DNA of 64,000 nt from Pseudoxanthomonas sp. (GTDB lineage Bacteria; Pseudomonadota; Gammaproteobacteria; Xanthomonadales; Xanthomonadaceae), in assembly GCF_002863005.1 (NCBI RefSeq), contig NZ_PKDG01000009.1, positions 62,001 through 126,000 on the forward strand. Reading direction: 5' to 3'. A program made the translations under genes and the position numbers. This document shows positions 1-64,000 of this stretch, in pieces. The stretch's first letter is position 1; the number at the start of each line of letters is the position of its first letter. Below the pieces are notes generated by a model. That model was not told the DNA's origin. It saw only the letters and a program-made list of their open reading frames with translations, and ran no database searches.

Positions 1-285
1 GCCGACGATGCGGTCGATCTCGTCGCCCTTGGCGGTCAGCATGACGATGGGCGTGGCATCGCCCTGCCCGCGCAGGCGCCGGCAGATATCCAGGCCGTTC
101 TCGCCGGGCAGCATCAGGTCGAGCACGATCAGGTCGAAGTGGCCGCGGTCCAGCGCCTGCCGCATCTGCGCACCGTCGCCGGCGCCGCGCACGTCGAAGC
201 CCTGCGACTGCAGGTAACGCTGCAGCAGCTCGCGCAAGCGCACGTCGTCGTCGACCAGCAGCACACGGGGCAGGGCGTCTTCCAT
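1..285 (-). CDS. OmpR-type response regulator, receiver domain (cut by window edge)
   Basis: The reverse strand from the ATG at 285 reads continuously to base 1 (95 codons) and gives a receiver domain. It has the acidic triad LLVDDDVR near residues 9-16, the phospho-acceptor in LIVLDLMLPGENG (D about 54) and the switch region MLTAKGDE near the edge. The LMLPGENGLDICRRLR block is typical of OmpR/PhoB-type regulators, so a winged-helix output domain is expected beyond base 1 but is not in the window. It would control target promoters after phosphorylation by a cognate kinase, which is also outside. The subfamily is inferred. Confidence 0.85.
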   Translation of the reverse strand, partial: MEDALPRVLLVDDDVRLRELLQRYLQSQGFDVRGAGDGAQMRQALDRGHFDLIVLDLMLPGENGLDICRRLRGQGDATPIVMLTAKGDEIDRIVG

Positions 286-478
286 GGAGCCACTATCGCC
301 CGCCGCCGCGACCCCCGGCAAACCCCGCCGACGGCCTGTTTGTAAGCAGATGTTTCGAGCGCGGCCGGCAGACACATCTGCTGTCAACCGCGACACACCT
401 TCCCGCGTTGCCCGCCCTACCGTGGCCCTGCCGCTGCTTCCCCATGCGGCCATCCCGCACCCCAACGAGGATTCCACC

Positions 479-1003
479 ATGAGCAAGACCCCGCTCCTGA
501 TCGCCGCCACCTTCGCCCTGTGCGCCAGCACCCTGTTCGCCGACCATGCCGAAGCCCGCGAGCGCAGCCGTGCCGTGCAGCGCACCGCACAAGGCGGCAA
601 TGTCGCAGTCGAGCGCAGCAATGCGCGCTTCGACAGCCAGCGCCAGCGCAGCTGGCAGGCCGACGGCCAGGGCAATGCCACTGCCGCACGCAGCGGCGCC
701 ATCAGCGGTGCCAACGGCGGTAGTGCCGGCTACGACCGCAGCGCCTACCGCAATGCCGATGGGAGTGCCGGCCGCCAGGGCAGCGCCTACGCGAACGGAC
801 CCAACGGCGGCACCGCCAGCACCACCGGCGGCATCAGCCGCGATGCGGACGGCAACGTGACCGGCGCACGCAGCACCACCGCCACCGGCGCTAACGGCAA
901 CAGCTACACCGGCAGCACCACGGTGTCCGGCGGCACCGTGTCGCACACGGGCACCTGCACCAACGCCAGCGGCGAGACCATCGCCTGCCCGCGCGGCCAC
1001 TGA
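479..1003 (+). CDS. secreted Gly/Ser/Thr-rich repetitive protein
   Basis: A 174-residue protein of unknown function. The start ATG at 479 was chosen over upstream in-frame codons because it follows an AACGAGG ribosome site and begins a clear signal peptide (MSKTPLLIAATFALCASTLFA, likely cleaved near residues 21-27). The mature part is low complexity, rich in G, S, T, A, N and R, with loosely repeated units of the type GxxGxAxxxGxxSxDADGN, and ends with two cysteines (TCTNASGETIAC). Similar proteins are common near EF-hand proteins in Xanthomonadaceae (from memory), and one follows 100 bp downstream here. The location is inferred to be periplasmic or extracellular. Confidence 0.75.
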   Translation: MSKTPLLIAATFALCASTLFADHAEARERSRAVQRTAQGGNVAVERSNARFDSQRQRSWQADGQGNATAARSGAISGANGGSAGYDRSAYRNADGSAGRQGSAYANGPNGGTASTTGGISRDADGNVTGARSTTATGANGNSYTGSTTVSGGTVSHTGTCTNASGETIACPRGH

Positions 1004-1106
1004 CGACCACACCTTTCTGCAGGCGCGACGGCAGGCACCCCCTATGCCGCATGGACGCCCTCCCACCCGTCGCGCCTGCACCTTCCTTCGCGTCCTGGAG
1101 AACGCC

Positions 1107-1400
1107 ATGTCCCGAACCATCCTGCTTCCCTTCGCCACCGCCCTGTCGGTGTTCTCGCTGGTGGCGCCGGCCCACGCGCAGCAGCGCACCCTGACCGACG
1201 AACAGAAAGCCACGCTGCAGGAACGCCTCAAAGCCGCCGACGCCAACGGCGACGGCCTGATCGACAAGGCCGAGGCCGACGCCAAGCTGCCGCGCATCGC
1301 CAAGCGCTTCGATACCCTGGATGCGAACGGCGACGGCAAGCTTTCGCCCGACGAAATGCGCGCAGCGGGCCAGAAGCTCGCCGAACGGCGCGGGCGGTAG
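1107..1400 (+). CDS. secreted EF-hand calcium-binding protein
   Basis: A 97-residue protein with a signal peptide (MSRTILLPFATALSVFSLVAPAHAQ, cleaved after AHA). Two canonical EF-hand loops follow: DANGDGLIDKAE near residues 45-56 and DANGDGKLSPDE near 72-83, each with the Asp/Asn/Asp ligands and the terminal Glu. It most likely binds Ca2+ in the periplasm as a sensor or buffer; no enzymatic domain is present. The ATG at 1107 is preceded by a CTGGAG site and directly starts the signal peptide, so the longer upstream open frame is rejected. It ends 9 bp before the desaturase-family gene and may be co-transcribed with it. Confidence 0.88.
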   Translation: MSRTILLPFATALSVFSLVAPAHAQQRTLTDEQKATLQERLKAADANGDGLIDKAEADAKLPRIAKRFDTLDANGDGKLSPDEMRAAGQKLAERRGR

Positions 1401-1409
1401 GGCCGCGCC

Positions 1410-2273
1410 ATGGACGGCATGCGCGTCTTCGTCGGACTGCCGCTGCTGGTGTTCGCGCTGATTGCGGCGATGGAAGCCGCGTGGCTCGCGCGGCGAGGTG
1501 TGCGCTACGACTGGAAGGAGTATTGGGCGTCCTTCGGCGATGCCGTGGGCCGCACCCTGACGGGCCTGGTGATCCAGGGCGGCATCGTCGGCGTGCTGCT
1601 GTTCGCGATCTGGGAGTTCCGCGTGACCACGATCGCGATGGACCAGGCGTGGCACTGGATCGCGCTCTTCCTCGGCCAGGAGCTCTGCTACTACGCGATG
1701 CACCGTGCCGACCACCGCGTGCGATGGTTCTGGCTGAACCATTCGGTGCACCATTCGGCCACGCAGTACAACCTGTCCACCGCCTACCGCCTCGGCTGGA
1801 CCGGCAAGCTCACCGGCGCGGCGGTGTTCTTCGGCCCCCTGGTCTGGCTGGGCTTTCCGGTGCCGCACGTGGTCGGCGCGCTGGCACTGAACCTGCTGTA
1901 CCAGTACTGGCTGCACACCGAGTTGGTGCCGCGCCTGCCGCGCGCCATCGAGTTCGTCTTCAACACGCCGTCGCACCATCGCGTGCACCACGCCAGCAAT
2001 CCGGAATACCTGGACTGCAACTACGGCGGCGTGCTGATCGTGTTCGACCGATTGTTCGGCACCTGTCGCGAGGAACGTCCCGGCCTGCCGATCCGCTACG
2101 GCCTTGTGGAGCCGGTACACAGCTACAACCCGGTGAAGATCGCGTTCCATGCCTGGGTGAAGCTGGCCCGCGACCTGCGCCGTGCGCGTGGCATCAGGCA
2201 GGTCGCCATGACGCTGTTCGGCCCTCCCGGATACCTCCCGGGAAGCGGGAAAAAGGTTCGCCAGGGGCACTGA
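1410..2273 (+). CDS. sterol desaturase / fatty acid hydroxylase superfamily membrane enzyme
   Basis: A 287-residue integral membrane protein with hydrophobic segments around residues 5-25, 50-67, 80-92 and 130-165. It carries the histidine clusters of the FA_hydroxylase superfamily: HRADH, HSVHH and HHRVHH, the ligands of a di-iron centre. Members hydroxylate or desaturate lipids, sterols or carotenoids; the substrate here cannot be deduced. It starts 9 bp after the EF-hand gene with only a weak ribosome site; an in-frame ATG three codons later is possible. The reaction class is well supported and the substrate is unknown. Confidence 0.87.
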   Translation: MDGMRVFVGLPLLVFALIAAMEAAWLARRGVRYDWKEYWASFGDAVGRTLTGLVIQGGIVGVLLFAIWEFRVTTIAMDQAWHWIALFLGQELCYYAMHRADHRVRWFWLNHSVHHSATQYNLSTAYRLGWTGKLTGAAVFFGPLVWLGFPVPHVVGALALNLLYQYWLHTELVPRLPRAIEFVFNTPSHHRVHHASNPEYLDCNYGGVLIVFDRLFGTCREERPGLPIRYGLVEPVHSYNPVKIAFHAWVKLARDLRRARGIRQVAMTLFGPPGYLPGSGKKVRQGH

Positions 2274-2347
2274 GAGTGGCCCGGGCGGGCGCGGGCGGCG
2301 ACAATACGCGCCCCCGGCGGCCCCACGCCGCCCGCACGCAGAATCCC

Positions 2348-3712
2348 ATGACCGCCTTCGTTTCGCCCGACCGCATCCGCGGCCTGTTCGCCCAGGCCAT
2401 GTCCGACATGTACCGCGCCGAGGTGCCGCTGTATGGCGACCTGATCACGCTGGTCGGCGACATCAATGCCGACACGCTGCAACGCGATCCTGCTCTGGCC
2501 GAGCGGCTGCAGCGCACAGGCGAGACCGGGCGCCTGGACCTGGAGCGCCACGGCGCGATCCGCGTCGGGACGCCGGCCGAGCTGGCGATGCTCGGGCGCG
2601 TGTTCGCGCTGATGGGCATGCACCCGGTGGGTTACTACGACCTCACCGTGGCCGGCGTGCCGGTGCACGCGACCGCGTTCCGTCCGCTGACGGAAGAGGC
2701 GCTGGCCGCCAACCCGTTCCGCATCTTCACCTCGCTGCTGCGGCTGGAGCTGATCGCCGACGCCGCGCTGCGCGCCGAGGCCGAAGCGATCCTGGCCCGC
2801 CGCGACATCTTCACCGCCGACGCGCGCGCGCTGGTCGCGCAAGCCGAACAGGACGGCGGACTGGACGACACCGATGCGCAGCGCTTCGTCGCCGAAGTGC
2901 TGGAAACCTTCCGCTGGCATGGCGATGCGACCGTCTCGCTGGAGACCTACCGCGCGCTGCACGGCCTGCACCGCCTGGTGGCCGACGTGGTCAGCTTCCG
3001 CGGCCCGCACATCAACCACCTCACCCCGCGCACGCTGGACATCGACGCCGCGCAGGCCGCGATGCTGGAACGCGGCATCCAGGCGAAGGCGCTGATCGAG
3101 GGCCCGCCGCGCCGTGCCGTGCCCATCCTGCTGCGCCAGACCAGCTTCAAGGCGCTGGAAGAGGAAGTCGCCTTCCCCGACGCCACCGGCACGCTCGTGC
3201 CCGGCAGCCACAGCGCGCGCTTCGGCGAGATCGAGCAGCGCGGCCTGGCGCTGACACCGGCCGGCCGCGAGTTGTACGACCGCCTGCTCGCGCAGGTGCG
3301 CCAGGCGGGCGGCGCCGGCAACACGTCGGCCGACTATCCGCAGCGGCTGGCGGAGGCGTTCGCGGCGTTCCCGGATGACGAGACCACGCTGCGCCGCGAA
3401 GGCCTGGGCTACTTCCGTTACCGCCTGACCGACCGGGGCGCCGCGCTGCCGGCATCCGAGCGCGCAGCGATGACGCCCGACGCCTTGGTCGACGCCGGCC
3501 ACGCCGTCGTGGATCCGATCGTGTACGAAGACTTCCTGCCGGTCAGCGCGGCGGGCATCTTCCAGTCCAACCTCGGCGGCGGAGAACAACGCGCGTACGA
3601 CGCGCATGCCAACCAGGACGCGTTCGAAACCGCACTCGGCGCGAAGATCCACGACCCGTTCGCCCTGTACGCGCAGGCGCAGGACGCGTCGGTCGCGGCG
3701 CTGCGCGGCTGA
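2348..3712 (+). CDS. hglS: DUF1338 family, 2-oxoadipate dioxygenase/decarboxylase (HglS/YdcJ-like)
   Basis: 454 residues, the usual length of the family. HglS converts 2-oxoadipate to D-2-hydroxyglutarate using O2 and a non-haem metal in a VOC-like fold, in the D-lysine/2-aminoadipate catabolic route. Visible family motifs are RHGAIRVG (His68 and Arg72, matching the metal His and substrate Arg), RGPHINHLT (His224) and FGEIEQRG (residues 292-299) containing the metal Glu. The ATG at 2348 begins at the family start. No other lysine-catabolism gene lies nearby, so the physiological substrate is inferred only from family membership. A B-type repeat follows directly after the stop codon. Confidence 0.85.
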   Translation: MTAFVSPDRIRGLFAQAMSDMYRAEVPLYGDLITLVGDINADTLQRDPALAERLQRTGETGRLDLERHGAIRVGTPAELAMLGRVFALMGMHPVGYYDLTVAGVPVHATAFRPLTEEALAANPFRIFTSLLRLELIADAALRAEAEAILARRDIFTADARALVAQAEQDGGLDDTDAQRFVAEVLETFRWHGDATVSLETYRALHGLHRLVADVVSFRGPHINHLTPRTLDIDAAQAAMLERGIQAKALIEGPPRRAVPILLRQTSFKALEEEVAFPDATGTLVPGSHSARFGEIEQRGLALTPAGRELYDRLLAQVRQAGGAGNTSADYPQRLAEAFAAFPDDETTLRREGLGYFRYRLTDRGAALPASERAAMTPDALVDAGHAVVDPIVYEDFLPVSAAGIFQSNLGGGEQRAYDAHANQDAFETALGAKIHDPFALYAQAQDASVAALRG

Positions 3713-3715
3713 CGC

Positions 3716-3776
3716 TCTTTCCCCTCTCCCTGCGCCAGCGGGGAGAGGGTGCCGACGGCGGGGGAGGGGCGAACGA
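3716..3776. repeat. B-family intergenic repeat (CCTCTCCC...GGGAGAGG)
   Basis: A GC-rich hairpin-forming element immediately after the hglS stop. CCCTCTCCC and GGGAGAGGG arms are followed by a TGCCGA-GGCGGGGGAGGGGCGAAC tail. Close copies occur at about 9311, 16635, 19036, 35263, 35640 and 58008, always in intergenic DNA. Confidence 0.8.
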
Positions 3777-3903
3777 AGTCCGGACGCCCAATGCGTCGGA
3801 TCGGAACGGCATTCTTGATACCAAAACGTGCCGCCCAAGCATCGTCACCGCGCCTGCCCTTCATCGGGTTAGGCACGAAGGGGGTCGGTGCGCATTGTCG
3901 CAA

Positions 3904-4824
3904 CTACCGCACCGAACCATTATCGCTACCACTTGAAAGAACTCCACGCCTGATCGCCTCCAACTGGGTATCTGAAGGCCACCCTTTCTGGACTTCCGTC
4001 AGCTTCCCATCGCTGAAGAAGTAGAACATCGGGGTCGTCCAGCTCTCAATCTGCGGCCAAGACGACCGGTTGTAGGCAACCGCTACATTTGAAGAAGCGG
4101 GATCTTTGGCAAGCTGCATCATCGCTGCAACGTGGAGGTCATCATCCACGGGCATCAGCCAAATCGCACGCTCACGGAAGAACCCCGCCAACTCTCTGTC
4201 CGCGGATATCGCCGTCAGCGCCTTCTTCGAAGGAGCGCAGTGCGGACCATAGACTACGATGACAGAAAGACCCTTCTGCCACTGGTAGTTCTCCACCACA
4301 GGTCGACCGCTGCCGTCAGCACGAATGACCAGTGGCAAATCCTGGTTCAGACCCGGAGCATGCTTGAGCGCAGGAGCGTCAGTCTCGCTAGCCAACCCTT
4401 GACCGGCCATCTCATCGAAGGCTCGAACCCGTACCAGTGAGCTACGAATGTCGGAGCGCACCTTCTCGGTTGCCTGACCCCGGCGCTCCAGTAGATCGAA
4501 CGCTACCACGATATCTGGCAAGTAGGCCGCATCGTTCGTGTAGAAAATCGCCGTGGTGGTTGCCTTGAACAGATCAAGCAACTCTCGGTCCGTGAGGGAC
4601 GACATGGGCCGATAGTGCGCCCGAAGCGTCTCGTATTGCCTGGACACACGGCGCGCGAACTCAAGGCCGCCACTATCCAGGCCCGAGGTATGGAGCGCTG
4701 CGACCTCGTCACGGAAGCTCTCGATCTGCTGGCTACGCTGATCTTCGGCTGCGGCCTGTGCGTAGGCAGGACCGGCCATCAGCGCCGCCAGTAGAACGCC
4801 GTATACAAGTACGGTCCGCAACAT
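3904..4824 (-). CDS. secreted thioredoxin-fold-like protein with a single active-site-position cysteine
   Basis: A 306-residue protein of no recognised family. It has a signal peptide (MLRTVLVYGVLLAALMAGPAYAQA), a helical middle (about 30-140) and a C-terminal part resembling a TlpA/thioredoxin fold: the strand LSVIVVYGPHCAPSKKAL (186-203), TTPMFYFF with a likely cis-proline at P265, and SDGKLTEVQKGWPSD. The usual CxxC is reduced to CAPS (C196 only), so a disulfide reductase cycle is unlikely; a mixed-disulfide or binding role is possible. It lies 100 bp downstream of the Cys-tail protein gene on the same strand in a low-GC island. The fold assignment is inference from pattern. Confidence 0.6.
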   Translation of the reverse strand: MLRTVLVYGVLLAALMAGPAYAQAAAEDQRSQQIESFRDEVAALHTSGLDSGGLEFARRVSRQYETLRAHYRPMSSLTDRELLDLFKATTTAIFYTNDAAYLPDIVVAFDLLERRGQATEKVRSDIRSSLVRVRAFDEMAGQGLASETDAPALKHAPGLNQDLPLVIRADGSGRPVVENYQWQKGLSVIVVYGPHCAPSKKALTAISADRELAGFFRERAIWLMPVDDDLHVAAMMQLAKDPASSNVAVAYNRSSWPQIESWTTPMFYFFSDGKLTEVQKGWPSDTQLEAIRRGVLSSGSDNGSVR

Positions 4825-4888
4825 CAGGCGATCCTTCTTCCTGGAAGATCTCTAGTACTGGACTCGCCATGGCATGCCAGCGCGCCAG

Positions 4889-4915
4889 ATGGCGCGGCGA
4901 AGCTCGCCGCGCCAT
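4889..4915 (-). other. 12-bp perfect hairpin between the two island genes
   Basis: ATGGCGCGGCGA, a 3-base AGC loop, and TCGCCGCGCCAT form a perfect stem in the gap between the Cys-tail gene and the thioredoxin-like gene. There is no T-run on either side, so it is more likely an mRNA processing or attenuation element than a strong intrinsic terminator. Confidence 0.6.
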
Positions 4916-4924
4916 GTTCGAAGA

Positions 4925-5512
4925 CTAGCAGTTGTTGGTGCAAATCTGCTCTTGGGAAGGTGAGCAGGTCCCGGGACTCGCGCACCGGTAATTATGATGG
5001 CCTCCGCACTGGGACGGCGAGTCGATGGGGGAAACCTGATCGAAATAGCACTCGAAGTTGGCCGGCTGCACGCCCGGGATACCGCCGCCCATGAGTTCGT
5101 CATCCAGAGGCGTGACGCGGCGAGCATGTTTGAGCTTGGGTGTCTGGTGTTGCTGTCCGAACAGCGCCAGTACCTGGTAGATCTGCGTGGGCGTCAGCTC
5201 TGCCTCCAGCTCTGTGTAGCGGAACGTGGTGAGCCCGCTCTCATTGAACTGAAGGCTGGCGAGGAAGCGTCGAAGCGCCGGCTGACTCAGGCGACCCAGC
5301 GGCGATTCGGTCACCCCTGTGCTGAGGTGACGAGACAAACTGCGCTGCGAAGTGATGGGCGCGCCCAGACCGGCCAGGTCACGCTGCAGTGCCGCCTTGT
5401 CGACTGCGGCAAGGTCAGCTTGGGTTGCCGGCGGTGCCGCGTGTGCCGAGAAGAGTGTGCTTGCGACCACCAGGCAGCACGTGTAGATCGACGTCCGTAG
5501 AACTCTTGCCAT
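4925..5512 (-). CDS. secreted protein with six-cysteine C-terminal tail, unknown function
   Basis: 195 residues and no recognised family. The ATG is supported by an AAGGAGAAGGAGC ribosome site. A signal peptide (about 1-26, ending AHAA) is followed by a helical region (30-140). A triple glycine at 142-144 (DDELMGGG) precedes a 51-residue tail with cysteines at 155, 169, 177, 183, 191 and 195; the only other cysteines are in the signal peptide. The ELMGGG junction before a compact Cys-rich tail resembles a leader/core boundary, but this is inference. Its partner downstream is a single-cysteine thioredoxin-like protein. Disulfide-rich secreted toxin, inhibitor or modified peptide are alternatives. 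The 219 bp upstream have lower GC than the flanks and show no other gene. Confidence 0.6.
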   Translation of the reverse strand: MARVLRTSIYTCCLVVASTLFSAHAAPPATQADLAAVDKAALQRDLAGLGAPITSQRSLSRHLSTGVTESPLGRLSQPALRRFLASLQFNESGLTTFRYTELEAELTPTQIYQVLALFGQQHQTPKLKHARRVTPLDDELMGGGIPGVQPANFECYFDQVSPIDSPSQCGGHHNYRCASPGTCSPSQEQICTNNC

Positions 5513-5731
5513 GCTCCTTCTCCTTGAGGATGAGTTAGCACCTTTCTTCCATGGGCTCGATTGAGTGCACGCCGCATGACCAGGTGCGTAGTCTTTCTAC
5601 CACCTGCCATTTTTGTGAAACTGTGACCTCGCCCGCTGCGTTCACCTTTATCACGCATGCCTACATTCGCTTACGTAATCAGGTGAAGTTGGAAGTGTCT
5701 CCGGAAGCAGACAACCGTTGGACTCGTCTGC

Positions 5732-6010
5732 TCACGCTTCAGGCCAGCCCAGTCTTGTTTGAAGCGTGAGCGGACGGTGGTCTCCGGCATCTTCCGCTTC
5801 GGTTTGCTCCAGTGGCGCGAGCATGGTGCGATGCCAGTTCTGCTTCATCGCATTAGCCATCAAGAAGACATCGTCTGTCGTGGGGAAGTGACGGGCTATG
5901 ACCACGGCTCGCAGCCGTAAGGCCACGGGTAGCGTGCGATCGCGCGCGATATCGATCAAGAGTCCGCCGACCCACACGATCGCGCGGGTACGTTCACTGG
6001 GCATCGTCAT
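5732..6010 (-). CDS. BPSL0761 family protein
   Basis: A 92-residue protein starting MTMPSERTRAI. The family (from memory) begins MTMPxERTRAV and has a conserved helical block followed by ARHFP/RHYP, seen here as LRAVVIARHFPTTDDV. The start at 6010 is chosen to match that N-terminus, although the frame stays open upstream to 6136. Function is unknown. The C-terminal half after residue 60 looks less conserved and contains many polar residues. It sits on the same strand, upstream of the Cys-tail/thioredoxin-like pair, and belongs to the same low-GC island. Confidence 0.6.
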   Translation of the reverse strand: MTMPSERTRAIVWVGGLLIDIARDRTLPVALRLRAVVIARHFPTTDDVFLMANAMKQNWHRTMLAPLEQTEAEDAGDHRPLTLQTRLGWPEA

Positions 6011-6338
6011 ATCTGGTCTGGAATGGATTATCCCCGACGACGGCCCCCGGCTCGCATTCCACGCCCGGAACACTCCCATTAGGGCAATTGGAGGGAGGAC
6101 GATCATGGAAACCGTGACTGCTTGGCAAGCTGACAAGGCCGCGAGGTACCTTCAGACACTGTTCGCCGGCGCGGACGGGGGCTAGGCGGCTTCCGCGGCC
6201 GGTCGACCCCCGTACTGACACCATCTAGCAGGTGCTGACCCCGCGCCAGCTTCAGCTGACAGGATTAGGCTGGTGGGAGAGCCAGCGGGGAGACGGATCC
6301 AAATCGTGGAACCCGCATGGCAAGGCCGCCCCTTGTTC
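6011..6338. other. non-coding stretch, nothing recognised
   Basis: About 330 bases between the BPSL0761-family gene and the nrd promoter. Only short overlapping open frames exist, without supporting ribosome sites or family features. No RNA gene or repeat was recognised. It marks the border between the low-GC island and the nrd regulatory region. Confidence 0.5.
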
Positions 6339-6339
6339 C

Positions 6340-6355
6340 ACACAACATTTGGTGT
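6340..6355 (+). promoter_or_regulatory. NrdR box 1 (candidate)
   Basis: ACACAACATTTGGTGT matches the NrdR consensus (ACACWATATATWGTGT) at 13 of 16 positions with intact CAC/GTG half-sites. Its last base overlaps the -35 element. NrdR represses ribonucleotide reductase genes when (d)ATP is abundant. Confidence 0.72.
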
Positions 6356-6383
6356 TGACGCTTCTGTACACCCCCACTATCTT
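6355..6383 (+). promoter_or_regulatory. sigma-70 promoter of nrdAB
   Basis: TTGACG at 6355-6360 and TATCTT at 6378-6383 are separated by 17 bp. This predicts transcription starting near 6390, just before the first paired bases of the cobalamin riboswitch. Both elements overlap candidate NrdR boxes. Confidence 0.7.
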
Positions 6384-6387
6384 GTGG
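6372..6387 (+). promoter_or_regulatory. NrdR box 2 (candidate, degenerate)
   Basis: CCCCACTATCTTGTGG matches the NrdR consensus at about 11 of 16 positions. It lies exactly 32 bp from box 1 (three helical turns), the spacing usual for paired NrdR boxes, and it covers the -10 element. Alone it would be weak; the spacing is the main support. Confidence 0.58.
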
Positions 6388-6588
6388 CCGTCGGTTCCGG
6401 TGGTCGCAAGCCACGGGATTAAAACGGGAAGCCGGTGACGCGTTCGCGCCACTCCGGCACTGCCCCGCAGCGGTAATTGGGAACGAACCCGCCACACAGC
6501 ACTGAGGCCCCATGCCTCGGGAAGCGGCGGACGTAGGAAGAAGGCTCGCCCTTCGCGCCCATGAGTCCGAAGACCTGCCGACAGCCGC
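6388..6588 (+). ncRNA. cobalamin (adenosylcobalamin) riboswitch
   Basis: All conserved blocks of the B12 aptamer are present in order: GGTTCCGG (6393-6400), GGGATTAAAACGGGAAGCCG (6414-6433), CCGGCACTGCCCCGCAGCGG (6454-6473), CACTGAGG with GCCTCGGGAAG (about 6500-6523), and the terminal box ATGAGTCCGAAGACCTGCCG (6561-6580). It sits between the nrd promoter and nrdA on the same strand. Binding of adenosylcobalamin is expected to reduce nrdAB expression. No T-tract terminator is visible downstream, so the switch probably acts on translation or through Rho. Confidence 0.93.
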
Positions 6589-6765
6589 GCGATGCACACC
6601 GCGCGGTGCCGGCCGCGGAATCTCCGGGGGGAGAGGGCTGGCGAAGCAGGGCGCCCGCAGTCCGTCTGCGCGGTCGCGTCTCCTGCGACGCCGCTTCCCC
6701 ACTGTGATCCTCCATCCGGCCTTGCGCAGCCCCGCGAGGGACGGGCCGCCGAGTGCACCACGCAT
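6589..6765 (+). other. nrdA leader downstream of the aptamer (expression platform region)
   Basis: 177 bases of GC-rich untranslated leader between the aptamer and the nrdA ribosome site. It holds short hairpins, for example TCTCC/GGAGA near 6619-6632, that could pair alternately with the aptamer or with the GGAGG ribosome site at 6766-6770. No intrinsic terminator was seen. Confidence 0.45.
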
Positions 6766-6776
6766 GGAGGAATCTC

Positions 6777-9221
6777 GTGACCCAGACCGACAGCGCCGTC
6801 GCCGACGCCGGCACCACTCCGTCCCAGAAGGACGCGTTCTCGCTGACCCCGCCGCCCACCGCCACCGCGATGAGCGTGACCAAGCGCAACGGCGGCCGCG
6901 AGCCGGTGGACCTCAACAAGATCGTGCGCGCCGTACAGCGAAACTGCGAAGGCCTGCACGCCATCGATCCGATGCGCGTGGCCACGCGCACCATCTCCGG
7001 CCTGTACGACGGCGCCAGCACGCGCGAACTGGACGAACTGTCGATCCGCACCGCCGCGCTGCTGACCGGCGAAGAACCCGAATACAGCCGACTGGCCGCA
7101 CGCCTGCTGGCCGCCTACATCGCCAAGGAAGTGACCGGCCAGGAGATCCATGCGTTCTCGCAGTCGGTCACCCGCGGCCACGAGGTCGGCCTGATCAACG
7201 ACCGCCTGCTGAACTTCGTGCAGACCAATGCGCGCAAGCTCAACGACGCGCTGGACGCCTCGCTCGACCTGCACTTCGACTACTTCGGCCTGCGCACGCT
7301 GTACGACCGCTACCTGCTGCGCCACCCGCACACGCGCAAGGTCATCGAGACGCCGCAGCAGTTCTTCCTGCGCATCGCATGCGCGCTGAGCGAGGACGTG
7401 CCGGAAGCGCTGGCGCTGTACCGCCGCATGGGCAACCTGGACTACCTGCCCAGCTCGCCGACGCTGTTCAACAGCGGCACGACGCACGAGCAGCTGTCGT
7501 CGTGCTTCCTGCTGGACTCGCCGCAGGACACGCTGGAATCCATCTATGCCAAGTACGGCGACATCGCCCAGCTGAGCAAGTTCAGCGGCGGCATCGGCGT
7601 GAGCTACACCCGCGTGCGTTCGCGCGGCTCACTGATCAAGTCCACCAACGGCCACAGCAACGGTATCGTGCCGTGGCTGAAGACGCTGGATTCCTCGGTC
7701 GCGGCGGTCAACCAGGGCGGCAAGCGCAAGGGCGCGGCCTGCGTGTACCTGGAGACCTGGCACGCCGACATCGAGGACTTCCTGGAGCTGCGCGACAACA
7801 CCGGCGACGAAGCGCGCCGCACCCACAACCTCAACCTGGCCAACTGGGTGCCGGACCTGTTCATGAAGCGCGTCGAGGCCGACCAGGAATGGTCGCTGTT
7901 CGATCCGCGCGTGGTGCCGGAGCTGACCGACCTGTACGGCGCCGCCTTCGAACTGGCGTACACGCAGGCGGAACTGCAGGGCAAAGCGGTCAAGACCATC
8001 CCGGCCCGCAAGTTGTACGGCCGGATGATGCGCACGCTGGCCGAGACAGGCAACGGCTGGATGACGTTCAAGGACAAGTGCAACGCAGCCAGCAACCAGA
8101 CGCTGCGCGCGGGCAATGTCATCCACCTGTCGAACCTCTGCACCGAGATCCTCGAGGTCACCTCGGCGGAAGAGACGGCCGTGTGCAACCTGGGGTCGAT
8201 CAACCTGGGGCGCCATTTCGATAGCGATCCCGATACCGGCCGCACCTGGTTCGATTTCGACAAGCTGGCCGAGACCGTGCGCCTGGCCGTTCGCCAGCTG
8301 GACCGCGTGATCGACCTGAACTTCTATCCGATCGAAACGGCGCGCCGCGGCAACCTGCGCTGGCGTCCGGTGGGCCTGGGCTGCATGGGCCTGCAGGACG
8401 TGTTCTTCAAGCTGCGCCTGCCGTTCGACAGCGCCGAGGCGCGCGCGCTGTCGGCGAAGATCGCCGAGACCATCTACTTCCATGCGCTGGAAACCTCGGT
8501 GGAGCTGGCGCAGGAACGCGGCCGCCATCCCTCGTTCGCCGACACCCGCGCGGCCAACGGCGAACTGCAGTTCGATGCCTGGAACATCAAGCCGGAGAAT
8601 GCCGACCGCTGGGAGGCCCTGCGCGCGCGCATCAAGGAACACGGCCTGCGCAACTCGCTGCTGATCGCCATCGCGCCGACTGCCACCATCGCCTCGATCG
8701 CCGGCTGCTACGAATGCGTGGAGCCGCAGGTGTCCAACCTGTTCAAGCGTGAGACGCTGTCGGGCGATTTCCTGCAGGTCAACCGCTACCTGGTGGACGA
8801 GCTGAAGAAGCTGGGCCTGTGGACGCCGGAAACACGCGACGCGATCAAGCTGGCGGAAGGCTCCATCCAGGGCATCGCGCAGATCCCGGAAACGTTGCAG
8901 CAGGTCTACCGCACGGCGTGGGAACTGCCGATGCGCTCGCTGATCGACATGGCCGCCGACCGTGGCGCCTTCATCGACCAGTCGGCCTCGCTCAACCTGT
9001 TCATGGAAAGCCCGAACATCGGTGCGATGTCGTCGATGTACATGTACGCGTGGAAGCGGGGCATCAAGACCACCTACTACCTGCGCTCGCGCCCGGCCAC
9101 CCGCATCGCCAAGACCACGGTCAGCAGCGCAGCGGTCACCGCGCCGCAGCGCGAGTACACGCCTACGGAGGCGATTGCGTGTTCGCTCGAGAACCCCGAA
9201 GCCTGCGAGGCCTGCCAGTAA
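6777..9221 (+). CDS. nrdA: class Ia ribonucleoside-diphosphate reductase, large subunit
   Basis: 814 residues. It reduces ribonucleoside diphosphates to deoxyribonucleotides as NrdA2 with NrdB2. The GTG at 6777 is chosen because GGAGG lies 6 bp upstream. An ATP-cone is at about 33-125 (SVTKRNGG...). Catalytic residues are visible: C243 (SSCFLLD), N453/C455/E457 in SNLCTEI, C470 in VCNLGSINL, and the C-terminal shuttle pair CEAC (810-813). nrdB follows after 231 bp containing a B-type repeat. Expression is probably controlled by paired NrdR boxes and a cobalamin riboswitch. The enzyme itself does not use B12, so this riboswitch implies a second, class II reductase in the genome. Confidence 0.96.
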   Translation: MTQTDSAVADAGTTPSQKDAFSLTPPPTATAMSVTKRNGGREPVDLNKIVRAVQRNCEGLHAIDPMRVATRTISGLYDGASTRELDELSIRTAALLTGEEPEYSRLAARLLAAYIAKEVTGQEIHAFSQSVTRGHEVGLINDRLLNFVQTNARKLNDALDASLDLHFDYFGLRTLYDRYLLRHPHTRKVIETPQQFFLRIACALSEDVPEALALYRRMGNLDYLPSSPTLFNSGTTHEQLSSCFLLDSPQDTLESIYAKYGDIAQLSKFSGGIGVSYTRVRSRGSLIKSTNGHSNGIVPWLKTLDSSVAAVNQGGKRKGAACVYLETWHADIEDFLELRDNTGDEARRTHNLNLANWVPDLFMKRVEADQEWSLFDPRVVPELTDLYGAAFELAYTQAELQGKAVKTIPARKLYGRMMRTLAETGNGWMTFKDKCNAASNQTLRAGNVIHLSNLCTEILEVTSAEETAVCNLGSINLGRHFDSDPDTGRTWFDFDKLAETVRLAVRQLDRVIDLNFYPIETARRGNLRWRPVGLGCMGLQDVFFKLRLPFDSAEARALSAKIAETIYFHALETSVELAQERGRHPSFADTRAANGELQFDAWNIKPENADRWEALRARIKEHGLRNSLLIAIAPTATIASIAGCYECVEPQVSNLFKRETLSGDFLQVNRYLVDELKKLGLWTPETRDAIKLAEGSIQGIAQIPETLQQVYRTAWELPMRSLIDMAADRGAFIDQSASLNLFMESPNIGAMSSMYMYAWKRGIKTTYYLRSRPATRIAKTTVSSAAVTAPQREYTPTEAIACSLENPEACEACQ

Positions 9222-9310
9222 CCGCTCCCCCTGCGCCGGCTCCGGCCGACGACCCCTGGAACAGGAACACGGACGTTCCCGGCGCAAGGACGCGCCACCT
9301 TTCTTGATCG

Positions 9311-9434
9311 AGCCCCTCTCCCACCGGGAGAGGGGTTGGGGTGAGGGTACGGCGGCGTCACGACGTGTCGCCGCCGCTGCCTTCGCCGCACCCTCATCCG
9401 CCCTACGGGCACCTTCTCCCGGAGGGAGAAGGAA
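9311..9434. repeat. B-family repeat pair between nrdA and nrdB
   Basis: CCCCTCTCCCACCGGGAGAGGGG with a GGTTGGGGTGAGGGTAC tail is followed by the inverted partner GCACCCTCATCCGCCCTACG with CCTTCTCCCGGAGGGAGAAGG. Two hairpins inside the nrd operon could affect mRNA stability or the NrdA:NrdB ratio. Confidence 0.8.
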
Positions 9435-9452
9435 CCAAGAGACCACCGCACC

Positions 9453-10472
9453 ATGTCCGTACACCCCAAGCAGATGTTGCTAGACCCCGGTTTCGAACTG
9501 ACGCTGCGCCCGATGCGCTACCCGCAGTTCTATGACATGTACCGCGACGCCATCAAGAACACGTGGACGGTGGAAGAGATCAACTTCCAGATCGACATCA
9601 CCGACCTGCACTCGAAGATGACGCCGGCCGACCGCCACCTGATCCACCGGCTGGTCGCGTTCTTCGCCACCGGCGATTCCATCGTGTCGAACAACCTGGT
9701 GCTGAACCTGTACCAGCACCTCAACGCGCCCGAAGCCCGCATGTACCTGTCGCGGCAGCTCTACGAAGAAGCGCTGCACGTGCAGTTCTACCTGACCCTG
9801 CTGGACAACTACCTGCCCGACCCGTCGGAGCGCTTCAAGGCGTTTGCGGCGGTGGAGAACATCCCGGCGATCAAGAAGAAGGCCGACTTCTGCTTCAAGT
9901 GGATCGATTCGTTGCAGGACATGAAGCGGATCGAGACGCGCGACCAGCGCCGGCAGTTCCTGCTCAACCAGATCTGCTTCGCCGCGTGCATCGAAGGCCT
10001 GTTCTTCTTCGCCGCGTTCGCCTACGTGTACTACTTCCGCTCGCGCGGCCTGCTTCCCGGCCTGGCCAGCGGCACCAACTGGGTGTTCCGCGACGAGAGC
10101 TGCCACATGGAGTTCGCGTTCGAGTGCGTGCGCACCGTGCGCGAGGAAGAACCGGACCTGTTCGACGACGTCATGCAGCAGCAGGTCTACGACATGCTGG
10201 AAGAGGCGATCGAGTGCGAAGTGCAGTTCGCCGAGGACGTGCTGTCCGGCGGCGTGGCCGGCATCTCGACGCGCGACATGCGCCAGTACCTGCAGCACTG
10301 CGCGGACCAGCACTTCGCCAAGCTCGGCATGCCCAAGCGCTACGACGTGCGCAACCCGCTGCCCTTCATGGAGCTGCAGGACGTGCAGGAGCTGACCAAC
10401 TTCTTCGAGCGCCGCGTGTCCGCCTACCAGCTGGGCGTGCAGGGCGAGGTCGGCTTCGACCACGCGTTCTAG
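9453..10472 (+). CDS. nrdB: class Ia ribonucleoside-diphosphate reductase, small subunit
   Basis: 339 residues. It carries the di-iron/tyrosyl radical cofactor that generates the thiyl radical in NrdA. Ligands follow the NrdB pattern: D75 (FATGDSIVSN), E106 and H109 in EEALHVQFY, E181 (CIEGLFFF), E215 and H218 in RDESCHMEF. The radical tyrosine Y113 lies four residues after H109, so this is a Tyr-radical enzyme and not a Tyr-less class Ic form. It is co-oriented with nrdA and presumably shares its promoter and riboswitch. An A-type repeat pair follows. Confidence 0.95.
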   Translation: MSVHPKQMLLDPGFELTLRPMRYPQFYDMYRDAIKNTWTVEEINFQIDITDLHSKMTPADRHLIHRLVAFFATGDSIVSNNLVLNLYQHLNAPEARMYLSRQLYEEALHVQFYLTLLDNYLPDPSERFKAFAAVENIPAIKKKADFCFKWIDSLQDMKRIETRDQRRQFLLNQICFAACIEGLFFFAAFAYVYYFRSRGLLPGLASGTNWVFRDESCHMEFAFECVRTVREEEPDLFDDVMQQQVYDMLEEAIECEVQFAEDVLSGGVAGISTRDMRQYLQHCADQHFAKLGMPKRYDVRNPLPFMELQDVQELTNFFERRVSAYQLGVQGEVGFDHAF

Positions 10473-10484
10473 CGCTGCCCCCGG

Positions 10485-10633
10485 TGTAGGAGCGACGTAA
10501 GTCGCGACCGCGGCAATGAAACGTCATGTAGCTGCGCCACCTTGGGATATCGACACCAGGCACCGCGCCGCAGGCGACCTCTCGAGCAACCCGGCCATTC
10601 GTTCATGCGGTCGCGACTTACGTCGCTCCTACA
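10485..10633. repeat. A-family paired inverted repeat (REPIN-like)
   Basis: Left arm TGTAGGAGCGACGTAAGTCG (extended by CGACCGC) and the exact inverted right arm at 10607-10633 flank about 95 bp. Both arms carry the TGTAGG/CCTACA variant. Confidence 0.88.
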
Positions 10634-10692
10634 CCAGCACAACATCCGGCGCGCTATGCTCCCACCGGGAGTACGCGAACCGGAGCACCACC

Positions 10693-11109
10693 ATGACCGA
10701 ACTGGCCAACGCCGAAGCGCGCCCGACCGAGGCGCGCCTGCTGCACATGGTCTTCCCCGACCACACCAATCACCTCGGCACGCTGTTCGGCGGCCAGGCG
10801 CTGGCATGGATGGACATGTCGGCCTTCATCGCCGCGTCGCGCTACGCGCGCACCACCGTGGTCACTGCGCGCTCGGAACAGGTGGACTTCAACCAGCCGA
10901 TCCACAAGGGCGACCTGGTCGAAGTGGTGGCGCGCGTGGTGAAAGTCGGCCGCAGCTCGATGAACGTGGACGTGGAAGTCATCACCGAGAACCTGCTGAC
11001 CGGCGAGCGGAAGCTGTGCACGCGTGGCCACTTCGTGATGATCGCGCTCGATCCGCTGGGGCGGCCGACACAGGCGCCGCCGCTGCCGCCCGCCATCGCG
11101 CAGGACTGA
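10693..11109 (+). CDS. acyl-CoA thioesterase, hotdog fold (YciA-like)
   Basis: 138 residues. Hotdog-fold thioesterases of the YciA/BACH group hydrolyse acyl-CoA to free acid and CoA. The family signature is visible: MVFPDHTNHLGTLFGGQAL with the Asn/His/Gly-Gly block, then AWMDMSAFIAASRYARTTVVTA, and DFNQPIHKGDLVE. The ATG at 10693 begins the conserved region with a short lead (MTELANAEARPTEARLLHMVF). It sits between an A-type repeat and the serine hydrolase gene. The chain length of the substrate cannot be told from sequence. Confidence 0.88.
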   Translation: MTELANAEARPTEARLLHMVFPDHTNHLGTLFGGQALAWMDMSAFIAASRYARTTVVTARSEQVDFNQPIHKGDLVEVVARVVKVGRSSMNVDVEVITENLLTGERKLCTRGHFVMIALDPLGRPTQAPPLPPAIAQD

Positions 11110-11189
11110 CCGGGCCTGCGCACCCGATGCGCGGGGTTCCGTATCGTCGTTCGTCATCCTTGTGCATGTGCCCTCCACGTGCAGCCGAC

Positions 11190-12455
11190 ATGACGCCGTA
11201 TACCGCCCCGTCCTCCCCGCAGCGTCGCCGCTGGCTGGCCACGTTGGCCTCTGCACCGCTCATCGCCGGCGCGTGGCCGCATCTCGCGACCGCCGCCGCC
11301 TGCGACGACGAGGCGAACTGGATCCCGCCCGATGCCTTCCTCGCCGACCTGCCGCGACTGATGCAGGCGCTGCGCGTGCCCGCCATCGGCATGGCCGTCG
11401 TGGAGCGGGGCGAGGTGGTATGGGCGCGCAACCTGGGCGTGACGAACGCGGAGACGCGGGCGCCGGTGGCAGGCGACACGCTGTTCGAGGACGCCTCGCT
11501 CAGCAAGCCGGTGTTCGCCTATCTGGTGCTGCAACTGGCCGACCAGGGCGTGATCGATCTCGATGCGCCGCTGGTGCACTATCGGCGGATGGACTACCTG
11601 GCCGATCACCCATGGGTGGACCTGGTCACCGCGCGCGACGTGCTGCGCCATTCCACCGGCATGCCGAACTGGCGCAAGGACCCGGCCCACGAGAAGCTCG
11701 CGCCGGCGGTGAAGCCCGGCACGCGCATCGACTATTCGGGCGAAGCGATCTTCTGGCTGCAGCTGGTCGTGGAGAAGCTCACGGGTGAGAGCCTGGACGA
11801 CTCGATGCAGCGCCTGCTGTTCGGTCCCGCCGGCATGCGCGACAGCAGCTATACGTGGAGCAAGGAGATCGCCGCGCGTTCGGTCTACGGCCATCGCGCC
11901 GTCGAGGACGAGGAAAGCGGCATGCCGCCGCAGATGCTGCGCGACACCTGGAACGCGGCACAGACCGTCGCGGACCGCTGGGGCAAGCCGCTGTCCGCAT
12001 GGCGTTACGAAGACGCAGAGCGCGCGTTGCCGGACGTGCAGGCCATCACGCCGAAGGGCCTGGTGAACTGGCCCGGCGACATCCTGGCCAATGCGGCCGC
12101 CAGCCTGCGCACCACGCCCACCGACTACGCGCGATTCATGGCGCTGATGGTGCGCGCGCCGCGCGCACCCTGGCAGATCGGTGAGGCCACGCGCCGCGCG
12201 ATGTTGAGCAAGCAGATCGACGTGCCGGGCCGCTGGACCGGCAAGGGCCTGGGCTGGAATCTGGAAAGCACCCCGCGCGGCCCGGTGTTCTACCACTCGG
12301 GCAGCAACGGCGGCATCTTCAAGAATTTCGCCCTCGGCGATCTTGCCGGCGAGCGTGCGCTGGTTGCACTGACCAACGGCGGCAGCGGCAACGTGCTGTA
12401 CCGGCGCGTGGTACGCGCCGCGACGGGACACGACCTGCTGGCGTTCGACCTGTAG
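11190..12455 (+). CDS. beta-lactamase-related serine hydrolase (class C-like), exported
   Basis: 421 residues. It has the three motifs of the class C beta-lactamase/DD-peptidase/esterase clan: S103-L-S-K106 (SxxK), Y182-S-G (YxN position) and H369-S-G (third box). A twin-arginine-like export signal is seen near 10-36 (QRRRWLATLA then a hydrophobic stretch ending TAAA). It could be an esterase, D-aminopeptidase or cell-wall enzyme; the YSG variant argues against classic AmpC activity. An in-frame ATG at 11166 is an alternative start. An I78-type inhibitor lipoprotein gene follows. Confidence 0.85.
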   Translation: MTPYTAPSSPQRRRWLATLASAPLIAGAWPHLATAAACDDEANWIPPDAFLADLPRLMQALRVPAIGMAVVERGEVVWARNLGVTNAETRAPVAGDTLFEDASLSKPVFAYLVLQLADQGVIDLDAPLVHYRRMDYLADHPWVDLVTARDVLRHSTGMPNWRKDPAHEKLAPAVKPGTRIDYSGEAIFWLQLVVEKLTGESLDDSMQRLLFGPAGMRDSSYTWSKEIAARSVYGHRAVEDEESGMPPQMLRDTWNAAQTVADRWGKPLSAWRYEDAERALPDVQAITPKGLVNWPGDILANAAASLRTTPTDYARFMALMVRAPRAPWQIGEATRRAMLSKQIDVPGRWTGKGLGWNLESTPRGPVFYHSGSNGGIFKNFALGDLAGERALVALTNGGSGNVLYRRVVRAATGHDLLAFDL

Positions 12456-12522
12456 GCATGGCCACTGCGGGCCTGTCCACAATGTGCTAAACAGCGATCC
12501 TCACTGCCCCGGAGACGCTGCC

Positions 12523-12840
12523 ATGGCTTTCCCCCGTCCGTCCCTTCGTTGCTTCTGTCGCAGCCTCGGCATCGTTGCCGGTTCCCTGGCCTTGTCCGCC
12601 TGCGTCAGCACGCCCGGCCCGCAGGTCGCCGGCAACGGCAGCTGCCGCGATGCCTCGCTGGACTGGGCCGTGGGCCAACCGGCGGACGAAGCGACGCTGA
12701 AGCGCCTGTCGAGCGAGAGCGGCGCGGGTCTGGTCAACCCGATCGGCCCCACCACGGCCGTGAAGAAAGACACCCGCAACGACCGCCTGCGCGTTTACAT
12801 CGACGCGCAGAACCGCATCACCGCCGCACGCTGCGAATGA
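12523..12840 (+). CDS. I78-family peptidase inhibitor lipoprotein
   Basis: 105 residues. A lipoprotein signal ends in the lipobox LSAC near residue 27. The mature part follows the I78 (elastase inhibitor-like) pattern: GSCRDASLDWAVGQPADEAT, SGAGLVNPIGPTTAV, then DTRNDRLRVYIDAQNRITAARC, with two cysteines that would form a disulfide. It should protect the envelope against serine proteases. The internal ATG at 12523 is preferred over the upstream in-frame ATG at 12484 because the signal peptide starts there. It lies 19 bp before purU on the same strand. Confidence 0.82.
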   Translation: MAFPRPSLRCFCRSLGIVAGSLALSACVSTPGPQVAGNGSCRDASLDWAVGQPADEATLKRLSSESGAGLVNPIGPTTAVKKDTRNDRLRVYIDAQNRITAARCE

Positions 12841-12859
12841 CCCCCGATCCGAACCCCGC

Positions 12860-13711
12860 ATGCGCCGCGACCATATCCTGACCCTCTCCTGCCCGGACAC
12901 CACCGGCATCGTCTATCGCGTGACCGGTCTCCTGTACGAGTCCGGCTGCAACATCCTGGACGCGCAACAGTTCGGCGACGACGAATCCGGGCGCTTCTTC
13001 CTGCGCGTGCATTTCGACGTGCCGGGCGCGACCGAGATCGATGTGCTGCACGAAGGCTTCGCGTCGCTCGCGGAAATCTTCAACATGGACTGGCAGCTCC
13101 ACGACGCCAGTCGCAAGGCGCGACTGATGGTGCTGGTCAGCAAGCAGGGTCACTGCCTCAACGACCTGCTGTTCCGGGTGCACAGCCGGCAATTGCCGGT
13201 GGAGATCGCCTGCATCGCGTCCAACCACGCCGACTTCGCGCCGCTCGCCCAGTCGTACGGCGTCGCCTTCCACCACCTGCCGGTCTCCGCCGAACACCGC
13301 GAAGAGCAGGAGCACCGCATCATCGACCTGGTCGAGCGCGAACGGATCGACCTGGTCGTGCTGGCGCGCTACATGCAGATCCTCTCGCCGACGCTGTGCG
13401 ATGCGCTGGCCGGACGGGCGATCAACATCCACCACAGCTTCCTGCCCAGCTTCAAGGGCGCCAAGCCGTACCACCAGGCGCACGCGCGCGGGGTCAAGAT
13501 CATCGGCGCGACGGCGCACTACGTCACGCGCGACCTCGATGAAGGTCCGATCATCGAACAGGACGTGGCGCGCGTGGACCACGCGATGACGCCTAAGGAA
13601 CTGGTGCGGATGGGCAGCGACATCGAATCGCTGGTGCTGGCTCGCGCGGTGCGCCGCCACGTGGAGCACCGCATCCTGTTGAACGGGCACCGGACGGTGG
13701 TGTTCCGCTAG
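12860..13711 (+). CDS. purU: formyltetrahydrofolate deformylase
   Basis: 283 residues, normal for PurU. It hydrolyses 10-formyl-THF to THF and formate, balancing one-carbon pools. An N-terminal ACT domain (about 5-80) is followed by the formyltransferase-type domain. Catalytic residues by GART alignment are N189 and H191 in INIHHSFLPSFKGAKPY and D227 in HYVTRDLDEGPII. It is separate from folate genes here, though folE lies 6 kb downstream. An A-type repeat pair lies between it and the convergent permease gene. Confidence 0.95.
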   Translation: MRRDHILTLSCPDTTGIVYRVTGLLYESGCNILDAQQFGDDESGRFFLRVHFDVPGATEIDVLHEGFASLAEIFNMDWQLHDASRKARLMVLVSKQGHCLNDLLFRVHSRQLPVEIACIASNHADFAPLAQSYGVAFHHLPVSAEHREEQEHRIIDLVERERIDLVVLARYMQILSPTLCDALAGRAINIHHSFLPSFKGAKPYHQAHARGVKIIGATAHYVTRDLDEGPIIEQDVARVDHAMTPKELVRMGSDIESLVLARAVRRHVEHRILLNGHRTVVFR

Positions 13712-13735
13712 GCTGCCCGGAGTAGGAATACCCGA

Positions 13736-13807
13736 TGTGGGAGCGACGTAAGTCGCGAACTTTTGGTGCTACCAGAGGAAGAGCTCGCGACTTACGTCGC
13801 TCCCACA
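13736..13807. repeat. A-family paired inverted repeat (REPIN-like)
   Basis: TGTGGGAGCGACGTAAGTCG/CGAAC arm and its inverted copy CGCGACTTACGTCGCTCCCA with about 24 bp between. TGTGGG/CCCACA variant, between convergent purU and the APC permease. Confidence 0.88.
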
Positions 13808-13833
13808 ATCAGCCTTCCTGCCTCGTCTGGAAC

Positions 13834-15171
13834 TCAGCTGCCCACGCGCCGCCGAAGCCCGACCAGCACCGCGTAGATCGCGGCCAACACCACCACCGCC
13901 ACGCCGATCGCCGTCCACTCGCGCGTACTCAACGTGGTGAGGATGGCGACCATGCCAACCACCGCCAGCCCCGGCACCAGCGGACCGCCGCGCAACACGA
14001 ACGGCGCACCACGCTCGCGCAGGTCGGTGCGCTGCGCCCGCCAGGCGGCCACGCAGACCATCACGTACACCAGGCAGACCGCGCCGCCGGAAATCAGCAC
14101 CAGGGCTTCGAAGTTGCCGACCACTGCCAGCAGGCAGGCGATACCGGCATGCGTGGCCAGCGCCAGCAGCGGCACGCGATGGCTGGCGCTGACGCGACCG
14201 AAGGCCTGCGGCAGGTAACCATCACGCCCCAGCGCGAACAGCAGCCGGGACGACCCCAGCAGGTTGCCCAGCAGGAAGCCCGCCATCGAGATGCACGCGG
14301 TCACCAGCAGGGCGATGCGCGCCGGATCCCACAACCGGCCCGCGGCTTCGGCGATCGGCACGCTGCTGGTCGCGAGGGCCGGTCCCAGCACCCCTTGGCA
14401 GACGATCTGCAGGCCGAGGTACAGCAGCACCACCAGCAGGATGGCGCTCAATGCCGCGCGCGGTACGCTGCGCGAAGGGTCGCGTACTTCGCCGCCGGGA
14501 ATCAGCGCCGTTTCCACGCCGGAGTACGCGAACACCACCATCACCATCGCCGCGCCCAGCGCGGTCCACGAGGGCACGTCGGCGAAGGCGAAGCTGACGT
14601 GCGAGGTATCGACGAAGGCCAGGCCAACGATCACCAGCAGGAACAGCGGCACCAGCTTCAACGTCGCCAACGTCATCACCGCGCGTGCACCCAGCTTCAC
14701 GCCGAAGGCATTGAGCACATAGATCGCGGCGTAGACGCCCAGCAGCAGCAGCGCGCGCGGCAGGAGCGCGTCGAAGAGCGGCCACAGACTGGCGGCCTGC
14801 AGCGACAGCGCCGCGGCGACACCGGCACTGGAGGCCACGTTGCAGATCCACATCAGCGCGCCGGCCAGGAAGCCCGGCAGCGTGCCGAACACCGCGCTGA
14901 CATAGGTGTAGGGCCCGCCCGTGGCGGAGGCGCGGCTGCCGATGGCGGCGAAGCACAGCGCCACCGGCACCATCACCACGGCACCGGCCAGCAACGCCAG
15001 CGGCGCGGCGGCGCCGACTTGCGCCGACAGCGCCGCAGGCATCTTGAAGATGCCGCCACCGACGATGATGTTGATGACGGCCGCGGCCAGCGCCAGGCTG
15101 CCCACCGCGCGCAACAGCGCGGCATCGCCCTGCAGCGGACGGGAAGAAGCGGGATCGGCGTCGCGGGTCAT
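13834..15171 (-). CDS. APC-family amino acid permease
   Basis: 445 residues with about twelve hydrophobic segments. The APC start motif is seen as VINIIVGGGIFKMPAAL (GxGIF, about 31-47), followed by GPYTYVSAVFG in TM3. Such permeases take up amino acids by proton or substrate exchange across the inner membrane; specificity is not evident. The start at 15171 (MTRDADPASS) is chosen because the upstream open frame is basic and lacks family features. It is divergent from the first M20 amidohydrolase, which may suggest a shared amino acid or peptide catabolic role. Confidence 0.88.
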   Translation of the reverse strand: MTRDADPASSRPLQGDAALLRAVGSLALAAAVINIIVGGGIFKMPAALSAQVGAAAPLALLAGAVVMVPVALCFAAIGSRASATGGPYTYVSAVFGTLPGFLAGALMWICNVASSAGVAAALSLQAASLWPLFDALLPRALLLLGVYAAIYVLNAFGVKLGARAVMTLATLKLVPLFLLVIVGLAFVDTSHVSFAFADVPSWTALGAAMVMVVFAYSGVETALIPGGEVRDPSRSVPRAALSAILLVVLLYLGLQIVCQGVLGPALATSSVPIAEAAGRLWDPARIALLVTACISMAGFLLGNLLGSSRLLFALGRDGYLPQAFGRVSASHRVPLLALATHAGIACLLAVVGNFEALVLISGGAVCLVYVMVCVAAWRAQRTDLRERGAPFVLRGGPLVPGLAVVGMVAILTTLSTREWTAIGVAVVVLAAIYAVLVGLRRRVGS

Positions 15172-15321
15172 GGGCGGGGGCGCTCTCCAGTGGCCTGCGA
15201 GCCTGCCACGCGCGCGTGGCGAATGCGAGCCGCGCGCACGCATGCGCTCATGGTGATTCGCCATTGGACGCACGCGCCGCCCGGGCTAGCATCGTGCTCC
15301 CCGCCTGTCCCGGATGCCGCC

Positions 15322-16632
15322 ATGCTTCGCGCCCATCGTTTGTTCGCCGCCGTGCTCGTCGCGACTGTCTCGCTGGCAGGCACGGACGCAGCGCAGGCAC
15401 AGGACTCCACGGCGTTCGCGGCGCTGGAGCGTGCGCAGCCCCAGCTCGTGCAGTGGCGGCGCGACCTCCACCAGCATCCCGAACTCGGCGAACAGGAAAC
15501 GCGCACCGCCAAGCGGGTCGCCGATCATCTGCGCTCGCTCGGCCTCACGGTGCGCACCGGCGTCGGCAAGACCGGCGTGGTCGCTGTGCTGAAGGGCGCG
15601 AAACCCGGCCCGCGCATCGCCCTGCGCGCCGACATGGACGCGCTGCCGGTGACCGAACAGACAGGCCTGCCCTTCGCGTCGAAGGTGAAAGCCGAATATC
15701 GTGGCCAGCCGGTCGGCGTGATGCATGCCTGCGGCCACGATGCGCACGTCGCGATCCTGATGGGCGTGGCGCAGGCGCTCGTCGCCGCGAAGGACGAACT
15801 CGCCGGCGAAGTGATGTTCGTGTTCCAGCCGGCGGAAGAGGGCCCGCCGGTCGCGGGCGCGGTGTTCGGCGCGGCGCTGATGCTGCAGGACGGCGTGTTC
15901 AAGGACTTCACCCCCGATGCCGTGTTCGGCCTGCACGTCTGGGCCGGCCTGCCGGTCGGCAGCGTGGGCTATCGCAGCGGGCCGCTGATGGCGGCGGCGG
16001 ACGAGTGGTCGCTGGTGGTGAAGGGCAAGCAGACGCATGGCTCGCGGCCGTGGGATGGCGTGGACCCGATCACCCTGGGCGCGCAGATCCTGCTGGGCAC
16101 GCAGAGCATGATCGCGCGGCAGGTGAACATCGCCACCAGCCCGGTGGTGCTGACCGCGGGCCAGTTCCAGGCCGGCGTGCGCTTCAACATCATTCCGGAC
16201 GAAGCGACCCTGGTCGGCACGCTGCGCACCTTCGACCCGACCGTGCGCGAGGACGTGATCGCGCGTTTCCGTCGCATCGCCGACGACTACGCGCACGCCA
16301 GTGGCGGCAGCGCCGAACTGAAGGTCGCCAACAACGCGCCTGCCACCATCAACCAGCCTGCGCTCACCCAGCGCGTACGGCCGTCGCTGGAGAAGGCGGT
16401 GGGCGCGGCGAACGTGGTCGAGATGCCGTTGGTGACCGTGGCCGAAGACTTCTCGCAGTTCGCCAACACGGTACCCGGTTTCTACTTTTTCGTCGGCTCG
16501 ACGTCGAAGGGGATCGATCCGGCTACCGCACCGATCAATCATTCGCCGCAGTTCCTGCTCGACGAACAGGCGCTGCAGACCGGCAGCCAGGCGATGCTGC
16601 AGGTGGCGCTGGATTACCTGCGCTCGCCTTGA
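15322..16632 (+). CDS. M20 family amidohydrolase, exported (paralogue 1)
   Basis: 436 residues. Signal peptide MLRAHRLFAAVLVATVSLAG...AQAQ (about 1-27). M20D (hippurate/IAA-amino acid hydrolase-like) motifs: RADMDALPV (102-110), MHACGHDAH (134-142, metal ligands C137 and H139), FQPAEEG (E172/E173), HGSRPWDGVDP in the lid domain, and the late AEDFSQF. It should hydrolyse N-acyl amino acids or similar amides in the periplasm. A paralogue with the same layout lies 1.1 kb downstream, beyond a convergent TauE-type permease; the two share long identical stretches, pointing to duplication. Confidence 0.9.
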   Translation: MLRAHRLFAAVLVATVSLAGTDAAQAQDSTAFAALERAQPQLVQWRRDLHQHPELGEQETRTAKRVADHLRSLGLTVRTGVGKTGVVAVLKGAKPGPRIALRADMDALPVTEQTGLPFASKVKAEYRGQPVGVMHACGHDAHVAILMGVAQALVAAKDELAGEVMFVFQPAEEGPPVAGAVFGAALMLQDGVFKDFTPDAVFGLHVWAGLPVGSVGYRSGPLMAAADEWSLVVKGKQTHGSRPWDGVDPITLGAQILLGTQSMIARQVNIATSPVVLTAGQFQAGVRFNIIPDEATLVGTLRTFDPTVREDVIARFRRIADDYAHASGGSAELKVANNAPATINQPALTQRVRPSLEKAVGAANVVEMPLVTVAEDFSQFANTVPGFYFFVGSTSKGIDPATAPINHSPQFLLDEQALQTGSQAMLQVALDYLRSP

Positions 16633-16634
16633 TG

Positions 16635-16790
16635 TCGCCCTCTCCCCGCCTGCGGGGAGAGGGTGCCGAAGGCGGGTGAGGGGCGACGAAGCCGCCGAGT
16701 GCGACATGCGCAGGCTGCAACCGAAGTATCGCGCTCGCCCCTCATCCGCCCTCCGGGCACCTTCTCCCCGCCGCGCGGGGAGAAGGGTTA
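16635..16790. repeat. B-family repeat pair
   Basis: CCTCTCCCCGCCTGCGGGGA with the GAGGGTGCCGAAGGCGGGTG tail (16638-16684) and an inverted partner CCCCTCATCCGCCCTCCGGG / CCTTCTCCCCGCCGCGCGGG (about 16738-16789). Lies between convergent genes; the right arm abuts the TauE stop codon. Confidence 0.8.
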
Positions 16791-17573
16791 GAACCCCGTC
16801 CACACCCGCAACGGATGCTGCGGATCCGCCAGCAGGCGGATCGCCAGCGCGATCGACACGGTGACCAGCAGCGGCTTGATGATCCGCGCACCCTGCTTCA
16901 TCGCGAAGCGCGAGCCCAGCTGCGCACCAAGGAACTGGCCTGCGCCCATCAGCAGGCCGATCTTCCACAACACCGCGCCGTGCAGCAGGAACACGCCGAA
17001 CGCGCCGAGGTTGGAGCCGAAGTTGAGGAACTTGGTGTGTGCAGTGGCCTTGAGGATGCCGAAGCCGGCCAGCGCGACGAAGCCCAGCATCAGGAACGAG
17101 CCGGTGCCCGGGCCGAACACGCCGTCGTAGAAGCCGATCGCCGGGACGAAGGTCAGCGCGAACACCTGCGGGCGCATGCGCTGGTGCCGGTCCACGTGAC
17201 CGATGTCGGGCTTCATGCCGAAGTACACCGCGATGCCGACCAGCAGGAACGGCAGCGCCCACTTCAACCAATCCACCGGGATGATCGTGGCCAGCAATGC
17301 ACCCCCGACGGCGCCGAGCCCCGCGGTCAGCACCATCGGCAGCTGGCCCTTGAGGTCGACGTGTCCATGGCGCGCGTAGGCCCAGCTCGCCGAGCCCGAG
17401 CCGAACAGCGACTGCAGCTTGTTCGTGCCCAGCACCTGCAGCGGCGGGATGCCGGCCAGCAGCATGGCGGGAATGGTGATCATGCCGCCGCCACCGGCGA
17501 TGGCATCGATGAAACCTGCCAGCATCGCGGCGAGGAACAGCAGCAAGAGCACCTGCAGGGCGAGATCGGGCAT
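16788..17573 (-). CDS. TSUP family permease (TauE/SafE)
   Basis: 261 residues and about eight membrane segments. The family signature GFIDAIAGGGGMITIPAML (20-38) and its internal repeat-like LGTNKLQSLFGSGSA and FYDGVFGPGTGSFLM are present. TSUP proteins export or import small sulfur or organic anions such as sulfite, sulfoacetate or taurine derivatives. It sits between, and convergent or divergent to, two paralogous exported amidohydrolases, so it may have been caught in their duplication. The substrate is unknown. Confidence 0.9.
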   Translation of the reverse strand: MPDLALQVLLLLFLAAMLAGFIDAIAGGGGMITIPAMLLAGIPPLQVLGTNKLQSLFGSGSASWAYARHGHVDLKGQLPMVLTAGLGAVGGALLATIIPVDWLKWALPFLLVGIAVYFGMKPDIGHVDRHQRMRPQVFALTFVPAIGFYDGVFGPGTGSFLMLGFVALAGFGILKATAHTKFLNFGSNLGAFGVFLLHGAVLWKIGLLMGAGQFLGAQLGSRFAMKQGARIIKPLLVTVSIALAIRLLADPQHPLRVWTGF

Positions 17574-17706
17574 GGTGGTTCCGGCGGGGAGCGGAGGCGT
17601 CGCCAGCCGTGATCGGCCACACGGAACGCCTGCGCATTCTAAGGTGGCATGCGCGCCGTCGCGACGCAGGCGTTAGCATCGGGGCTTGCCTCCAGGAGCC
17701 GACCCG

Positions 17707-19032
17707 ATGCGCCACGCACGTCCTCTCGCCGTTTCCCTGCTCGCCCTCGCCTGCGCCCTGCCCGCCGCCGCGCAGGATGCCGCGCCCACGCAACGGCCGG
17801 AAGTCGCCGCCGCAGGCAAGGCCGTGCAGCAACAGGTGATCGACTGGCGCCGGCACTTCCACCAGTACCCGGAGCTGTCCAACCGCGAGGAGCAGACGTC
17901 GAAGCGCGTGGCCGAGGAACTGCGCAAGCTGGGCCTGCAGCCGCGCACCGGCATCGCGCGCCACGGCGTCACCGCGGTGATCAAGGGCGGCAGGCCCGGC
18001 CCGCGCATCGCCCTGCGCGCCGACATGGACGCGCTGCCGGTCACCGAGCGCAACCGCCTGCCGTTCGCATCGAAGGCGACATCGACCTACCGCGGCGAGA
18101 CCGTCGGCGTGATGCATGCCTGCGGCCACGACGCGCATACCGGCATCCTGCTGGGCGTGGCAAAGGCGCTGGTCGGCATGAAGGACACGCTGCCCGGCGA
18201 AGTGCTGCTGGTGTTCCAGCCCGCCGAGGAAGGCGCGCCGGCCGGCGAGGAAGGGGGCGCGGAGCTGATGTTGAAGGAAGGCGTGTTCAAGGACTTCAAG
18301 CCCGAGGCGGTGTTCGGCCTGCACGTGTTCTCGTCGATTCCGGCCGGCCAGATCGGCGTGCGCCAGGGCCCGCTGATGGCGGCGTCCGACAGCTTCACCC
18401 TGAAGGTCATCGGCCGGCAGACGCACGGCTCGCGGCCGTGGGGCGGCGTGGACCCGATCGTCGCGATGGCCGATGTTATCGGCACCACCCAGACCATCGT
18501 CAGCCGCCGCACCGACATCTCCAAGCTGCCCGCGGTGGTGAGCTTCGGCGCGATCAAGGGCGGCATCCGCTACAACATCATCCCCGACGACGTCGAAGTG
18601 GTCGGCACCATCCGCACCTTCGACGAAGGCATGCGGCAGAAGATCTTCGCCGACCTGAAGAGCGTCGCCACCCACGTCAGCGCCGCGCACGGCGCGAAGG
18701 TGGAAGCCAGCGTGCCCGACAACGACGGCAATCCCGTCACCGTCAATAACCCCGAGCTCACCGCGCAGATGCTGCCCAGCCTGCAGGCCGTCGTGGGCAC
18801 GGACAACGTCATCACCCCGGGCCTGCAGATGGGCGCGGAGGATTTCTCGTTCTATGCGCGCGAAGTGCCGTCGATGTTCTTCTTCGTCGGCAGCACGGCC
18901 AAGGGCATCGATCCGGTCACCGCACCGAGCAACCACTCGCCGGAGTTCATGCTGGACGAATCCTCGCTCGACATCGGCCTGCGTGCGCTGCTGCAGGTGA
19001 CCCTGGATTACCTGGAGAAGCCGAAGGGTTGA
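17707..19032 (+). CDS. M20 family amidohydrolase, exported (paralogue 2)
   Basis: 441 residues. Signal peptide MRHARPLAVSLLALACALPAAAQ. It has the same motif set as paralogue 1: RADMDALPV (104-112), MHACGHDAH (136-144; C139, H141), FQPAEEG (E174), HGSRPWGGVDP and AEDFSFY. GEEGGAELM is an insertion relative to paralogue 1. Predicted periplasmic hydrolase of N-acyl amino acids. The ATG at 17707 is preferred to 17686 because it directly begins the signal peptide. It is divergent from the TauE-type permease with a 133-bp gap that must contain both promoters. Confidence 0.9.
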   Translation: MRHARPLAVSLLALACALPAAAQDAAPTQRPEVAAAGKAVQQQVIDWRRHFHQYPELSNREEQTSKRVAEELRKLGLQPRTGIARHGVTAVIKGGRPGPRIALRADMDALPVTERNRLPFASKATSTYRGETVGVMHACGHDAHTGILLGVAKALVGMKDTLPGEVLLVFQPAEEGAPAGEEGGAELMLKEGVFKDFKPEAVFGLHVFSSIPAGQIGVRQGPLMAASDSFTLKVIGRQTHGSRPWGGVDPIVAMADVIGTTQTIVSRRTDISKLPAVVSFGAIKGGIRYNIIPDDVEVVGTIRTFDEGMRQKIFADLKSVATHVSAAHGAKVEASVPDNDGNPVTVNNPELTAQMLPSLQAVVGTDNVITPGLQMGAEDFSFYAREVPSMFFFVGSTAKGIDPVTAPSNHSPEFMLDESSLDIGLRALLQVTLDYLEKPKG

Positions 19033-19035
19033 GCG

Positions 19036-19227
19036 CTTTTTCCCTCTCCCTGCGAAGCGGGGAGAGGATGCCGAAGGCGGGGGAGGGGCGAACGGAGACA
19101 CGATGTTGCCGGCATCCGCGCTCCGGCAAGAGGCGATCTCACTAGACGGGCACACGCGCTTCACCGCCGGCGCGCGCCCCTCATCCGGCCTCCGGCCACC
19201 TTCTCCCCGCCTCGCGTGGAGAAGGAC
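19036..19227. repeat. B-family repeat pair
   Basis: CCCTCTCCCTGCGAAGCGGG / GAGAGGATGCCGAAGGCGGG (19042-19091), then the inverted partner CCCCTCATCCGGCCTCCGGC with CACCTTCTCCCCGCCTCGCG ending near 19227. Arms are more diverged than in other copies. Confidence 0.75.
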
Positions 19228-19303
19228 GCAGATGCGCCTTGCTACTCAAGCCACCCGCACGACGAGACAACTCCCCTCGCGTGACGGGGAGGAGGGCTCG
19301 ACA

Positions 19304-19687
19304 TCACCGGTGCTCGCCATCCACGTACAGCCATCGCCCGCCGATGCGGACAAAGCGGCTGCGCTCTTGCAGGCGCACCGCACTGCCGCCGCCGATGCGG
19401 TAGCGGGCGACGAACTCGACTTCGGCAGTGTCCGGCCCAGTGATGCGGTGCGATTTCACCGCGAGCCCGAGCCACGTCGTCCTCGGTGCACCGGGGGCGT
19501 CCAGGCCGATTTCGTCTGGCCGCGTGTCGGGATGCCAGGTCGTACGCAGGTAGTCCGCGTTGCCGGTGACGAAGGCGCTGTAGCGCGAGCGCATCAGCGC
19601 TTCGGCATCAGGCGCGGGCTCACCGCCGTGATAGCGGCCGCAGCAGGCCGCGTAGTCGCGGCTGGTGCCACAGGGGCAGGCATTCAT
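19304..19687 (-). CDS. YchJ-like SEC-C motif protein
   Basis: 127 residues. The N-terminal metal-binding SEC-C-like motif is [13 protein letters not shown] (C4, C6, C15, C16), followed by [21 protein letters not shown], the conserved core of the YchJ/UPF0225 family, and an NTF2-like C-terminal half with FVARYRIGG. The family probably binds zinc; its role is unknown. It is shorter than E. coli YchJ because the second C-terminal SEC-C motif is missing, as in many relatives. It lies 145 bp downstream of folE on the same strand, separated by an A-type repeat pair. Confidence 0.87.
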
Positions 19688-19700
19688 GGCTTCGCTTCAC

Positions 19701-19818
19701 TGTAGGAGCGACGTAAGTCGCGACCGGGCACCTTCAGGCTACAGGAAGGTTGATTCCTCAAGATGAGCAAGCACATGGACAGTGACATCATGCGGTCGCG
19801 ACTTACGTCGCTCCTACA
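19701..19818. repeat. A-family paired inverted repeat (REPIN-like)
   Basis: TGTAGGAGCGACGTAAGTCG/CGACCG and inverted CGGTCGCGACTTACGTCGCT/CCTACA arms, about 65 bp apart. Same TGTAGG variant in both arms. Confidence 0.88.
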
Positions 19819-19832
19819 ACAGCCACACGCAC

Positions 19833-20438
19833 TCAACGCTTCCCGTGGCCCGTCTCGATGAAGCGCAGGAATTCCGCGCGGGTGCGCGCGTCCTCGCGGA
19901 AGGTGCCCAGCATCTTGCTGGTCACCATGCTGACCCCGCGCTTGTGCACGCCGCGGGTGGTCATGCATTCGTGCGCGCCGTCGACCACGACGGCCACGCC
20001 GCGCGGCTGCAACACGTCCTGGATGCACTGCGCGATCTGCGCGGTCATCTTCTCCTGCACCTGGAAGCGGCGCGCGTACACGTCCACCACGCGCGCCAGC
20101 TTGCTGATGCCGACCACCTTGCCGGCCGGGAGGTAGCCCACGTGGGCACGGCCGATGATCGGCGCCATGTGGTGTTCGCAGTGGCTTTCGAATTCGATGT
20201 CGCGCAGCACGATCATCTCGTCGTAGCCGGCGACTTCCTCGAAGGTGCGCGCCAGGTACTCGCGCGGATCCATCTGGTAACCGCTGAACCAGTCGCGGTA
20301 GGCCTTGGCCACGCGCTTGGGCGTATCGAGCAGGCCTTCGCGCGTGGGATCTTCGCCCGCCCACTCCAGCAACACGCGTACCGCATCCTCGGCCTGCGCC
20401 TGGGTGACCTTGCCGGGATTGTCGTCGGACGGGTTCAT
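19833..20438 (-). CDS. folE: GTP cyclohydrolase I
   Basis: 201 residues. It converts GTP to 7,8-dihydroneopterin triphosphate, the first step of tetrahydrofolate and tetrahydropterin synthesis. Zinc ligands C87 and H90 are in [20 protein letters not shown] and C158 in [28 protein letters not shown] is the conserved substrate-binding block. The start [20 protein letters not shown] is a little longer than the core. It is divergent from the M3 peptidase. Its pterin product line also matters for PhhA, whose gene lies 19 kb away. Confidence 0.96.
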
Positions 20439-20626
20439 CGCATGGATTCCTGCGGGGGGCGGGGAGGATAACGCATTTGTCTGGCGGGGCCCTTACGGTG
20501 CGCAGGGGCGCGTGGATGCGACCGCGGTCGGCCGGCACTCGCCAAGCCGCGCGTGCAGGCGCACGCTATGCCCCGGTCCACCACCGTGACGGGCGATCCC
20601 GTCGAAGTCCGTTTCCGGAGTTCTCC

Positions 20627-22774
20627 ATGCTGCGTACGCTGTTGCTTTCCTCCGCCATCGCCGTCGCCCTGTCCGCCTGCGGCGACCGCCCCGCTTCCGA
20701 AACCGCCATGCCCGCCACCGCCACCACACCCGCCCAGGGCGAAAACCCCCTGTTCACCGCCAGCACGCTGCCGTTCCAGGCGCCGCCGTTCGACAGGATC
20801 AAGGACGCCGACTACCAGCCCGCCATCGAGGAAGGCATGCGCCAGCACCTGGCCGAGGTGCGCAAGATCGCGGACAACGCCGAGCCGGTCACCTTCGCGA
20901 ATACCTTCGAGGCGCTGGAGCGCAGCGGCACGCTGCTGACGCGCGCGACCAGCCTGTTCTTCGCGATGACCGGCGCCAACACCAATCCCGCGCTGCAGGC
21001 CGCCGAGGAAGCGCTCGCGCCGAAGCTGGCCGAGCACAGCGACAGCATCCACCTGGATCCCGCGCTGTTCGCCCGCGTGAAGGCGGTCTACGACCAGCGC
21101 GACGCGCTCGGCCTGACGCCGGAACAGAAGACCGTCGTCGAACACACCTACGACGGCTTCGTGCGCGCCGGTGCGCAACTGTCGGACGCCGACAAGGCCG
21201 AGCTGCGCAAGCTCAACAGCGAGGAATCCTCGCTGACCACCGCCTTCGGCAACAAGCTGCTGGCGGCCGGCAACGCCGGCGGCGTGTTCGTCACCGACAA
21301 GGCGAAGCTGGGCGGCATGGACGAAGGCGCGATCGCCGCCGCTGCCGATGCGGCAAAGGCCGCAGGCAAGGACGGCCAGTGGCTGCTGAGCCTGCAGAAC
21401 ACCACCCAGCAGCCGGCATTGGGCTCGCTGAAGGACCGTGCGCTGCGCGAGCAGCTGATGGCCGCCTCGCTGGGCCGCGCCGAGAAGGGCGACGGCAACG
21501 ACACCCGCGCGACCATCCAGCGCCTGGCCGAACTGCGCGCGCGCAAGGCGCAGCTCCTCGGCTTCCCGAACTATGCCGCCTACAGCATCGCCGACCAGAT
21601 GGCCGGCACGCCCGAGGTCGCCCTGAAGCTGCTCACCGACACCGTGCCCGCCGCGACCGCGCGGGCGCGTGCCGAGCTCGCCAAGATCCAGGGCGTGGTG
21701 GATGCGCAGAAGGGCGGCTTCACCGCCGGCGCGGCCGACTGGGACTTCTACGCCGAGCAGGTGCGCAAGGCCGAGTTCGACCTGGACGAGTCGCAGATCA
21801 AGCCTTACTTCGAGCTGGACCGCGTGTTGAAGGACGGCGTGTTCTTCGCTGCCAACCAGCTGTACGGCATCACCGCGAAGGAGCGCAAGGACATCCCGGT
21901 CTACCATCCGGACGTACGCGTGTTCGACATCATGGATGCGGACGGCAAGCAGCTGGCGCTGTTCTACCTGGATCCGTTCAAGCGCGAGAGCAAGCAGGGC
22001 GGCGCGTGGATGGGAAACTTCGTCGAGCAGAACGGCCTGACCGGCGACATCCCGGTGGTCTACAACGTGGAGAACTTCACCAAGCCCGCCGCCGGCCAGC
22101 CCGCACTGTTGAGCTTCGACGACGTCACCACGCTGTTCCACGAATTCGGCCACGCACTGCACGGCTTCTTCTCGAAGACGCAGTACCCCAGCGTGGCCGG
22201 CACCAACGTGCCGCGCGACTTTGTCGAGTTCCCGTCGCAGTTCAACGAGCACTGGGCGCTGGACCCGAAGGTGTTCGCCCACTACGCCAAGCACTATCAG
22301 AGCGGCGAGGCGATGCCGCAGGCGCTGGTCGACAAGATCGTCAAGGCGCGCACCTTCAACCAGGGCTACGCGACCACCGAGTACCTGTCGGCGGCCCTGC
22401 TCGACCTCGCGTGGCACACGCTGCCTGCCGGCGGCGGCCAGCAGGACGTGGATGCGTTCGAGAAGCAGGCACTTGCCAGGTACAAGGTCGACCTGGCGGC
22501 GGTGCCACCGCGCTACCGCACCAGCTACTTCAGCCACATCTGGGGTGGCGGCTACGCGGCCGGCTACTACGCCTACTTCGGTGCGGAAGTGCTGGACCAC
22601 GACGCCTTCCAGTGGTTCCGCGAGCACGGTGGCCTGACCCGCGAGAACGGGCAGGTCTTCCGCGACAAGGTGTTGTCGATCGGCCACTCGCGCGACTTGG
22701 CTGAGGCCTATCGCGCATTCCGCGGCAAGGATCCGAGCGTCGAACCGTTGCTGGAGCATCGCGGCCTGAAGTAA
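20627..22774 (+). CDS. dcp: M3 family metallopeptidase (Dcp/oligopeptidase A-like), lipoprotein
   Basis: 715 residues. A lipoprotein signal MLRTLLLSSAIAVALSAC places the lipidated cysteine at residue 18. A long helical region precedes the M3 zinc motif HEFGHALH (505-512), with the third ligand Glu expected in FVEFPSQFNEHW and the substrate-loop HIWGGGYAAGYYAYF. M3 enzymes of this clade cleave dipeptides from peptide C-termini. The lipobox suggests an envelope-anchored form acting on periplasmic peptides. CCGGAG lies just before the ATG. A strong terminator follows. Confidence 0.93.
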   Translation: MLRTLLLSSAIAVALSACGDRPASETAMPATATTPAQGENPLFTASTLPFQAPPFDRIKDADYQPAIEEGMRQHLAEVRKIADNAEPVTFANTFEALERSGTLLTRATSLFFAMTGANTNPALQAAEEALAPKLAEHSDSIHLDPALFARVKAVYDQRDALGLTPEQKTVVEHTYDGFVRAGAQLSDADKAELRKLNSEESSLTTAFGNKLLAAGNAGGVFVTDKAKLGGMDEGAIAAAADAAKAAGKDGQWLLSLQNTTQQPALGSLKDRALREQLMAASLGRAEKGDGNDTRATIQRLAELRARKAQLLGFPNYAAYSIADQMAGTPEVALKLLTDTVPAATARARAELAKIQGVVDAQKGGFTAGAADWDFYAEQVRKAEFDLDESQIKPYFELDRVLKDGVFFAANQLYGITAKERKDIPVYHPDVRVFDIMDADGKQLALFYLDPFKRESKQGGAWMGNFVEQNGLTGDIPVVYNVENFTKPAAGQPALLSFDDVTTLFHEFGHALHGFFSKTQYPSVAGTNVPRDFVEFPSQFNEHWALDPKVFAHYAKHYQSGEAMPQALVDKIVKARTFNQGYATTEYLSAALLDLAWHTLPAGGGQQDVDAFEKQALARYKVDLAAVPPRYRTSYFSHIWGGGYAAGYYAYFGAEVLDHDAFQWFREHGGLTRENGQVFRDKVLSIGHSRDLAEAYRAFRGKDPSVEPLLEHRGLK

Positions 22775-22800
22775 CCGGCGTTGCATGGCCGGAAGAAAGC

Positions 22801-22830
22801 AAGGCCCGCGCATGCGGGCCTTCTTTTTTC
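22801..22830 (+). terminator. intrinsic terminator after the M3 peptidase
   Basis: A 9-bp perfect stem AAGGCCCGC/GCGGGCCTT with a GCAT loop is followed by TTCTTTTTTC. It lies 26 bp after the peptidase stop codon. Confidence 0.92.
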
Positions 22831-22856
22831 CGACGGCAGGCCACGGGGCCGCTGCA

Positions 22857-23408
22857 TCATTCGGCCGCGGTCGGCGCGCCCATGTTGCCTTTGCTGTACA
22901 TGCCCGAGCGATCGAAGCAGCAGGCACGGCGCTTGCCGGAAGCGAGCATGTCGCAGGCGGTAGCGATGCGTTTCACGCGCGTCTCGGCCTTCTTGCCTGA
23001 CGTCATCCAGTGGATCCAGTCGCGGCGAGCGACCGGGGTCAGCGTCGTCCACACCGCTTTCGCCTCCGGCGCTGCGGCGAGTGCCTTGCGGATGTCCGGC
23101 GGTACTATGGGTTCAGGCTCCTCCTTCACCGGCGCGACGATCAGTTCGACCTTGTCGCCCGCGGCAACGCCGGCAGCGTCGCGCAGTGCCTTTTCCACCT
23201 TCAGCCAGTGGCTGCCTTCGCCATCGGGTTCCAGCGTGGCCGTGAACGGTTTGCCCGCGAACGTGCCTTCCACTGTCGTCATGCTGCGCGTGGGCAACTT
23301 GGCACTGGCCGCCTTCGGCAATACGAGGAAGGTCCACGTCGCGGCTTCTGGCTCGGCGGGGCGCTGCAGCGTGGCGTTGAAGCGGATGCGGGCGGTCGAC
23401 GAGGTCAT
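22857..23408 (-). CDS. YdeI/OmpD-associated family protein (DUF1905)
   Basis: 183 residues. The N-terminal half (FNATLQRPAEPEAATWTFLVLP, GTFAGKPFTATLEPDGEGSHW) is the DUF1905 beta domain; the C-terminal helical half (DIRKALAAAPEAKAVWTTL, RRDWIHWMTSGKKAETRVKR) is the YdeI/bacteriocin-protection-type domain. Biochemical function is unknown. The start at 23408 (MTSSTARIRF) matches the domain start; 15 upstream codons are dismissed. The C-terminus has an unusual CC pair and an uncharged tail. It is 55 bp downstream of the cysteine hydrolase gene on the same strand. Confidence 0.8.
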   Translation of the reverse strand: MTSSTARIRFNATLQRPAEPEAATWTFLVLPKAASAKLPTRSMTTVEGTFAGKPFTATLEPDGEGSHWLKVEKALRDAAGVAAGDKVELIVAPVKEEPEPIVPPDIRKALAAAPEAKAVWTTLTPVARRDWIHWMTSGKKAETRVKRIATACDMLASGKRRACCFDRSGMYSKGNMGAPTAAE

Positions 23409-23463
23409 GGCGGCATGGTAATGCGGTAGGGACACCCCGTCGTGAAGACGCACCGTCCCGGTC

Positions 23464-24078
23464 TCATTCTGGAAACATCTTCGCCACCGACTGCGTCGTC
23501 AGCACGCAGGCACCGAGTGTGTGCGACATCAGAGCGACCGCGTTGCGCAGCCGCGCCGGACTGATCGCGGCCACCGCATCCCTGGGCACCCACAACGCGA
23601 ACTCACGCATGTTGGCGTCCTGCGCCGTGGCCAACACGCAGGCATCGGCGGCGACTCCTGTTAGCACGAGCCGGCGTACACCCAGCTTCGCCAGCAGGAT
23701 CGGCAATGGCGTCGCCAGGAAGCCGGAGTGTTTGGGCTTCAGCACGTGGTAGTCCTGCGGACGCGGCGCGAGCCGCTGCACGATGGCGGCCGAGGCACCG
23801 CCTCGCTCGCGGCAGGCGGTCACCAGGTCGCCGACATGGCCCTGCCAATGGGCGAAGTTGTCGTTCACGTAGATCGTCGGCGCGCCTGCCGCGTCGAAGC
23901 GTTCCCGCAACGCCACGATCCTCGGCGTGATGCGGACTGCGGCCGCGCCGAGGCGCGTCCCGCCCTCGAAATCGAACAGGTTGATCATGTCCAGCACGAT
24001 GAGCGCCGTTCCGTTCACGACACCGTGCCATCGATGGGTCGTTTCATGATGTGAACGTGCTGCATGCGTCACCGTCAC
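23464..24078 (-). CDS. isochorismatase-family cysteine hydrolase
   Basis: 204 residues. The catalytic triad of the family is visible: D30 (ALIVLDMINLF), K116 (KPKHSGF) and C147 (LTGVAADACVLAT). Members hydrolyse amides or ethers such as nicotinamide, N-carbamoyl compounds or isochorismate; the substrate here is not evident. The protein carries a 20-residue His-rich lead (THAARSHHETTHRWHG) before the core. It is divergent from the ferritin-like gene with only 58 bp between starts. Confidence 0.88.
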   Translation of the reverse strand: MTVTHAARSHHETTHRWHGVVNGTALIVLDMINLFDFEGGTRLGAAAVRITPRIVALRERFDAAGAPTIYVNDNFAHWQGHVGDLVTACRERGGASAAIVQRLAPRPQDYHVLKPKHSGFLATPLPILLAKLGVRRLVLTGVAADACVLATAQDANMREFALWVPRDAVAAISPARLRNAVALMSHTLGACVLTTQSVAKMFPE

Positions 24079-24136
24079 CTGATGTTTGCGTGGCCTGGCC
24101 TACAAGAGACACTCCTTCCTCCCGTGGAGTCTAGCC

Positions 24137-24757
24137 ATGGCACGTTCCCGCAACGTCAACACCGAACAGGTCCACGAACTTTTGCTGCAGGCGCTGGAGA
24201 CCGAACGCGGCGGCATCGAGATCTATACCGCCGCGATCAAGGCGGCGGTAAACAAGGACCTGAAGAAGGAATGGGGTGAATACCTCGAAGAAACGCGGAC
24301 GCACGAACAGGTGCTCATGCGCGTGTTCGAACAGCTGGGCATGGACACTGAAGAGGCCTCCCCGGGCCGCGCGGTCGTTGCGCACCAGGGCGCCTCGCTG
24401 GTCAAGGCCATCGAGATGGCGATGAAGACCGACAAGCCCGAGGCCGCCGAGCTGGTGGCTGCGGAATGCGTGGTACTGGCCGAAACCAAGGATCACCAGA
24501 ACTGGGAGCTGATCGGCAAGGTCGTCGAACAGGGTGGTGAGCTGGCCAAGGTGCTCGAGCCGGCGTATAAGGCCGTGGAAAGCGACGAGGACCATCACCT
24601 CTACCACACCATGGGCTGGTGCCGGGAACTGTGGATCCAGTCGCTCGGCATGCCAGCCGTCCTGCCGCCGCCCGAAGAGGTCAAGCAGGTCGAGACCGCC
24701 ATCGGCGCGTCGCGTGCCGAGCAGGCGCGTGAGCAGATGCTCGGCCGCAAGCACTGA
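24137..24757 (+). CDS. ferritin-like di-iron domain protein
   Basis: 206 residues, mostly helical, with a ferritin-like four-helix pattern. Likely metal ligands are E23/E28 (ETERGGIEIY), E51/E52 with H56 (EETRTHE), E110, E117 with H120 (AETKDH) and the DEDHH block at 150-154. It is not Dps, bacterioferritin or DUF892, although it resembles uncharacterised ferritin-like proteins seen in proteobacteria. A stress or iron-binding role is inferred. The ATG at 24137 is used because the upstream 17 codons overlap the divergent promoter region. A small unknown gene follows after 10 bp. Confidence 0.75.
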   Translation: MARSRNVNTEQVHELLLQALETERGGIEIYTAAIKAAVNKDLKKEWGEYLEETRTHEQVLMRVFEQLGMDTEEASPGRAVVAHQGASLVKAIEMAMKTDKPEAAELVAAECVVLAETKDHQNWELIGKVVEQGGELAKVLEPAYKAVESDEDHHLYHTMGWCRELWIQSLGMPAVLPPPEEVKQVETAIGASRAEQAREQMLGRKH

Positions 24758-24767
24758 CGGCGCGGGC

Positions 24768-25193
24768 ATGACGCGCGTCCCCGGCTCCGGTCCGCGTCGC
24801 GTTGCCGACCTGGTTCCCGTCGATCCCGCCTTGCTGACGTTCGGGATCGACGTGTTCCAGGCCGTGATGACCGGCGCCATGCCCGTCACCGACTACGACG
24901 GCGACGACCTGCCCTGCATCGGCATGAATGCGATCAGCCGACAGGTGGGCGGACATGGACTGACGCCGCAGGAAGAGGCATCGCTGGTGTTGCGCGTGGT
25001 TGCGTTCGGCGAGTTGCTGGGACACGCCGAGCGCGACACGCGCATCGCCGGCCATGTGGCGCCGGCATCGACCGGCGGATACCAGATCACCACCGCGTTC
25101 CTGCAGGCGGCCGCAGCGGCCGACATCGTGCAGTGCGCGGACGGTGGCTTCGCCTACGATCTGGAAAGCATCGCCGCGCGCCTGGTTCACTGA
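24768..25193 (+). CDS. hypothetical protein, unknown function
   Basis: 141 residues, not recognised. No signal peptide or membrane segment. The N-terminal half contains a DYDGDDLPCIGMNAISRQ patch and the C-terminal half is alpha-helical (LTPQEEASLVLRVVAFGELL, ASTGGYQITTAFLQAAAAAD). It starts 10 bp after the ferritin-like gene and is probably translated from the same mRNA. Its stop overlaps the 3' end of the convergent DUF421 gene by 7 bp. Confidence 0.6.
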   Translation: MTRVPGSGPRRVADLVPVDPALLTFGIDVFQAVMTGAMPVTDYDGDDLPCIGMNAISRQVGGHGLTPQEEASLVLRVVAFGELLGHAERDTRIAGHVAPASTGGYQITTAFLQAAAAADIVQCADGGFAYDLESIAARLVH

Positions 25194-25705
25194 GGTTTGT
25201 CGTCGGCCGGTTCCCGGCGGCGGATGAAGGTGATCTCGCCCGACGACTCCAGCACCGCAAGCGCGATGTCCGACAGCGTGGCATAGCCTGCAGACCGCCG
25301 CGCGATGGCGAAGTCGTGCTCGCTCAGCGACTGGCGCGCGAGTTCGTCGCGAAACAGGTGGCCATGCCGCACGAGGATGACCGGCTTGCCTTCGACCCAC
25401 TCGTCGAAACGGCGCGAGCGCGAGGAGAGTTTTCCGACGCCCCAGTTCATCCCCAACAGGGTCGCGGCCAGGATCAATCCTCCCAGCAGCGACGTGTCCT
25501 CGCCGATCAACGAGTTCTGCACCGCCGTGCCGAGCAACACCACGACCAGCAGGTCGAAGGGCGTGAACTGTCCCACCGTCCGCTTGCCGCTCAACCGCAC
25601 CATCACCAGCACCACCACGTAAACCGCTGTCGCCCGCAGGACGAACTCCCACCAGGGCATGCCCAGGTCGAACAGGCTGCGCATCAGGCTGTCCATCTTC
25701 GTCAC
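25187..25705 (-). CDS. DUF421 family membrane protein (YetF-like)
   Basis: 172 residues. Three hydrophobic segments (about 18-37, 48-66, 72-90) are followed by the soluble C-terminal domain with SRSRRFDEWVEGKPVILVRHG, the DUF421 hallmark, and ATLSDIALAVLESSGEITFI. Function is unknown; Bacillus relatives act in spore or membrane processes. A ribosome site AAGAGGTGACG lies just before the start (MTKMDSLMRS); the ATG at codon 4 is an alternative. Confidence 0.88.
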   Translation of the reverse strand: MTKMDSLMRSLFDLGMPWWEFVLRATAVYVVVLVMVRLSGKRTVGQFTPFDLLVVVLLGTAVQNSLIGEDTSLLGGLILAATLLGMNWGVGKLSSRSRRFDEWVEGKPVILVRHGHLFRDELARQSLSEHDFAIARRSAGYATLSDIALAVLESSGEITFIRRREPADDKPQ

Positions 25706-25719
25706 CTCTTCTTGTCGTT

Positions 25720-26061
25720 TCAGGGTTTGCCGGCTGAGCGCTCTTCACCGTCGGCGGTGTAGGCAGGGGGCGAATAGAAGTTCACCGTCTTCAGGGGAGT
25801 GCGGCCCGTGGCGCGGATCTCGTGCCGCTCGCCACGTTCGATCAGCAGCAGGCTGCCGGGCCGCAACGGTCGCCGCGCGCCTTCCACGATCGCCACGCCC
25901 TCGCCCGCTGCCACGAACAACCATTGGTCCGCGCCACGATGACGGTTATCCGGCCCACCCTCGCTGCCGCCCGGCTTGATCACCATCTGCGCAGCCTGCA
26001 CGCCATTCGCCTCGAAGATCGGCAGGAAGCCGATGCCCATGCGGAGATGTCGGGATTTCAT
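25720..26061 (-). CDS. cupin-domain protein
   Basis: 113 residues forming one small cupin barrel. Motif 1 is RGADQWLFVAAGEG and motif 2 is PGSLLLIERGERHEI. The first motif's usual second His is replaced (RHRGADQWL), so metal binding may be weak. The role could be sensing or isomerisation; no substrate is evident. The start MKSRHLRMGIGFLPIFE is preferred over the ATG 12 codons upstream. It lies 14 bp upstream of the DUF421 gene on the same strand, suggesting co-transcription. Confidence 0.75.
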   Translation of the reverse strand: MKSRHLRMGIGFLPIFEANGVQAAQMVIKPGGSEGGPDNRHRGADQWLFVAAGEGVAIVEGARRPLRPGSLLLIERGERHEIRATGRTPLKTVNFYSPPAYTADGEERSAGKP

Positions 26062-26214
26062 GGCGCCGTGGTCTGCAGCCGATAGGGCGTGCAGCATCGA
26101 CCGCCCGGTGTGCAGGAGCCGTCAATGCCTGGGAACCGGCGAGTGGCGTGCTGTCGCCCGCGGCGAGAAGCCGCTGGCACGTGACGTGCTGTCCGCTCTG
26201 ATCGCTTCTGCAGT

Positions 26215-26239
26215 CCCGGGTGCGCTGCGCTTACCCGGG
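26215..26239. repeat. short inverted repeat CCCGGGT...ACCCGGG
   Basis: CCCGGGT and ACCCGGG arms around GCGCTGCGCTT in the gap between the cupin and metallopeptidase genes. It resembles the GTAGGGTG.../CCCGGGTAAGCGCAGC class of short elements found in other proteobacteria; only one copy is in the window. Confidence 0.5.
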
Positions 26240-26246
26240 CTACACC

Positions 26247-26747
26247 CTACGTTCCGGCGCCCAGCTCCAACTGCGTCAGATACAACCGAAGATCGAACTC
26301 CAGCTGGTGGTAGTCCGGCTCCATGTGCGTGCACAGCTGGTAGAAGGCCTTGTTGTGTTCGGCTTCCTTGAAATGCGCGAGTTCGTGCACGGCGATCATC
26401 TTCAGGAACTCGGCGGGCGCTTCGCGGAACACGGTGGCGATGCGGATTTCGCGGCTGGCCTTGAGCCGGCTGCCCTGCACGCGGGAGACAATGGTGTGGG
26501 TCCCCAGCGCGTGCTCCATCACCTGCAACGTGCCGTCGTACACCACCTTGCCCAACGATACCGAGCGCCGCAGGTACCGTTCCTTCAGCGCCTGCACGTA
26601 TTCGTACAGCTGGCCGTCGCTGCGGATGGCATGGACATGGGGATACTTCTTCGCCAGCATCGGGGCCAGCCCGTCCTGCGCGATCAGCGCGCGCACGCGC
26701 GCCTGCAGGTCCTGCGGGTAGCCGGCGAGGTACTTCAGCGCATCCAT
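26247..26747 (-). CDS. YgjP-like (DUF45) zinc metallopeptidase domain protein
   Basis: 166 residues. The C-terminal half contains HELAH (121-125) and EAEHNKAFYQLCTHMEPDY (128-146), the zinc motif and third His of YgjP-like metallopeptidases. The N-terminal part has the family pattern of basic residues (KERYLRRSVSLGKVVYD). The start MDALKYLAGYP at 26747 was chosen; the long upstream extension overlaps the divergent DUF2058 gene and is rejected. The substrate is unknown. Confidence 0.82.
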   Translation of the reverse strand: MDALKYLAGYPQDLQARVRALIAQDGLAPMLAKKYPHVHAIRSDGQLYEYVQALKERYLRRSVSLGKVVYDGTLQVMEHALGTHTIVSRVQGSRLKASREIRIATVFREAPAEFLKMIAVHELAHFKEAEHNKAFYQLCTHMEPDYHQLEFDLRLYLTQLELGAGT

Positions 26748-26822
26748 CGGGGGTGGGCCGGAACGGGGTGGCGAGCGGGAACGGCGAGTATCATGCCGCG
26801 AAACACCACAAGCACCGACGAC

Positions 26823-27371
26823 ATGGCGAAGGGAAACCCCCTGCAGGAACAACTGCTGAAGGCCGGGCTGGTCAAGAAGTCCAAGCTGGCCGAGGTCGCG
26901 CGCGAGCAGAACAAGGCGCGGCACGCCAAAGGATCAGCCGCGCCGAACGAGATCCAGCGCGAGGCCGAACGCGCCCGTGCCGGGAAGGCCGAACGCGACC
27001 GCGCGCTCGAAGCCGAGCGCAAGGCGCAGGCGCGGACCGCCGAACTGCGCGCGCAGGCACGGCAGATCATCACCGACCGCAAGGTCCCGCGCAGTGGCGA
27101 GATCGAATACCGGTTTACCGCAGACGGTGCCATCCGCACCGTGCTGGTCAACGATGATCTGAAGAAGAAGCTGTCGGCCGGCGTGCTGGTGATCGCGCGT
27201 ATCGACGACCGCTACGAACTGCTGCCACGCGTGGCCGCCGACAAGGTGCGGGAGCGCGATGCCGCCATGATCGTGCTCGACCACGGCCACGGGACCGAGG
27301 CCGGGTCGGCGACTTCGGAGGATGATGACTACTACGCGCAGTTCAAGGTCCCCGACGACCTGGTGTGGTGA
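26823..27371 (+). CDS. DUF2058 family protein (YaiL-like)
   Basis: 182 residues. The start MAKGNPLQEQLLKAGLVKKSKL is diagnostic of the DUF2058 family. A highly charged coiled-coil segment (about 30-85, Ala/Arg/Glu rich) is followed by the conserved beta domain: SGEIEYRFTADGAIRTVLVNDDLKKKLSAG, and VPDDLVW at the end. In E. coli YaiL copurifies with ribosome-associated material; function is unclear. An upstream ATG at 26793 is possible but lacks family residues. Confidence 0.87.
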   Translation: MAKGNPLQEQLLKAGLVKKSKLAEVAREQNKARHAKGSAAPNEIQREAERARAGKAERDRALEAERKAQARTAELRAQARQIITDRKVPRSGEIEYRFTADGAIRTVLVNDDLKKKLSAGVLVIARIDDRYELLPRVAADKVRERDAAMIVLDHGHGTEAGSATSEDDDYYAQFKVPDDLVW

Positions 27372-27438
27372 CGCCGGTGCTCGACGGCGGGCTTGACGGC
27401 CCGTGTAGGGTGGAATGAGACCCCCTGCGGAGACCGCC

Positions 27439-28137
27439 ATGCAGCAGCACGAACTCGATGCCCTCTTCGACCAGCAGGCCGCCGGCTACGATGCGCGCTG
27501 GGTGCGTATGGCGCCGATCCGCGACAGCCTGCTGTTCCTGATGGAAACGGTGTTCGCGGACCTGCCGGAGGATGCGCGCGTGCTGTGCGTGGGGGCCGGC
27601 ACCGGTGCCGAGATCGCCCACTTCGCGCGGCGCTTCCCGCGCTGGACGTTCGTCGCCCTGGACCCGTCGACACAGATGATCGCCGCCTGCCGCGCACGCG
27701 CCGAGCGCGAAGGCGTCGCCGACCGCTGCACCTTCCATGCCGGCGTGGTCGACACCTTGCCGGACGACGCGGCATTCGATGGCGCGACCTGCCTGCTGGT
27801 TTCGCAATTCCTGCTGGATCCTGACGCGCGCACTGCCTTCTTCGGCGCGATCGCGCGCCGCCTGCACGCGGGCGGCACGCTGGCCTGGGCCGACCTTGCG
27901 TGGGACACCGAGGCGGCCGATTACCCCGCGATGCTGCGGCTGTGGATGGCGACCATGTCCGGGGCTGGCCTGGACGATGGCGCGCTCGAGCAGATCCGGG
28001 CCAACTACGCGCGCGATGTCGCCATCCTGCCGCCCGACCGCGTCGCCGCGCTGGCGGAGGCCGGCGGTTTCCCGTCGCCCCTGCGCTTCCACCAGGCCGG
28101 CATGATCCACGGCTGGTGCGCCCGCACGCCGCGCTAG
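27439..28137 (+). CDS. class I SAM-dependent methyltransferase
   Basis: 232 residues. A Rossmann-type methyltransferase: motif I VLCVGAGTGAEIAHF, motif II FVALDPSTQMI, the acidic LPDDAAFDGATCLLVSQFLL, and post-motif GTLAWADLAWD. The substrate is unknown; the small-molecule methyltransferase type (Methyltransf_25-like) is most likely. The ATG at 27439 begins MQQHELDALFDQQAAGYD, the usual start for the group. It is followed 41 bp later by a truncated hydrolase gene. Confidence 0.87.
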   Translation: MQQHELDALFDQQAAGYDARWVRMAPIRDSLLFLMETVFADLPEDARVLCVGAGTGAEIAHFARRFPRWTFVALDPSTQMIAACRARAEREGVADRCTFHAGVVDTLPDDAAFDGATCLLVSQFLLDPDARTAFFGAIARRLHAGGTLAWADLAWDTEAADYPAMLRLWMATMSGAGLDDGALEQIRANYARDVAILPPDRVAALAEAGGFPSPLRFHQAGMIHGWCARTPR

Positions 28138-28178
28138 GATTGTTTGCCGCCCTGGCAGCCGTCCCCCACGGAGATCCC

Positions 28179-28409
28179 ATGCGCCTGACCTGCCTGCCGC
28201 TCGCGTTGTCGCTTCTGGTGTCGCCCGCCGTCGCGCGGGACGCCTCGACCGCCGTGGCGCCTGCGGTGGAAGACACCGGCACGCTGACCGATGCGCCCTA
28301 CCGCATCGACATTCCGGCCGACTGGAATGGCGAACTGATCGTGCTGGCGCATGGCTTCGAGCCGGTCGGCGTGCCGCGTGCATCGCCGTTGACGAGGGTT
28401 CAAGCGTAG
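28179..28409 (+). pseudogene. truncated secreted alpha/beta hydrolase (N-terminal remnant)
   Basis: 76 residues: a signal peptide (MRLTCLPLALSLLVSPAVA) and the first strands of an alpha/beta hydrolase, ending in NGELIVLAHGFEPVGVPRA and a short unrelated tail. The HG oxyanion motif is present but no nucleophile elbow, acid or histidine. The remaining 300 or more residues expected are missing, and the next gene begins 90 bp later. A deletion is inferred. It could be translated but would not be a functional hydrolase. Confidence 0.7.
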
Positions 28410-28498
28410 CGCGGGATCGCGCGCTGCGACGATCGGTCACGCCACGCGCGGCGCCCGCATGCCGACAATGCAGGCCTTCGCCGCCAGTGCCTTCCTCG

Positions 28499-29032
28499 AT
28501 GATTCCGTCGCTGTACCTCGCCGGTCCCGACATCTTCCGTCCCGATGCCGTGGCGCGGGGTGAAGCATTGAAAAGGTTGTGCGCACGCTACGGGTTCGAA
28601 GGCCTGTTCCCGCTGGATGCGCAGGTGGCCGGACAGGCGACCGGCGACCCGCTCGACACCGCACGCTGGATCTACCGCGCCGACGTGGGCCTGCTCGACG
28701 CTGCCGACGCCGTGCTGGCCAACCTCGACTTCTTCCGTGGGGCGGAGCCGGACAGCGGCACCTGTTTCGAAGTCGGCTACGCCATCGCACGCGGCAAGCC
28801 CGTCTATGGCTACGTGCCCGAAGGCGGCAGTCTGGCGGAGCGCATCCGCCGGCGTTGCCCGCAGTATCTGGGCGCCGGCGCCGGCACCGATGCCAGCGGG
28901 TGGGAGCTGGAGGAATTCGGCTTGCCGCTCAATCTGATGCTGGCCGTGCCGTGCGTGATGGTGGTGGGCGATGCGGAGACCGCGCTGCAGCGCGCGCGTG
29001 CCGACCTGGACGCGCGTCGACCGACGGACTGA
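28499..29032 (+). CDS. nucleoside 2-deoxyribosyltransferase family protein
   Basis: 177 residues. The family pattern is clear: SLYLAGPDIFRPDA at the start, then DAADAVLANLDFFRGAEPDSGTCFEVGYAIARGKPVYGY with the catalytic Glu in TCFEVGYA. These enzymes exchange or hydrolyse the base of 2-deoxynucleosides, acting in nucleotide salvage or pool cleaning. The ATG at 28499 is preferred; one four codons upstream is possible. It is convergent with the 2OG-oxygenase gene (2 bp gap). Confidence 0.88.
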   Translation: MIPSLYLAGPDIFRPDAVARGEALKRLCARYGFEGLFPLDAQVAGQATGDPLDTARWIYRADVGLLDAADAVLANLDFFRGAEPDSGTCFEVGYAIARGKPVYGYVPEGGSLAERIRRRCPQYLGAGAGTDASGWELEEFGLPLNLMLAVPCVMVVGDAETALQRARADLDARRPTD

Positions 29033-29034
29033 CT

Positions 29035-29748
29035 TCAGCGGTTGCCGTACAACCGTTCCGCCCGCTGGAACAGCACCCAGCTCGTCGCGATGTACTTGTC
29101 GCCCTGCAGCGGGCGGTTGCCGCGGTGGGTGTGGGTGAAGGCTGTCGGTGCGATCAGCAGGCTTCCCGTGCGCGGCGCGATCTTGCGCTGCTGGTGGAAG
29201 AACTCGGTTTCGCCTTCGCTGAAATCGTCGTTGAGGTACAGCGTCCACAACACATGGCGGTGCAATGTCTCTGCATCGGCCGCCTTGGGGAACAGCTCGC
29301 AGTGCCAGTACGGATAGCCGCCTTCGCCGGCCGCGTACCGCTGCAGGTTGATGCGGCCAGGCACGAACACCTTCATCACCAGCTTCATCAGGGCGGCATC
29401 GTCCATGGCCGCGATGTCGTCGTAGCGCAGGCGGCGCAGGTGCCCCTCGGCATCAGGTTGCTGCAGCATCAGCGGCGCGATCAGGCTGAACGGGTATGTG
29501 CGCAGGTACTGCTGAAGGCCGGTCAGCACCGCCAGGTTCAGCCGCTGCTCCACGTCGCGCCAATCGGCCACGCCGGTGATGCTGATGTCGCGGCTGTGCT
29601 TCAGCTCGGGATGGAGGCCGCCGCCGACGCGGCCGGGCTGGTCCTGCCCGCTGGCATCGAACCGCGCCACGATGGCGCGGCAGGTCTCCGCATCAAGTGC
29701 GTCGTGATAGACCTCGATGAAGTCGGCGGGCGGAGGATTCGGCGTCAT
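29035..29748 (-). CDS. 2OG-Fe(II) oxygenase (prolyl 4-hydroxylase-like)
   Basis: 237 residues. Double-stranded beta-helix iron ligands are seen as H149-x-E151 in YPYWHCELFP (Glu instead of Asp) and the distal His in FTHTHRGNRP (206/208), with K218 for 2-oxoglutarate in DKYIATSWVLF. Such enzymes hydroxylate peptidyl or free residues using O2 and 2-oxoglutarate. It begins MTPNPPPADFIEVYHDALDA, typical of a cytoplasmic member. It lies downstream of nothing on its strand; fbp is also on this strand but further left in transcription order is independent. The substrate is unknown. Confidence 0.8.
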   Translation of the reverse strand: MTPNPPPADFIEVYHDALDAETCRAIVARFDASGQDQPGRVGGGLHPELKHSRDISITGVADWRDVEQRLNLAVLTGLQQYLRTYPFSLIAPLMLQQPDAEGHLRRLRYDDIAAMDDAALMKLVMKVFVPGRINLQRYAAGEGGYPYWHCELFPKAADAETLHRHVLWTLYLNDDFSEGETEFFHQQRKIAPRTGSLLIAPTAFTHTHRGNRPLQGDKYIATSWVLFQRAERLYGNR

Positions 29749-29773
29749 CGCCGGATTCTAGCCGCGCCGCCGG

Positions 29774-30799
29774 TCAGGCGGCCGCCGTGTCGTGGGCCAG
29801 GTGGTAGCCGACGGCGGTCTCGACTTCCTTCTTAGAACCGAGGAACACCGGCACGCGCTGGTGCAACTGGGTCGGGCGCAGCGACAGGATGTCCTCGCGG
29901 CCGGTGCTGGCGGCGCCACCGGCCTGTTCGACCAGCAGGCCCATCGGGTTCGCCTCGTACATCAGGCGCAGCTTGCCGGCCTTGCCCGGATCCTTGCGGT
30001 CCCACGGGTAGATGAAGATGCCGCCGCGGGTCAGGATGCGGTGCACGTCGGCCACCATGCTGGCGATCCAGCGCATGTTGAAGTCCTTGCCGCGCGGGCC
30101 GTCCCTGCCGGCGAGCAGGTCGTCGACATAGCCCTGCATCGGCGCTTCCCAGTGGCGCTGGTTCGACATGTTGATGGCGAACTCCTTCGTCTCCTCGGGA
30201 ATCCGCATGTCGCGCTGGGTCAGTACGAAGGCGCCCTGCTCGCGGTCCAGCGTGAATGCGTGCGTGCCGTTGCCGGTGGTGAGCACCAGCATCGTGCTCG
30301 GGCCATAGATGCAGTAGCCGGCGGCGACCTGGTCGCGGCCGGGCTGCAGGAAGTGTTCGTCGCCCGGCGTCGTCACGCCATCCGGCGAACGCAGCACCGA
30401 GAAGATGGTGCCGACGGAAACGTTGACGTCGATGTTCGAGCTGCCGTCCAGGGGATCGAACAGCAGCAGGAAGCCACCGCGCGGATAGGCGTCCGGGATC
30501 GGCTGGCTGTGATCCATTTCCTCCGATGCGCACGCCGCCAGGTGGCCGCCCCAGGCGTTCGCTTCCAGCAGGATGTCGTTGCTCAGCACGTCCAGCTTCT
30601 TCTGCGCCTCGCCCTGTACGTTGCCGGTACCGGCGTCGCCCAGCACGCCGCCCAGCGCGCCCTTGCTGACCGCGATGGAGATGCTGGTGCAGGCGCGGGC
30701 CACCACCGCGATCAGCTGGCGCAGGTCGGCGCTGATGCGGCCGGCGCGCTGTTCTTCGATCAGGTAGCGGCTCAGCGAGACGGCAGACGGAGCGGGCAT
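29774..30799 (-). CDS. fbp: class 1 fructose-1,6-bisphosphatase
   Basis: 341 residues. It hydrolyses fructose-1,6-bisphosphate to fructose-6-phosphate in gluconeogenesis. The metal-binding signature [13 protein letters not shown] (114-126) and the C-terminal [20 protein letters not shown] are characteristic. The start at 30799 ([20 protein letters not shown]) fits the family N-terminus; the frame open up to 31114 overlaps the divergent MgtC gene. Divergent transcription with the MgtC/DUF4010 gene leaves 97 bp for both promoters. Confidence 0.95.
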
Positions 30800-30896
30800 G
30801 ATGGGATCCACGGCGAAGGTGCGCGCATTGTCCGGGTTGACGAGACCAATGCAAGACCATTCGTTATGCTCGCGGGCCTGAACGAGGGAGGATGGG

Positions 30897-32132
30897 ATGG
30901 ACGAGGCGACCCCGCAGACCTGGCTGGCGCTGTCCTCGGCCCTGGGGCTGGGCCTGCTGATCGGGCTGGTGCGCGAGCGCAGCCCCGGTCGCGCGCACGG
31001 CATCGCCGGCCTGCGCACGCATGCGCTGGTGGCGCTCGGCGCCGCGGTTGCGGCTTGGCTGGGGCAGCCCGTCCTGCTGGTCGCCCTGGGGGTGACCGGC
31101 GTACTGGCCGCCATGGGCTACCGCGCCACGCGCCAGCACGATCCCGGCCTGACCAGCGAGGTGACGCTGGTGCTGACGTTCCTGCTCGGCGCCATGGCGA
31201 TGCACACGCCGGCGCTGGCGACCGCGCTCGCGGTCGTCGTCGCGGTGCTGCTGTACGCCAAGCAGCCGCTGCACGAACTCACGCGCGAGACCTTCAGCGA
31301 GCGGGAAGTCTTCGACGGCCTGCTGCTCCTGGCGTCCGCGCTGGTCATCCTGCCGATCCTGCCCGACCGTCCCATCGGCCCGTTCGACGCGATCAACCTG
31401 GCGACGATCTGGAAGCTGGTGGTGCTGGTGATGGCGGTCAGCGCACTGGGCCATGTGGTGCTGCGCGTGGTCGGCAACCGCTGGGGGGTGGCCGCTGCCG
31501 GTTTCTTCGCCGGCTATGTGTCGTCGACAGCGGCGACCATCGGGTTTGGACAACGCGCAAAGGAAACGCCGGCGCTGCTGCGTTCGGCGGTCGCGGCAGC
31601 GCTGCTGTCCAACCTCGCGTCGCTGACCCTCTGCGTGCCGATCCTGTGGGCCGTATCGCCACCCCTGGTGCGCGACCTGCTGCCGGAACTCGGTGCGATC
31701 GGCGCCGTGCTGCTGGCGGGCGGCCTGCTCGGCCTGCATCGTGGCGAAGACGATGCGGTGACGCCGCCGACCTCCGACAGCCGCATGTTCCGTTTCGGCC
31801 AGGCGCTGGGTTTCGCACTGCTGGTGGCGGTGCTGACCTTCGTCGCGGCAGCGCTGGCGGCGTGGATCGGTCCACGCGGCGCCATGGCCGCCGCCGCGAT
31901 GTCGGCATTGGCAGAGTTGCACGCCGCGGTGGCGACGCTGGCCAACCAGTTTTCGCGCGGTGGACTGGAAGCCGCGGAAGCGCGGTGGTGGATGCTGGCA
32001 TTGCTGGCCGCCAGCCTGACCGCAAAGTCCGTCATTGCCTGGGTCAGCGGTGGTACCGCCTATGGGGTGCGCGTGTCGGCGGGCCTGATGGCCGCGCTCG
32101 CTGCGGGCGCGGCAATGCTGGCACTGTTCTGA
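30897..32132 (+). CDS. MgtC/SapB + DUF4010 membrane protein
   Basis: 411 residues and about twelve hydrophobic segments. The N-terminal part has the MgtC/SapB pattern [36 protein letters not shown]; the C-terminal half is DUF4010, with [30 protein letters not shown] and [15 protein letters not shown]. Function is unknown; transport or Mg-related homeostasis is suggested for some MgtC proteins. An A-type repeat pair lies just after its stop. Confidence 0.85.
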
Positions 32133-32149
32133 AGGATCAGGGTGCTTGC

Positions 32150-32216
32150 TGTGGGAGCGACGTAAGTCGCGATGAGGCGCCAGTGAAAAGGCATCGCGAC
32201 TTACGTCGCTCCCACA
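32150..32216. repeat. A-family paired inverted repeat (REPIN-like)
   Basis: TGTGGGAGCGACGTAAGTCG/CGATG and inverted CATCGCGACTTACGTCGCTC/CCACA, about 20 bp apart, between convergent genes. The extended ATG/CAT bases match between arms. Confidence 0.88.
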
Positions 32217-32235
32217 ACAGCAGGATTCGCGCTCC

Positions 32236-32865
32236 TCAGATGATCCGCAACGTGATCGCCTTCAGCACGGCGCGGGTGCGGTCGCGCGTGCCGAGCTTGT
32301 CGAGGATGGTGGACACGTAGTTCTTCACCGTGCCTTCGGCCAGGAACAGCGTGCGGGCGATTTCCTTGTTCGAGTAACCACCGGCCAGCAGGCGCAGGAT
32401 CGCGACTTCGCGTTCGCTGAAGGTATCGGTGGGCGGTGCCTCATCGCGGAAGCGGAAACGCGCACGCACCGGATCCGTGCTGACCGGCTGCAGCAGTGTT
32501 TCGCCACTGGCGACACGCTGGATGGCGTCGTGCAGGTCTTCCGGCGCGGCGTCCTTCAGCAGGAAGCCCTGTGCGCCCGCGTCGGTGGCGCGCAGCAGCA
32601 GGTCGCTGTCGTCGAACGTGGTCAGCAGCAGCACCGGTGTCCGGTCGCCGCGTTCGCGCAGCTTGATCAACGCATCGATGCCATCCACGCCCGGCATGCG
32701 GATGTCGCTCAGCACCACGTCGACCGGCTGCACTTCCAGCTTGGCGAGCAGATCGGCGCCGTCGTCCGCTTCGAACACCACCTCCACCAGCTGCGCCTTC
32801 AACAGGGCACGCAGGCCGGCGCGTACCAGCGCCTGGTCATCGGCCAGGGCGACCCGCACGCTCAT
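32236..32865 (-). CDS. NarL/DesR-type response regulator
   Basis: 209 residues. The receiver domain has DD at 9-10, phospho-acceptor D54 (VLSDIRMPGVDG), T83-ish (LLLTTFDD) and the K in FLLKDAAPEDL. A LuxR-type HTH is at about 145-205 (FSEREVAILRLLAGGYSNKEIARTL, EGTVKNYVSTILDKLGTRDR). It would bind DNA as a dimer after phosphorylation by the kinase encoded just upstream; the start overlaps that gene by 4 bp. Targets cannot be deduced from the window. Confidence 0.94.
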   Translation of the reverse strand: MSVRVALADDQALVRAGLRALLKAQLVEVVFEADDGADLLAKLEVQPVDVVLSDIRMPGVDGIDALIKLRERGDRTPVLLLTTFDDSDLLLRATDAGAQGFLLKDAAPEDLHDAIQRVASGETLLQPVSTDPVRARFRFRDEAPPTDTFSEREVAILRLLAGGYSNKEIARTLFLAEGTVKNYVSTILDKLGTRDRTRAVLKAITLRII

Positions 32866-33968
32866 GCGGGCAGCCTCACGTCCACGCGCAAGCCACCGGT
32901 GGCGCTGCTTCCGAGGCGCAGCTCGCCACCCATCGCCGCCACGCGCTCGCGGATGCCCGACAGGCCGTTGCCTTCGCATAGCCGGCCTTTCAACCGACCG
33001 TTGTCTTCGATATGCAGGTGCATGCCCGCGTCCTCGTTCTTCAGTGCAACCGTCAGCGTGTCCGCGTTCGCATGGCGCGCGGCGTTGGTCAGGCACTCCT
33101 GCACGATACGCAGCAACGACTCGGCCACCGCCGGGTCGGCGATCTGCACGCCCTCGGCGATCTGAAGGTCCAGTGCCGGTCGCGGCAGCGGCGCCGCCAG
33201 CGCCCGGATCGCGGTCTGCAGGTCCAGCCCCCGCGAATCGCGCATCGCCTGCACCACGCTGCGGATGTCGTCCAGCAGTTCGGTGGAGAGTTGCTGCGCG
33301 ATGCGCACTTCCTCGCGTCCCGCCAATGCCGGATCGCTGGCCAGCGCACGCAGGTTGATCTTCATCGCGGTGAGCTTGTGCCCGGCGACGTCGTGCAGTT
33401 CGCGCGCCACTCGCAGTCGCTCGGCATCGCGCGCGCTGTCGGCCAGCAGGGCGCGCGTGGCCAGCAGGTCCGCGTTGACGCGCGCCAGCGCGTCACGGGA
33501 ATCCTCCGCACGGCGCGCGTAGTGCACGCACAGGCCCGCGAGCGCTTGGAAGCCCATGTTGATCAGCGTCATCGTGGCCGGTGCGCCGAAGTCGTGGTGC
33601 ACCAGCAGCGTGTAGAAGGCCGTGTTCAACACCACCGCGGCGCCGATCACCCAGCGCGGCGACAGCACGTTGACCGCGCACGCCACCCACACCACCAGCA
33701 GCACCTGCGCGGTGCCGACCCGGGGTGTGAGCCAGGCCAGCAGCAGCGCAAGACCGGCCATCGCCACCAGCGCGATCCGGCGCGACCGCTTCCAGGTGTC
33801 CGGTGCCACCGCGAACAGAAGAAAACCCGCCGCATACGCACCCAGCGCCGCAGCGGCGGCCGGCAGGATGTCCGGCGGCAGGAAGCGCAGGCCCAGGGAC
33901 ACGGCGCCGATCGTGAAGACGCCGGCGAGCGTCATGGGTTCGCGAAGTCGGGTCAGGGCCATCCACAT
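32862..33968 (-). CDS. sensor histidine kinase, DesK-like (HisKA_3)
   Basis: 368 residues. About five membrane segments in 13-150 form the sensor. The HisKA_3 box RVARELHDVAGHKLTAMKI holds phospho-acceptor H192, followed by the HATPase_c domain with the N box ECLTNAARHANAD and G box EGNGLSGIRERVAAMGG. A membrane or thermal stimulus, as in DesK, is a possibility but is only inferred from the topology. It overlaps the response regulator gene by 4 bp, so they are translationally coupled. Confidence 0.92.
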   Translation of the reverse strand: MWMALTRLREPMTLAGVFTIGAVSLGLRFLPPDILPAAAAALGAYAAGFLLFAVAPDTWKRSRRIALVAMAGLALLLAWLTPRVGTAQVLLVVWVACAVNVLSPRWVIGAAVVLNTAFYTLLVHHDFGAPATMTLINMGFQALAGLCVHYARRAEDSRDALARVNADLLATRALLADSARDAERLRVARELHDVAGHKLTAMKINLRALASDPALAGREEVRIAQQLSTELLDDIRSVVQAMRDSRGLDLQTAIRALAAPLPRPALDLQIAEGVQIADPAVAESLLRIVQECLTNAARHANADTLTVALKNEDAGMHLHIEDNGRLKGRLCEGNGLSGIRERVAAMGGELRLGSSATGGLRVDVRLPA

Positions 33969-34045
33969 GCGCCCATGCTGTCGCGTGGGCGCGGCCGAGG
34001 CAATGGTCCGGGCGAAAGTGGTGACTTCCGGCAGGTCGCGCGTGG

Positions 34046-35239
34046 TCAGAAGGCATCGCCGGGAATGCGGACCGCGCCTTCCATCAGCACGCGCGCGCTG
34101 CGGCTCATCACCGCCTTCGTCACGACCCAGGTGCCGTCCACCTGTTTGACGTCCGCGCCGACGCGCAGCGTGCCCGATGGGTGACCGAACACCAGCACGT
34201 CGCGCGTGCCGCCGCCTGCCGCCGCATTCACCAGCGTGCCCGGCACGGCCGCCGCCGTGGCGATGGCGACCGATGCAGTGCCCATCATCGCGTGGTGCAG
34301 CTTGCCCATCGAGATGGCGCGGGCGAGCAGGCCGACATCGGCTGCGCTGACCGGCTTGCCGCTGGATGAGACGTAATCCTTCGGCGGCGCGACGAAGGCG
34401 ACTTTGGGCGTCAGCGGTCGCTTCGCCGCGGCCGCGACATCCGGTACCAGCCCCATGCGCACCGCGCCATGCGCGCGGATCGCCTCAAGCTTCGCCAGGG
34501 CGTCCTTGTCCTCGTTGATCGCACCCTGCAGTTCGGTGCCGTCGTAGCCGAGCGCCGCCGCCTCGACGAACACCACCGGCACGCCGGCATTGATCATCGT
34601 CGCCTTGAATATGCCCACGCCCGGCACATCGAGGTCATCGACGAGCTGGCCGGTGGGGAACATCGTGCCACCACCGTCGTCATCGCCTTCGTCGGCGGGA
34701 TCGATGAACTCCAGTTGCACTTCCGCCGCCGGGAACGTAACGCCATCCAGTTCGAAGTCGCCGGTTTCCTGCACCTCGCCATGGCTCACCTGCACGTGCG
34801 CCACGATGGTCTTCTGGATGTTGGCCTGCCAGATGCGCACGGTGCACACGCCGTCGCGCGGCACGCGCGCGGGATCGATCATCCCGTTCGCGATCGCGAA
34901 CGGACCGACCGCTGACGACAGATTACCGCAGTTGCCGCTCCAGTCGATGAAGGCCTCGTTGATCGGCACCTGGCCGTACAGGTAATCCACGTCATGCCCG
35001 GGCTGCTTGCTCGGCGAAATGATCACCACCTTGCTGGTGCTCGAGGTCGCCCCGCCCATGCCATCGGTGTGCTTGCCATACGGATCGGGCGAACCGATCA
35101 CGCGGCACAGCAACGCGTCGCGCGCCGGGCCCGGTACCTGCGCCCGTTCGGGCAGGTCCTGCAGGCGGAAAAACACGCCTTTCGACGTGCCGCCGCGCAT
35201 GTAGGTGGCGGGGATGCGGATCTGGGGGGTGCTAGGCAT
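34046..35239 (-). CDS. prpF: 2-methylaconitate cis-trans isomerase
   Basis: 397 residues. PrpF isomerises the trans-2-methylaconitate product of AcnD in the 2-methylcitrate cycle of propionate breakdown. The catalytic residues by comparison with Shewanella PrpF (K73, C107) are K70 in SSTSKVVII and C104 in WSGNCGNLSSA. The start MPSTPQIRIPATYMRGGTSKG is characteristic. It lies downstream of acnD but is separated from it by two unrelated genes (SRPBCC and DUF559), an unusual arrangement. Confidence 0.95.
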   Translation of the reverse strand: MPSTPQIRIPATYMRGGTSKGVFFRLQDLPERAQVPGPARDALLCRVIGSPDPYGKHTDGMGGATSSTSKVVIISPSKQPGHDVDYLYGQVPINEAFIDWSGNCGNLSSAVGPFAIANGMIDPARVPRDGVCTVRIWQANIQKTIVAHVQVSHGEVQETGDFELDGVTFPAAEVQLEFIDPADEGDDDGGGTMFPTGQLVDDLDVPGVGIFKATMINAGVPVVFVEAAALGYDGTELQGAINEDKDALAKLEAIRAHGAVRMGLVPDVAAAAKRPLTPKVAFVAPPKDYVSSSGKPVSAADVGLLARAISMGKLHHAMMGTASVAIATAAAVPGTLVNAAAGGGTRDVLVFGHPSGTLRVGADVKQVDGTWVVTKAVMSRSARVLMEGAVRIPGDAF

Positions 35240-35251
35240 GTTTCGACTCGT

Positions 35252-35638
35252 CTAGGTCTGCGTTTCTCCCCTCTCCCCTTGCGGGAGAGGGGTCGGGGGA
35301 GAGGGCGCTCTTGCATGCAACGCCCGCCATATGGATTCCAGCACAGCATCGGTCTGCAGGAGTATCTCGTCGTTCCAGAACCGCAGCACGACAAAACCTT
35401 GTTCGGTCAGCCAGGCATCACGGCCTGGGTCTGTCGATGATTCGACATGCTGGCTGCCATCCGCTTCGACGATCACCCGCGCACCGAAGTGTACGAAGTC
35501 GACGATATAACGTCCGATCGGCTGCTGGCGGCGGAACTTTTGGCCGTCGAGCCGATGTGCCCGCAGGTGCTTCCAGAGCCGGTGCTCGGCATCCGTCATA
35601 TTGCGGCGAAGCTGCTTCGCGAACTGCCTTGATTCCAT
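35252..35638 (-). CDS. DUF559 domain protein (Vsr-like fold)
   Basis: 128 residues. The DUF559 core is visible: MESRQFAKQLRRNMTDAEHRLWKHLRAHRL, QKFRRQQPIGRYIVDFVHFGARVIVEADGSQH, and QGFVVLRFWNDEIL. The fold resembles very-short-patch-repair endonucleases; function is unknown. The last 18 residues or so (APSPPTPLPQGERG...) are read from a B-family repeat, so the gene has been extended or its end replaced by the repeat. A second repeat copy lies just upstream of its start. It splits acnD from prpF with the SRPBCC gene. Confidence 0.83.
   Translation of the reverse strand: MESRQFAKQLRRNMTDAEHRLWKHLRAHRLDGQKFRRQQPIGRYIVDFVHFGARVIVEADGSQHVESSTDPGRDAWLTEQGFVVLRFWNDEILLQTDAVLESIWRALHARAPSPPTPLPQGERGETQT
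35263..35307. repeat. B-family repeat at the 3' end of the DUF559 gene
   Basis: CCCCTCTCCCCTTGCGGGAG / AGGGGTCGGGGGAGAGGGCG. It overlaps the last codons of the DUF559 gene and so contributes coding sequence. Confidence 0.8.
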
Positions 35639-35639
35639 G

Positions 35640-35687
35640 CGCCCCCCTCTCCCCAACCCCTCTCCCGCGAGGGGAGAGGGGCTTGCA
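35640..35687. repeat. B-family repeat upstream of the DUF559 gene
   Basis: CCCCCCTCTCCCCAACCCCT followed by CTCCCGCGAGGGGAGAGGGG. With the copy at 35263 the DUF559 gene is bracketed by B-family repeats. Confidence 0.8.
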
Positions 35688-35721
35688 ACATCCATGTGCA
35701 GAGAGAGGAGCATATACATCG

Positions 35722-36186
35722 TCACGCGCCGTCGGGAATCTCCGGCTCCACCAGCTTCGCCAACATCTCCAGCGATTCCTGCCAGCCCTGGTAGCAGAAG
35801 TCGACCGGGATCGCGGCGGGAATGCCTTCCTGCACGACGTTGAGCTCGGTGCCGACGATGTTCTTCTTCAGGGTTACCGTGACCTGCATCTGGCCCGGCA
35901 GGCCGGGATTGTCGAACTGGTCGGTGTAGCGCAGCAATTCGCCCTCCACCAGCTCCAGGTAGGTGCCGCCGAAGGAATGGCTGGAGCCGGTGCCGAAGTT
36001 GGTGAACGACATCGTGTAGCCGCCGCCCACGCGCGCGTCCATCGAGTGGACCTTGCCGGTGAAGCCATGCGGCGGCAGCCACTTCACCATCGCATCCGGA
36101 TCGAGGAAGGCGCGGTAGACGCGCGACGGCGGCGCACGCAGCACGCGGTGCAGGCGGACGGTACCGGGGGTGGCGTTGTCGGACAT
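35722..36186 (-). CDS. SRPBCC/AHSA1-domain protein
   Basis: 154 residues with a START-like fold (AHSA1). Typical blocks: LHRVLRAPPSRVYRAFLDPDAMVKWLPPHGF and GGYTMSFTNFGTG, with VTVTLKKNIVGTELNVVQEGIP near the end. The cavity fold binds small hydrophobic ligands; function is unknown. An AGGAGTCCGATC ribosome site precedes the start. It lies 43 bp downstream of acnD and probably shares its transcript, but no role in propionate metabolism is known. Confidence 0.87.
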   Translation of the reverse strand: MSDNATPGTVRLHRVLRAPPSRVYRAFLDPDAMVKWLPPHGFTGKVHSMDARVGGGYTMSFTNFGTGSSHSFGGTYLELVEGELLRYTDQFDNPGLPGQMQVTVTLKKNIVGTELNVVQEGIPAAIPVDFCYQGWQESLEMLAKLVEPEIPDGA

Positions 36187-36229
36187 GATCGGACTCCTGT
36201 GCGGTGGGTGTACCGATTCGACGAACGGG

Positions 36230-38845
36230 TCAGGCCGCTTTCGACGCGTCCAGGAAATCCTGGGCGAACCGTTGCAGCACTCCACCCGCTTCGTAGATCG
36301 AGACCTCTTCGTCCGAATCCAGCCGGCAGGTCACCGGCACCTGCACAGTCTCGCCGTTCGCGCGGTGGATCACCAGCGTCAGGTCGGCGCGTGGTTTGCG
36401 CACGCCCACCACGTCGAAGGTCTCGGTGCCATCGATGCCCCAGGTCTTGCGCGTCTCGCCGGCCTTGAACTCCAGCGGCAGCACGCCCATGCCGATCAGG
36501 TTGGTGCGGTGGATGCGCTCGAAGCCCTCGGCCACGATTGCTTCCACGCCGGCCAGCCGCACGCCTTTAGCCGCCCAGTCGCGCGAGCTGCCCTGCCCGT
36601 AGTCGGCGCCGGCGATGATGACCAGCGGTTGCTTGCGGTCCATGTAGGTCTCGATGGCTTCCCACATGCGCACCACCTGCCCATCCGGTTCGATGCGTGC
36701 CAGCGAGCCCTTCTTCGTTTCGCCATCGACCACCGCCATCTCGTTGACCAGCTGCGGGTTGGCGAAGGTCGCGCGCTGCGCGGTGAGGTGGTCGCCGCGG
36801 TGCGTGGCGTAGGAATTGAAGTCTTCTTCCGGCAAGCCCATCTTCGCCAGGTACTCGCCCGCCGCACTCGAGGCGAGGATGGCGTTCGACGGCGACAGAT
36901 GGTCGGTGGTGATGTTGTCGCCCAGCACCGCCAGCGGGCGCATGCCGCGCAGCGTGCGTTCGCCGGCCAGCGCGCCTTCCCAGTACGGCGGACGGCGGAT
37001 GTAGGTGCTCTGCGGGCGCCAGGCGTACAGCGGCTCCACGCGGCCGCCGTGCTCGACGCGTACGTTGAACATCGGCTCGTAGACCTTGCGGAACTGCGCC
37101 GGCTTCACGCTGGCCTTCACCACGGCGTCGATTTCCGCATCGGTAGGCCAGATGTCCTTCAGGGTGATCGCGTTGCCATCGGCGTCGATGCCGAGCGCGT
37201 CCTTCTCGATGTCGAAGCGCACCGTGCCGGCGATCGCATAGGCGATCACCAGCGGTGGCGAGGCCAGGAAGGCCTGCTTCGCGTAGGGATGGATGCGGCC
37301 GTCGAAGTTGCGATTGCCCGACAGCACGGCGGTGGCGTACAGGTCACGGTCGATGATCTCCTGCTGGATCGCCGGGTCGAGCGCGCCGCTCATGCCGTTG
37401 CAGGTCGTGCAGGCGAAGGCGACGATGCCGAAGCCGAGTTTCTCTAGATCCGGCAGCAGACCGGATTCCTCCAGGTACAGCTGCACGGCCTTCGATCCGG
37501 GCGCGAGCGAGCTCTTCACCCACGGCTTTCGCACCAGCCCCTTAGCGTTGGCGTTGCGGGCGAGCAGCGCAGCGGCGATCACGTTGCGCGGATTCGAGGT
37601 ATTGGTGCACGAAGTGATCGCGGCGATGATCACCGCGCCGTCGGGCATCAGGCCCTGCGCCTCTTCCGCCCTGCCCGCCTGCAGCTTGGCGCCATCGGCG
37701 ATGCCGCGTTCGGCCAGCGCACTGGTCGGCAGGCGCTTGTGCGGGTTTGACGGGCCGGCCATGTTGCGCACGACGGTGGACAGGTCGAAGTGCAGCGTGC
37801 GCTCGTACTGCGCGGTCTGCAGGTCATCGGCCCACAGGCCCGCGGTCTTCGCATAGGTTTCGACCAACGCGACCTGTTCATCGCTGCGGCCGGTCAGGCG
37901 CAGGTAGTCCAGCGTGTTGTCGTCGATGAAGAACATCGCCGCCGTGGCGCCATACTCGGGCGCCATGTTGGAAATCGTCGCGCGGTCGCCGATGGTCAGC
38001 GCCGCCGCGCCCTCGCCCCGGAACTCGAGGTAGGCGCCGACGACCTTTTCCTTGCGCAGGAATTCGGTCAGCGCCAGCACCACGTCGGTCGCGGTGATGC
38101 CGGGCGCGGGCCTGCCCTGCAGTTCCACGCCGACGATGTCCGGCGTGCGCATCCACGAGGCGCGGCCGAGCATGACGTTCTCCGCTTCCAGTCCGCCCAC
38201 GCCGACGGCGATGACGCCCAGCGCATCCACGTGCGGTGTGTGGCTGTCGGTGCCGACGCAGGTGTCCGGGAAGGCGACGCCGTCCTGGACGTACACGACC
38301 GGCGACATCTTCTCGAGATTGATCTGGTGCATGATCCCGTTACCCGGTGGAATCACGTCGACGTTCTTGAACGCCAGCTTCGTCCAGTCGATGAAGTGGA
38401 AGCGGTCTTCGTTGCGGCGGTCCTCGATGGCGCGGTTCTTCGCGAACGCATCCGGGTCGTAGCCGCCGCACTCCACCGCCAATGAGTGGTCGACGATCAA
38501 CTGCACGGGCACCACCGGGTTCACCTGCGCCGGGTCGCCGCCCATGTCGGCGATCGCATCGCGCAGGCCGGCCAAGTCCACCAGCGCCGTCTGGCCGAGG
38601 ATGTCGTGGCAGACCACGCGTACCGGAAACCACGGGAAATCCAGGTCGCGGCGGCGTTCGACCAGCTGCCGCAGGTAGTCGTCGCGGCGCGCGGGATCGG
38701 CGCGGCGCACGATGTTCTCCGCATGCACGCGCGCGGTGTACGGCAGCGTGGCCCAGGCGCCGGGTTGCAGGGCATCGACCGCGGCGCGCGCGTCGAAATA
38801 GTCGAGCGCGGTGCCCGGGAGCGAGGTGCGGAAATCGGTATTCAT
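36230..38845 (-). CDS. acnD: 2-methylisocitrate dehydratase, Fe/S-dependent
   Basis: 871 residues. AcnD dehydrates 2-methylcitrate in the 2-methylcitrate cycle; it needs PrpF (encoded 1 kb downstream) to make its product usable. The start MNTDFRTSLPGTALDYFDAR and length distinguish it from AcnA, which is longer and begins differently. Iron-sulfur ligands are C413 (TSCTNTSNP), C479 and C482 (FACTTCNGMSG). Swivel-domain residues are seen in GADYGQGSSRDWAAKG. prpB and prpC are not adjacent, unlike the usual gammaproteobacterial cluster. Confidence 0.94.
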   Translation of the reverse strand: MNTDFRTSLPGTALDYFDARAAVDALQPGAWATLPYTARVHAENIVRRADPARRDDYLRQLVERRRDLDFPWFPVRVVCHDILGQTALVDLAGLRDAIADMGGDPAQVNPVVPVQLIVDHSLAVECGGYDPDAFAKNRAIEDRRNEDRFHFIDWTKLAFKNVDVIPPGNGIMHQINLEKMSPVVYVQDGVAFPDTCVGTDSHTPHVDALGVIAVGVGGLEAENVMLGRASWMRTPDIVGVELQGRPAPGITATDVVLALTEFLRKEKVVGAYLEFRGEGAAALTIGDRATISNMAPEYGATAAMFFIDDNTLDYLRLTGRSDEQVALVETYAKTAGLWADDLQTAQYERTLHFDLSTVVRNMAGPSNPHKRLPTSALAERGIADGAKLQAGRAEEAQGLMPDGAVIIAAITSCTNTSNPRNVIAAALLARNANAKGLVRKPWVKSSLAPGSKAVQLYLEESGLLPDLEKLGFGIVAFACTTCNGMSGALDPAIQQEIIDRDLYATAVLSGNRNFDGRIHPYAKQAFLASPPLVIAYAIAGTVRFDIEKDALGIDADGNAITLKDIWPTDAEIDAVVKASVKPAQFRKVYEPMFNVRVEHGGRVEPLYAWRPQSTYIRRPPYWEGALAGERTLRGMRPLAVLGDNITTDHLSPSNAILASSAAGEYLAKMGLPEEDFNSYATHRGDHLTAQRATFANPQLVNEMAVVDGETKKGSLARIEPDGQVVRMWEAIETYMDRKQPLVIIAGADYGQGSSRDWAAKGVRLAGVEAIVAEGFERIHRTNLIGMGVLPLEFKAGETRKTWGIDGTETFDVVGVRKPRADLTLVIHRANGETVQVPVTCRLDSDEEVSIYEAGGVLQRFAQDFLDASKAA

Positions 38846-38903
38846 GGCGTGCCGTCTGCTGTGAAGAGGCGCGCGCGGGCGCAGGCCTGGCGCGCCCCAC
38901 TAT

Positions 38904-38919
38904 GCTACCGGAGGGTAGC
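38904..38919. promoter_or_regulatory. short palindrome upstream of acnD (candidate operator)
   Basis: GCTACC-GGAG-GGTAGC, 59 bp upstream of the acnD start in the 151-bp gap to the azurin gene. It could be an operator or a small hairpin; no regulator family is indicated. Confidence 0.4.
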
Positions 38920-38996
38920 GTTATCGACGGGCGACGAGGGCCTGTCGTCGGAAAGAAACCGGCGATGCGTTGACGGAGACCATCAACCTACGGCGC

Positions 38997-39452
38997 TCAT
39001 TCGAACAGCAGCGTGCCCTTCATCATGCTCCAGTGCCCCGGAAACGAGCAGAAGAACGTGTACGCCCCACCCTTGCGCAGACGCGCGGTGGGAAACACCA
39101 CCTCGGCGCTCTGGCCGCCGCCGATCACGCGCGTGTGCGCGATCACCCGCGCATCGTTGCGCGGCAGGTAATCGTCAGCCAGTTTCATCCGGCCGCCGGC
39201 CAGGCCGACGTCGCGGTGATGGCGCGTTTCCGTCAGCACCCAGTTGTGCCCCATCGCCTGCGCGGGCATGCGCCCGACATGCTTCAGCGTCACCCGCAGC
39301 TGCGCGCAGTCGCCCGGCACGCGGATGGTCTTCAGGTCGAAGGTCATCATGTCCGTCGCCTCCACCGTGATCGCGCAATTGCGCGCGAACGCGACACTGG
39401 AGACGGACAGCAGTGCGCAGAGGACGATCAGCGGGAACAGGCGTCGCAGCAT
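38997..39452 (-). CDS. azu: azurin (blue copper protein)
   Basis: 151 residues with a signal peptide (MLRRLFPLIVLCALLSVSSVAFA). The mature protein matches azurin: NCAITVEATDMMTFDLKTI, HNWVL (His ligand), and TFFCSFPGHWSMMKGTLL with Cys, His and Met copper ligands. The N-terminal disulfide pair C26/C49-like (RNC...GDC) is present. A small periplasmic electron carrier. It starts 46 bp after phhA on the same strand and may share its transcript. Confidence 0.93.
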   Translation of the reverse strand: MLRRLFPLIVLCALLSVSSVAFARNCAITVEATDMMTFDLKTIRVPGDCAQLRVTLKHVGRMPAQAMGHNWVLTETRHHRDVGLAGGRMKLADDYLPRNDARVIAHTRVIGGGQSAEVVFPTARLRKGGAYTFFCSFPGHWSMMKGTLLFE

Positions 39453-39498
39453 GGGGCATCCGAACCGGAGAGGGATGCCCGCGATTGTACGGCGCGGG

Positions 39499-40383
39499 TC
39501 AGACGTCGCCGCCGTCCGCCCAGCCTTCGCCCGTGCCGCGGTGGAACACGCGGTCGTCGACGTGCACGTCGCCGGCCGGGACGGCGTCCTGCGCGTCCAG
39601 CCGCGCATAGATCGGCGTGAAGTCCGGCGCGGTAGCGTTCATCAGCTGCTCGAAGCTGTCGATCACGAAGTAGGTCTTCTGGAACGTATCGATGCGGTAG
39701 CGCGTGCGCATGATCCGCTCCAGGTCGAAGCCGATGCGGTTGGGCGCGTCCGATTCCAGCGAGTACAGCGACTCGCCCTTCGACGAGACGATGCCGGCGC
39801 CGTAGATGCGCAGGCCGTCCGGCGTATTGATCAGGCCGAACTCCACCGTGTACCAGTACAGGCGCGTCAGGTGCTGCAGCGCGTCCGGTCCGATGCCGTG
39901 CGCCTTCACGCCGCCCTTGCCGTACGCCTCCATGTAGTCGGCGAACACCGGGTTCATCAGCAGCGGCACGTGGCCGAACAGGTCGTGGAAGAGGTCCGGT
40001 TCGGCGATGTAGTCGATCTGGTCCGGGCGGCGGATCCACCAGGTCACCGGGAAGCGGCGGTTCGCGAGGTGGTCGAAGAACTCCAGCTCCGGCAACAGCC
40101 CTTCCACGCCGACCAGCGTCCAGCCGGTGGTGGCGCGCAGCACCTCGTTGAGGTCGTCGAAGCGGGGGATGCGGTCCGGCGCCATGCCCATGGCGTCCTG
40201 CGCCTGCAGGAACTCATCACAAGCCCGGCCCACCAGCAGGGCGCGCTGGCGTTCGTACAGGGTGCCCCAGGTGGCATGGTCGTCGGCCGGGTACTCGGCC
40301 GGCTGGTCGACGATGGCGGTGGTGTAGACCGGCACGTAGCCCTTGTCGGTCTGCTGGTGCTCGACGCGGCGCGGCTCGTTCAT
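39499..40383 (-). CDS. phhA: phenylalanine 4-monooxygenase
   Basis: 294 residues. It hydroxylates phenylalanine to tyrosine with a pterin cofactor and iron. Ligands H133, H138 (DLFHDLFGHVPLL) and E181 (WYTVEFGL) are intact. The C-terminus runs about 20 residues past the catalytic core. A divergent Lrp-family gene lies 129 bp away with a palindrome between; regulation by that protein in response to aromatic amino acids is inferred. No pterin-4a-carbinolamine dehydratase gene is nearby. Confidence 0.96.
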   Translation of the reverse strand: MNEPRRVEHQQTDKGYVPVYTTAIVDQPAEYPADDHATWGTLYERQRALLVGRACDEFLQAQDAMGMAPDRIPRFDDLNEVLRATTGWTLVGVEGLLPELEFFDHLANRRFPVTWWIRRPDQIDYIAEPDLFHDLFGHVPLLMNPVFADYMEAYGKGGVKAHGIGPDALQHLTRLYWYTVEFGLINTPDGLRIYGAGIVSSKGESLYSLESDAPNRIGFDLERIMRTRYRIDTFQKTYFVIDSFEQLMNATAPDFTPIYARLDAQDAVPAGDVHVDDRVFHRGTGEGWADGGDV

Positions 40384-40451
40384 GGGGCTCCCCGGGAAAA
40401 CGCTGTGATCCGACGATCCTAGCGGCAGATCCACGCAACAGGCTTGCGAAG

Positions 40452-40478
40452 TTGCGCCTATACCGACCAATGGCGCAA
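40452..40478. promoter_or_regulatory. candidate Lrp-family operator between phhA and the regulator
   Basis: TTGCGCC and GGCGCAA arms separated by 13 bp, centred about 82 bp upstream of phhA and 47 bp upstream of the divergent regulator. Position and dyad symmetry suit autoregulated control by the Lrp-like protein; its specificity is inferred. Confidence 0.5.
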
Positions 40479-40512
40479 TGAAATTGCATGAATGCGCTAG
40501 GATTCGCACGAA

Positions 40513-40995
40513 ATGACCGAAGCCGCCTCGCTCGACCGCACCGACCTGCGCCTGCTGGCCCTGCTGCAGCGCGAAGGCCGGGCCACCAACGCCGACATCG
40601 CCGCCCAGGTGAACCTGTCGCCGTCGGCCTGCCTGCGCCGCATCCAGCGGCTCGAGGCGACCGGCGTGATCGCCGGTTATGCCGCGCGGGTCGACCCCAA
40701 GGCGGTGGGCCTGGGCCTGCAGGCCTTCGTGCGCGTGCAGCTGGAGCGGCACGACCCGGCCAGCGTCCAGCAGTTCGGCGATCGCGTGCAGGCCTGGGAC
40801 GAGGTGGTCGCCTGCTACGCGCTCACCGGCGACATGGACTACCTGCTGCACGTGGTGGTGCAGGACCTGGAGCACTTCTCCCGCTTCCTGCTCGACAACC
40901 TGCTCAACGCCAGCGGCGTGGCCGACGTGAACTCCAGCTTCGTGCTGCGCGCGGTGAAGACCGACGGCGGCTTGCCGTTGTTGCCCAGGACCTGA
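40513..40995 (+). CDS. Lrp/AsnC-family transcriptional regulator
   Basis: 160 residues. N-terminal HTH (about 8-60: LDRTDLRLLALLQREGRATNADIAA, NLSPSACLRRIQRLEATGVI) and a C-terminal RAM/AsnC ligand-binding domain (QAFVRVQLERHDPAS, CYALTGDMDYLLHVVV). Divergent from phhA, so it probably controls that gene in response to phenylalanine or tyrosine, as do other PhhR-like local regulators of the Lrp type. The ABM-domain gene follows after 61 bp. Confidence 0.93.
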   Translation: MTEAASLDRTDLRLLALLQREGRATNADIAAQVNLSPSACLRRIQRLEATGVIAGYAARVDPKAVGLGLQAFVRVQLERHDPASVQQFGDRVQAWDEVVACYALTGDMDYLLHVVVQDLEHFSRFLLDNLLNASGVADVNSSFVLRAVKTDGGLPLLPRT

Positions 40996-41056
40996 TGCGG
41001 ACGAACCCTGTCCGCGTCGCGTGCTACAACGCGCGCAATCTCCACGAGGACCCGCC

Positions 41057-41356
41057 ATGTACGGACTGATCGGCAAGATGCGCGCCACGCCCGGCCAGCG
41101 CGATGAGTTGCTCGCGATCCTGCTCGACGGCACCGACGCCATGCCCGGATGCCTGAGCTATGTCATCGCGCGGGATCCCGCCGACGCGGACGCGATCTGG
41201 ATCACCGAGGTCTGGACCGATGCCGCGAGCCACAAGGCCTCGCTGTCGCTGCCGGCCGTGCAGCAGGCCATCGCGAAAGCACGGCCGATGATCGCCGGAT
41301 TCGACAGCCACATCGAAACGGTCCCGGTAGGCGGGCATGGGTTACCGTCGCCGTAG
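41057..41356 (+). CDS. antibiotic biosynthesis monooxygenase (ABM) domain protein
   Basis: 99 residues, a single ABM domain (ferredoxin-like dimer). Typical elements: MYGLIGKMRATPGQRDELLAILL, PGCLSYVIARDPADADAIWITEVW, and SLPAVQQAIAKARPMI. ABM proteins include quinol monooxygenases and haem-degrading enzymes; this one has no NW/haem-binding signature, so a cofactorless monooxygenase or stress role is possible. An A-type repeat pair follows its stop. Confidence 0.87.
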   Translation: MYGLIGKMRATPGQRDELLAILLDGTDAMPGCLSYVIARDPADADAIWITEVWTDAASHKASLSLPAVQQAIAKARPMIAGFDSHIETVPVGGHGLPSP

Positions 41357-41375
41357 TGAACGCACGGAGTATCAG

Positions 41376-41442
41376 TGTGGGAGCGACGTCAGTCGCGATG
41401 ATGTGCCGCTGATCCGTCATCGCGACTGACGTCGCTCCCACG
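41376..41442. repeat. A-family paired inverted repeat, GACGTCAGTC variant
   Basis: TGTGGGAGCGACGTCAGTCG/CGATGA and inverted TCATCGCGACTGACGTCGCT/CCCACG. The central A-to-C change of one arm is matched by a T-to-G change in the other, so the stem stays paired. Confidence 0.88.
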
Positions 41443-41479
41443 ATCCACTCGAGCCGACGCGTTCGATCTAGACTGCCGC

Positions 41480-42091
41480 ATGGACCTGTTCTCCCACTCC
41501 TGGCAACGCGCATGGACCGGCATCGGCGCGGTGGGCGAGGGCAACGCATTGTTCGCGCAGCTGATGGCGGCGTACGCAGAGCCGCAGCGCCACTACCACA
41601 CGCAGCAGCACCTCGGTGAATGCCTGTCGGCGTTCGACGCTGTGCGCGCGCTGCCCGAGCACCCGGCCGAAGTCGAACTCGCGCTCTGGTTCCACGATGC
41701 GATCTACGACATCAAAGGGCATGACAACGAGCAGCGCAGCGCCGACTGGGCGCGCGATGCGTTGAGCGATGCGGGTGCGCCGACCGATGTGGCGCAGCGT
41801 GTGCACGACCTGGTGATGGCGACGCGGCATACCGCGGTGCCGTCGGGACGCGACGAACAGCTGCTGGTCGATATCGACCTGTCGATCCTCGGTGCGGCGC
41901 GTGCGCGCTTCGACGAGTACGAGCAGCAGATCCGCAAGGAATATGCGTACGTGCCGGGCTTCCTGTTCCGGCGCAAGCGGCGCGAGATCCTGAAGGGCTT
42001 CCTGGATCGGCCGGCGATCTACAGCACGCCGCATTTCCACGACGCGCTGGAGGCGAGGGCACGCGACAACCTGCGTCGCGTGACCGGCTGA
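41480..42091 (+). CDS. HD-domain-like metal-dependent phosphohydrolase
   Basis: 203 residues. Likely metal ligands: H40 in RHYHTQQHLGECL, H72-D73 in ALWFHDAIYD, and the Asp in LLVDIDLSILG (about 134). This belongs to the HD-superfamily group annotated as predicted metal-dependent phosphohydrolases; the substrate is unknown. Translation starts MDLFSHSWQRAWTGIG. It is convergent with the patatin-like lipoprotein gene (7 bp gap). Confidence 0.87.
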   Translation: MDLFSHSWQRAWTGIGAVGEGNALFAQLMAAYAEPQRHYHTQQHLGECLSAFDAVRALPEHPAEVELALWFHDAIYDIKGHDNEQRSADWARDALSDAGAPTDVAQRVHDLVMATRHTAVPSGRDEQLLVDIDLSILGAARARFDEYEQQIRKEYAYVPGFLFRRKRREILKGFLDRPAIYSTPHFHDALEARARDNLRRVTG

Positions 42092-42098
42092 CCGTCGC

Positions 42099-43133
42099 TT
42101 ATTGCTTCACCGGTTGACCGGCGGCATCGCACTTCACGTCGCGGCCGAACAGCTTGCCCAGGCGCGAGGGTTCTTCCAGGCAGCGCGGGTCAGGCTTCGG
42201 CGGCGCGTGCCTGGCCGCGTGCGCGGCGGTGCGGGTGCGCTGCAGTTCGGCGAGTCTGGCCTTGATCTGCGGCATCGCCGCCAGTGCGGCGCGTTCGCCT
42301 TCGAGGATGGCGTTGTTCTTCTGTTCGAAATCGGCCGGGCCGATGTCGTTGACCTTCGGACGGATGACGACGTCCGCGCGCGCCAGTTCCTGTTCGCCTA
42401 GGCGCTGGCCCATGATGCCGATGGACTGGTTGACGATGCCCAGCATGCTGCCGGGCTTGGTGCCGGGCGCCTTGGTGGAGATGTCCACGGCGATGACGAA
42501 GTCGGCGCCCAGCTGGCGCGCGGCGTCCACCGGCACCGGGCTCACCACGCCGCCGTCGACGTAGCTGGCCTTGCCGATCACCACCGGTTCGAACACGCCT
42601 GGGATGCTGCTCGACGCGCGCACCGCCTGGCCCGTGTTGCCGCGCACGAAGACGGTGCGTTCGCCGTTCTCCAACTGCGTGGACACTGCGGCGAACGGCT
42701 TCTTCAGCTGCTGGATGGTGCGCTTGCCGACCAGGTCGTTGACGTAGTCCTGCAGCTTCTGCCCCTGCACCAGGCCGCCGGAGAACAGGCGCACGTCACG
42801 GATCTTCGCTTCGTCCAGCGCGAAGGCCTGTTTCTGCATCTGGAACGGGTCCATGCCGCTGGCATACAGCGCGCCGACCACGCTGCCGGCACTCGTGCCG
42901 GAGACGATCTGCGGTTCGATGCCGTTGGCTTCCAGCATCTTGATGACGCCGATGTGCGCGAATCCCTTCGCCGCACCGCCCCCGAGCGCGATGCCCACCT
43001 TCGGCTTGGGCGCGGCGGGTATCGGCGACACCACCGCGGCGACCGGCGTGGGCCTGACGTTGTCGCCACCGCAGGCGACCAGCAGCAACGGGGCAAGCAG
43101 CAGGGCGGGGATCAGGCGAGCGGCAGGGCGCAT
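42099..43133 (-). CDS. patatin-like phospholipase lipoprotein (RssA-like)
   Basis: 344 residues. Lipoprotein signal with the lipobox LLVAC (C21). The patatin domain has the oxyanion loop GGGAAKG (51-57), nucleophile S81 in GTSAG, and the catalytic Asp in YVDGGVVSPVPV. It should hydrolyse lipids or phospholipids at the envelope. The internal ATG at 43133 starts the signal peptide; the very long frame upstream is a shadow. It is downstream of the AraC gene on the same strand, separated by 74 bp. Confidence 0.9.
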   Translation of the reverse strand: MRPAARLIPALLLAPLLLVACGGDNVRPTPVAAVVSPIPAAPKPKVGIALGGGAAKGFAHIGVIKMLEANGIEPQIVSGTSAGSVVGALYASGMDPFQMQKQAFALDEAKIRDVRLFSGGLVQGQKLQDYVNDLVGKRTIQQLKKPFAAVSTQLENGERTVFVRGNTGQAVRASSSIPGVFEPVVIGKASYVDGGVVSPVPVDAARQLGADFVIAVDISTKAPGTKPGSMLGIVNQSIGIMGQRLGEQELARADVVIRPKVNDIGPADFEQKNNAILEGERAALAAMPQIKARLAELQRTRTAAHAARHAPPKPDPRCLEEPSRLGKLFGRDVKCDAAGQPVKQ

Positions 43134-43207
43134 GGGCGGCGAGTGGGCGGGACGGGTGCGCAGGATAGCGCCCCCTCGCGCAACCGCAGCCAACGACCAC
43201 GCCCGGA

Positions 43208-44128
43208 TCAGGACGCCCCGCCGGAACGGCGCCGCGCGTTGCCCGGACCCACGCCTTCGATGCGCTTGAAGAAGCGACGGAAGGCCGCCTCGCTGCTGTA
43301 GCCCAGCATCTCGGCGATGGCGGCGACGGAGAAGCGCCGGTTCTTCAACAGCCGGCGCGCCTCGGTTGCCCTCCAGTGCGACAGGTACTGGATCGGCGGC
43401 GTGCCGACGGTGGCCGTGAACAGCTCGGCGAACGCGGTGCGGGACATGCCTGCCTCCTGCGCCATCGACTGGATGGTCCAGTCCTCGCCGGGACGCGCAT
43501 GGATGGCCGACAGCGCGCGCGACAGGCGCACGTCGGTGAGCGCAGCGAGCAGGCCGCGCGGCTGCTCGGCCTGGCGCACGTACTCGCAGACCGCCATGGT
43601 GAACAGCGAGTCGGCGAGCTTGTTCTGCACGAGCTGGCGACCCCAGCGGCGTTCCCGGCTGGTGTCGGCCAGCATCTGCGCGAGTTGCCTGAAGCCGGCG
43701 CTGCTGTCCTGGCTTCGGATCACGAACCACCGCGGCAACGCGGCGAAGATCGGGTTGTGCGAGCCGGTGATGAACTCCAGCTCGCCGCACAGCATGCTGG
43801 TGTCGCCGACATCCGGCGCGTCGGGCAGATGGGGATCGGCCGACGACGAGAGCACATGGCGCACGCCGGCAGGAAAGACGATCAGGTCGCCGCGCTCGAG
43901 CAACACCGGCACGTCCAGCGCTTCTCCGGTGATCCAGCACTGCCCCTGGGTCAACAGGTGGAACTGCCCGTGGTGCGTCGCCGGCTCGCTGTCGTACCAC
44001 GTTCCGCAGTAGCGGACATCCGCGGTGATCTCCACGCGCATGCGATAGGCGCCCAGCACGGTCTCGAGGACGGCGTCGCGGTCTTCGTGCTCCGCCAGGC
44101 CGGAGGCGGGGGTGGGCAAGGTGTCCAT
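43208..44128 (-). CDS. AraC-family transcriptional regulator with cupin domain
   Basis: 306 residues. An N-terminal cupin_6 domain (GQFHLLTQGQCWITGEAL, ERGDLIVFPAGVRHVL) and two C-terminal AraC HTH motifs (DWTIQSMAQEAGMSRTAFAELF; RRFSVAAIAEMLGYSSEAAFRRFF). Regulators of this class often control a neighbouring oxidoreductase or efflux gene; here the divergent neighbour is the bufferin operon, 210 bp away, but the link is only positional. The start at 44128 is preferred over the one 12 codons upstream. Confidence 0.88.
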   Translation of the reverse strand: MDTLPTPASGLAEHEDRDAVLETVLGAYRMRVEITADVRYCGTWYDSEPATHHGQFHLLTQGQCWITGEALDVPVLLERGDLIVFPAGVRHVLSSSADPHLPDAPDVGDTSMLCGELEFITGSHNPIFAALPRWFVIRSQDSSAGFRQLAQMLADTSRERRWGRQLVQNKLADSLFTMAVCEYVRQAEQPRGLLAALTDVRLSRALSAIHARPGEDWTIQSMAQEAGMSRTAFAELFTATVGTPPIQYLSHWRATEARRLLKNRRFSVAAIAEMLGYSSEAAFRRFFKRIEGVGPGNARRRSGGAS

Positions 44129-44338
44129 GGCGCCATCGTAGGCGACGGGGTGGATGCGGGCCATGACCGCGCGTCCGCCGATTCATGCGCGTGCGTCCGC
44201 CCGCACACCGCGCCGGACGATGGGGCATATCGCGGGAACGCTCGGGAATGGTCGCCGCGGATGCGGGACGGTGGAATGGCATGGCGTCCTGCGGCGCTCC
44301 GTCGACGACGCCTTCCCCAACTCCAACGAGGCTTTCCA

Positions 44339-44641
44339 ATGAACACCACCAAGCTGTCCGGTCTGTCCGTCGCGGTCGCCGCCGCCGCCCTCTTCCTCGG
44401 TGCACCGATGGCCCATGCGGCCGAATCCGGGTCGGCCAAGGTCGGCCACTGCGTCGGCGCCAATGCCTGCAAGGGACAGGGCGCGTGCAAGAGCGCCTCC
44501 AACGCCTGCAAGGGCCAGAACGCGTGCAAGGGCCACGGCTTCACCGAATCCACGGCAGAGACCTGCAAGACGGCCGGCGGCAAGTTCGAGGCACCCAAGC
44601 CGCAGAAGAAGGCGGCCGATGCGAAGAAGGCCAACACCTGA
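44339..44641 (+). CDS. bufA2: BufA2-family bufferin-type metallophore precursor
   Basis: 100 residues, the precursor of a RiPP metallophore. A signal peptide (MNTTKLSGLSVAVAAAALFLGAPMAHAA) is followed by a cysteine-rich core with C38, C44, C50, C57, C63 and C76, in a repeated ACKGQ/ACKSASNACKGQNACKG pattern, and a Lys/Ala-rich tail. In known bufferins the cysteines are modified by the BufB/BufC pair to make a copper-binding product in the periplasm. bufB follows after 25 bp. The family name is from memory of the recent bufferin literature; the Cys pattern fits BufA2 rather than BufA1 (DUF2282). Confidence 0.9.
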   Translation: MNTTKLSGLSVAVAAAALFLGAPMAHAAESGSAKVGHCVGANACKGQGACKSASNACKGQNACKGHGFTESTAETCKTAGGKFEAPKPQKKAADAKKANT

Positions 44642-44666
44642 CGCCGCGCGCGAGCCACGACACGCC

Positions 44667-45512
44667 ATGACCACACCCCTTCAGGGTTTCGGCCTGGGCC
44701 TGCGCCCACAGCACTACGACGCGCTGCTCGCGGGCAGCGCGCGCGTGGACTGGCTGGAGATCCTCAGCGAGAACTACCTGGTCGACGGCGGCCGTCCGCT
44801 GTGGATGCTGGACCGGATGGCCGAACGCTGGCCCATGGCGATGCATGGCGTGTCGCTCGACATCGGCGGTAGCGATCCGCTGGACCGCGAGTACCTGCAC
44901 GCGCTGGGCCGCCTGGCCCGGCGCGTGCGGCCCCGGGTCGTGTCGGACCACCTGTGCTGGACCCGCCAGGGTGGGGTGCAGTTCCACGACCTGCTGCCCT
45001 TGCCTCAGAACGACGAAACGGTCCTGCATGTCGCCGCGCGTGTGCGGCAGGTGCAGGACATCCTCGGCATGCCATTGCTGCTGGAGAACGTGTCCAGCTA
45101 CCTGCGCTTCGGCGACGACACGCTGGATGAAGCGCAGTTCCTCTCGGCGATCGTGGCCGAGAGCGGTTGCGGATTGCTGCTGGACGTGAACAACGTCTTC
45201 GTCAACGCGCACAACCATGGGTTCGATGCGGTGGCGTTCCTTGATCGCCTGCCGCCTGCGGCCGTCGGCCAGATGCACCTGGCCGGGCACAGCGAGGATG
45301 CGCGCGGCAGCGGCCTGCTGATCGATACCCACGACGCGGCGGTCCCCGACGGCATCTGGTCGCTGTATGCGGACGCCGTGCGGCGCTTCGGCAACGTGCC
45401 CGCGATGATCGAGCGCGACGATCACATCCCTCCGCTGGACGCGCTGCTCGCCGAGCTCGACGTGGCACGCGCGGTCGCCGCAGGCGCGGCTGCGCAGGCG
45501 CGTGCGGCATGA
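44667..45512 (+). CDS. bufB: BufB, MNIO-family (DUF692) RiPP-modifying iron oxygenase
   Basis: 281 residues. DUF692/MNIO enzymes use two or three irons and O2 to convert peptidyl cysteines into oxazolone/thioamide or thiooxazole-type groups. The TIM-barrel ligands are visible in MHGVSLDIGG (H60), VSDHLCW (H95), LLLENVSSY (E140), LLDVNNVFVNAHNH (D173, H182, H184), QMHLAGH (H204), DTHD (H222) and IERDDH (E249). It starts 25 bp after bufA2 and its stop overlaps bufC by 4 bp, so precursor, enzyme and partner are co-translated. Confidence 0.94.
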   Translation: MTTPLQGFGLGLRPQHYDALLAGSARVDWLEILSENYLVDGGRPLWMLDRMAERWPMAMHGVSLDIGGSDPLDREYLHALGRLARRVRPRVVSDHLCWTRQGGVQFHDLLPLPQNDETVLHVAARVRQVQDILGMPLLLENVSSYLRFGDDTLDEAQFLSAIVAESGCGLLLDVNNVFVNAHNHGFDAVAFLDRLPPAAVGQMHLAGHSEDARGSGLLIDTHDAAVPDGIWSLYADAVRRFGNVPAMIERDDHIPPLDALLAELDVARAVAAGAAAQARAA

Positions 45513-46273
45513 GCCGGACGATGGCCTTGGTCGACCGGCAGCGGCAGCTCGCGGGCTGGCTGCTGCGCCGGGATCCCGCGGAAGCGCCGCTCGTCTCCGA
45601 TGCACTCCCGGCCCCTGCGTCGATGCGCCTGCGCATATATGCGGACGGCTACCGGTGGCGACTGGTGGAGGTGCTGGGCCACGACTTTCCCGCCTTGCGC
45701 GCCTCGCTGGGCGAAGACCGCTTCGATACGCTGGCCGAGGCGTATCTTGCCGCCCATCCCTCGCGCCATCCCTCGGTCCGGCACCTGGGGCAGCGCTTCC
45801 CACGCTGGTTGGCGTTGCGCGATGCGACGTCCGCCGATCTCGCGCGCCTGGAGTGGCAGCAGGGCGAGGTCTTCGATGCCGCCGATGCGCCGGCATGCAG
45901 CATCGACGACGTGGCGGCGCTGTCTCCCGAGGCGTGGACGCGTCTCCGATTGCACGTGCACCCCGCGGTGCGCCGCCTGCGCCTGCACAGCACCGCTGTC
46001 GCCGTGCTCGACGCCCATGCCCGGGGCCAACCCCTGCCCGCCCTGCGTCCGCAGGCACCCACGGCGTGGCTGCTCTGGCGCGCCGGGTTCGACGTGCATT
46101 GGCGCCGCCTGCCCCGCGACGAGGCGATGGCGCTGGTGGCGATCGAGCGGGGCGACGCATTCGCCGACTGGTGCGTGCGCCTGCCCGGCCGTTCGCCCGC
46201 CATGCGTGCCGCTCGCCTGTTGAAGCGGTGGTTGTCCGATGGCCTGGTGGCCGACCTGTCCTTCCCTGCCTGA
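45509..46273 (+). CDS. bufC: BufC, DUF2063 precursor-recognition partner
   Basis: 254 residues. DUF2063 proteins form a complex with DUF692 enzymes and recruit the precursor peptide. The N-terminal helical domain (MALVDRQRQLAGWLLRRD, RLRIYADGYRWRLVEVLGHDFPAL) and the DUF2063 core are seen; PSVRHLGQRFPRWLA is conserved in the family. The ATG overlaps the bufB stop (ATGA). No catalytic residues are expected. The C-terminal part is less conserved, as is usual for partner proteins that read a particular leader. Confidence 0.9.
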   Translation: MSRTMALVDRQRQLAGWLLRRDPAEAPLVSDALPAPASMRLRIYADGYRWRLVEVLGHDFPALRASLGEDRFDTLAEAYLAAHPSRHPSVRHLGQRFPRWLALRDATSADLARLEWQQGEVFDAADAPACSIDDVAALSPEAWTRLRLHVHPAVRRLRLHSTAVAVLDAHARGQPLPALRPQAPTAWLLWRAGFDVHWRRLPRDEAMALVAIERGDAFADWCVRLPGRSPAMRAARLLKRWLSDGLVADLSFPA

Positions 46274-46291
46274 CTCTTCCTGGAGATCTCC

Positions 46292-46756
46292 ATGCAAACC
46301 CTACCCGTGCATGTGCGTGCACTCGCCTTCCTCCATGACCACGAATGGATCGGCCCGTTGCTGGTGCGGCTGGTATTCGGCTACTTCTGGCTGGAGACCG
46401 GCTGGGCCAAATTGAACAACCTGGCGTTCTTCACCGAACGCTTCGTCGAATGGGGCATCCCCTGGCCCGCGTTGAGCGCAACGGTCTGCGCGGGCACCGA
46501 ATTCATCGGCGGCCTACTGATGATGCTCGGGCTGGCGACCCGGCTGACCATGCTGCCGATGATCTTCAACATGCTGGTGGCGCTGGCCGTCGTCGTACTG
46601 CCGGGCATCTCGACGCTCGACGAGTTCGTCGAGCTGGACGAGGTGCTTTACGTGGCGGTATTCGCCTGGCTGCTGTTTGCCGGACCGGGCCGCGCCAGCC
46701 TGGACCACCTGATCGCGCGACGCGGTGCACGGCGCGATCCCCTGGCGGCGTCATAG
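46292..46756 (+). CDS. DoxX-family membrane protein of the buf operon
   Basis: 154 residues with four hydrophobic segments (about 20-38, 65-82, 85-106, 116-134). DoxX signature: LLVRLVFGYFWLETGWAKLNN, WPALSATVCAGTEFIGGLLMMLGLATRLT. DoxX-type proteins frequently close bufferin and related MNIO operons; a redox or quinone-linked role is proposed. It follows bufC after 18 bp behind a CTGGAGATCTCC site. Function within the system is not established. Confidence 0.9.
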   Translation: MQTLPVHVRALAFLHDHEWIGPLLVRLVFGYFWLETGWAKLNNLAFFTERFVEWGIPWPALSATVCAGTEFIGGLLMMLGLATRLTMLPMIFNMLVALAVVVLPGISTLDEFVELDEVLYVAVFAWLLFAGPGRASLDHLIARRGARRDPLAAS

Positions 46757-46821
46757 CCGTCGGGTCCGCCCTCCGCCGGTCGGACGGGGACTTGCGTGGG
46801 CTCCCGTTCCGCAGACCGCGT

Positions 46822-46853
46822 GGCGGGCGAGGCGGGCGAGGCGGGCGAGGCGG
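46822..46853. repeat. 9-bp tandem repeat (GGCGGGCGA x3+)
   Basis: Three perfect copies of GGCGGGCGA and a partial fourth in the gap between doxX and the TonB-dependent receptor. Low-complexity DNA likely to vary in copy number by slippage. The rest of this 257-bp gap shows no gene. Confidence 0.85.
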
Positions 46854-47013
46854 ACGGGGCGGCAGGGGGTGGAAGACCGCCCCTTGTGTCAGCCAGGCCG
46901 GAGCTCGTCGGAAACGGGACTTCCGGCCATTGCCCCCGTTGTTGCTGTAATGCAACATTCGCGTGCTAGCGCCGCCGCGCGCCCCGAATCCCACCCACTC
47001 GGAAAGCCACGCC

Positions 47014-49302
47014 ATGTCCCCAGTCCGCCCGGCCGCCGTCCGGCCGCACCGCCTCGCCTTTGCCATCGCCGCGCTGTTGCCCTTCGGCACCGCCCTCGCC
47101 CAGGACGCCGCCTCCCCGGCAGAGAAGGACGCCGCCACGCTCGACACCGTGCAGGTCACCGCGCAGCGCAAGGTCGAGAACATCCAGGACGTGCCCGTCT
47201 CCATCAGCACCGTCAACGGAGAGCAGCTGGGCGTGCTGGCGTCCGGCGGCACCGACATCCGCTTCCTGTCCGGCCGCGTGCCCAGCCTGAACATCGAATC
47301 CTCGTTCGGCCGCGCCTTCCCGCGCTTCTACATCCGCGGCTACGGCAACACCGACTTCCGCCTCAACACCTCACAGCCCGTGTCGCTGGTGTACGACGAC
47401 GTGGTGCAGGAAAACCCGATCCTGAAGGGCTTCCCGCTGTTCGACCTGGAGCAGGTCGAAGTGCTGCGCGGCCCGCAGGGTTCGCTGTTCGGGCGCAATA
47501 CGCCGGCCGGCGTGGTGAAGTTCGAATCGGCCAAGCCGTCGCAGGAAACCAGCGGCTACGGCAAGGTCGGCGTGGGCAGCGACAACATGTGGAACGTCGA
47601 AGGCGCCGTCGGTGGCGCTCTGAGTCCGAACTGGTCCGCGCGTGCGTCGGTGCTCTACCAGCGCCGCGACAACTGGGTGGAAAACACCTATCCGGGCCCG
47701 AGCGATGGTTTCGAAGGCTATGACGAATCCGCTGGCCGCGTGCAGTTCCTGTACGAAGGCGACGGCTTCGAAGCGCTGCTCAACGCGCATGCCCGCAAGC
47801 TCAACGGCACCGCGCGCCTGTTCCGCGCCAACATCATCGACCCGGGCACCAACAACTTCGTCCCCGGTTTCGACGAGGACAAGGTGTCGCAGGACGGCCT
47901 GAACTACTCCGAGCTGGAGTCGCAGGGTGCCAGCGCACGCCTCAACTGGGACATCGGCGACTACAAGCTCTATTCGATCACCGGCTACGAAAGCGTCGAG
48001 ACGATCAACCGCGGCGATATCGACGGCGGCTACGGTGCGGTGTTCCTGCCCGATTCCGGTCCGGGCGTGATCCCGTTCGCGTCGGAAACCGCCGACGGCA
48101 TTCCCGACCATTCGCAGTGGACGCAGGAGTTCCGGATCGAATCCGAATACGCCGGTCCGTGGAACTGGCAGGCCGGCCTGTTCTACTTCAAGGAAGACTA
48201 CCAGGTCGAAAGCTTCAGCTACGATTCGTTGAACAACAGCGCACAGGATGGTTACCAGCGCATCCGCCAGACCAACGATGCCTGGGCCGTGTTCGGTGCC
48301 GCGACGTGGCAGGCGACCGACAGGCTGGAGCTGCGTGCTGGCCTGCGTTACACCGTCGACGAGAAGAAGCTGACCGTCGAGGATTACTGGAACACCGGCT
48401 TCGCGGCCTGCGTCCTGGCCGGCAAGTGCACGCTGGCGCAGCTGGCCGCGCTGGAGCCGGATGGCGATCTCTCCGCCTCACCGGAAGACAAGAAGTTCAA
48501 CTGGGACCTCTCCGCCACGTATGCGGTCAGCGATGACGTGAATCTGTATGCGCGTGCCGCGACCGGCTTCCGCGGCAGCAGCATCCAGAGCGCGGGTGCG
48601 TTCAACGCCAAGTCCGTCGCCGGTCCGGAAACCGTCACCTCGGTCGAGACCGGCATCAAGGCGGATTTCTGGGACAAGCGCGCGCGCCTGAGCGCCGGCG
48701 TGTATTACTACCGGGTCAAGGACCAGCAGCTGACCGCCGTCGGCGGCGCCGCCAACGCGAACATCCTGCTCAATGCCGAGAAGACGGTGGGCAAGGGCTT
48801 CGAACTGGACATGCAGGCGTACGTGCTGGACAACCTGCTGCTCACGCTGGGCAGCAGCTACAACGACACCGAGATCCAGGACAACGATCTCGCCGTTGCC
48901 GTGTGCGCCGCCTGCACCGTCACCGATCCGCGCAACACCGGCGGCCTGGCACTGATCGACGGCAACCAGCTGCCGCAGGCCCCGAAGTGGGTGCACAACC
49001 TGACTGCGCGCTACAGCGTCGGCCTGGGCGACGGCAGCGAGCTGTACGTCTACACCGACTGGGCCTATCGCAGCGAAGTGAACTTCTTCCTGTACGACTC
49101 CATCGAGTTCACCGGCAAGTCGTCGCTCGAAGGCGGCCTGCGCGTGGGTTACGGCTGGGGCTACGGCGACTACGAAGTGGCCCTGTTCGGGCGCAACATC
49201 ACCGACCAGCGCCGCATCGTGGGCGGCATCGACTTCAACAACCTGACCGGCTTCATCAACGAGCCGCGCACGGTAGGCGTGGAGTTCAGCGCGAAGTTCT
49301 GA
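47014..49302 (+). CDS. TonB-dependent outer-membrane receptor
   Basis: 762 residues. Signal peptide about 1-34 (ends TALAQ). A TonB-box-like ATLDTVQVTAQRKVENIQDVP begins the mature protein, followed by the plug domain (SISTVNGEQL...VEVLRGPQGSLFGRNTPAGVV) and a 22-strand barrel ending in Phe. The type resembles siderophore/fecA-like or carbohydrate receptors; the ligand is unknown. C479/C486-like cysteines appear in a loop (FAACVLAGKCTLAQL) and CAACTV later, perhaps disulfide-stabilised. A hairpin and a C-type repeat follow the stop. Confidence 0.93.
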   Translation: MSPVRPAAVRPHRLAFAIAALLPFGTALAQDAASPAEKDAATLDTVQVTAQRKVENIQDVPVSISTVNGEQLGVLASGGTDIRFLSGRVPSLNIESSFGRAFPRFYIRGYGNTDFRLNTSQPVSLVYDDVVQENPILKGFPLFDLEQVEVLRGPQGSLFGRNTPAGVVKFESAKPSQETSGYGKVGVGSDNMWNVEGAVGGALSPNWSARASVLYQRRDNWVENTYPGPSDGFEGYDESAGRVQFLYEGDGFEALLNAHARKLNGTARLFRANIIDPGTNNFVPGFDEDKVSQDGLNYSELESQGASARLNWDIGDYKLYSITGYESVETINRGDIDGGYGAVFLPDSGPGVIPFASETADGIPDHSQWTQEFRIESEYAGPWNWQAGLFYFKEDYQVESFSYDSLNNSAQDGYQRIRQTNDAWAVFGAATWQATDRLELRAGLRYTVDEKKLTVEDYWNTGFAACVLAGKCTLAQLAALEPDGDLSASPEDKKFNWDLSATYAVSDDVNLYARAATGFRGSSIQSAGAFNAKSVAGPETVTSVETGIKADFWDKRARLSAGVYYYRVKDQQLTAVGGAANANILLNAEKTVGKGFELDMQAYVLDNLLLTLGSSYNDTEIQDNDLAVAVCAACTVTDPRNTGGLALIDGNQLPQAPKWVHNLTARYSVGLGDGSELYVYTDWAYRSEVNFFLYDSIEFTGKSSLEGGLRVGYGWGYGDYEVALFGRNITDQRRIVGGIDFNNLTGFINEPRTVGVEFSAKF

Positions 49303-49324
49303 TCCGTACAAGCGCGTGATTGGC

Positions 49325-49350
49325 ACACGGGCGCCGTGGGGCGCCCGTGT
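49325..49350. terminator. hairpin after the TonB-dependent receptor
   Basis: ACACGGGCGCC / GGCGCCCGTGT with a GTGG loop, an 11-bp perfect stem 22 bp after the receptor stop. The following T-run is weak (TGTATGT), so it may be a partial or Rho-assisted terminator. Confidence 0.65.
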
Positions 49351-49355
49351 TGTAT

Positions 49356-49427
49356 GTAGCGTGCGCCGCGCGCACGACCTCATGATCCCCGGGCAACACC
49401 GCAGTCGTGCGCATGGCGCACGCTACG
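49356..49427. repeat. C-family inverted repeat (GTAGCGTGCGC...GCGCACGCTAC)
   Basis: Inverted arms GTAGCGTGCGCCGCGCGCAC and GTGCGCATGGCGCACGCTAC around about 30 bp. A single right-hand arm recurs at 54990-55012. Confidence 0.8.
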
Positions 49428-49444
49428 TGCACGAGCCGTGCCTC

Positions 49445-49575
49445 GTGGGAGCGACGTGAGTCGCGAAAGGGCGCGATTCCTCATTCGCAAGAAGAAAAGG
49501 CAGACCCGCACGGCCTGCCTTTTCGTTGAGCCTCATCGACACCATGCCTCCTTCGCGACTCACGTCGCTCCCACA
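49445..49575. repeat. A-family paired inverted repeat, GACGTGAGTC variant
   Basis: GTGGGAGCGACGTGAGTCGC/GAAAGG and inverted CCTTCGCGACTCACGTCGCT/CCCACA, about 80 bp apart. The G/C substitution is matched in both arms. A terminator hairpin lies between them. Confidence 0.88.
49494..49524. terminator. bidirectional intrinsic terminator
   Basis: GAAAAGGCAG and CTGCCTTTTC arms (10 bp) with T-runs on both strands, between the arms of the A-type repeat and between the convergent receptor and rhomboid genes. Confidence 0.85.
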
Positions 49576-49582
49576 GGAGACA

Positions 49583-50368
49583 TCAGGACGTGGGTGGCTC
49601 GCGAGGCGGGAAACGCAGTACCACGCCGCGCTGCGCTTCTTCCGCAGGTTCGGGGCGCACCCACAGCAGCGGCACTTCACGCGGCGCCGGCAATTCGAGT
49701 TCGTCGTCGCTGCGTGCGGCCGCTTCTTCTTCCTCGATCTCCCAGCTGTACTTCTTGCGCGGCAGTTCGGGGTCCAGGCGACGGAACAGGAAGGCGGCGA
49801 TCAGGCCTGCCACCGCGCCACCCAGGTGCGCCTGCCAGGACACGCCGGCCTCGCGGGGCAGGATGGTGAGCACCATGCCGCCGTAGAACAGGAAGGCGAT
49901 CATGCCGGCGGCGATCGCGGCGCGGTCGCGACGCAACAGGCCGAGCATGAAGATCATGAACATCAGGCCGTGCGTCAGTCCGCTGGCGCCGAGCGTGTGC
50001 GTGCCGGGATCGGCCAGAAGCCAGGGCCCCAGGCCGGAACCCAGCCACACCAGCGGGATCGCCCACAGCGTGGCGCGCGGATAGACAGCGCCGGCCAGCG
50101 TGCCGAGGATCAGCAGCGCGGAGGCATTCGCGGCGATGTGCTCCAGCGACCCATGCAGCAGCGGTGCGGTGAGGATCCCGAGCAGGCCTTCCACCGACAA
50201 CGGCGCAATGGTGAAGGCCCGCACGTCGAAACTGTTCTGTGCCGAGTACACCATGGCCAGCACCAGCACGAAGGCCAGGCTCAGGTTGAGCGCGCGCAAC
50301 AGGCGCTTGCGGTCATAACGCCGCTGGGTATCCGGGTCGAACGCCGGGTCGTCGGGATGCAGGTCCAT
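49583..50368 (-). CDS. rhomboid-family intramembrane serine protease
   Basis: 261 residues with six membrane segments in about 28-200. Catalytic S129 lies in GASG (127-130) and H181 in SWQAHLGGA; HGSLEHIAAN (72-81) supplies the conserved His/Asn of TM2. It cleaves membrane proteins within or near the bilayer. A long acidic C-terminal tail (about 205-261, EIEEEEAAARSDDELEL) is cytoplasmic by topology. It is convergent with the TonB-dependent receptor across a terminator. Confidence 0.92.
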   Translation of the reverse strand: MDLHPDDPAFDPDTQRRYDRKRLLRALNLSLAFVLVLAMVYSAQNSFDVRAFTIAPLSVEGLLGILTAPLLHGSLEHIAANASALLILGTLAGAVYPRATLWAIPLVWLGSGLGPWLLADPGTHTLGASGLTHGLMFMIFMLGLLRRDRAAIAAGMIAFLFYGGMVLTILPREAGVSWQAHLGGAVAGLIAAFLFRRLDPELPRKKYSWEIEEEEAAARSDDELELPAPREVPLLWVRPEPAEEAQRGVVLRFPPREPPTS

Positions 50369-50458
50369 GATGCAGTTCTGGCGGCGTCCGGCGCGAATGC
50401 AAGCCCGCGCCGCGATGGACAGACCATCCCGCGGACGGGATGGTCTGCCGCGCAGGCC

Positions 50459-51418
50459 TCAACCGGCCGGTTCCGCCTTCTGCGGGCGTGCCAGGCTCAG
50501 CACGATGGTGACGCCCAGGATCGCCGCCACGGTGCCCAGCGCCCACGGCACCGGGATCTTGTAGAGATCGATCAGCAGCATCTTGATGCCGATGAAGCCC
50601 AGTACCACCGCTAGGCCGTAGGGCAGCAGGTGGAAGCGGTCGGCCATGCCGGCCAGCAGGAAGAACATCGCGCGTAGGCCCAGCACCGCGAACACGTTCG
50701 AGGTCAGCACGATGAACGGGTCCGAGGTGATCGCGAAGATTGCCGGGATGCTGTCCACCGCGAAGATCACGTCGGTCACGCCGATCAGCACCAGCACCAC
50801 GAACAGCGGGGTGAACCAGCGCACGCCGTTCTCGCGCACGCTCAGCCTGTCGCCGCGGTAGCCGTCGGTGAGCTTCAGGTGCTTGCGCATCCAGCGCAGC
50901 GCGGGGTTCTTCTCCAGGTCGGGTTCCTTGCCGGCGGCGAACCACATCTTGATGCCGGTCAGCAGCAGGAACGCGCCGAAGAGATAAAGCAGCCAGTGGA
51001 ACTTCGCCAGCAGCGCGGCGCCGGCAAAGATCAGGATGCTGCGCAGGACGATGGCGCCCAGGATGCCGATCACCAGCACGCGCTGGCGCTGTTCCTCAGG
51101 CACCGCGAAATAGGTCATCACCATCAGGAAGACGAAGATGTTGTCGACCGCCAGCGCCTTTTCGACCAGGTAGCCGGTCAGGAACTCCAGGCCCACGCGG
51201 TTGGCTTCCACCAGGCCCGCCGTCTCGTTGACGTACCACCACAGGCCGCCGTTGAAGGCCATCGCCAGCGCGATCCAGCCCAGGCTCCACCACATCGCTT
51301 CCTTGAACGTCACCTTGTGCGCGCCGCCGTGGCGCATCAGCACCAGGTCGACCAGCAAGGCGATCACCACCAGGCCGCCGAAGCCGGCCCATAACCAGGG
51401 GTTGCCAATCGTTTCCAT
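50459..51418 (-). CDS. alx: Alx/TerC-family manganese exporter-like membrane protein
   Basis: 319 residues and about eight membrane segments. TerC signature acidic residues are seen in KALAVDNIFVFLMVMTYF and FAVDSIPAIFAITSDPFIVLTSN, with LDLVLMRHGGAHKVTFKEA near the start. E. coli Alx exports Mn2+ under alkaline or Mn stress. A yybP-ykoY (Mn2+) riboswitch lies directly upstream on the same strand, which strongly supports a manganese role. The start METIGNPWLWAGFGG at 51418 fits the family; the frame open to 52780 is a shadow of rlmI. Confidence 0.93.
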   Translation of the reverse strand: METIGNPWLWAGFGGLVVIALLVDLVLMRHGGAHKVTFKEAMWWSLGWIALAMAFNGGLWWYVNETAGLVEANRVGLEFLTGYLVEKALAVDNIFVFLMVMTYFAVPEEQRQRVLVIGILGAIVLRSILIFAGAALLAKFHWLLYLFGAFLLLTGIKMWFAAGKEPDLEKNPALRWMRKHLKLTDGYRGDRLSVRENGVRWFTPLFVVLVLIGVTDVIFAVDSIPAIFAITSDPFIVLTSNVFAVLGLRAMFFLLAGMADRFHLLPYGLAVVLGFIGIKMLLIDLYKIPVPWALGTVAAILGVTIVLSLARPQKAEPAG

Positions 51419-51485
51419 CGAGATTCCCGAAAAAAGTGGAGGACGGCCGCAGGCGCGGACATCTCGGAACCGGGAAACGGGGATC

Positions 51486-51604
51486 CGGGGTATGCCTTCG
51501 CCATCGCGGCGAAGGTCTCGCTCACAGCCCGGTGGGCTGCCGTGGGACCGGAGCATCGCTGCTCGAAATGACGGCCGGCACGTTTGGGAGCTACTCCCCT
51601 TCTG
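51486..51604 (-). ncRNA. yybP-ykoY manganese riboswitch upstream of alx
   Basis: Read on the minus strand: AAGGGGAGTAGC (51602-51591), a CCGGC/GTCATTTCGAGC arm, then GTGAGCGAGACCTTCGCC (about 51532-51515) with a closing GGCGAAGGCATACCCC hairpin. These blocks match the yybP-ykoY aptamer and the E. coli alx leader. Mn2+ binding is expected to turn alx expression on. The expression platform (51419-51485) contains a CCCCGTTTCCCGGTTCC stretch before the ribosome site. Confidence 0.87.
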
Positions 51605-51661
51605 TGGCGAATTGTCCGGACGGTGGCCGGCCGGGTCAACCGGGCGGGTAAAATGCCGTTC

Positions 51662-52831
51662 ATGAATACGCCCAACCCGACCGTACGCCTGAAGAACGCC
51701 TGGCGTTCCAGCCACCCGTGGATCTTCCAGAAGCTGGTCGAGAAGCCCGCCGCCAAGCCCAAGTCCGGCACCCTCGTCGAGGTGGTCGGGGTGGACGGCG
51801 AATGGATCGGCCGCGGCTTCTACAACGGCCACTCGCGCATCGCCGTGCGCATCCTGGAGACGCATCCGGACATCCCGGTGGATGCCGGCTGGTTCTCGCG
51901 CAAGATCGCCGACGCGGTCTCGCTGCGTCGTGACGTGCTGAAGCTGGACGCCATCAGCGACGCCTGGCGCGTCGTGCACAGCGAAGGCGACGGCCTGTCG
52001 GGCCTGGTCGTGGACCGCTACGGCGACCTGATCGTGGTGGAGTTCTTCGCGGCCGGCATGTTCCGGCATCGCGAATGGATCTACGAGGCGCTGCGCGAGC
52101 AGTTTCCGGGCTGCCGCTTCCACAGCTTCGCCGACGAGCACGTGCAGAAGCAGGAAAGCTTCGACTTCCACGGCAACACGACCACCGAAGCGGCCGTCAT
52201 CACCGAGTACGGGGTGAAGTTCCGCGCCGATCCGGCGGGCGCGCACAAGACCGGCTTCTTCGCCGACCAGCGCGAGAACCGCGAGTGGCTGAGCCAGCAG
52301 GTGGACGGCAAGACCGTGCTGGACCTGTGCTGCAACACCGGCGGCTTCGCCGTGTACGCCGCGGCACGCGGTGCGACCGAGGTCGTCGGCGTGGACATCG
52401 ACCAGGACGTCATCCAGATCGCCAAGGGCAACGCGAAGCTCAACAACGTGCGGCCCAAGTTCGTGCAGGCCGACATCTTCCCGTACCTGCGCGATGCGGC
52501 GAACCGCGGCGAGCAGTACGACGTGGTGATCCTGGACCCGGCCAAGATGACGCGAGACCGCGAGCAGGTGATCGCCGCGCTGAAGAAGTACCTCGACATG
52601 AACAAGCTCGCGCTGGGCGTGGTGAAGCCCGGTGGCCTGTTCGCCACGTTCTCGTGCACCGGGCTGGTCAGCGAGGAGCAGTTCCTCGACATGCTGCGCC
52701 GCGCCGCGTATTTCTCCGGCCGCACGATCCAGATCCTCAAGGTCGCCGGCGCCGGCCCCGACCATCCCTTCATGGCGCACGTGCAGGAATCGCGCTACCT
52801 GAAGGCGGTGTTCTGCCGCGTGGTGGATTGA
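51662..52831 (+). CDS. rlmI: 23S rRNA (cytosine-C5) methyltransferase RlmI
   Basis: 389 residues. An N-terminal PUA domain (VRLKNAWRSSHPWIFQKLVE, GTLVEVVGVDGEWIGRGFYN) and a class I methyltransferase domain with motif I VLDLCCNTGGFAVYAA, DIDQDVIQIA and LDPAKMTRDRE. FSCTGLVSEEQF is characteristic of RlmI. It methylates C1962 of 23S rRNA in E. coli. An upstream ATG at 51653 is possible. Divergent from alx; the 240 bp between hold the Mn riboswitch. The DUF1080 lipoprotein gene starts 2 bp after its stop. Confidence 0.93.
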   Translation: MNTPNPTVRLKNAWRSSHPWIFQKLVEKPAAKPKSGTLVEVVGVDGEWIGRGFYNGHSRIAVRILETHPDIPVDAGWFSRKIADAVSLRRDVLKLDAISDAWRVVHSEGDGLSGLVVDRYGDLIVVEFFAAGMFRHREWIYEALREQFPGCRFHSFADEHVQKQESFDFHGNTTTEAAVITEYGVKFRADPAGAHKTGFFADQRENREWLSQQVDGKTVLDLCCNTGGFAVYAAARGATEVVGVDIDQDVIQIAKGNAKLNNVRPKFVQADIFPYLRDAANRGEQYDVVILDPAKMTRDREQVIAALKKYLDMNKLALGVVKPGGLFATFSCTGLVSEEQFLDMLRRAAYFSGRTIQILKVAGAGPDHPFMAHVQESRYLKAVFCRVVD

Positions 52832-52833
52832 GC

Positions 52834-53502
52834 ATGCGCGGCCAGCGGGTCGTTCCGGTCCTGCTGGCTACGCTGATGGCGGGTTGCGCATCGACGCCCG
52901 AGGCGCCCTGGCATTCTCTGGCAGAGGCGGGCCAGTGGCGCAGCGTCGGCGCTTCTGCGCTGGACGCGAGCTGGCAGGTCCGCGATGGCGAACTCGTGCT
53001 GACCGCTGCCGGTGGCGGCGACATCATCAGCGTCGATACCTACGGTGACTTCGAGCTGGAATGGGAATGGCGCGTGCAGCTGGGTGGCAATAGCGGCCTG
53101 TTCTATCGCGCCGTTGACGCGTCGCCGATCTGGGCGCGGGCAGTGGAGTACCAACTGCTCGATGATCGGGCGGCCGAGGATCGCATCGTGCCGAGCCACC
53201 GTGCCGCGGCGGTCTACGACCTTGTCGCCCCTGCGCGCGATGTGCTGCGTCCCCTCGGGGAGTACAACCACGCGCGCATCGTCGCCTGCGGTCCGCGCGT
53301 GACGCATTGGCTCAACGGTGTGCGTGTCGCGACCTACGACTTGGACAGCGATGACTGGAAACGTCGCGTCGCTGCCAGCAAGTTCGCCGACCAGGCAGAG
53401 TTCGCCAGAGCGCGTCGCGGCCACCTCGGGCTGCAGGACCATGGCAATGCCGTGTACCTGCGCAACATGCGTATCCGCGCCTTGGGCCGGAGCTGCTCAT
53501 AG
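52834..53502 (+). CDS. DUF1080 lipoprotein (3-keto-disaccharide hydrolase-like)
   Basis: 222 residues. A lipoprotein signal with the lipobox LMAGC (near residue 18). The DUF1080 concanavalin-like core is visible: WQVRDGELVLTAAGGGDIISVDTYGDFELEWEWRV, GGNSGLFYRA, YNHARIVACGPRVTHWLNGV, and GHLGLQDHGNAVYLRNMRI. The family binds or hydrolyses 3-keto-glycosides. It starts 2 bp after rlmI and is probably read from the same mRNA. An A-type repeat follows. Confidence 0.9.
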   Translation: MRGQRVVPVLLATLMAGCASTPEAPWHSLAEAGQWRSVGASALDASWQVRDGELVLTAAGGGDIISVDTYGDFELEWEWRVQLGGNSGLFYRAVDASPIWARAVEYQLLDDRAAEDRIVPSHRAAAVYDLVAPARDVLRPLGEYNHARIVACGPRVTHWLNGVRVATYDLDSDDWKRRVAASKFADQAEFARARRGHLGLQDHGNAVYLRNMRIRALGRSCS

Positions 53503-53509
53503 GCTTTGT

Positions 53510-53578
53510 TGTGGGAGCGACGTGAGCCGCGATGACCCTGTGCAGCGATCTGCCATCGCGACTTACGTCGCTCCCACA
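53510..53578. repeat. A-family paired inverted repeat, unequal arms
   Basis: TGTGGGAGCGACGTGAGCCG/CGATG left arm and CATCGCGACTTACGTCGCTC/CCACA right arm. Unlike other copies, the two arms differ in the centre (GACGTGAGCC against GACTTACGTC). Confidence 0.85.
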
Positions 53579-53595
53579 GACAAGACCTACACAAA

Positions 53596-53615
53596 AGGCG
53601 GGCCGAAGCCCGCCT
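53596..53615 (-). terminator. intrinsic terminator after fabV
   Basis: AGGCGGGC-CGAA-GCCCGCCT stem; on the minus strand it is followed by TTTTG. It lies 23 bp after the fabV stop codon. Confidence 0.8.
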
Positions 53616-53637
53616 CGTCATGCGCCACACTGAGCGA

Positions 53638-54855
53638 TCAGTTTTCCGGCGACAGTTCGATGCAATCGAACTTCACGTCCGGATCCACGTCTGCGTCGTA
53701 ATCCACGTCGCTGCGCTCGAAGCCGAACAGCTTCAGGAACTCGTGCTTGTAGTTGGCGTAGTCGGTCAGCTGTAACAGGTTCTCGCTGGTGACCTGCGGC
53801 CACAGGGCCTTTGCTTTCGCCTGTACTTCCGGCTTGAGCTCCCAGTCGTCCAGGCGCAGGCGGTTCTCGTCATCGGTCTCGGCGGGTGCACCGTCGGCTC
53901 GGTACATGCGGTCGCGATACAGGCGGTCGAGCTGCTCGATGGTGCCTTCGTGCAGGCCCAGTTCCTTCATCACCTTGAAGACGATGCTGATGTACAGCGG
54001 CATCACCGGGATCGCCGAACTGGCCTGCGTCACCACCGACTTCAACACGGCGACGTTCGCCGTGCCGCCGGTCTGCTTCAGGCGTGCATCGAGGCGTTGC
54101 GCGGTCTGGTCGAGGTCGACCTTGGCGCGTCCCAGCGCACCGTGCCAGTAGATCGGCCAGGTGATGTCGGTGCCGATGTAGCTGAAGGCCACCGTGCGCG
54201 CGCCGTCGGCCAGCGCGCCGGCCTTCTCCAGCGCATCGATCCACAGTTCCCAGTCCTGCCCGCCCATCACGGTGACGGTATCTTCGATCTCCTGCTCGGT
54301 GGCCGGCTCGATCGTCGCCTGGGTGATCTGGTCCTTGTTGGTGTCGATGGCCGTGGACGTGTAAGGCGCGCCGATCGGCTTCAGCGCCGAACGCTTCACT
54401 TCGCCCGTGGCAGGCAGCTTGCGCACCGGCGAGGCGAGCGAATAGACCACCAGGTCCACCTGGCCGCCCATCTCCGTCTTGATCAGCTCGATGACCTTGG
54501 CGCGCGCTTCGTCGGAGAACGCATCGCCGTTGATCGAGCGGCTGTACAGGCCGGCGTCCTTCGCCGCCTTGTCGAACGCGGCGGAGTTGTACCAGCCCGC
54601 GGTGCCCGCCTTCTTCTCGCTGCCGGGCTTCTCGAAGAACACACCCAATGTGTCCGCGCCGAAGCCGAATGCCGCGCTGATGCGCGCCGCCAGGCCGTAG
54701 CCGCTGGACGCACCGATCACCAGCACCTTCTTCGGCCCATCGTTGCGCACGCCCTGCGCGCGCGTGGCGGCGATCTGGTCGCGCACGTTGAGCGCGCAGC
54801 CGAGCGGATGGGTGGTGGTGCAGATGAAGCCGCGGACTTTGGGATGGATGATCAA
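53638..54855 (-). CDS. fabV: FabV-type enoyl-[acyl-carrier-protein] reductase (NADH)
   Basis: 405 residues from the TTG at 54855, chosen because TTG-ATC-ATC-CAT-CCC-AAA matches the family start [17 protein letters not shown]; an ATG 12 codons upstream (54891, [13 protein letters not shown]) is the alternative, and neither has a good ribosome site. FabV reduces trans-2-enoyl-ACP in fatty acid synthesis and is resistant to triclosan. Motifs: [12 protein letters not shown] (NADH binding) and the active-site Y-x8-K in [10 protein letters not shown]. It ends SPEN with a terminator after the stop. Upstream in transcription order is the APC permease. Confidence 0.93.
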
Positions 54856-54989
54856 CGTGGTAACCCGGGGGATGGTGTGCCTGCGCGGCATCTTAGTGCC
54901 GCGGGCGTCGGGAATGAAGCGTCGGCACTGCAGACGCATGCGTATGGACGCGCTGTGCGCACGACCCGGATCGTCTTGGGATGCTGCGT

Positions 54990-55013
54990 TCGTGCGCATG
55001 GCGCACGCTACGT
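54990..55013. repeat. C-family repeat, single arm
   Basis: TTCGTGCGCATGGCGCACGCTACG, the right arm of the element at 49356, touching the 3' end of the APC permease gene. Confidence 0.75.
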
Positions 55014-56449
55014 CATGCGTCGCCGCCCTTCGCGAGCATGCTGTTGCGGCGGCTGTAGGCGAGATAGACGACGATGCCAACCACGTTCCAGATGAGGAAC
55101 CACAGTTGCGTGCGGTGCGGCAGGCTCCAGAACAGGTACAGGCAGCCTAATATGGCGACCGGACCGACCACCCAGGCCAACGGCGTGCGGAACACCCGCG
55201 GCCGGTTAGGTTCGCGCTTGCGCAGTACGAGCAGGCAGACACCCACCGCGACGAATGCGGCCAGCGTACCGGCGTTGGCAAGCGCGGCGATTTCATCCAG
55301 CCGCGCGACGCCGGCCAGCGCCGCGACCAGCACGGCGGTGAACACCGTGATCGCCACCGGCGTGCCGGTGCGCGGATTGACCTTCGACAGGCTGCGCGGC
55401 AGCAGGCCGTCGCGCGACATGACAAAGAAGATGCGGCTCTGCCCATAGAAGAACGCCAGCAGCACGGTCGGCAGCGCGACGATGGCCACGATGCCGATCA
55501 CCAGCGCAGCGGTGCCGTGGCCGAGCTCGCGCATGATCAGCGCCAGCGGCTCGGCGCTCTGGCCGAACACGGTGTAGCTGAGCGCGCCCACGGCCGCCAC
55601 CGCGACCACCAGGTAGATCAGCGTGCAGCCGACCATCGAGCCGATGATGCCGATGGACAGGTCGCGGCCGGGATTCTTGGTCTCTTCGGCCGCGGTGGAA
55701 ATCGCATCGAAGCCGTAGAACGCGAAGAAGATGATCGCCGCCGCCGCCATCACGCCCCGTTCGACACCGTCGGTTCCGATCGACTTCGGGAAGCCATAAG
55801 GCATGAATGGCTGCAGGTTGTCCGGATTGAACGCCGGCAGCGCGACCGCGATGAACACCGCCAGGGCGATCAGCTTGAACACCACCAGGATCGCGTTGAG
55901 CGTCGCGCTCTCGCGCGTGCCGGCGATCAGCAGGCCGGCGACGGCGAAGGTGATGACGATGGCGGGCAGGTTGATCACGCCGCCGGCGTGCGGACCGGCC
56001 GCCAGCGCCGCGGGCAGGGTGACGTTCCAGCCGAAGTTCTGCTGCACCCATTCGAGGAAGCCGACGAAGTAGCCGGACCACCCCACGGCCACCGTGCTGA
56101 CGACCAGCGAATACTCCAGGATCAGGCTCCATCCCACGATCCAGGCGATGGATTCGCCCAGCACGCCATAGCTGTACGTGTAGGCGCTGCCGGCGGCCGG
56201 CATCATCGTCGACAGCTCGGCATACGCCAGCGCCGCACAGGCGCAGACCACGCCGGCGACGACGAAGGAAATCAGCACCGCCGGGCCGGCCTTTTCCGCA
56301 CCGACGCCGATCAGCGTGTAGATGCCCGTGCCGACGATGGCACCGATGCCCAGCGCGACCAGATGCGGCCAGCTGAGCGTGGGGACCAGCCGCCGGCCTT
56401 CTTCGTGCTCGGTGATCCGGTCGATGGATTTGCGCCGTAGCCAGGTCAT
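55013..56449 (-). CDS. APC-family amino acid permease (cationic amino acid type)
   Basis: 478 residues and about twelve membrane segments. The start [27 protein letters not shown] and the [30 protein letters not shown] motif match the YhdG/cationic amino acid transporter subgroup. The conserved [22 protein letters not shown] follows. It probably transports amino acids by exchange or proton symport. The last codons overlap a C-family repeat. It is divergent from rmuC; 194 bp hold both promoters. Confidence 0.9.
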
Positions 56450-56643
56450 GGAGGATCCTCGGAGTGCGTCAACGGAACAGCGCGCGGGCGAAGCGCCAGC
56501 GCAGGCGGGATGCGGGGGTGATCGGGCACCAAGCCTCGACCGACCGCAGCCTAAGCGGCCCACCCCCGCGCTGGCAATCGGCGGCGCACCACGCGCACTC
56601 CCGCAGGCTCAGGGGCTGAGACGCCAGCGGCTACACTGTCCGC

Positions 56644-57993
56644 ATGGATTCCCAGACCCTTCTTTTCCTCCTCCTGGTCCTCGTCGCCATTGCCATCGTG
56701 CTGCTCGCGGTGCTGGTGCTGCGCCGTCCGGAGGCACGCATCGGCGACCTGCTCGAGCGCGCGTTGCGCGATGAACAACGCGAGGGCCGCAGCGAACTGC
56801 GCGAACAGCTCGAGGGCCTCTCGCGGGCGCAGGAGGTCCGCATCGACGGTTTCGCGCGCAGCCTGGCCGATCTCAGCACCCGTACCGACCAGCGCCTGGA
56901 CGTACTGCGCGATACGCTGAGTGAGGACGCGCGCAAGGGTCGCCTGGAGGCCTCCGAGTCGCAGCAGCGCTTCGCCGACACGCTCGGCCAGCGATTGAAC
57001 GAATTGACCCAGCGCAACGAACAACGCATCGGCGAGATGCGCACCACGCTGGAAGGCCGCCTGAAGGAACTGCAGGCCGACAATGCCCAGAAGCTGGAGC
57101 AGATGCGCGCGACGGTGGACGAGAAGCTGCAGGCGACGCTGACTCAGCGCCTGGACGCGTCGTTCTCGCTGGTGTCCGAACGGCTGGAAGCGGTGCAGCG
57201 TGGCCTGGGCGAAATGCAGCAGCTGGCGACCGGCGTCGGCGATCTCAAGCGCGTGCTGACCAACGTCAAGGACCGTGGCGGCTGGGGCGAAGTGCAGCTG
57301 GAGAACCTGCTGGAGCAGGTGCTGACGGCCGAGCAGTTCTCGCGCAGCGTCAAGGTCCGCCCCGACAGCAACGAAGCGGTGGATTTCGCCATCCGCCTGC
57401 CCGGTCGCCAGGCGGGCGACGTGCCGGTCTGGTTGCCGATCGACGCCAAGTTCCCGCGCGAAGACTACGAACGCCTGCTCGACGCGCAGGAACGCGGCGA
57501 CACCGAGGCGATGCGCCTCGCCGCCACGCAGCTGGAGCGTGCGATCAAGGTGCAGGCGAAATCGATCAACGAGAAGTACGTGGTGCCGCCGCATACCACC
57601 GACTTCGCGGTGCTGTTCCTGGCCACCGAAGGGCTCTACGCGGAAACCATCCGCCGTCCCGGCCTGGTGGATGCGCTGCAACGCGACCATCGCATCGTCG
57701 TCGCCGGACCCACCACCCTGGCGGCGCTGCTCAACAGCCTGCAGATGGGCTTCCGCACGCTGGCCATCGAAAAGCGTTCCAGCGAAGTACGCGTGCTGCT
57801 GGGCGCGGTGAAGACCGAGTTCGGAAAGTTCGCGACCGTGCTGGAAAAAGCCAACAGCCAGCTGGACACGGTGCAGAACAGCATCAAGCAGGCCGGCGTG
57901 CGCACCCGTGCGATCGAGCGGCAGCTGCGTGGTGTCGAAGCATTGCCGGGTGAGGAAAGCCAGAAGCTGCTGGGCGGCGACGAGGCGGAGTGA
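56644..57993 (+). CDS. rmuC: DNA recombination protein RmuC
   Basis: 449 residues. An N-terminal membrane anchor (5-25), a long charged coiled coil (about 35-200) and the C-terminal RmuC nuclease-fold domain with RGGWGEVQLENLLEQVL, LPIDAKFPREDYERLLDA and YVVPPHTTDFAVLFLATEGLY. RmuC limits inversions at short inverted repeats; the window has many such repeats. It is convergent with mlaA, with two B-type repeats and a strong terminator between. Confidence 0.93.
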   Translation: MDSQTLLFLLLVLVAIAIVLLAVLVLRRPEARIGDLLERALRDEQREGRSELREQLEGLSRAQEVRIDGFARSLADLSTRTDQRLDVLRDTLSEDARKGRLEASESQQRFADTLGQRLNELTQRNEQRIGEMRTTLEGRLKELQADNAQKLEQMRATVDEKLQATLTQRLDASFSLVSERLEAVQRGLGEMQQLATGVGDLKRVLTNVKDRGGWGEVQLENLLEQVLTAEQFSRSVKVRPDSNEAVDFAIRLPGRQAGDVPVWLPIDAKFPREDYERLLDAQERGDTEAMRLAATQLERAIKVQAKSINEKYVVPPHTTDFAVLFLATEGLYAETIRRPGLVDALQRDHRIVVAGPTTLAALLNSLQMGFRTLAIEKRSSEVRVLLGAVKTEFGKFATVLEKANSQLDTVQNSIKQAGVRTRAIERQLRGVEALPGEESQKLLGGDEAE

Positions 57994-58007
57994 GGCGTCG
58001 CGTGTTG

Positions 58008-58152
58008 TCCCTTCTCCCCGCCTGCGGGAGAAGGTGCCCAACGGGCGGATGAGGGGCGGGCGCGGTTTTCATCCATGCGCTGGATCTTTCCCGCTTCGTT
58101 TGCCCCTCACCCGCCTTCGGCATCCTCTCCCCGCTGCGCAGGGAGAGGGAAC
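58008..58152. repeat. B-family repeat pair
   Basis: CCCTTCTCCCCGCCTGCGGG / AGAAGGTGCCCAACGGGCGG (58009-58057), then the inverted partner GCCCCTCACCCGCCTTCGGC with ATCCTCTCCCCGCTGCGCAG (58102-58141). Confidence 0.8.
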
Positions 58153-58160
58153 GCCCAAAA

Positions 58161-58187
58161 GAAAACGGCGCCGCAGGCGCCGTTTTC
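58161..58187. terminator. bidirectional terminator between rmuC and mlaA
   Basis: GAAAACGGCGCC / GGCGCCGTTTTC with a GCA loop, a 12-bp perfect palindrome giving T-runs on both strands, between convergent genes. Confidence 0.9.
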
Positions 58188-58208
58188 ATTGATCGCTACC
58201 TGTCAGCC

Positions 58209-59219
58209 TCAACCGCCGCCGCTGATCTCCGGCATCGGCATCGCGTCGGCCGGCACGGTCGGGGTGTTCTCGTCCTGCAGGTACTCCGGCAGCTCGTCTT
58301 CGGTCGACTGCTTGGTGCTGCGATGGCTTTCGATCTGGTAATTGCGGCGCTGCAGCCACGAGTCGCGGACCAGCGCGTAGTCGTCCACCGCACCCTCGCG
58401 CAGGCTGTCCAGTGACAGCAGTTGCGCACGGGTATCCACCAGGTTCAGGCCCTGCAGGAAGATGCGCGTCTTGTCGTCCTCGATCTTGCTGACCGGACTG
58501 AGCGGCATGTCGCCGGCCAGGCCCAGCACGTCGCGTACGGTGCGCGGGCCGAAGAACGGCAGCTCCACGTAGCGCGAGCGCTTCCAGCCCCACGTGCCCA
58601 GCGTCTGCCCGAAATCCTCGCTGCGGCGCTTCATCTTCAGGTCGCTGGCAGGGTCGAAGATGCCGCCGATGCCGACCGTGGAGTTGAGCAGGAAGCGGCC
58701 GAAGGTCTGCGTGGCGTCACGCGGACGCCCCTGCAGCAACTGGTTCACCATCGTCAGCGGCTGGCGCAGGTTGTCGAAGAAGTTGCCGACGCCCAGGCGC
58801 ACGGGGCGCGGCACCGCCGCCACATAGACACGGGCCAGCGGCCGTGCGACGGCGCGGTCGACGACATTGTTGAAGGCGTGCACCTTGCGGTTGAACTTCT
58901 CCCACGGGTCGTAGGCAGTCGGCGACTGCGCCGGTGCGGGCAGCGTGGGATCGGCGACCGGATCGTAGGCGCCCTGGCCGTAGATGGCGGCGAAGTCGTC
59001 CTCACCTTCCGACGCGGTGGCGGTGTCGGCCGCCGGTGCGGGGGCATCGATACTGGCGGGATCGATCGGTGGCACGGGCGGCAACGGAGCCGACGCCGTG
59101 GCGGTACTGTCGACCACCACCGCATCGGCCGGCGCAGCCGTCGAAGAGGGGGGAGCCGACGCACAGGCGGTCGCCAGGGCGGCCAGCAGGACGACGGTGC
59201 TGAGGCGGAACAGATTCAT
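58209..59219 (-). CDS. mlaA: outer-membrane lipoprotein MlaA (VacJ)
   Basis: 336 residues. Lipobox LATAC (near residue 19), a 70-residue Pro/Ala-rich spacer, then the MlaA core YDPWEKFNRKVHAFNNVVDRAVARP, VGNFFDNLRQPLTMVNQLLQG, FGRFLLNSTVGIGGIFDPAS and DDYALVRDSWLQRRNYQI. With porins it removes mislocalised phospholipids from the outer leaflet of the outer membrane and passes them to MlaC. The spacer is longer than in E. coli and carries a C-terminal acidic extension ending SGGG. It is the last gene of the mla operon here, 28 bp after mlaB. Confidence 0.95.
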   Translation of the reverse strand: MNLFRLSTVVLLAALATACASAPPSSTAAPADAVVVDSTATASAPLPPVPPIDPASIDAPAPAADTATASEGEDDFAAIYGQGAYDPVADPTLPAPAQSPTAYDPWEKFNRKVHAFNNVVDRAVARPLARVYVAAVPRPVRLGVGNFFDNLRQPLTMVNQLLQGRPRDATQTFGRFLLNSTVGIGGIFDPASDLKMKRRSEDFGQTLGTWGWKRSRYVELPFFGPRTVRDVLGLAGDMPLSPVSKIEDDKTRIFLQGLNLVDTRAQLLSLDSLREGAVDDYALVRDSWLQRRNYQIESHRSTKQSTEDELPEYLQDENTPTVPADAMPMPEISGGG

Positions 59220-59247
59220 CCTGATTCCTGCAAACGGCGGGGTGGGG

Positions 59248-59550
59248 TTATGCCGGGAAATCCAGTTCCGGCGTCAGGCGATACGCGGCCTGGAGATCGG
59301 CCAGGCCAGCGGGCTGGCCTTCGAAACGCGGGGTGATACCACTGGCGTGCAGGCGCGCGGCCAGCGCCGACAACAGTGCCAGCCCGGCGCTGTCGACGGT
59401 AGTGACGTTGGTCAGGACGATGCGTTGCGCCCCGGCGCACTGCGCCGAGGCCTGTGGCCACAGCACGGCGGCCGCGGCGCGGTCCAGGGCGCCCGAGAAC
59501 ATCAGCGCGTCGCCGTCCCGCCGGACGCCGGCGTCAGTTGCCGCCGGCAC
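59248..59550 (-). CDS. mlaB: MlaB, STAS-domain subunit of the Mla transporter
   Basis: 100 residues with a STAS fold: RRDGDALMFSGALDRAAAA, QRIVLTNVTTVDSAGLALLSALAARLH (SAGL is the conserved nucleotide-loop-like motif). MlaB binds MlaF and is needed for assembly and ATPase activity. The start overlaps the end of mlaC by 17 bp, so translation is coupled. Ends EL DFPA. Gene order F-E-D-C-B-A is intact. Confidence 0.88.
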   Translation of the reverse strand: MPAATDAGVRRDGDALMFSGALDRAAAAVLWPQASAQCAGAQRIVLTNVTTVDSAGLALLSALAARLHASGITPRFEGQPAGLADLQAAYRLTPELDFPA

Positions 59551-60208
59551 TGCCGTTGACCTGCAGCTTGCCGGACTTCAGGTCCGCCGCCACCTGCGCG
59601 ATCGACTTCTGCCGGAGCGGGGTGTCGAACTGGGTCTTGAACGTCTGAACGAAGGACACGCCTTCCGGCAGCACGTCGAACACCTTCCACTGTCCGCCCA
59701 CGTTGCGGGCATAGAAGGTGATCGGAGTGACCGTCTGGTCCGCCTGCACGAACTCGGTGTCCACCTTCACGCCGCGGCCGCCGGGCAACGGCGATTCGGA
59801 CTTCACCCGCACCTTCAGGCGCGCGTTGAAGTCGGCCAGGCGCGCGCCGTAGGCGGACAGCAGGCGCTCGGTCAGGGCCTGGCCGAACAGCTTCACGTCC
59901 GCGTCGGAGGCGCCACGACCGTGCACGCCCAGCACGAGGCGGGCGGCATAGTCGCCGTCGAACAGCGTGTTGAACTCACCGGTGACGAACTGGCGCAGCG
60001 CCGCGGGATTCGACTTGAACTCGGCGCGGCGCTGATCGAGCGTGGTCAGGATGCGCGTGCTGCTGGCCAGCACGACCTGGCTGGCGGTGGCCTGCTTGGC
60101 CACGGTGGCCGGCGCGGCAGCCTGGGCGAACACGGCGACGGGCGCGGACGCCAGCAGCGCGGCCGACAGCACGACGGAGAGCAGGGAGGGCTTGATGAGG
60201 GTCTTCAT
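59534..60208 (-). CDS. mlaC: periplasmic phospholipid-binding protein MlaC
   Basis: 224 residues. Signal peptide MKTLIKPSLLSVVLSAALLASAPVAVFAQA. The MlaC (Ttg2) domain follows: STRILTTLDQRRAEFKSNPAALRQFVTGEFNTLFDGDYAARLVLG, VDTEFVQADQTVTPITFYARNVGGQWKVFDVLPEGVSFV. It carries single phospholipids between MlaA and the MlaFEDB complex. It overlaps mlaD by 4 bp and mlaB by 17 bp. Confidence 0.94.
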   Translation of the reverse strand: MKTLIKPSLLSVVLSAALLASAPVAVFAQAAAPATVAKQATASQVVLASSTRILTTLDQRRAEFKSNPAALRQFVTGEFNTLFDGDYAARLVLGVHGRGASDADVKLFGQALTERLLSAYGARLADFNARLKVRVKSESPLPGGRGVKVDTEFVQADQTVTPITFYARNVGGQWKVFDVLPEGVSFVQTFKTQFDTPLRQKSIAQVAADLKSGKLQVNGSAGGN

Positions 60209-60747
60209 GGGGTCGGTCCTTCCGTAACGGGGGGCGCGGCGGTCTCGCCGCTGGCCGGGGGTTCCCCGGAGCCTGCACCGGCATTGTTGGTGCCGCCGCT
60301 GAACATGTACTTGCCGGCCAGCTGCAGCAGGTCCACCGCCGGCTGGGTGAAGGCGATTTCCTCGCCGGGCTTCAGGACCTCGGGATCACCGCCCGGCGAC
60401 AGGCCAATGTAGTTCTCGCCCAGCAGGCCGCTGGTGAAGATGCCGGCGGCGGTATCGGCCGGCAGGTCCTTGTAGCGGCTGTCGATGGACAGCGTGACGA
60501 TGGAATCGAACTTGACCGGATCCAGCTGGATGTCGGCCACCTGCCCGATGACCACGCCCCCGATCTTCACCGGCGCCTGCTTGCGCAGCTGGCCCAGGTT
60601 GGAGAAGCGTGCGCTCAGCTCGTAGCTGCCGCCGCCCACGCCGAAGCGCTTGTTGGTGGAAGCCAGCGCCAGTACCAGCAGCGAGGCCAGGGCCAGCAGC
60701 AGGAAGGCACCGACGGCGAATTCGAGGCGGGGTCCACGGACGGACAT
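60205..60747 (-). CDS. mlaD: MlaD, MCE-domain subunit of the Mla transporter
   Basis: 180 residues. An N-terminal anchor (EFAVGAFLLLALASLLVLALA, about 9-29) is followed by an MCE domain: YELSARFSNLGQLRKQAPVKIGGVVIGQV, YKDLPADTAAGIFTSGLLGENYIGLSPGG. MlaD forms a hexameric lipid channel in the periplasm. A short Gly/Pro-rich tail ends the protein. It starts 4 bp after the mlaE stop and overlaps mlaC by 4 bp. Confidence 0.95.
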   Translation of the reverse strand: MSVRGPRLEFAVGAFLLLALASLLVLALASTNKRFGVGGGSYELSARFSNLGQLRKQAPVKIGGVVIGQVADIQLDPVKFDSIVTLSIDSRYKDLPADTAAGIFTSGLLGENYIGLSPGGDPEVLKPGEEIAFTQPAVDLLQLAGKYMFSGGTNNAGAGSGEPPASGETAAPPVTEGPTP

Positions 60748-60751
60748 GGGG

Positions 60752-61504
60752 TCAGCTCCTGAACAGCAATGCAGACATGACGAAATTGAACATCAGCACC
60801 AGCAGCGAGGCGTTCACCACCGCGCGGGTGGTGGCTACCGACGTGCCTTCGATGGTCGGCTCGGCGTGGAAGCCCACGTAGGCCGCGACCAGCGCGGCGG
60901 TGCCGCCGAACACGGCCGACTTCAGCAGTGCCACGCCGAAGTCGTCCCAGAAGTCCACGCTGTTCTGCAGCGCGGACCAGAATGTGCCGTTGTCGAGGCC
61001 GAGCACGTGCACGGCTTCGAAGTAGCTGGCGCTGATCGCCAGCGAACAGAAGAAGCCGGTCAGCAGCGGTACCGTCAGCACCGCCGCCCAGAAGCGCGGC
61101 GCCACGGCCTTCGCCACCGGGTCGATGGCCATCAGTTCCAGCGCCTTGATCTGGTCGGTGGCGCGCATCAGCCCCAGTTCGGCGGCGATGGAGCTGCCGG
61201 CGCGCCCGATGAACAGCAGCGCGGTCAGCACCGGGCCCAGTTCGCGATACAGCGACAGGCCCAGCAGGGTGGACAGCGCATCGCTGGCGCCGAACGTGGT
61301 CAGCGTGCGGTAGCCCTGCAGCGTCAGCACCAGGCCCACGAATGCGCCGCCCACGGCGATGATCGGCAGCGAGCGGCCGCCGATCTTGTAGATCTCGCGG
61401 GTCAGCTCGGCGAAGAAATCGCGGGTCGGCGCCGAGGCGCGGAACACCGACAGCGAGAACAGGCCGGCGCGGCCCAGCGACCGGGTGGCGGCGACGAAGG
61501 GCAT
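60752..61504 (-). CDS. mlaE: MlaE, permease subunit of the Mla transporter
   Basis: 250 residues with about five to six membrane segments. MlaE hallmarks: REIYKIGGRSLPIIAVGGAFVGLVLTLQGYRTL, LYRELGPVLTALLFIGRAGSSIAAELGLMRATDQIKALELM. It works with MlaF to move phospholipids across the inner membrane side of the pathway. The ATG at 61504 shares its A with the mlaF stop codon (1-bp overlap), a clear sign of coupling; the frame open to 62365 is a shadow. Confidence 0.95.
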   Translation of the reverse strand: MPFVAATRSLGRAGLFSLSVFRASAPTRDFFAELTREIYKIGGRSLPIIAVGGAFVGLVLTLQGYRTLTTFGASDALSTLLGLSLYRELGPVLTALLFIGRAGSSIAAELGLMRATDQIKALELMAIDPVAKAVAPRFWAAVLTVPLLTGFFCSLAISASYFEAVHVLGLDNGTFWSALQNSVDFWDDFGVALLKSAVFGGTAALVAAYVGFHAEPTIEGTSVATTRAVVNASLLVLMFNFVMSALLFRS

Positions 61505-62292
61505 CAGGCGGCCTCCCCGCGCTTGACCGCATCGAACGCGATGGGGCCATCCGGCTCGCCGCGCAGGAACTGCTTCACCAGCGGATCCGAGGTGGCTTCC
61601 AGCTCGGACGGCGTGCCCGAGAACACCAGGCCGCCATTGGCGATCACCACCGCCTGGTCGGCGATGGGCAGGGTTTCGTGCACGTGGTGGGTCACGATGA
61701 TGCTGGTCAGCCCGAGGGTGTCGTTGAGGCGCTGGATCAGGCTCATGATCACGCCCGAGGCGATCGGGTCCAGCCCGGTCAGAGGCTCGTCGTAGATCAT
61801 CAGCGGCGGGTCCAGCGCCAGCGCACGGGCCAGCGCCACGCGGCGCGCCATGCCGCCGGACAGCTCGCGCGGATAGGCGTCGGCGGCGGCGCGCAGGCCG
61901 ACCGCATTCAACTTGAAGTCGACCAGCCGGCGGATCAGCACGTCCGGCAGCTTCGTATGCGTGCGCAGCGGCAGCGCCACGTTCTCGGCGACCGTCAGGT
62001 CGGTGAGCAGGCCGTTGCCTTGCAGCAGCACTCCGATCCCCTTGCGCATCTCCAGCAGCGCGCGGCTGCGGTGCGGCACGGGCTGGCCGAACACCTCGAC
62101 CGTACCGGCGGCAGGCGGGAGCTCGCCGGTCAGCGCCGCAAGCATGGTCGACTTGCCGCTGCCCGACGGGCCGAGCACCGCGGCGATGCTGCCCCGGGGC
62201 ACGGTCAGGTCGATGTCGCGCAGGATGGTGCGGCCGCCGCGATCGAGGCGGAGGCCGGACAGGTGCACGGCAGGGGCGTCGGCAGGCGTCAT
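61504..62292 (-). CDS. mlaF: MlaF, ATPase subunit of the Mla transporter
   Basis: 262 residues. ABC ATPase: Walker A GPSGSGKST (41-49), signature LSGGMARR (144-151), Walker B LMIYDEPLTGLDP (164-176) and the H-loop THHVHE (about 201). First gene of the mlaFEDCBA operon; its promoter must lie in the 190-bp gap to divergent recC, a visibly more AT-rich patch (around 62370-62390). Confidence 0.96.
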   Translation of the reverse strand: MTPADAPAVHLSGLRLDRGGRTILRDIDLTVPRGSIAAVLGPSGSGKSTMLAALTGELPPAAGTVEVFGQPVPHRSRALLEMRKGIGVLLQGNGLLTDLTVAENVALPLRTHTKLPDVLIRRLVDFKLNAVGLRAAADAYPRELSGGMARRVALARALALDPPLMIYDEPLTGLDPIASGVIMSLIQRLNDTLGLTSIIVTHHVHETLPIADQAVVIANGGLVFSGTPSELEATSDPLVKQFLRGEPDGPIAFDAVKRGEAA

Positions 62293-62494
62293 GGGCGTCG
62301 TCGGCGGACCACAGGCGGGTTAACGGAAAAACAACGGCGTAGCTTCGCGGCCAGCGGCTGAACATAAACCGTACCGCGCAGTTTGATTATTGTGGCACCC
62401 GAGCATCGCCTGCGCGCACGGTCGTGCGGGATGCTGTGGCCCAAACCGCGGTGTCTCCGGCGCGATGCCGGCATCCGGCACAATGGCGAAGACG

Positions 62495-64000
62495 ATGACG
62501 ACCGACGCCACGCCCGACTTCCGCCTCTACCACTCCAATGCGCTGGAGGTGTTGGCGGGGCTGCTGGCGCGGGAATTGAGCACACCTGCGCCCGGTGTGC
62601 CGCTGCTGGCGCCGGAGACCGTGCTGATTCCCCAGGTCGCGATGCGGCGTTGGCTGCAAGCCACGCTGGCCACCGCGCATGGCATCGCCGCGAACCTGGA
62701 ATTCCTCACCCCTGGCGAGTTCGTCGCACGTGCGCTGGACGCCAATGTGCCGGGCGAGGGCGAGGATCTCGATGCCGCGACGCTGCACTGGCGGTTGTAC
62801 GCCGCGCTGACCGACCCCGTGCTGCTCGCGCGCCCGGCCATGGCGCAGATCGCCGCCTACCTGGCGGATACCGCGTCGCGCCGGCCCGATCCACTCAAGC
62901 CGTGGGCGCTGGCGGGGGAACTGGCCGAGGTGTTCGAGAAGTACCAAGCCTGGCGTCGCGACTGGTTGCTGCGCTGGGAAAGTGGTGCCGATCCCGACGA
63001 CCCGCAGGCGATCCTGTGGCGCCACGTCGCCGGAGGCCATGACTACCGCGCGCGGCGCATCCAGCGCTATCTCGACCGCTTCGAGGGCGCAGGCCAGCCG
63101 TTGCCGCAGGGACTGCCGCCACGCGTATTCGCGTTCGCCACGCTCAATGTCTCCCCCGATGTGCTGCGCGTGCTGGCCACGCAGGCGCGTGTAGGCACGC
63201 TGCACTTCTATGTCCCGTCGCCGGTGAAGGACTACTGGGGCGACCTGCAACGCCTGCGCGCGGGCGCCGAGGACGACACGACCGCCGACGCCCGTCTGCT
63301 GCAGGCGTGGGGGGCGGCGGGGCGCGATTTCATGGCCGTGATCGGCAGCTACGAACTGGTGCACCCCACCCTCGACGTGCGGGGCCATGCCGATCCCGGT
63401 GCAGGGGGCGGCAAGTTCCACGGCAGCCTGCTGCGGCGCCTGCAGTCGGACCTGTTCCATCGCCGCGCGCAGCCGCCCGACCTGCTGCCGGCCCTGCGCA
63501 CCGACGATCCCAGCCTGCAGGTACACGCCTGCCACACGCGCCTGCGTGAACTGCAGGTGCTGCACGACCAGCTGCGTGCGTTGCTGGAGGACGACCGCTT
63601 CGACCCGCCGCTGCAGCCGCGCGAGATCGCGGTTCTGGCGCCGGACATCGATCCGTACGTGCCCTATCTGGAAGCCGTGTTCGGCGCGCCGGGCGATGGC
63701 GACCGGTTGCCGTACGCGCTGGCCGACACCAGTCCGCTGGCCGGCGAGCCATTGGCCGACGTGTTCGTGCGCCTGCTCGGCCTGCCGGTTTCGCGCTTCG
63801 GTACCCACGAGATCCTCGATCTGCTCGCCAGTGCGCCCATCGCGGACGCGGCCGGTCTCGATGCCCCCGCCCTCGAACGCCTGCACGCGTGGCTGCAGGC
63901 CGCGGGCGCGCGCTGGGGACTGGACGCGAAGCACCGTGCCGCGCACGGCGCACCCGCCGACGATGCCTACACCTGGCAGTTCGCACTCGACCGCCTGCTG
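62495..64000 (+). CDS. recC: exodeoxyribonuclease V gamma subunit RecC, N-terminal part
   Basis: 502 codons run to the window edge without a stop. RecC is the scaffold and Chi-recognition subunit of the RecBCD helicase-nuclease, acting in double-strand break repair. Typical opening: FRLYHSNALEVLAGLLARELS, ETVLIPQVAMRRWLQATLATAHGIAANLEF, then KPWALAGELAEVFEKYQAWRRDWL and the second-domain HACHTRLRELQVLHDQL-type block near 475. An in-frame ATG at 62483 is an alternative start. recB and recD are expected beyond base 64000. Confidence 0.92.
   Translation, partial: MTTDATPDFRLYHSNALEVLAGLLARELSTPAPGVPLLAPETVLIPQVAMRRWLQATLATAHGIAANLEFLTPGEFVARALDANVPGEGEDLDAATLHWRLYAALTDPVLLARPAMAQIAAYLADTASRRPDPLKPWALAGELAEVFEKYQAWRRDWLLRWESGADPDDPQAILWRHVAGGHDYRARRIQRYLDRFEGAGQPLPQGLPPRVFAFATLNVSPDVLRVLATQARVGTLHFYVPSPVKDYWGDLQRLRAGAEDDTTADARLLQAWGAAGRDFMAVIGSYELVHPTLDVRGHADPGAGGGKFHGSLLRRLQSDLFHRRAQPPDLLPALRTDDPSLQVHACHTRLRELQVLHDQLRALLEDDRFDPPLQPREIAVLAPDIDPYVPYLEAVFGAPGDGDRLPYALADTSPLAGEPLADVFVRLLGLPVSRFGTHEILDLLASAPIADAAGLDAPALERLHAWLQAAGARWGLDAKHRAAHGAPADDAYTWQFALDRLL

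Follow-up and report, generated by a model that had tools for sequence, protein, structure and literature searches.

Borovok et al. reportedly described, in 2006, a cobalamin riboswitch at the nrdABS operon of Streptomyces coelicolor. For Streptomyces, the available part of one published account places the class I operon nrdABS under a cobalamin riboswitch beside NrdJ, describes the control as transcriptional, and states that NrdAB is thought to serve when adenosylcobalamin is unavailable (PMC4991794); the precedent that the earlier note on this DNA had drawn on, B12-controlled class I nrd genes beside NrdJ, is therefore a published one. Partial texts of further sources describe B12-elements before nrdDG in delta-proteobacteria with NrdJ, where the proposal is that inhibition of the B12-independent reductase sets in when its B12-dependent isozyme is functional (PMC545781), the metE/metH pair, in which the cofactor-independent isozyme is under a B12 riboswitch with an L5-L13 kissing loop (PMC9600662), and B12 riboswitches on B12-independent isozymes in general (PMC2211319). 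For Pseudomonas aeruginosa, the accessible portion of the source states that B12 affects nrd genes independently of a B12 riboswitch (PMC5962746). A partial literature search found no published report of a B12 switch at nrdAB of Xanthomonadaceae, which is no proof of absence. The regulatory principle is already known, and the nrdAB case of Pseudoxanthomonas presented here is well supported at the sequence level.

We analysed a 64-kb stretch of Pseudoxanthomonas sp. DNA, hereafter the window, to which all coordinates refer; all features described lie on its + strand. The sole match above any Rfam gathering score in the window was the cobalamin riboswitch aptamer RF00174 at 6375-6596, which cmscan scored at 109.4 bits (E 1.7e-26, gathering score 31.5) over model positions 1-189 of 189. 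The search confirmed the earlier proposal that a B12 aptamer precedes nrdA, and the interval proposed for it, 6388-6588, forms the core of the match. Besides the covariance-model match, the element has the segment that we take to be the B12 box (6564-6579 in the RF00174 alignment) and a conserved L5. The latter belongs to the P5-L5 segment ACTGCCCCGCAGCGG (6459-6473), with L5 assigned from the Rfam structure line, and the L5 segment TGCCCCGCA was found in all 52 riboswitch leaders. A first pattern search for L5 caught mostly loops in other parts of the leaders and was rejected, the true L5 being TGCCCCGCA by the Rfam structure line. From the aptamer to the nrdA start (GTG at 6777) the distance is 180 nt.

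The nrdA gene (6777-9221, GTG start) encodes a class I ribonucleotide reductase alpha subunit of 814 aa with one ATP-cone, and nrdB (9453-10472) a class I beta subunit of 339 aa (PF00268). NrdA scored 732.8 against a cut-off of 341.05 for TIGR02506, the NrdE/NrdA equivalog. In NrdB, Tyr113 aligns with human p53R2, and the metal-ligand motifs are as expected (Asp75, Glu106, His109, Glu181, Glu215 and His218), with roles that we assume to be those of E. coli NrdB. Tyr113 and these motifs agree with the class Ia assignment that had been made from the sequence, but the cut-offs of the NCBIfam class 1a models PRK09103 and PRK09101 were far from reached (311.8 vs 813 for NrdA and 58.1 vs 346 for NrdB), so that "class I, Tyr-type" is the safer label. 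Among the best 80 matches, the closest named genome by NrdA is that of Pseudoxanthomonas japonensis (96%).

The source genome (3.96 Mb in 63 contigs) holds two reductase large subunits by PF02867, NrdA and, on another contig, NrdJ. The nrdJ gene that had been predicted to lie elsewhere in the genome thus exists: with 583.5 bits against the curated TIGR02504 cut-off of 399.95 its product is an adenosylcobalamin-dependent reductase, and its NPCGE motif aligns with that of the B12-dependent NrdJ of T. maritima, to which the protein is similar. A 266-aa TSCPD protein is encoded about 1.1 kb downstream of nrdJ, which presumably fits a split NrdJa/NrdJb enzyme of the Pseudomonas type. A class III reductase was set aside as the partner, since the search for NRDD (PF13597) gave no match in the source genome. 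Cobalamin riboswitches number three in all, and the two others (L007 and L008, on one contig) each precede TonB-dependent receptor genes. One of these receptor genes is followed by BtuR/CobO-, CobB/CobQ-, CobD/CbiB-, aminotransferase-, DBI_PRT- and CobS-type genes, which by their types are a late-pathway or salvage cobalamin set. The genome therefore combines a riboswitch before a B12-independent reductase with a B12-dependent reductase.

As far as the partial sources allow comparison, the locus resembles nrdABS of S. coelicolor in that a cobalamin riboswitch precedes a class I reductase and the genome also holds a class II NrdJ. It differs from that actinobacterial, transcriptionally controlled operon with its nrdS gene in being gammaproteobacterial, in its likely SD-sequestering platform and in its NrdR-box-like sites. 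The delta-proteobacterial nrdDG case, in the available description, follows the same proposed logic with a class III enzyme, whereas here the target is class I NrdAB and a class III match is absent. With the metE/metH switch, again as partially documented, the locus shares the isozyme principle, the enzyme being methionine synthase there and ribonucleotide reductase here.

With high confidence, given the sequence evidence, we propose that a B12 riboswitch lowers NrdAB when B12 is available. The nrdAB 5' leader would be a classical RF00174-type adenosylcobalamin riboswitch. At high B12, with the cofactor bound, L5 (CCCC) would kiss a G-rich loop of the expression platform, the candidate L13 of hairpin C (6729-6746), and the kissing interaction would stabilise a helix between an anti-Shine-Dalgarno (anti-SD, 6706-6715) and the Shine-Dalgarno (SD, 6764-6771) segment, so that translation of NrdAB would fall. 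NrdAB could be turned down under these conditions because NrdJ can provide the dNTPs; under B12 scarcity, an unpaired SD would allow NrdAB to be made. The switch between reductases that the earlier note had envisaged would also have an oxygen side, a part of it that is inference.

Transcription probably starts close to the aptamer. A sigma-70-like promoter, TTGACG-17-TATCTT (6355-6383), was found once against 0.1 expected from shuffles; it would place the transcript start at about 6390, essentially at the aptamer, and the first bases of the RF00174 match are therefore probably promoter DNA. Two NrdR-box-like palindromes flank and overlap this promoter, ACACAACATTTGGTGT at 6340-6355 and, 32 bp after it and overlapping the -10 element, CCCCACTATCTTGTGG at 6372-6387. 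The pair was scored by hand on what we take to be the NrdR-box consensus, and in riboswitch leaders the search covered 160 bp around the aptamer start. In 52 of 52 riboswitch leaders scored, the Rfam start follows the best pair by 32 to 37 bp; the window scored 30.5 of 35.6 and L052 was weak (21.1), against a median of 19.0, a 95th percentile of 21.4 and a maximum of 31.2 for 260 random windows from riboswitch loci, a background that may itself overlap true sites. The 29 riboswitch-less relatives have best pairs of 26.5-31.2 within 400 bp before nrdA, the pair being shifted in L030. An NrdR gene is present in the source genome. The NrdR-box-like pair at the nrdA promoter thus points to control by dNTP level as well as by B12: NrdR would probably repress the same promoter when dNTPs are plentiful, and together with the riboswitch this would let the nrdAB operon read two signals.

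Between the aptamer and nrdA, the minimum free energy (MFE) fold pairs the anti-SD segment GATCCTCCAT (6706-6715) with 6764-6774, which includes the SD segment ATGGAGGA (6764-6771); hairpin C, GCCCCGCGAGGGACGGGC (6729-6746), is formed within the anti-SD/SD helix in the same fold. The folding energy of the leader was no better than that of shuffled sequences (z 0.68; aptamer plus leader, z -1.36), and the predicted fold therefore serves only to show possible pairing. The arms of hairpin C vary yet stay complementary, with a mean stem score of 6.90 over 52 leaders (at least 5 in 46 of them) vs 4.71 (sd 0.21, highest of 500 = 5.40) when the 3' parts were swapped between species. For pairing of the SD region with the leader upstream of it, the best helix scored 17.40 in the 52 leaders vs 15.86 after swapping (sd 0.35, highest of 300 = 16.87) and 17.41 vs 15.63 (highest 17.18) in 28 short leaders; the score uses the strongest helix anywhere in a 20-nt SD region, and in several leaders (e.g. 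L010, L047 and L079) that helix leaves out the SD. Both swap controls leave the relatedness of the leaders in place. Hairpin D beside the SD showed no covariation (3.48 vs 3.59 swapped).

A paired hairpin C inside the anti-SD/SD helix makes translational control most likely, and on this sequence evidence we regard regulation at the translational level as probable. That the riboswitch is real and acts instead at transcription, by termination (Rho-dependent or otherwise) and not at the ribosome-binding site, appears unlikely: no terminator-like site was found in 6150-6900 (a weak result, with 0.4 expected by chance, on which terminator-based control was set aside), and the SD-region helices outscored all 300 swaps, although transcriptional control is what the available part of PMC4991794 describes for Streptomyces nrdABS, and although the leader is both long and rich in GC.

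The identity of L13 is less clear-cut. Just 3' of the aptamer lies hairpin A (6620-6635) with the G-rich loop ATCTCCGGGGGGAGAG, which is absent from the MFE fold. Its loop region CGGGG is perfectly complementary to L5 CCCCG, a better fit than the imperfect one of the hairpin C loop, and its position directly 3' of the aptamer would also suit an L13, leaving hairpin C with another role. We nevertheless consider this assignment doubtful, because the G loop of hairpin A is kept in five of the 17 riboswitch-less leaders viewed (L019, L021, L027, L030 and L035) and in G096, whereas 28 of the 29 riboswitch-less leaders, 25 of these 29 belonging to one clade, lack CGNGGG at the place of hairpin C. 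Specifically, 46/52 riboswitch leaders vs 1/29 riboswitch-less ones have CGNGGG in the stretch from 85 to 34 nt ahead of the start codon, and in L047 and L051, two of the six misses, the motif lies just 3' of the searched stretch. Taking the complementarity of hairpin C, the distribution of CGNGGG and the presence of L5 in every riboswitch leader together, we lean towards hairpin C as the likely L13.

We then compared the distribution of the riboswitch with that of NrdJ in two samples. The first, of named relatives, comprised the 80 top-scoring NrdA loci out of at least 577 matches in genome contigs; 51 of these 80 have RF00174 upstream of nrdA. NrdJ was called from a PF02867 match of about 408-445 bits spanning positions 3-522, TIGR02504 confirmation being confined to the source genome; 17 stretches with such matches align with the source NrdJ at 80.6-97.7% per segment. 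Counting 50 of the 51 riboswitch-bearing and 28 of the 29 riboswitch-less genomes (L049 and L077 were left out), we found NrdJ in 47/50 vs 1/28. The 47 include G205 (L105), in which the NrdJ match is split into two pieces on neighbouring stretches, and the count leaves out a third PF02867 match of 440 bits over 1-523 in the riboswitch-less G170. A riboswitch accompanied by no NrdJ match was seen in L056, L083 and L087, assemblies of unstated completeness, of which L056 and L087 are metagenome bins; the reverse, NrdJ with no riboswitch at nrdA, was seen in L027 (G161). The L083 record is named Tolypothrix campylonemoides, a cyanobacterium, yet it carries a Lysobacteraceae-like nrdA preceded by the riboswitch, and it is probably a contaminated assembly. 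Separately, in two Lysobacter loci the region downstream of nrdA holds another cobalamin riboswitch match (L077:6588-6765 and L079:6699-6914).

For the second sample, covering the order, 73 of 151 genomes had a class I NrdA row and were kept and 78 had none and were dropped; among those dropped, G017, G019 and G138 have matches in pieces. A riboswitch was called linked when RF00174 lay 300-2500 bp upstream of the class I match; the second of the two RF00174 lists for this sample was made with stricter filters and lost weak matches. NrdJ was present in 42/42 linked vs 2/31 unlinked genomes, the two being G096 and G006. The nrdA match of G006 lies 1,026 bp from a contig end and the match of G113 1,167 bp from a contig start, so that a riboswitch would not be reliably visible in either, and G006 was rejected as an exception on this ground. 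The two samples share some genomes (G068 and G175 coincide in their coordinates) and are therefore not independent. In both samples, riboswitch and NrdJ mostly occur together, and the relatives thus mostly fit the prediction of a B12 switch. As a side observation, ten genomes of family f8 (G036, G050, G057, G071, G078, G083, G088, G093, G098 and G113) carry a second PF02867 match of 314-330 bits over the whole profile with neither the NrdA nor the NrdJ pattern.

These counts represent few independent events. Since one Stenotrophomonas clade makes up 25 of the 29 riboswitch-less loci, the ratios of 1/28 for NrdJ and 1/29 for CGNGGG do not stand for that many separate events. A quick NrdA tree of 81 rows requires 4 changes for the riboswitch and 7 for NrdJ, and 3 independent pairs can be drawn from it. 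With pairs drawn at random 200 times, NrdJ went the same way as the riboswitch in 2.6 and the opposite way in none (median p of the sign test 0.25); when L056, L083 and L087 were removed, the figures were 3.0 and none.

Riboswitch-less leaders appear to form a series of decay, which we read by eye in 17 of the 29. In L043 and L044 a remnant of the aptamer (GGGAAGC, CACTGCCCCGCAACGGTA) is left that falls below the gathering score; no B12 box was seen by eye in their leaders, and neither has NrdJ. In L019, L021, L027, L030 and L035 the aptamer is gone and hairpin A with its G loop is kept, a state also seen in the G096 leader, and in leaders of the S. maltophilia type, such as L022, both aptamer and hairpin A are lost. 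L027 and G096, both Stenotrophomonas-like, retain an NrdJ with an insertion (seen by sequence in the L027 genome and by match length in G096) and no nrdA riboswitch, which indicates that the riboswitch can be lost first. G061, which lies outside the NrdA tree and whose sole match is of a second class I type, has neither NrdJ nor a linked riboswitch; its leader shows remnants, with the hairpin A loop changed too. In L089-L092 we noted that NrdJ has a large insertion, apparently an intein, at its active-site NPC/GE motif.

Riboswitch and NrdJ were probably both ancestral in the group. This, and the small number of independent losses, would also be expected if the aptamer were a relic that still matches the model although it has ceased to regulate nrdAB, its co-occurrence with NrdJ reflecting shared ancestry. 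We find such a relic very improbable in view of the 109.4-bit match to the full RF00174 model, the retention of TGCCCCGCA in 52/52 leaders, the absence of any independent pair in which NrdJ runs opposite to the riboswitch, and the persistence of the leader even before a different reductase.

The last point concerns G101, G126, G111 and G141 (L109-L112), where a different class I reductase domain follows the riboswitch at a distance of about 1 kb. The large subunit of this second type is 30-33% identical to NrdA of the window and the small subunit 23-25% to NrdB, and the G101 enzyme passes another NCBIfam equivalog, PRK09209. Nevertheless, 413-471 bp of the four leaders, comprising promoter, aptamer and platform, align with the window at 75-77%, and in two of the four genomes the alignment extends into the first codons. 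In global alignments with free ends, which flatter identity, the second-type leaders are 79-87% identical to 13 chosen first-type leaders, themselves 80-94% identical to each other. What we take to be a purU-like gene lies downstream in L110 and L111, as in the window, and a presumed thioesterase-like gene in L111; the other two loci have no neighbour from the first 30 kb of the window. Among genomes with the second-type enzyme, a linked riboswitch occurs in 4/4 with NrdJ and 0/7 lacking it.

The simplest reading of these leaders looks like an exchange of the operon behind a retained leader. The leader may then be an inherited unit, a two-signal cassette for dNTP and B12 made up of promoter, NrdR-box-like pair, riboswitch and SD platform, that stayed while the class I reductase was exchanged and that decays stepwise when a B12-dependent partner is lacking; judging from the sequences, we see the chances of this as evenly balanced. 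If it is true, hairpin A, which some leaders keep after losing the aptamer, would have a second, B12-independent role.

A B12 switch at nrdAB would extend a known but thinly documented regulatory arrangement, the repression of B12-independent dNTP synthesis by B12, to a large share of the sampled Lysobacterales genomes. These genomes also offer a natural experiment, with lineages that have both parts or neither, partly decayed leaders, two genomes in which NrdJ was kept and the riboswitch lost, and lineages with the control region retained before a different enzyme. Given this variety, whether the presence of NrdJ keeps the riboswitch is a question directly testable in common laboratory strains.
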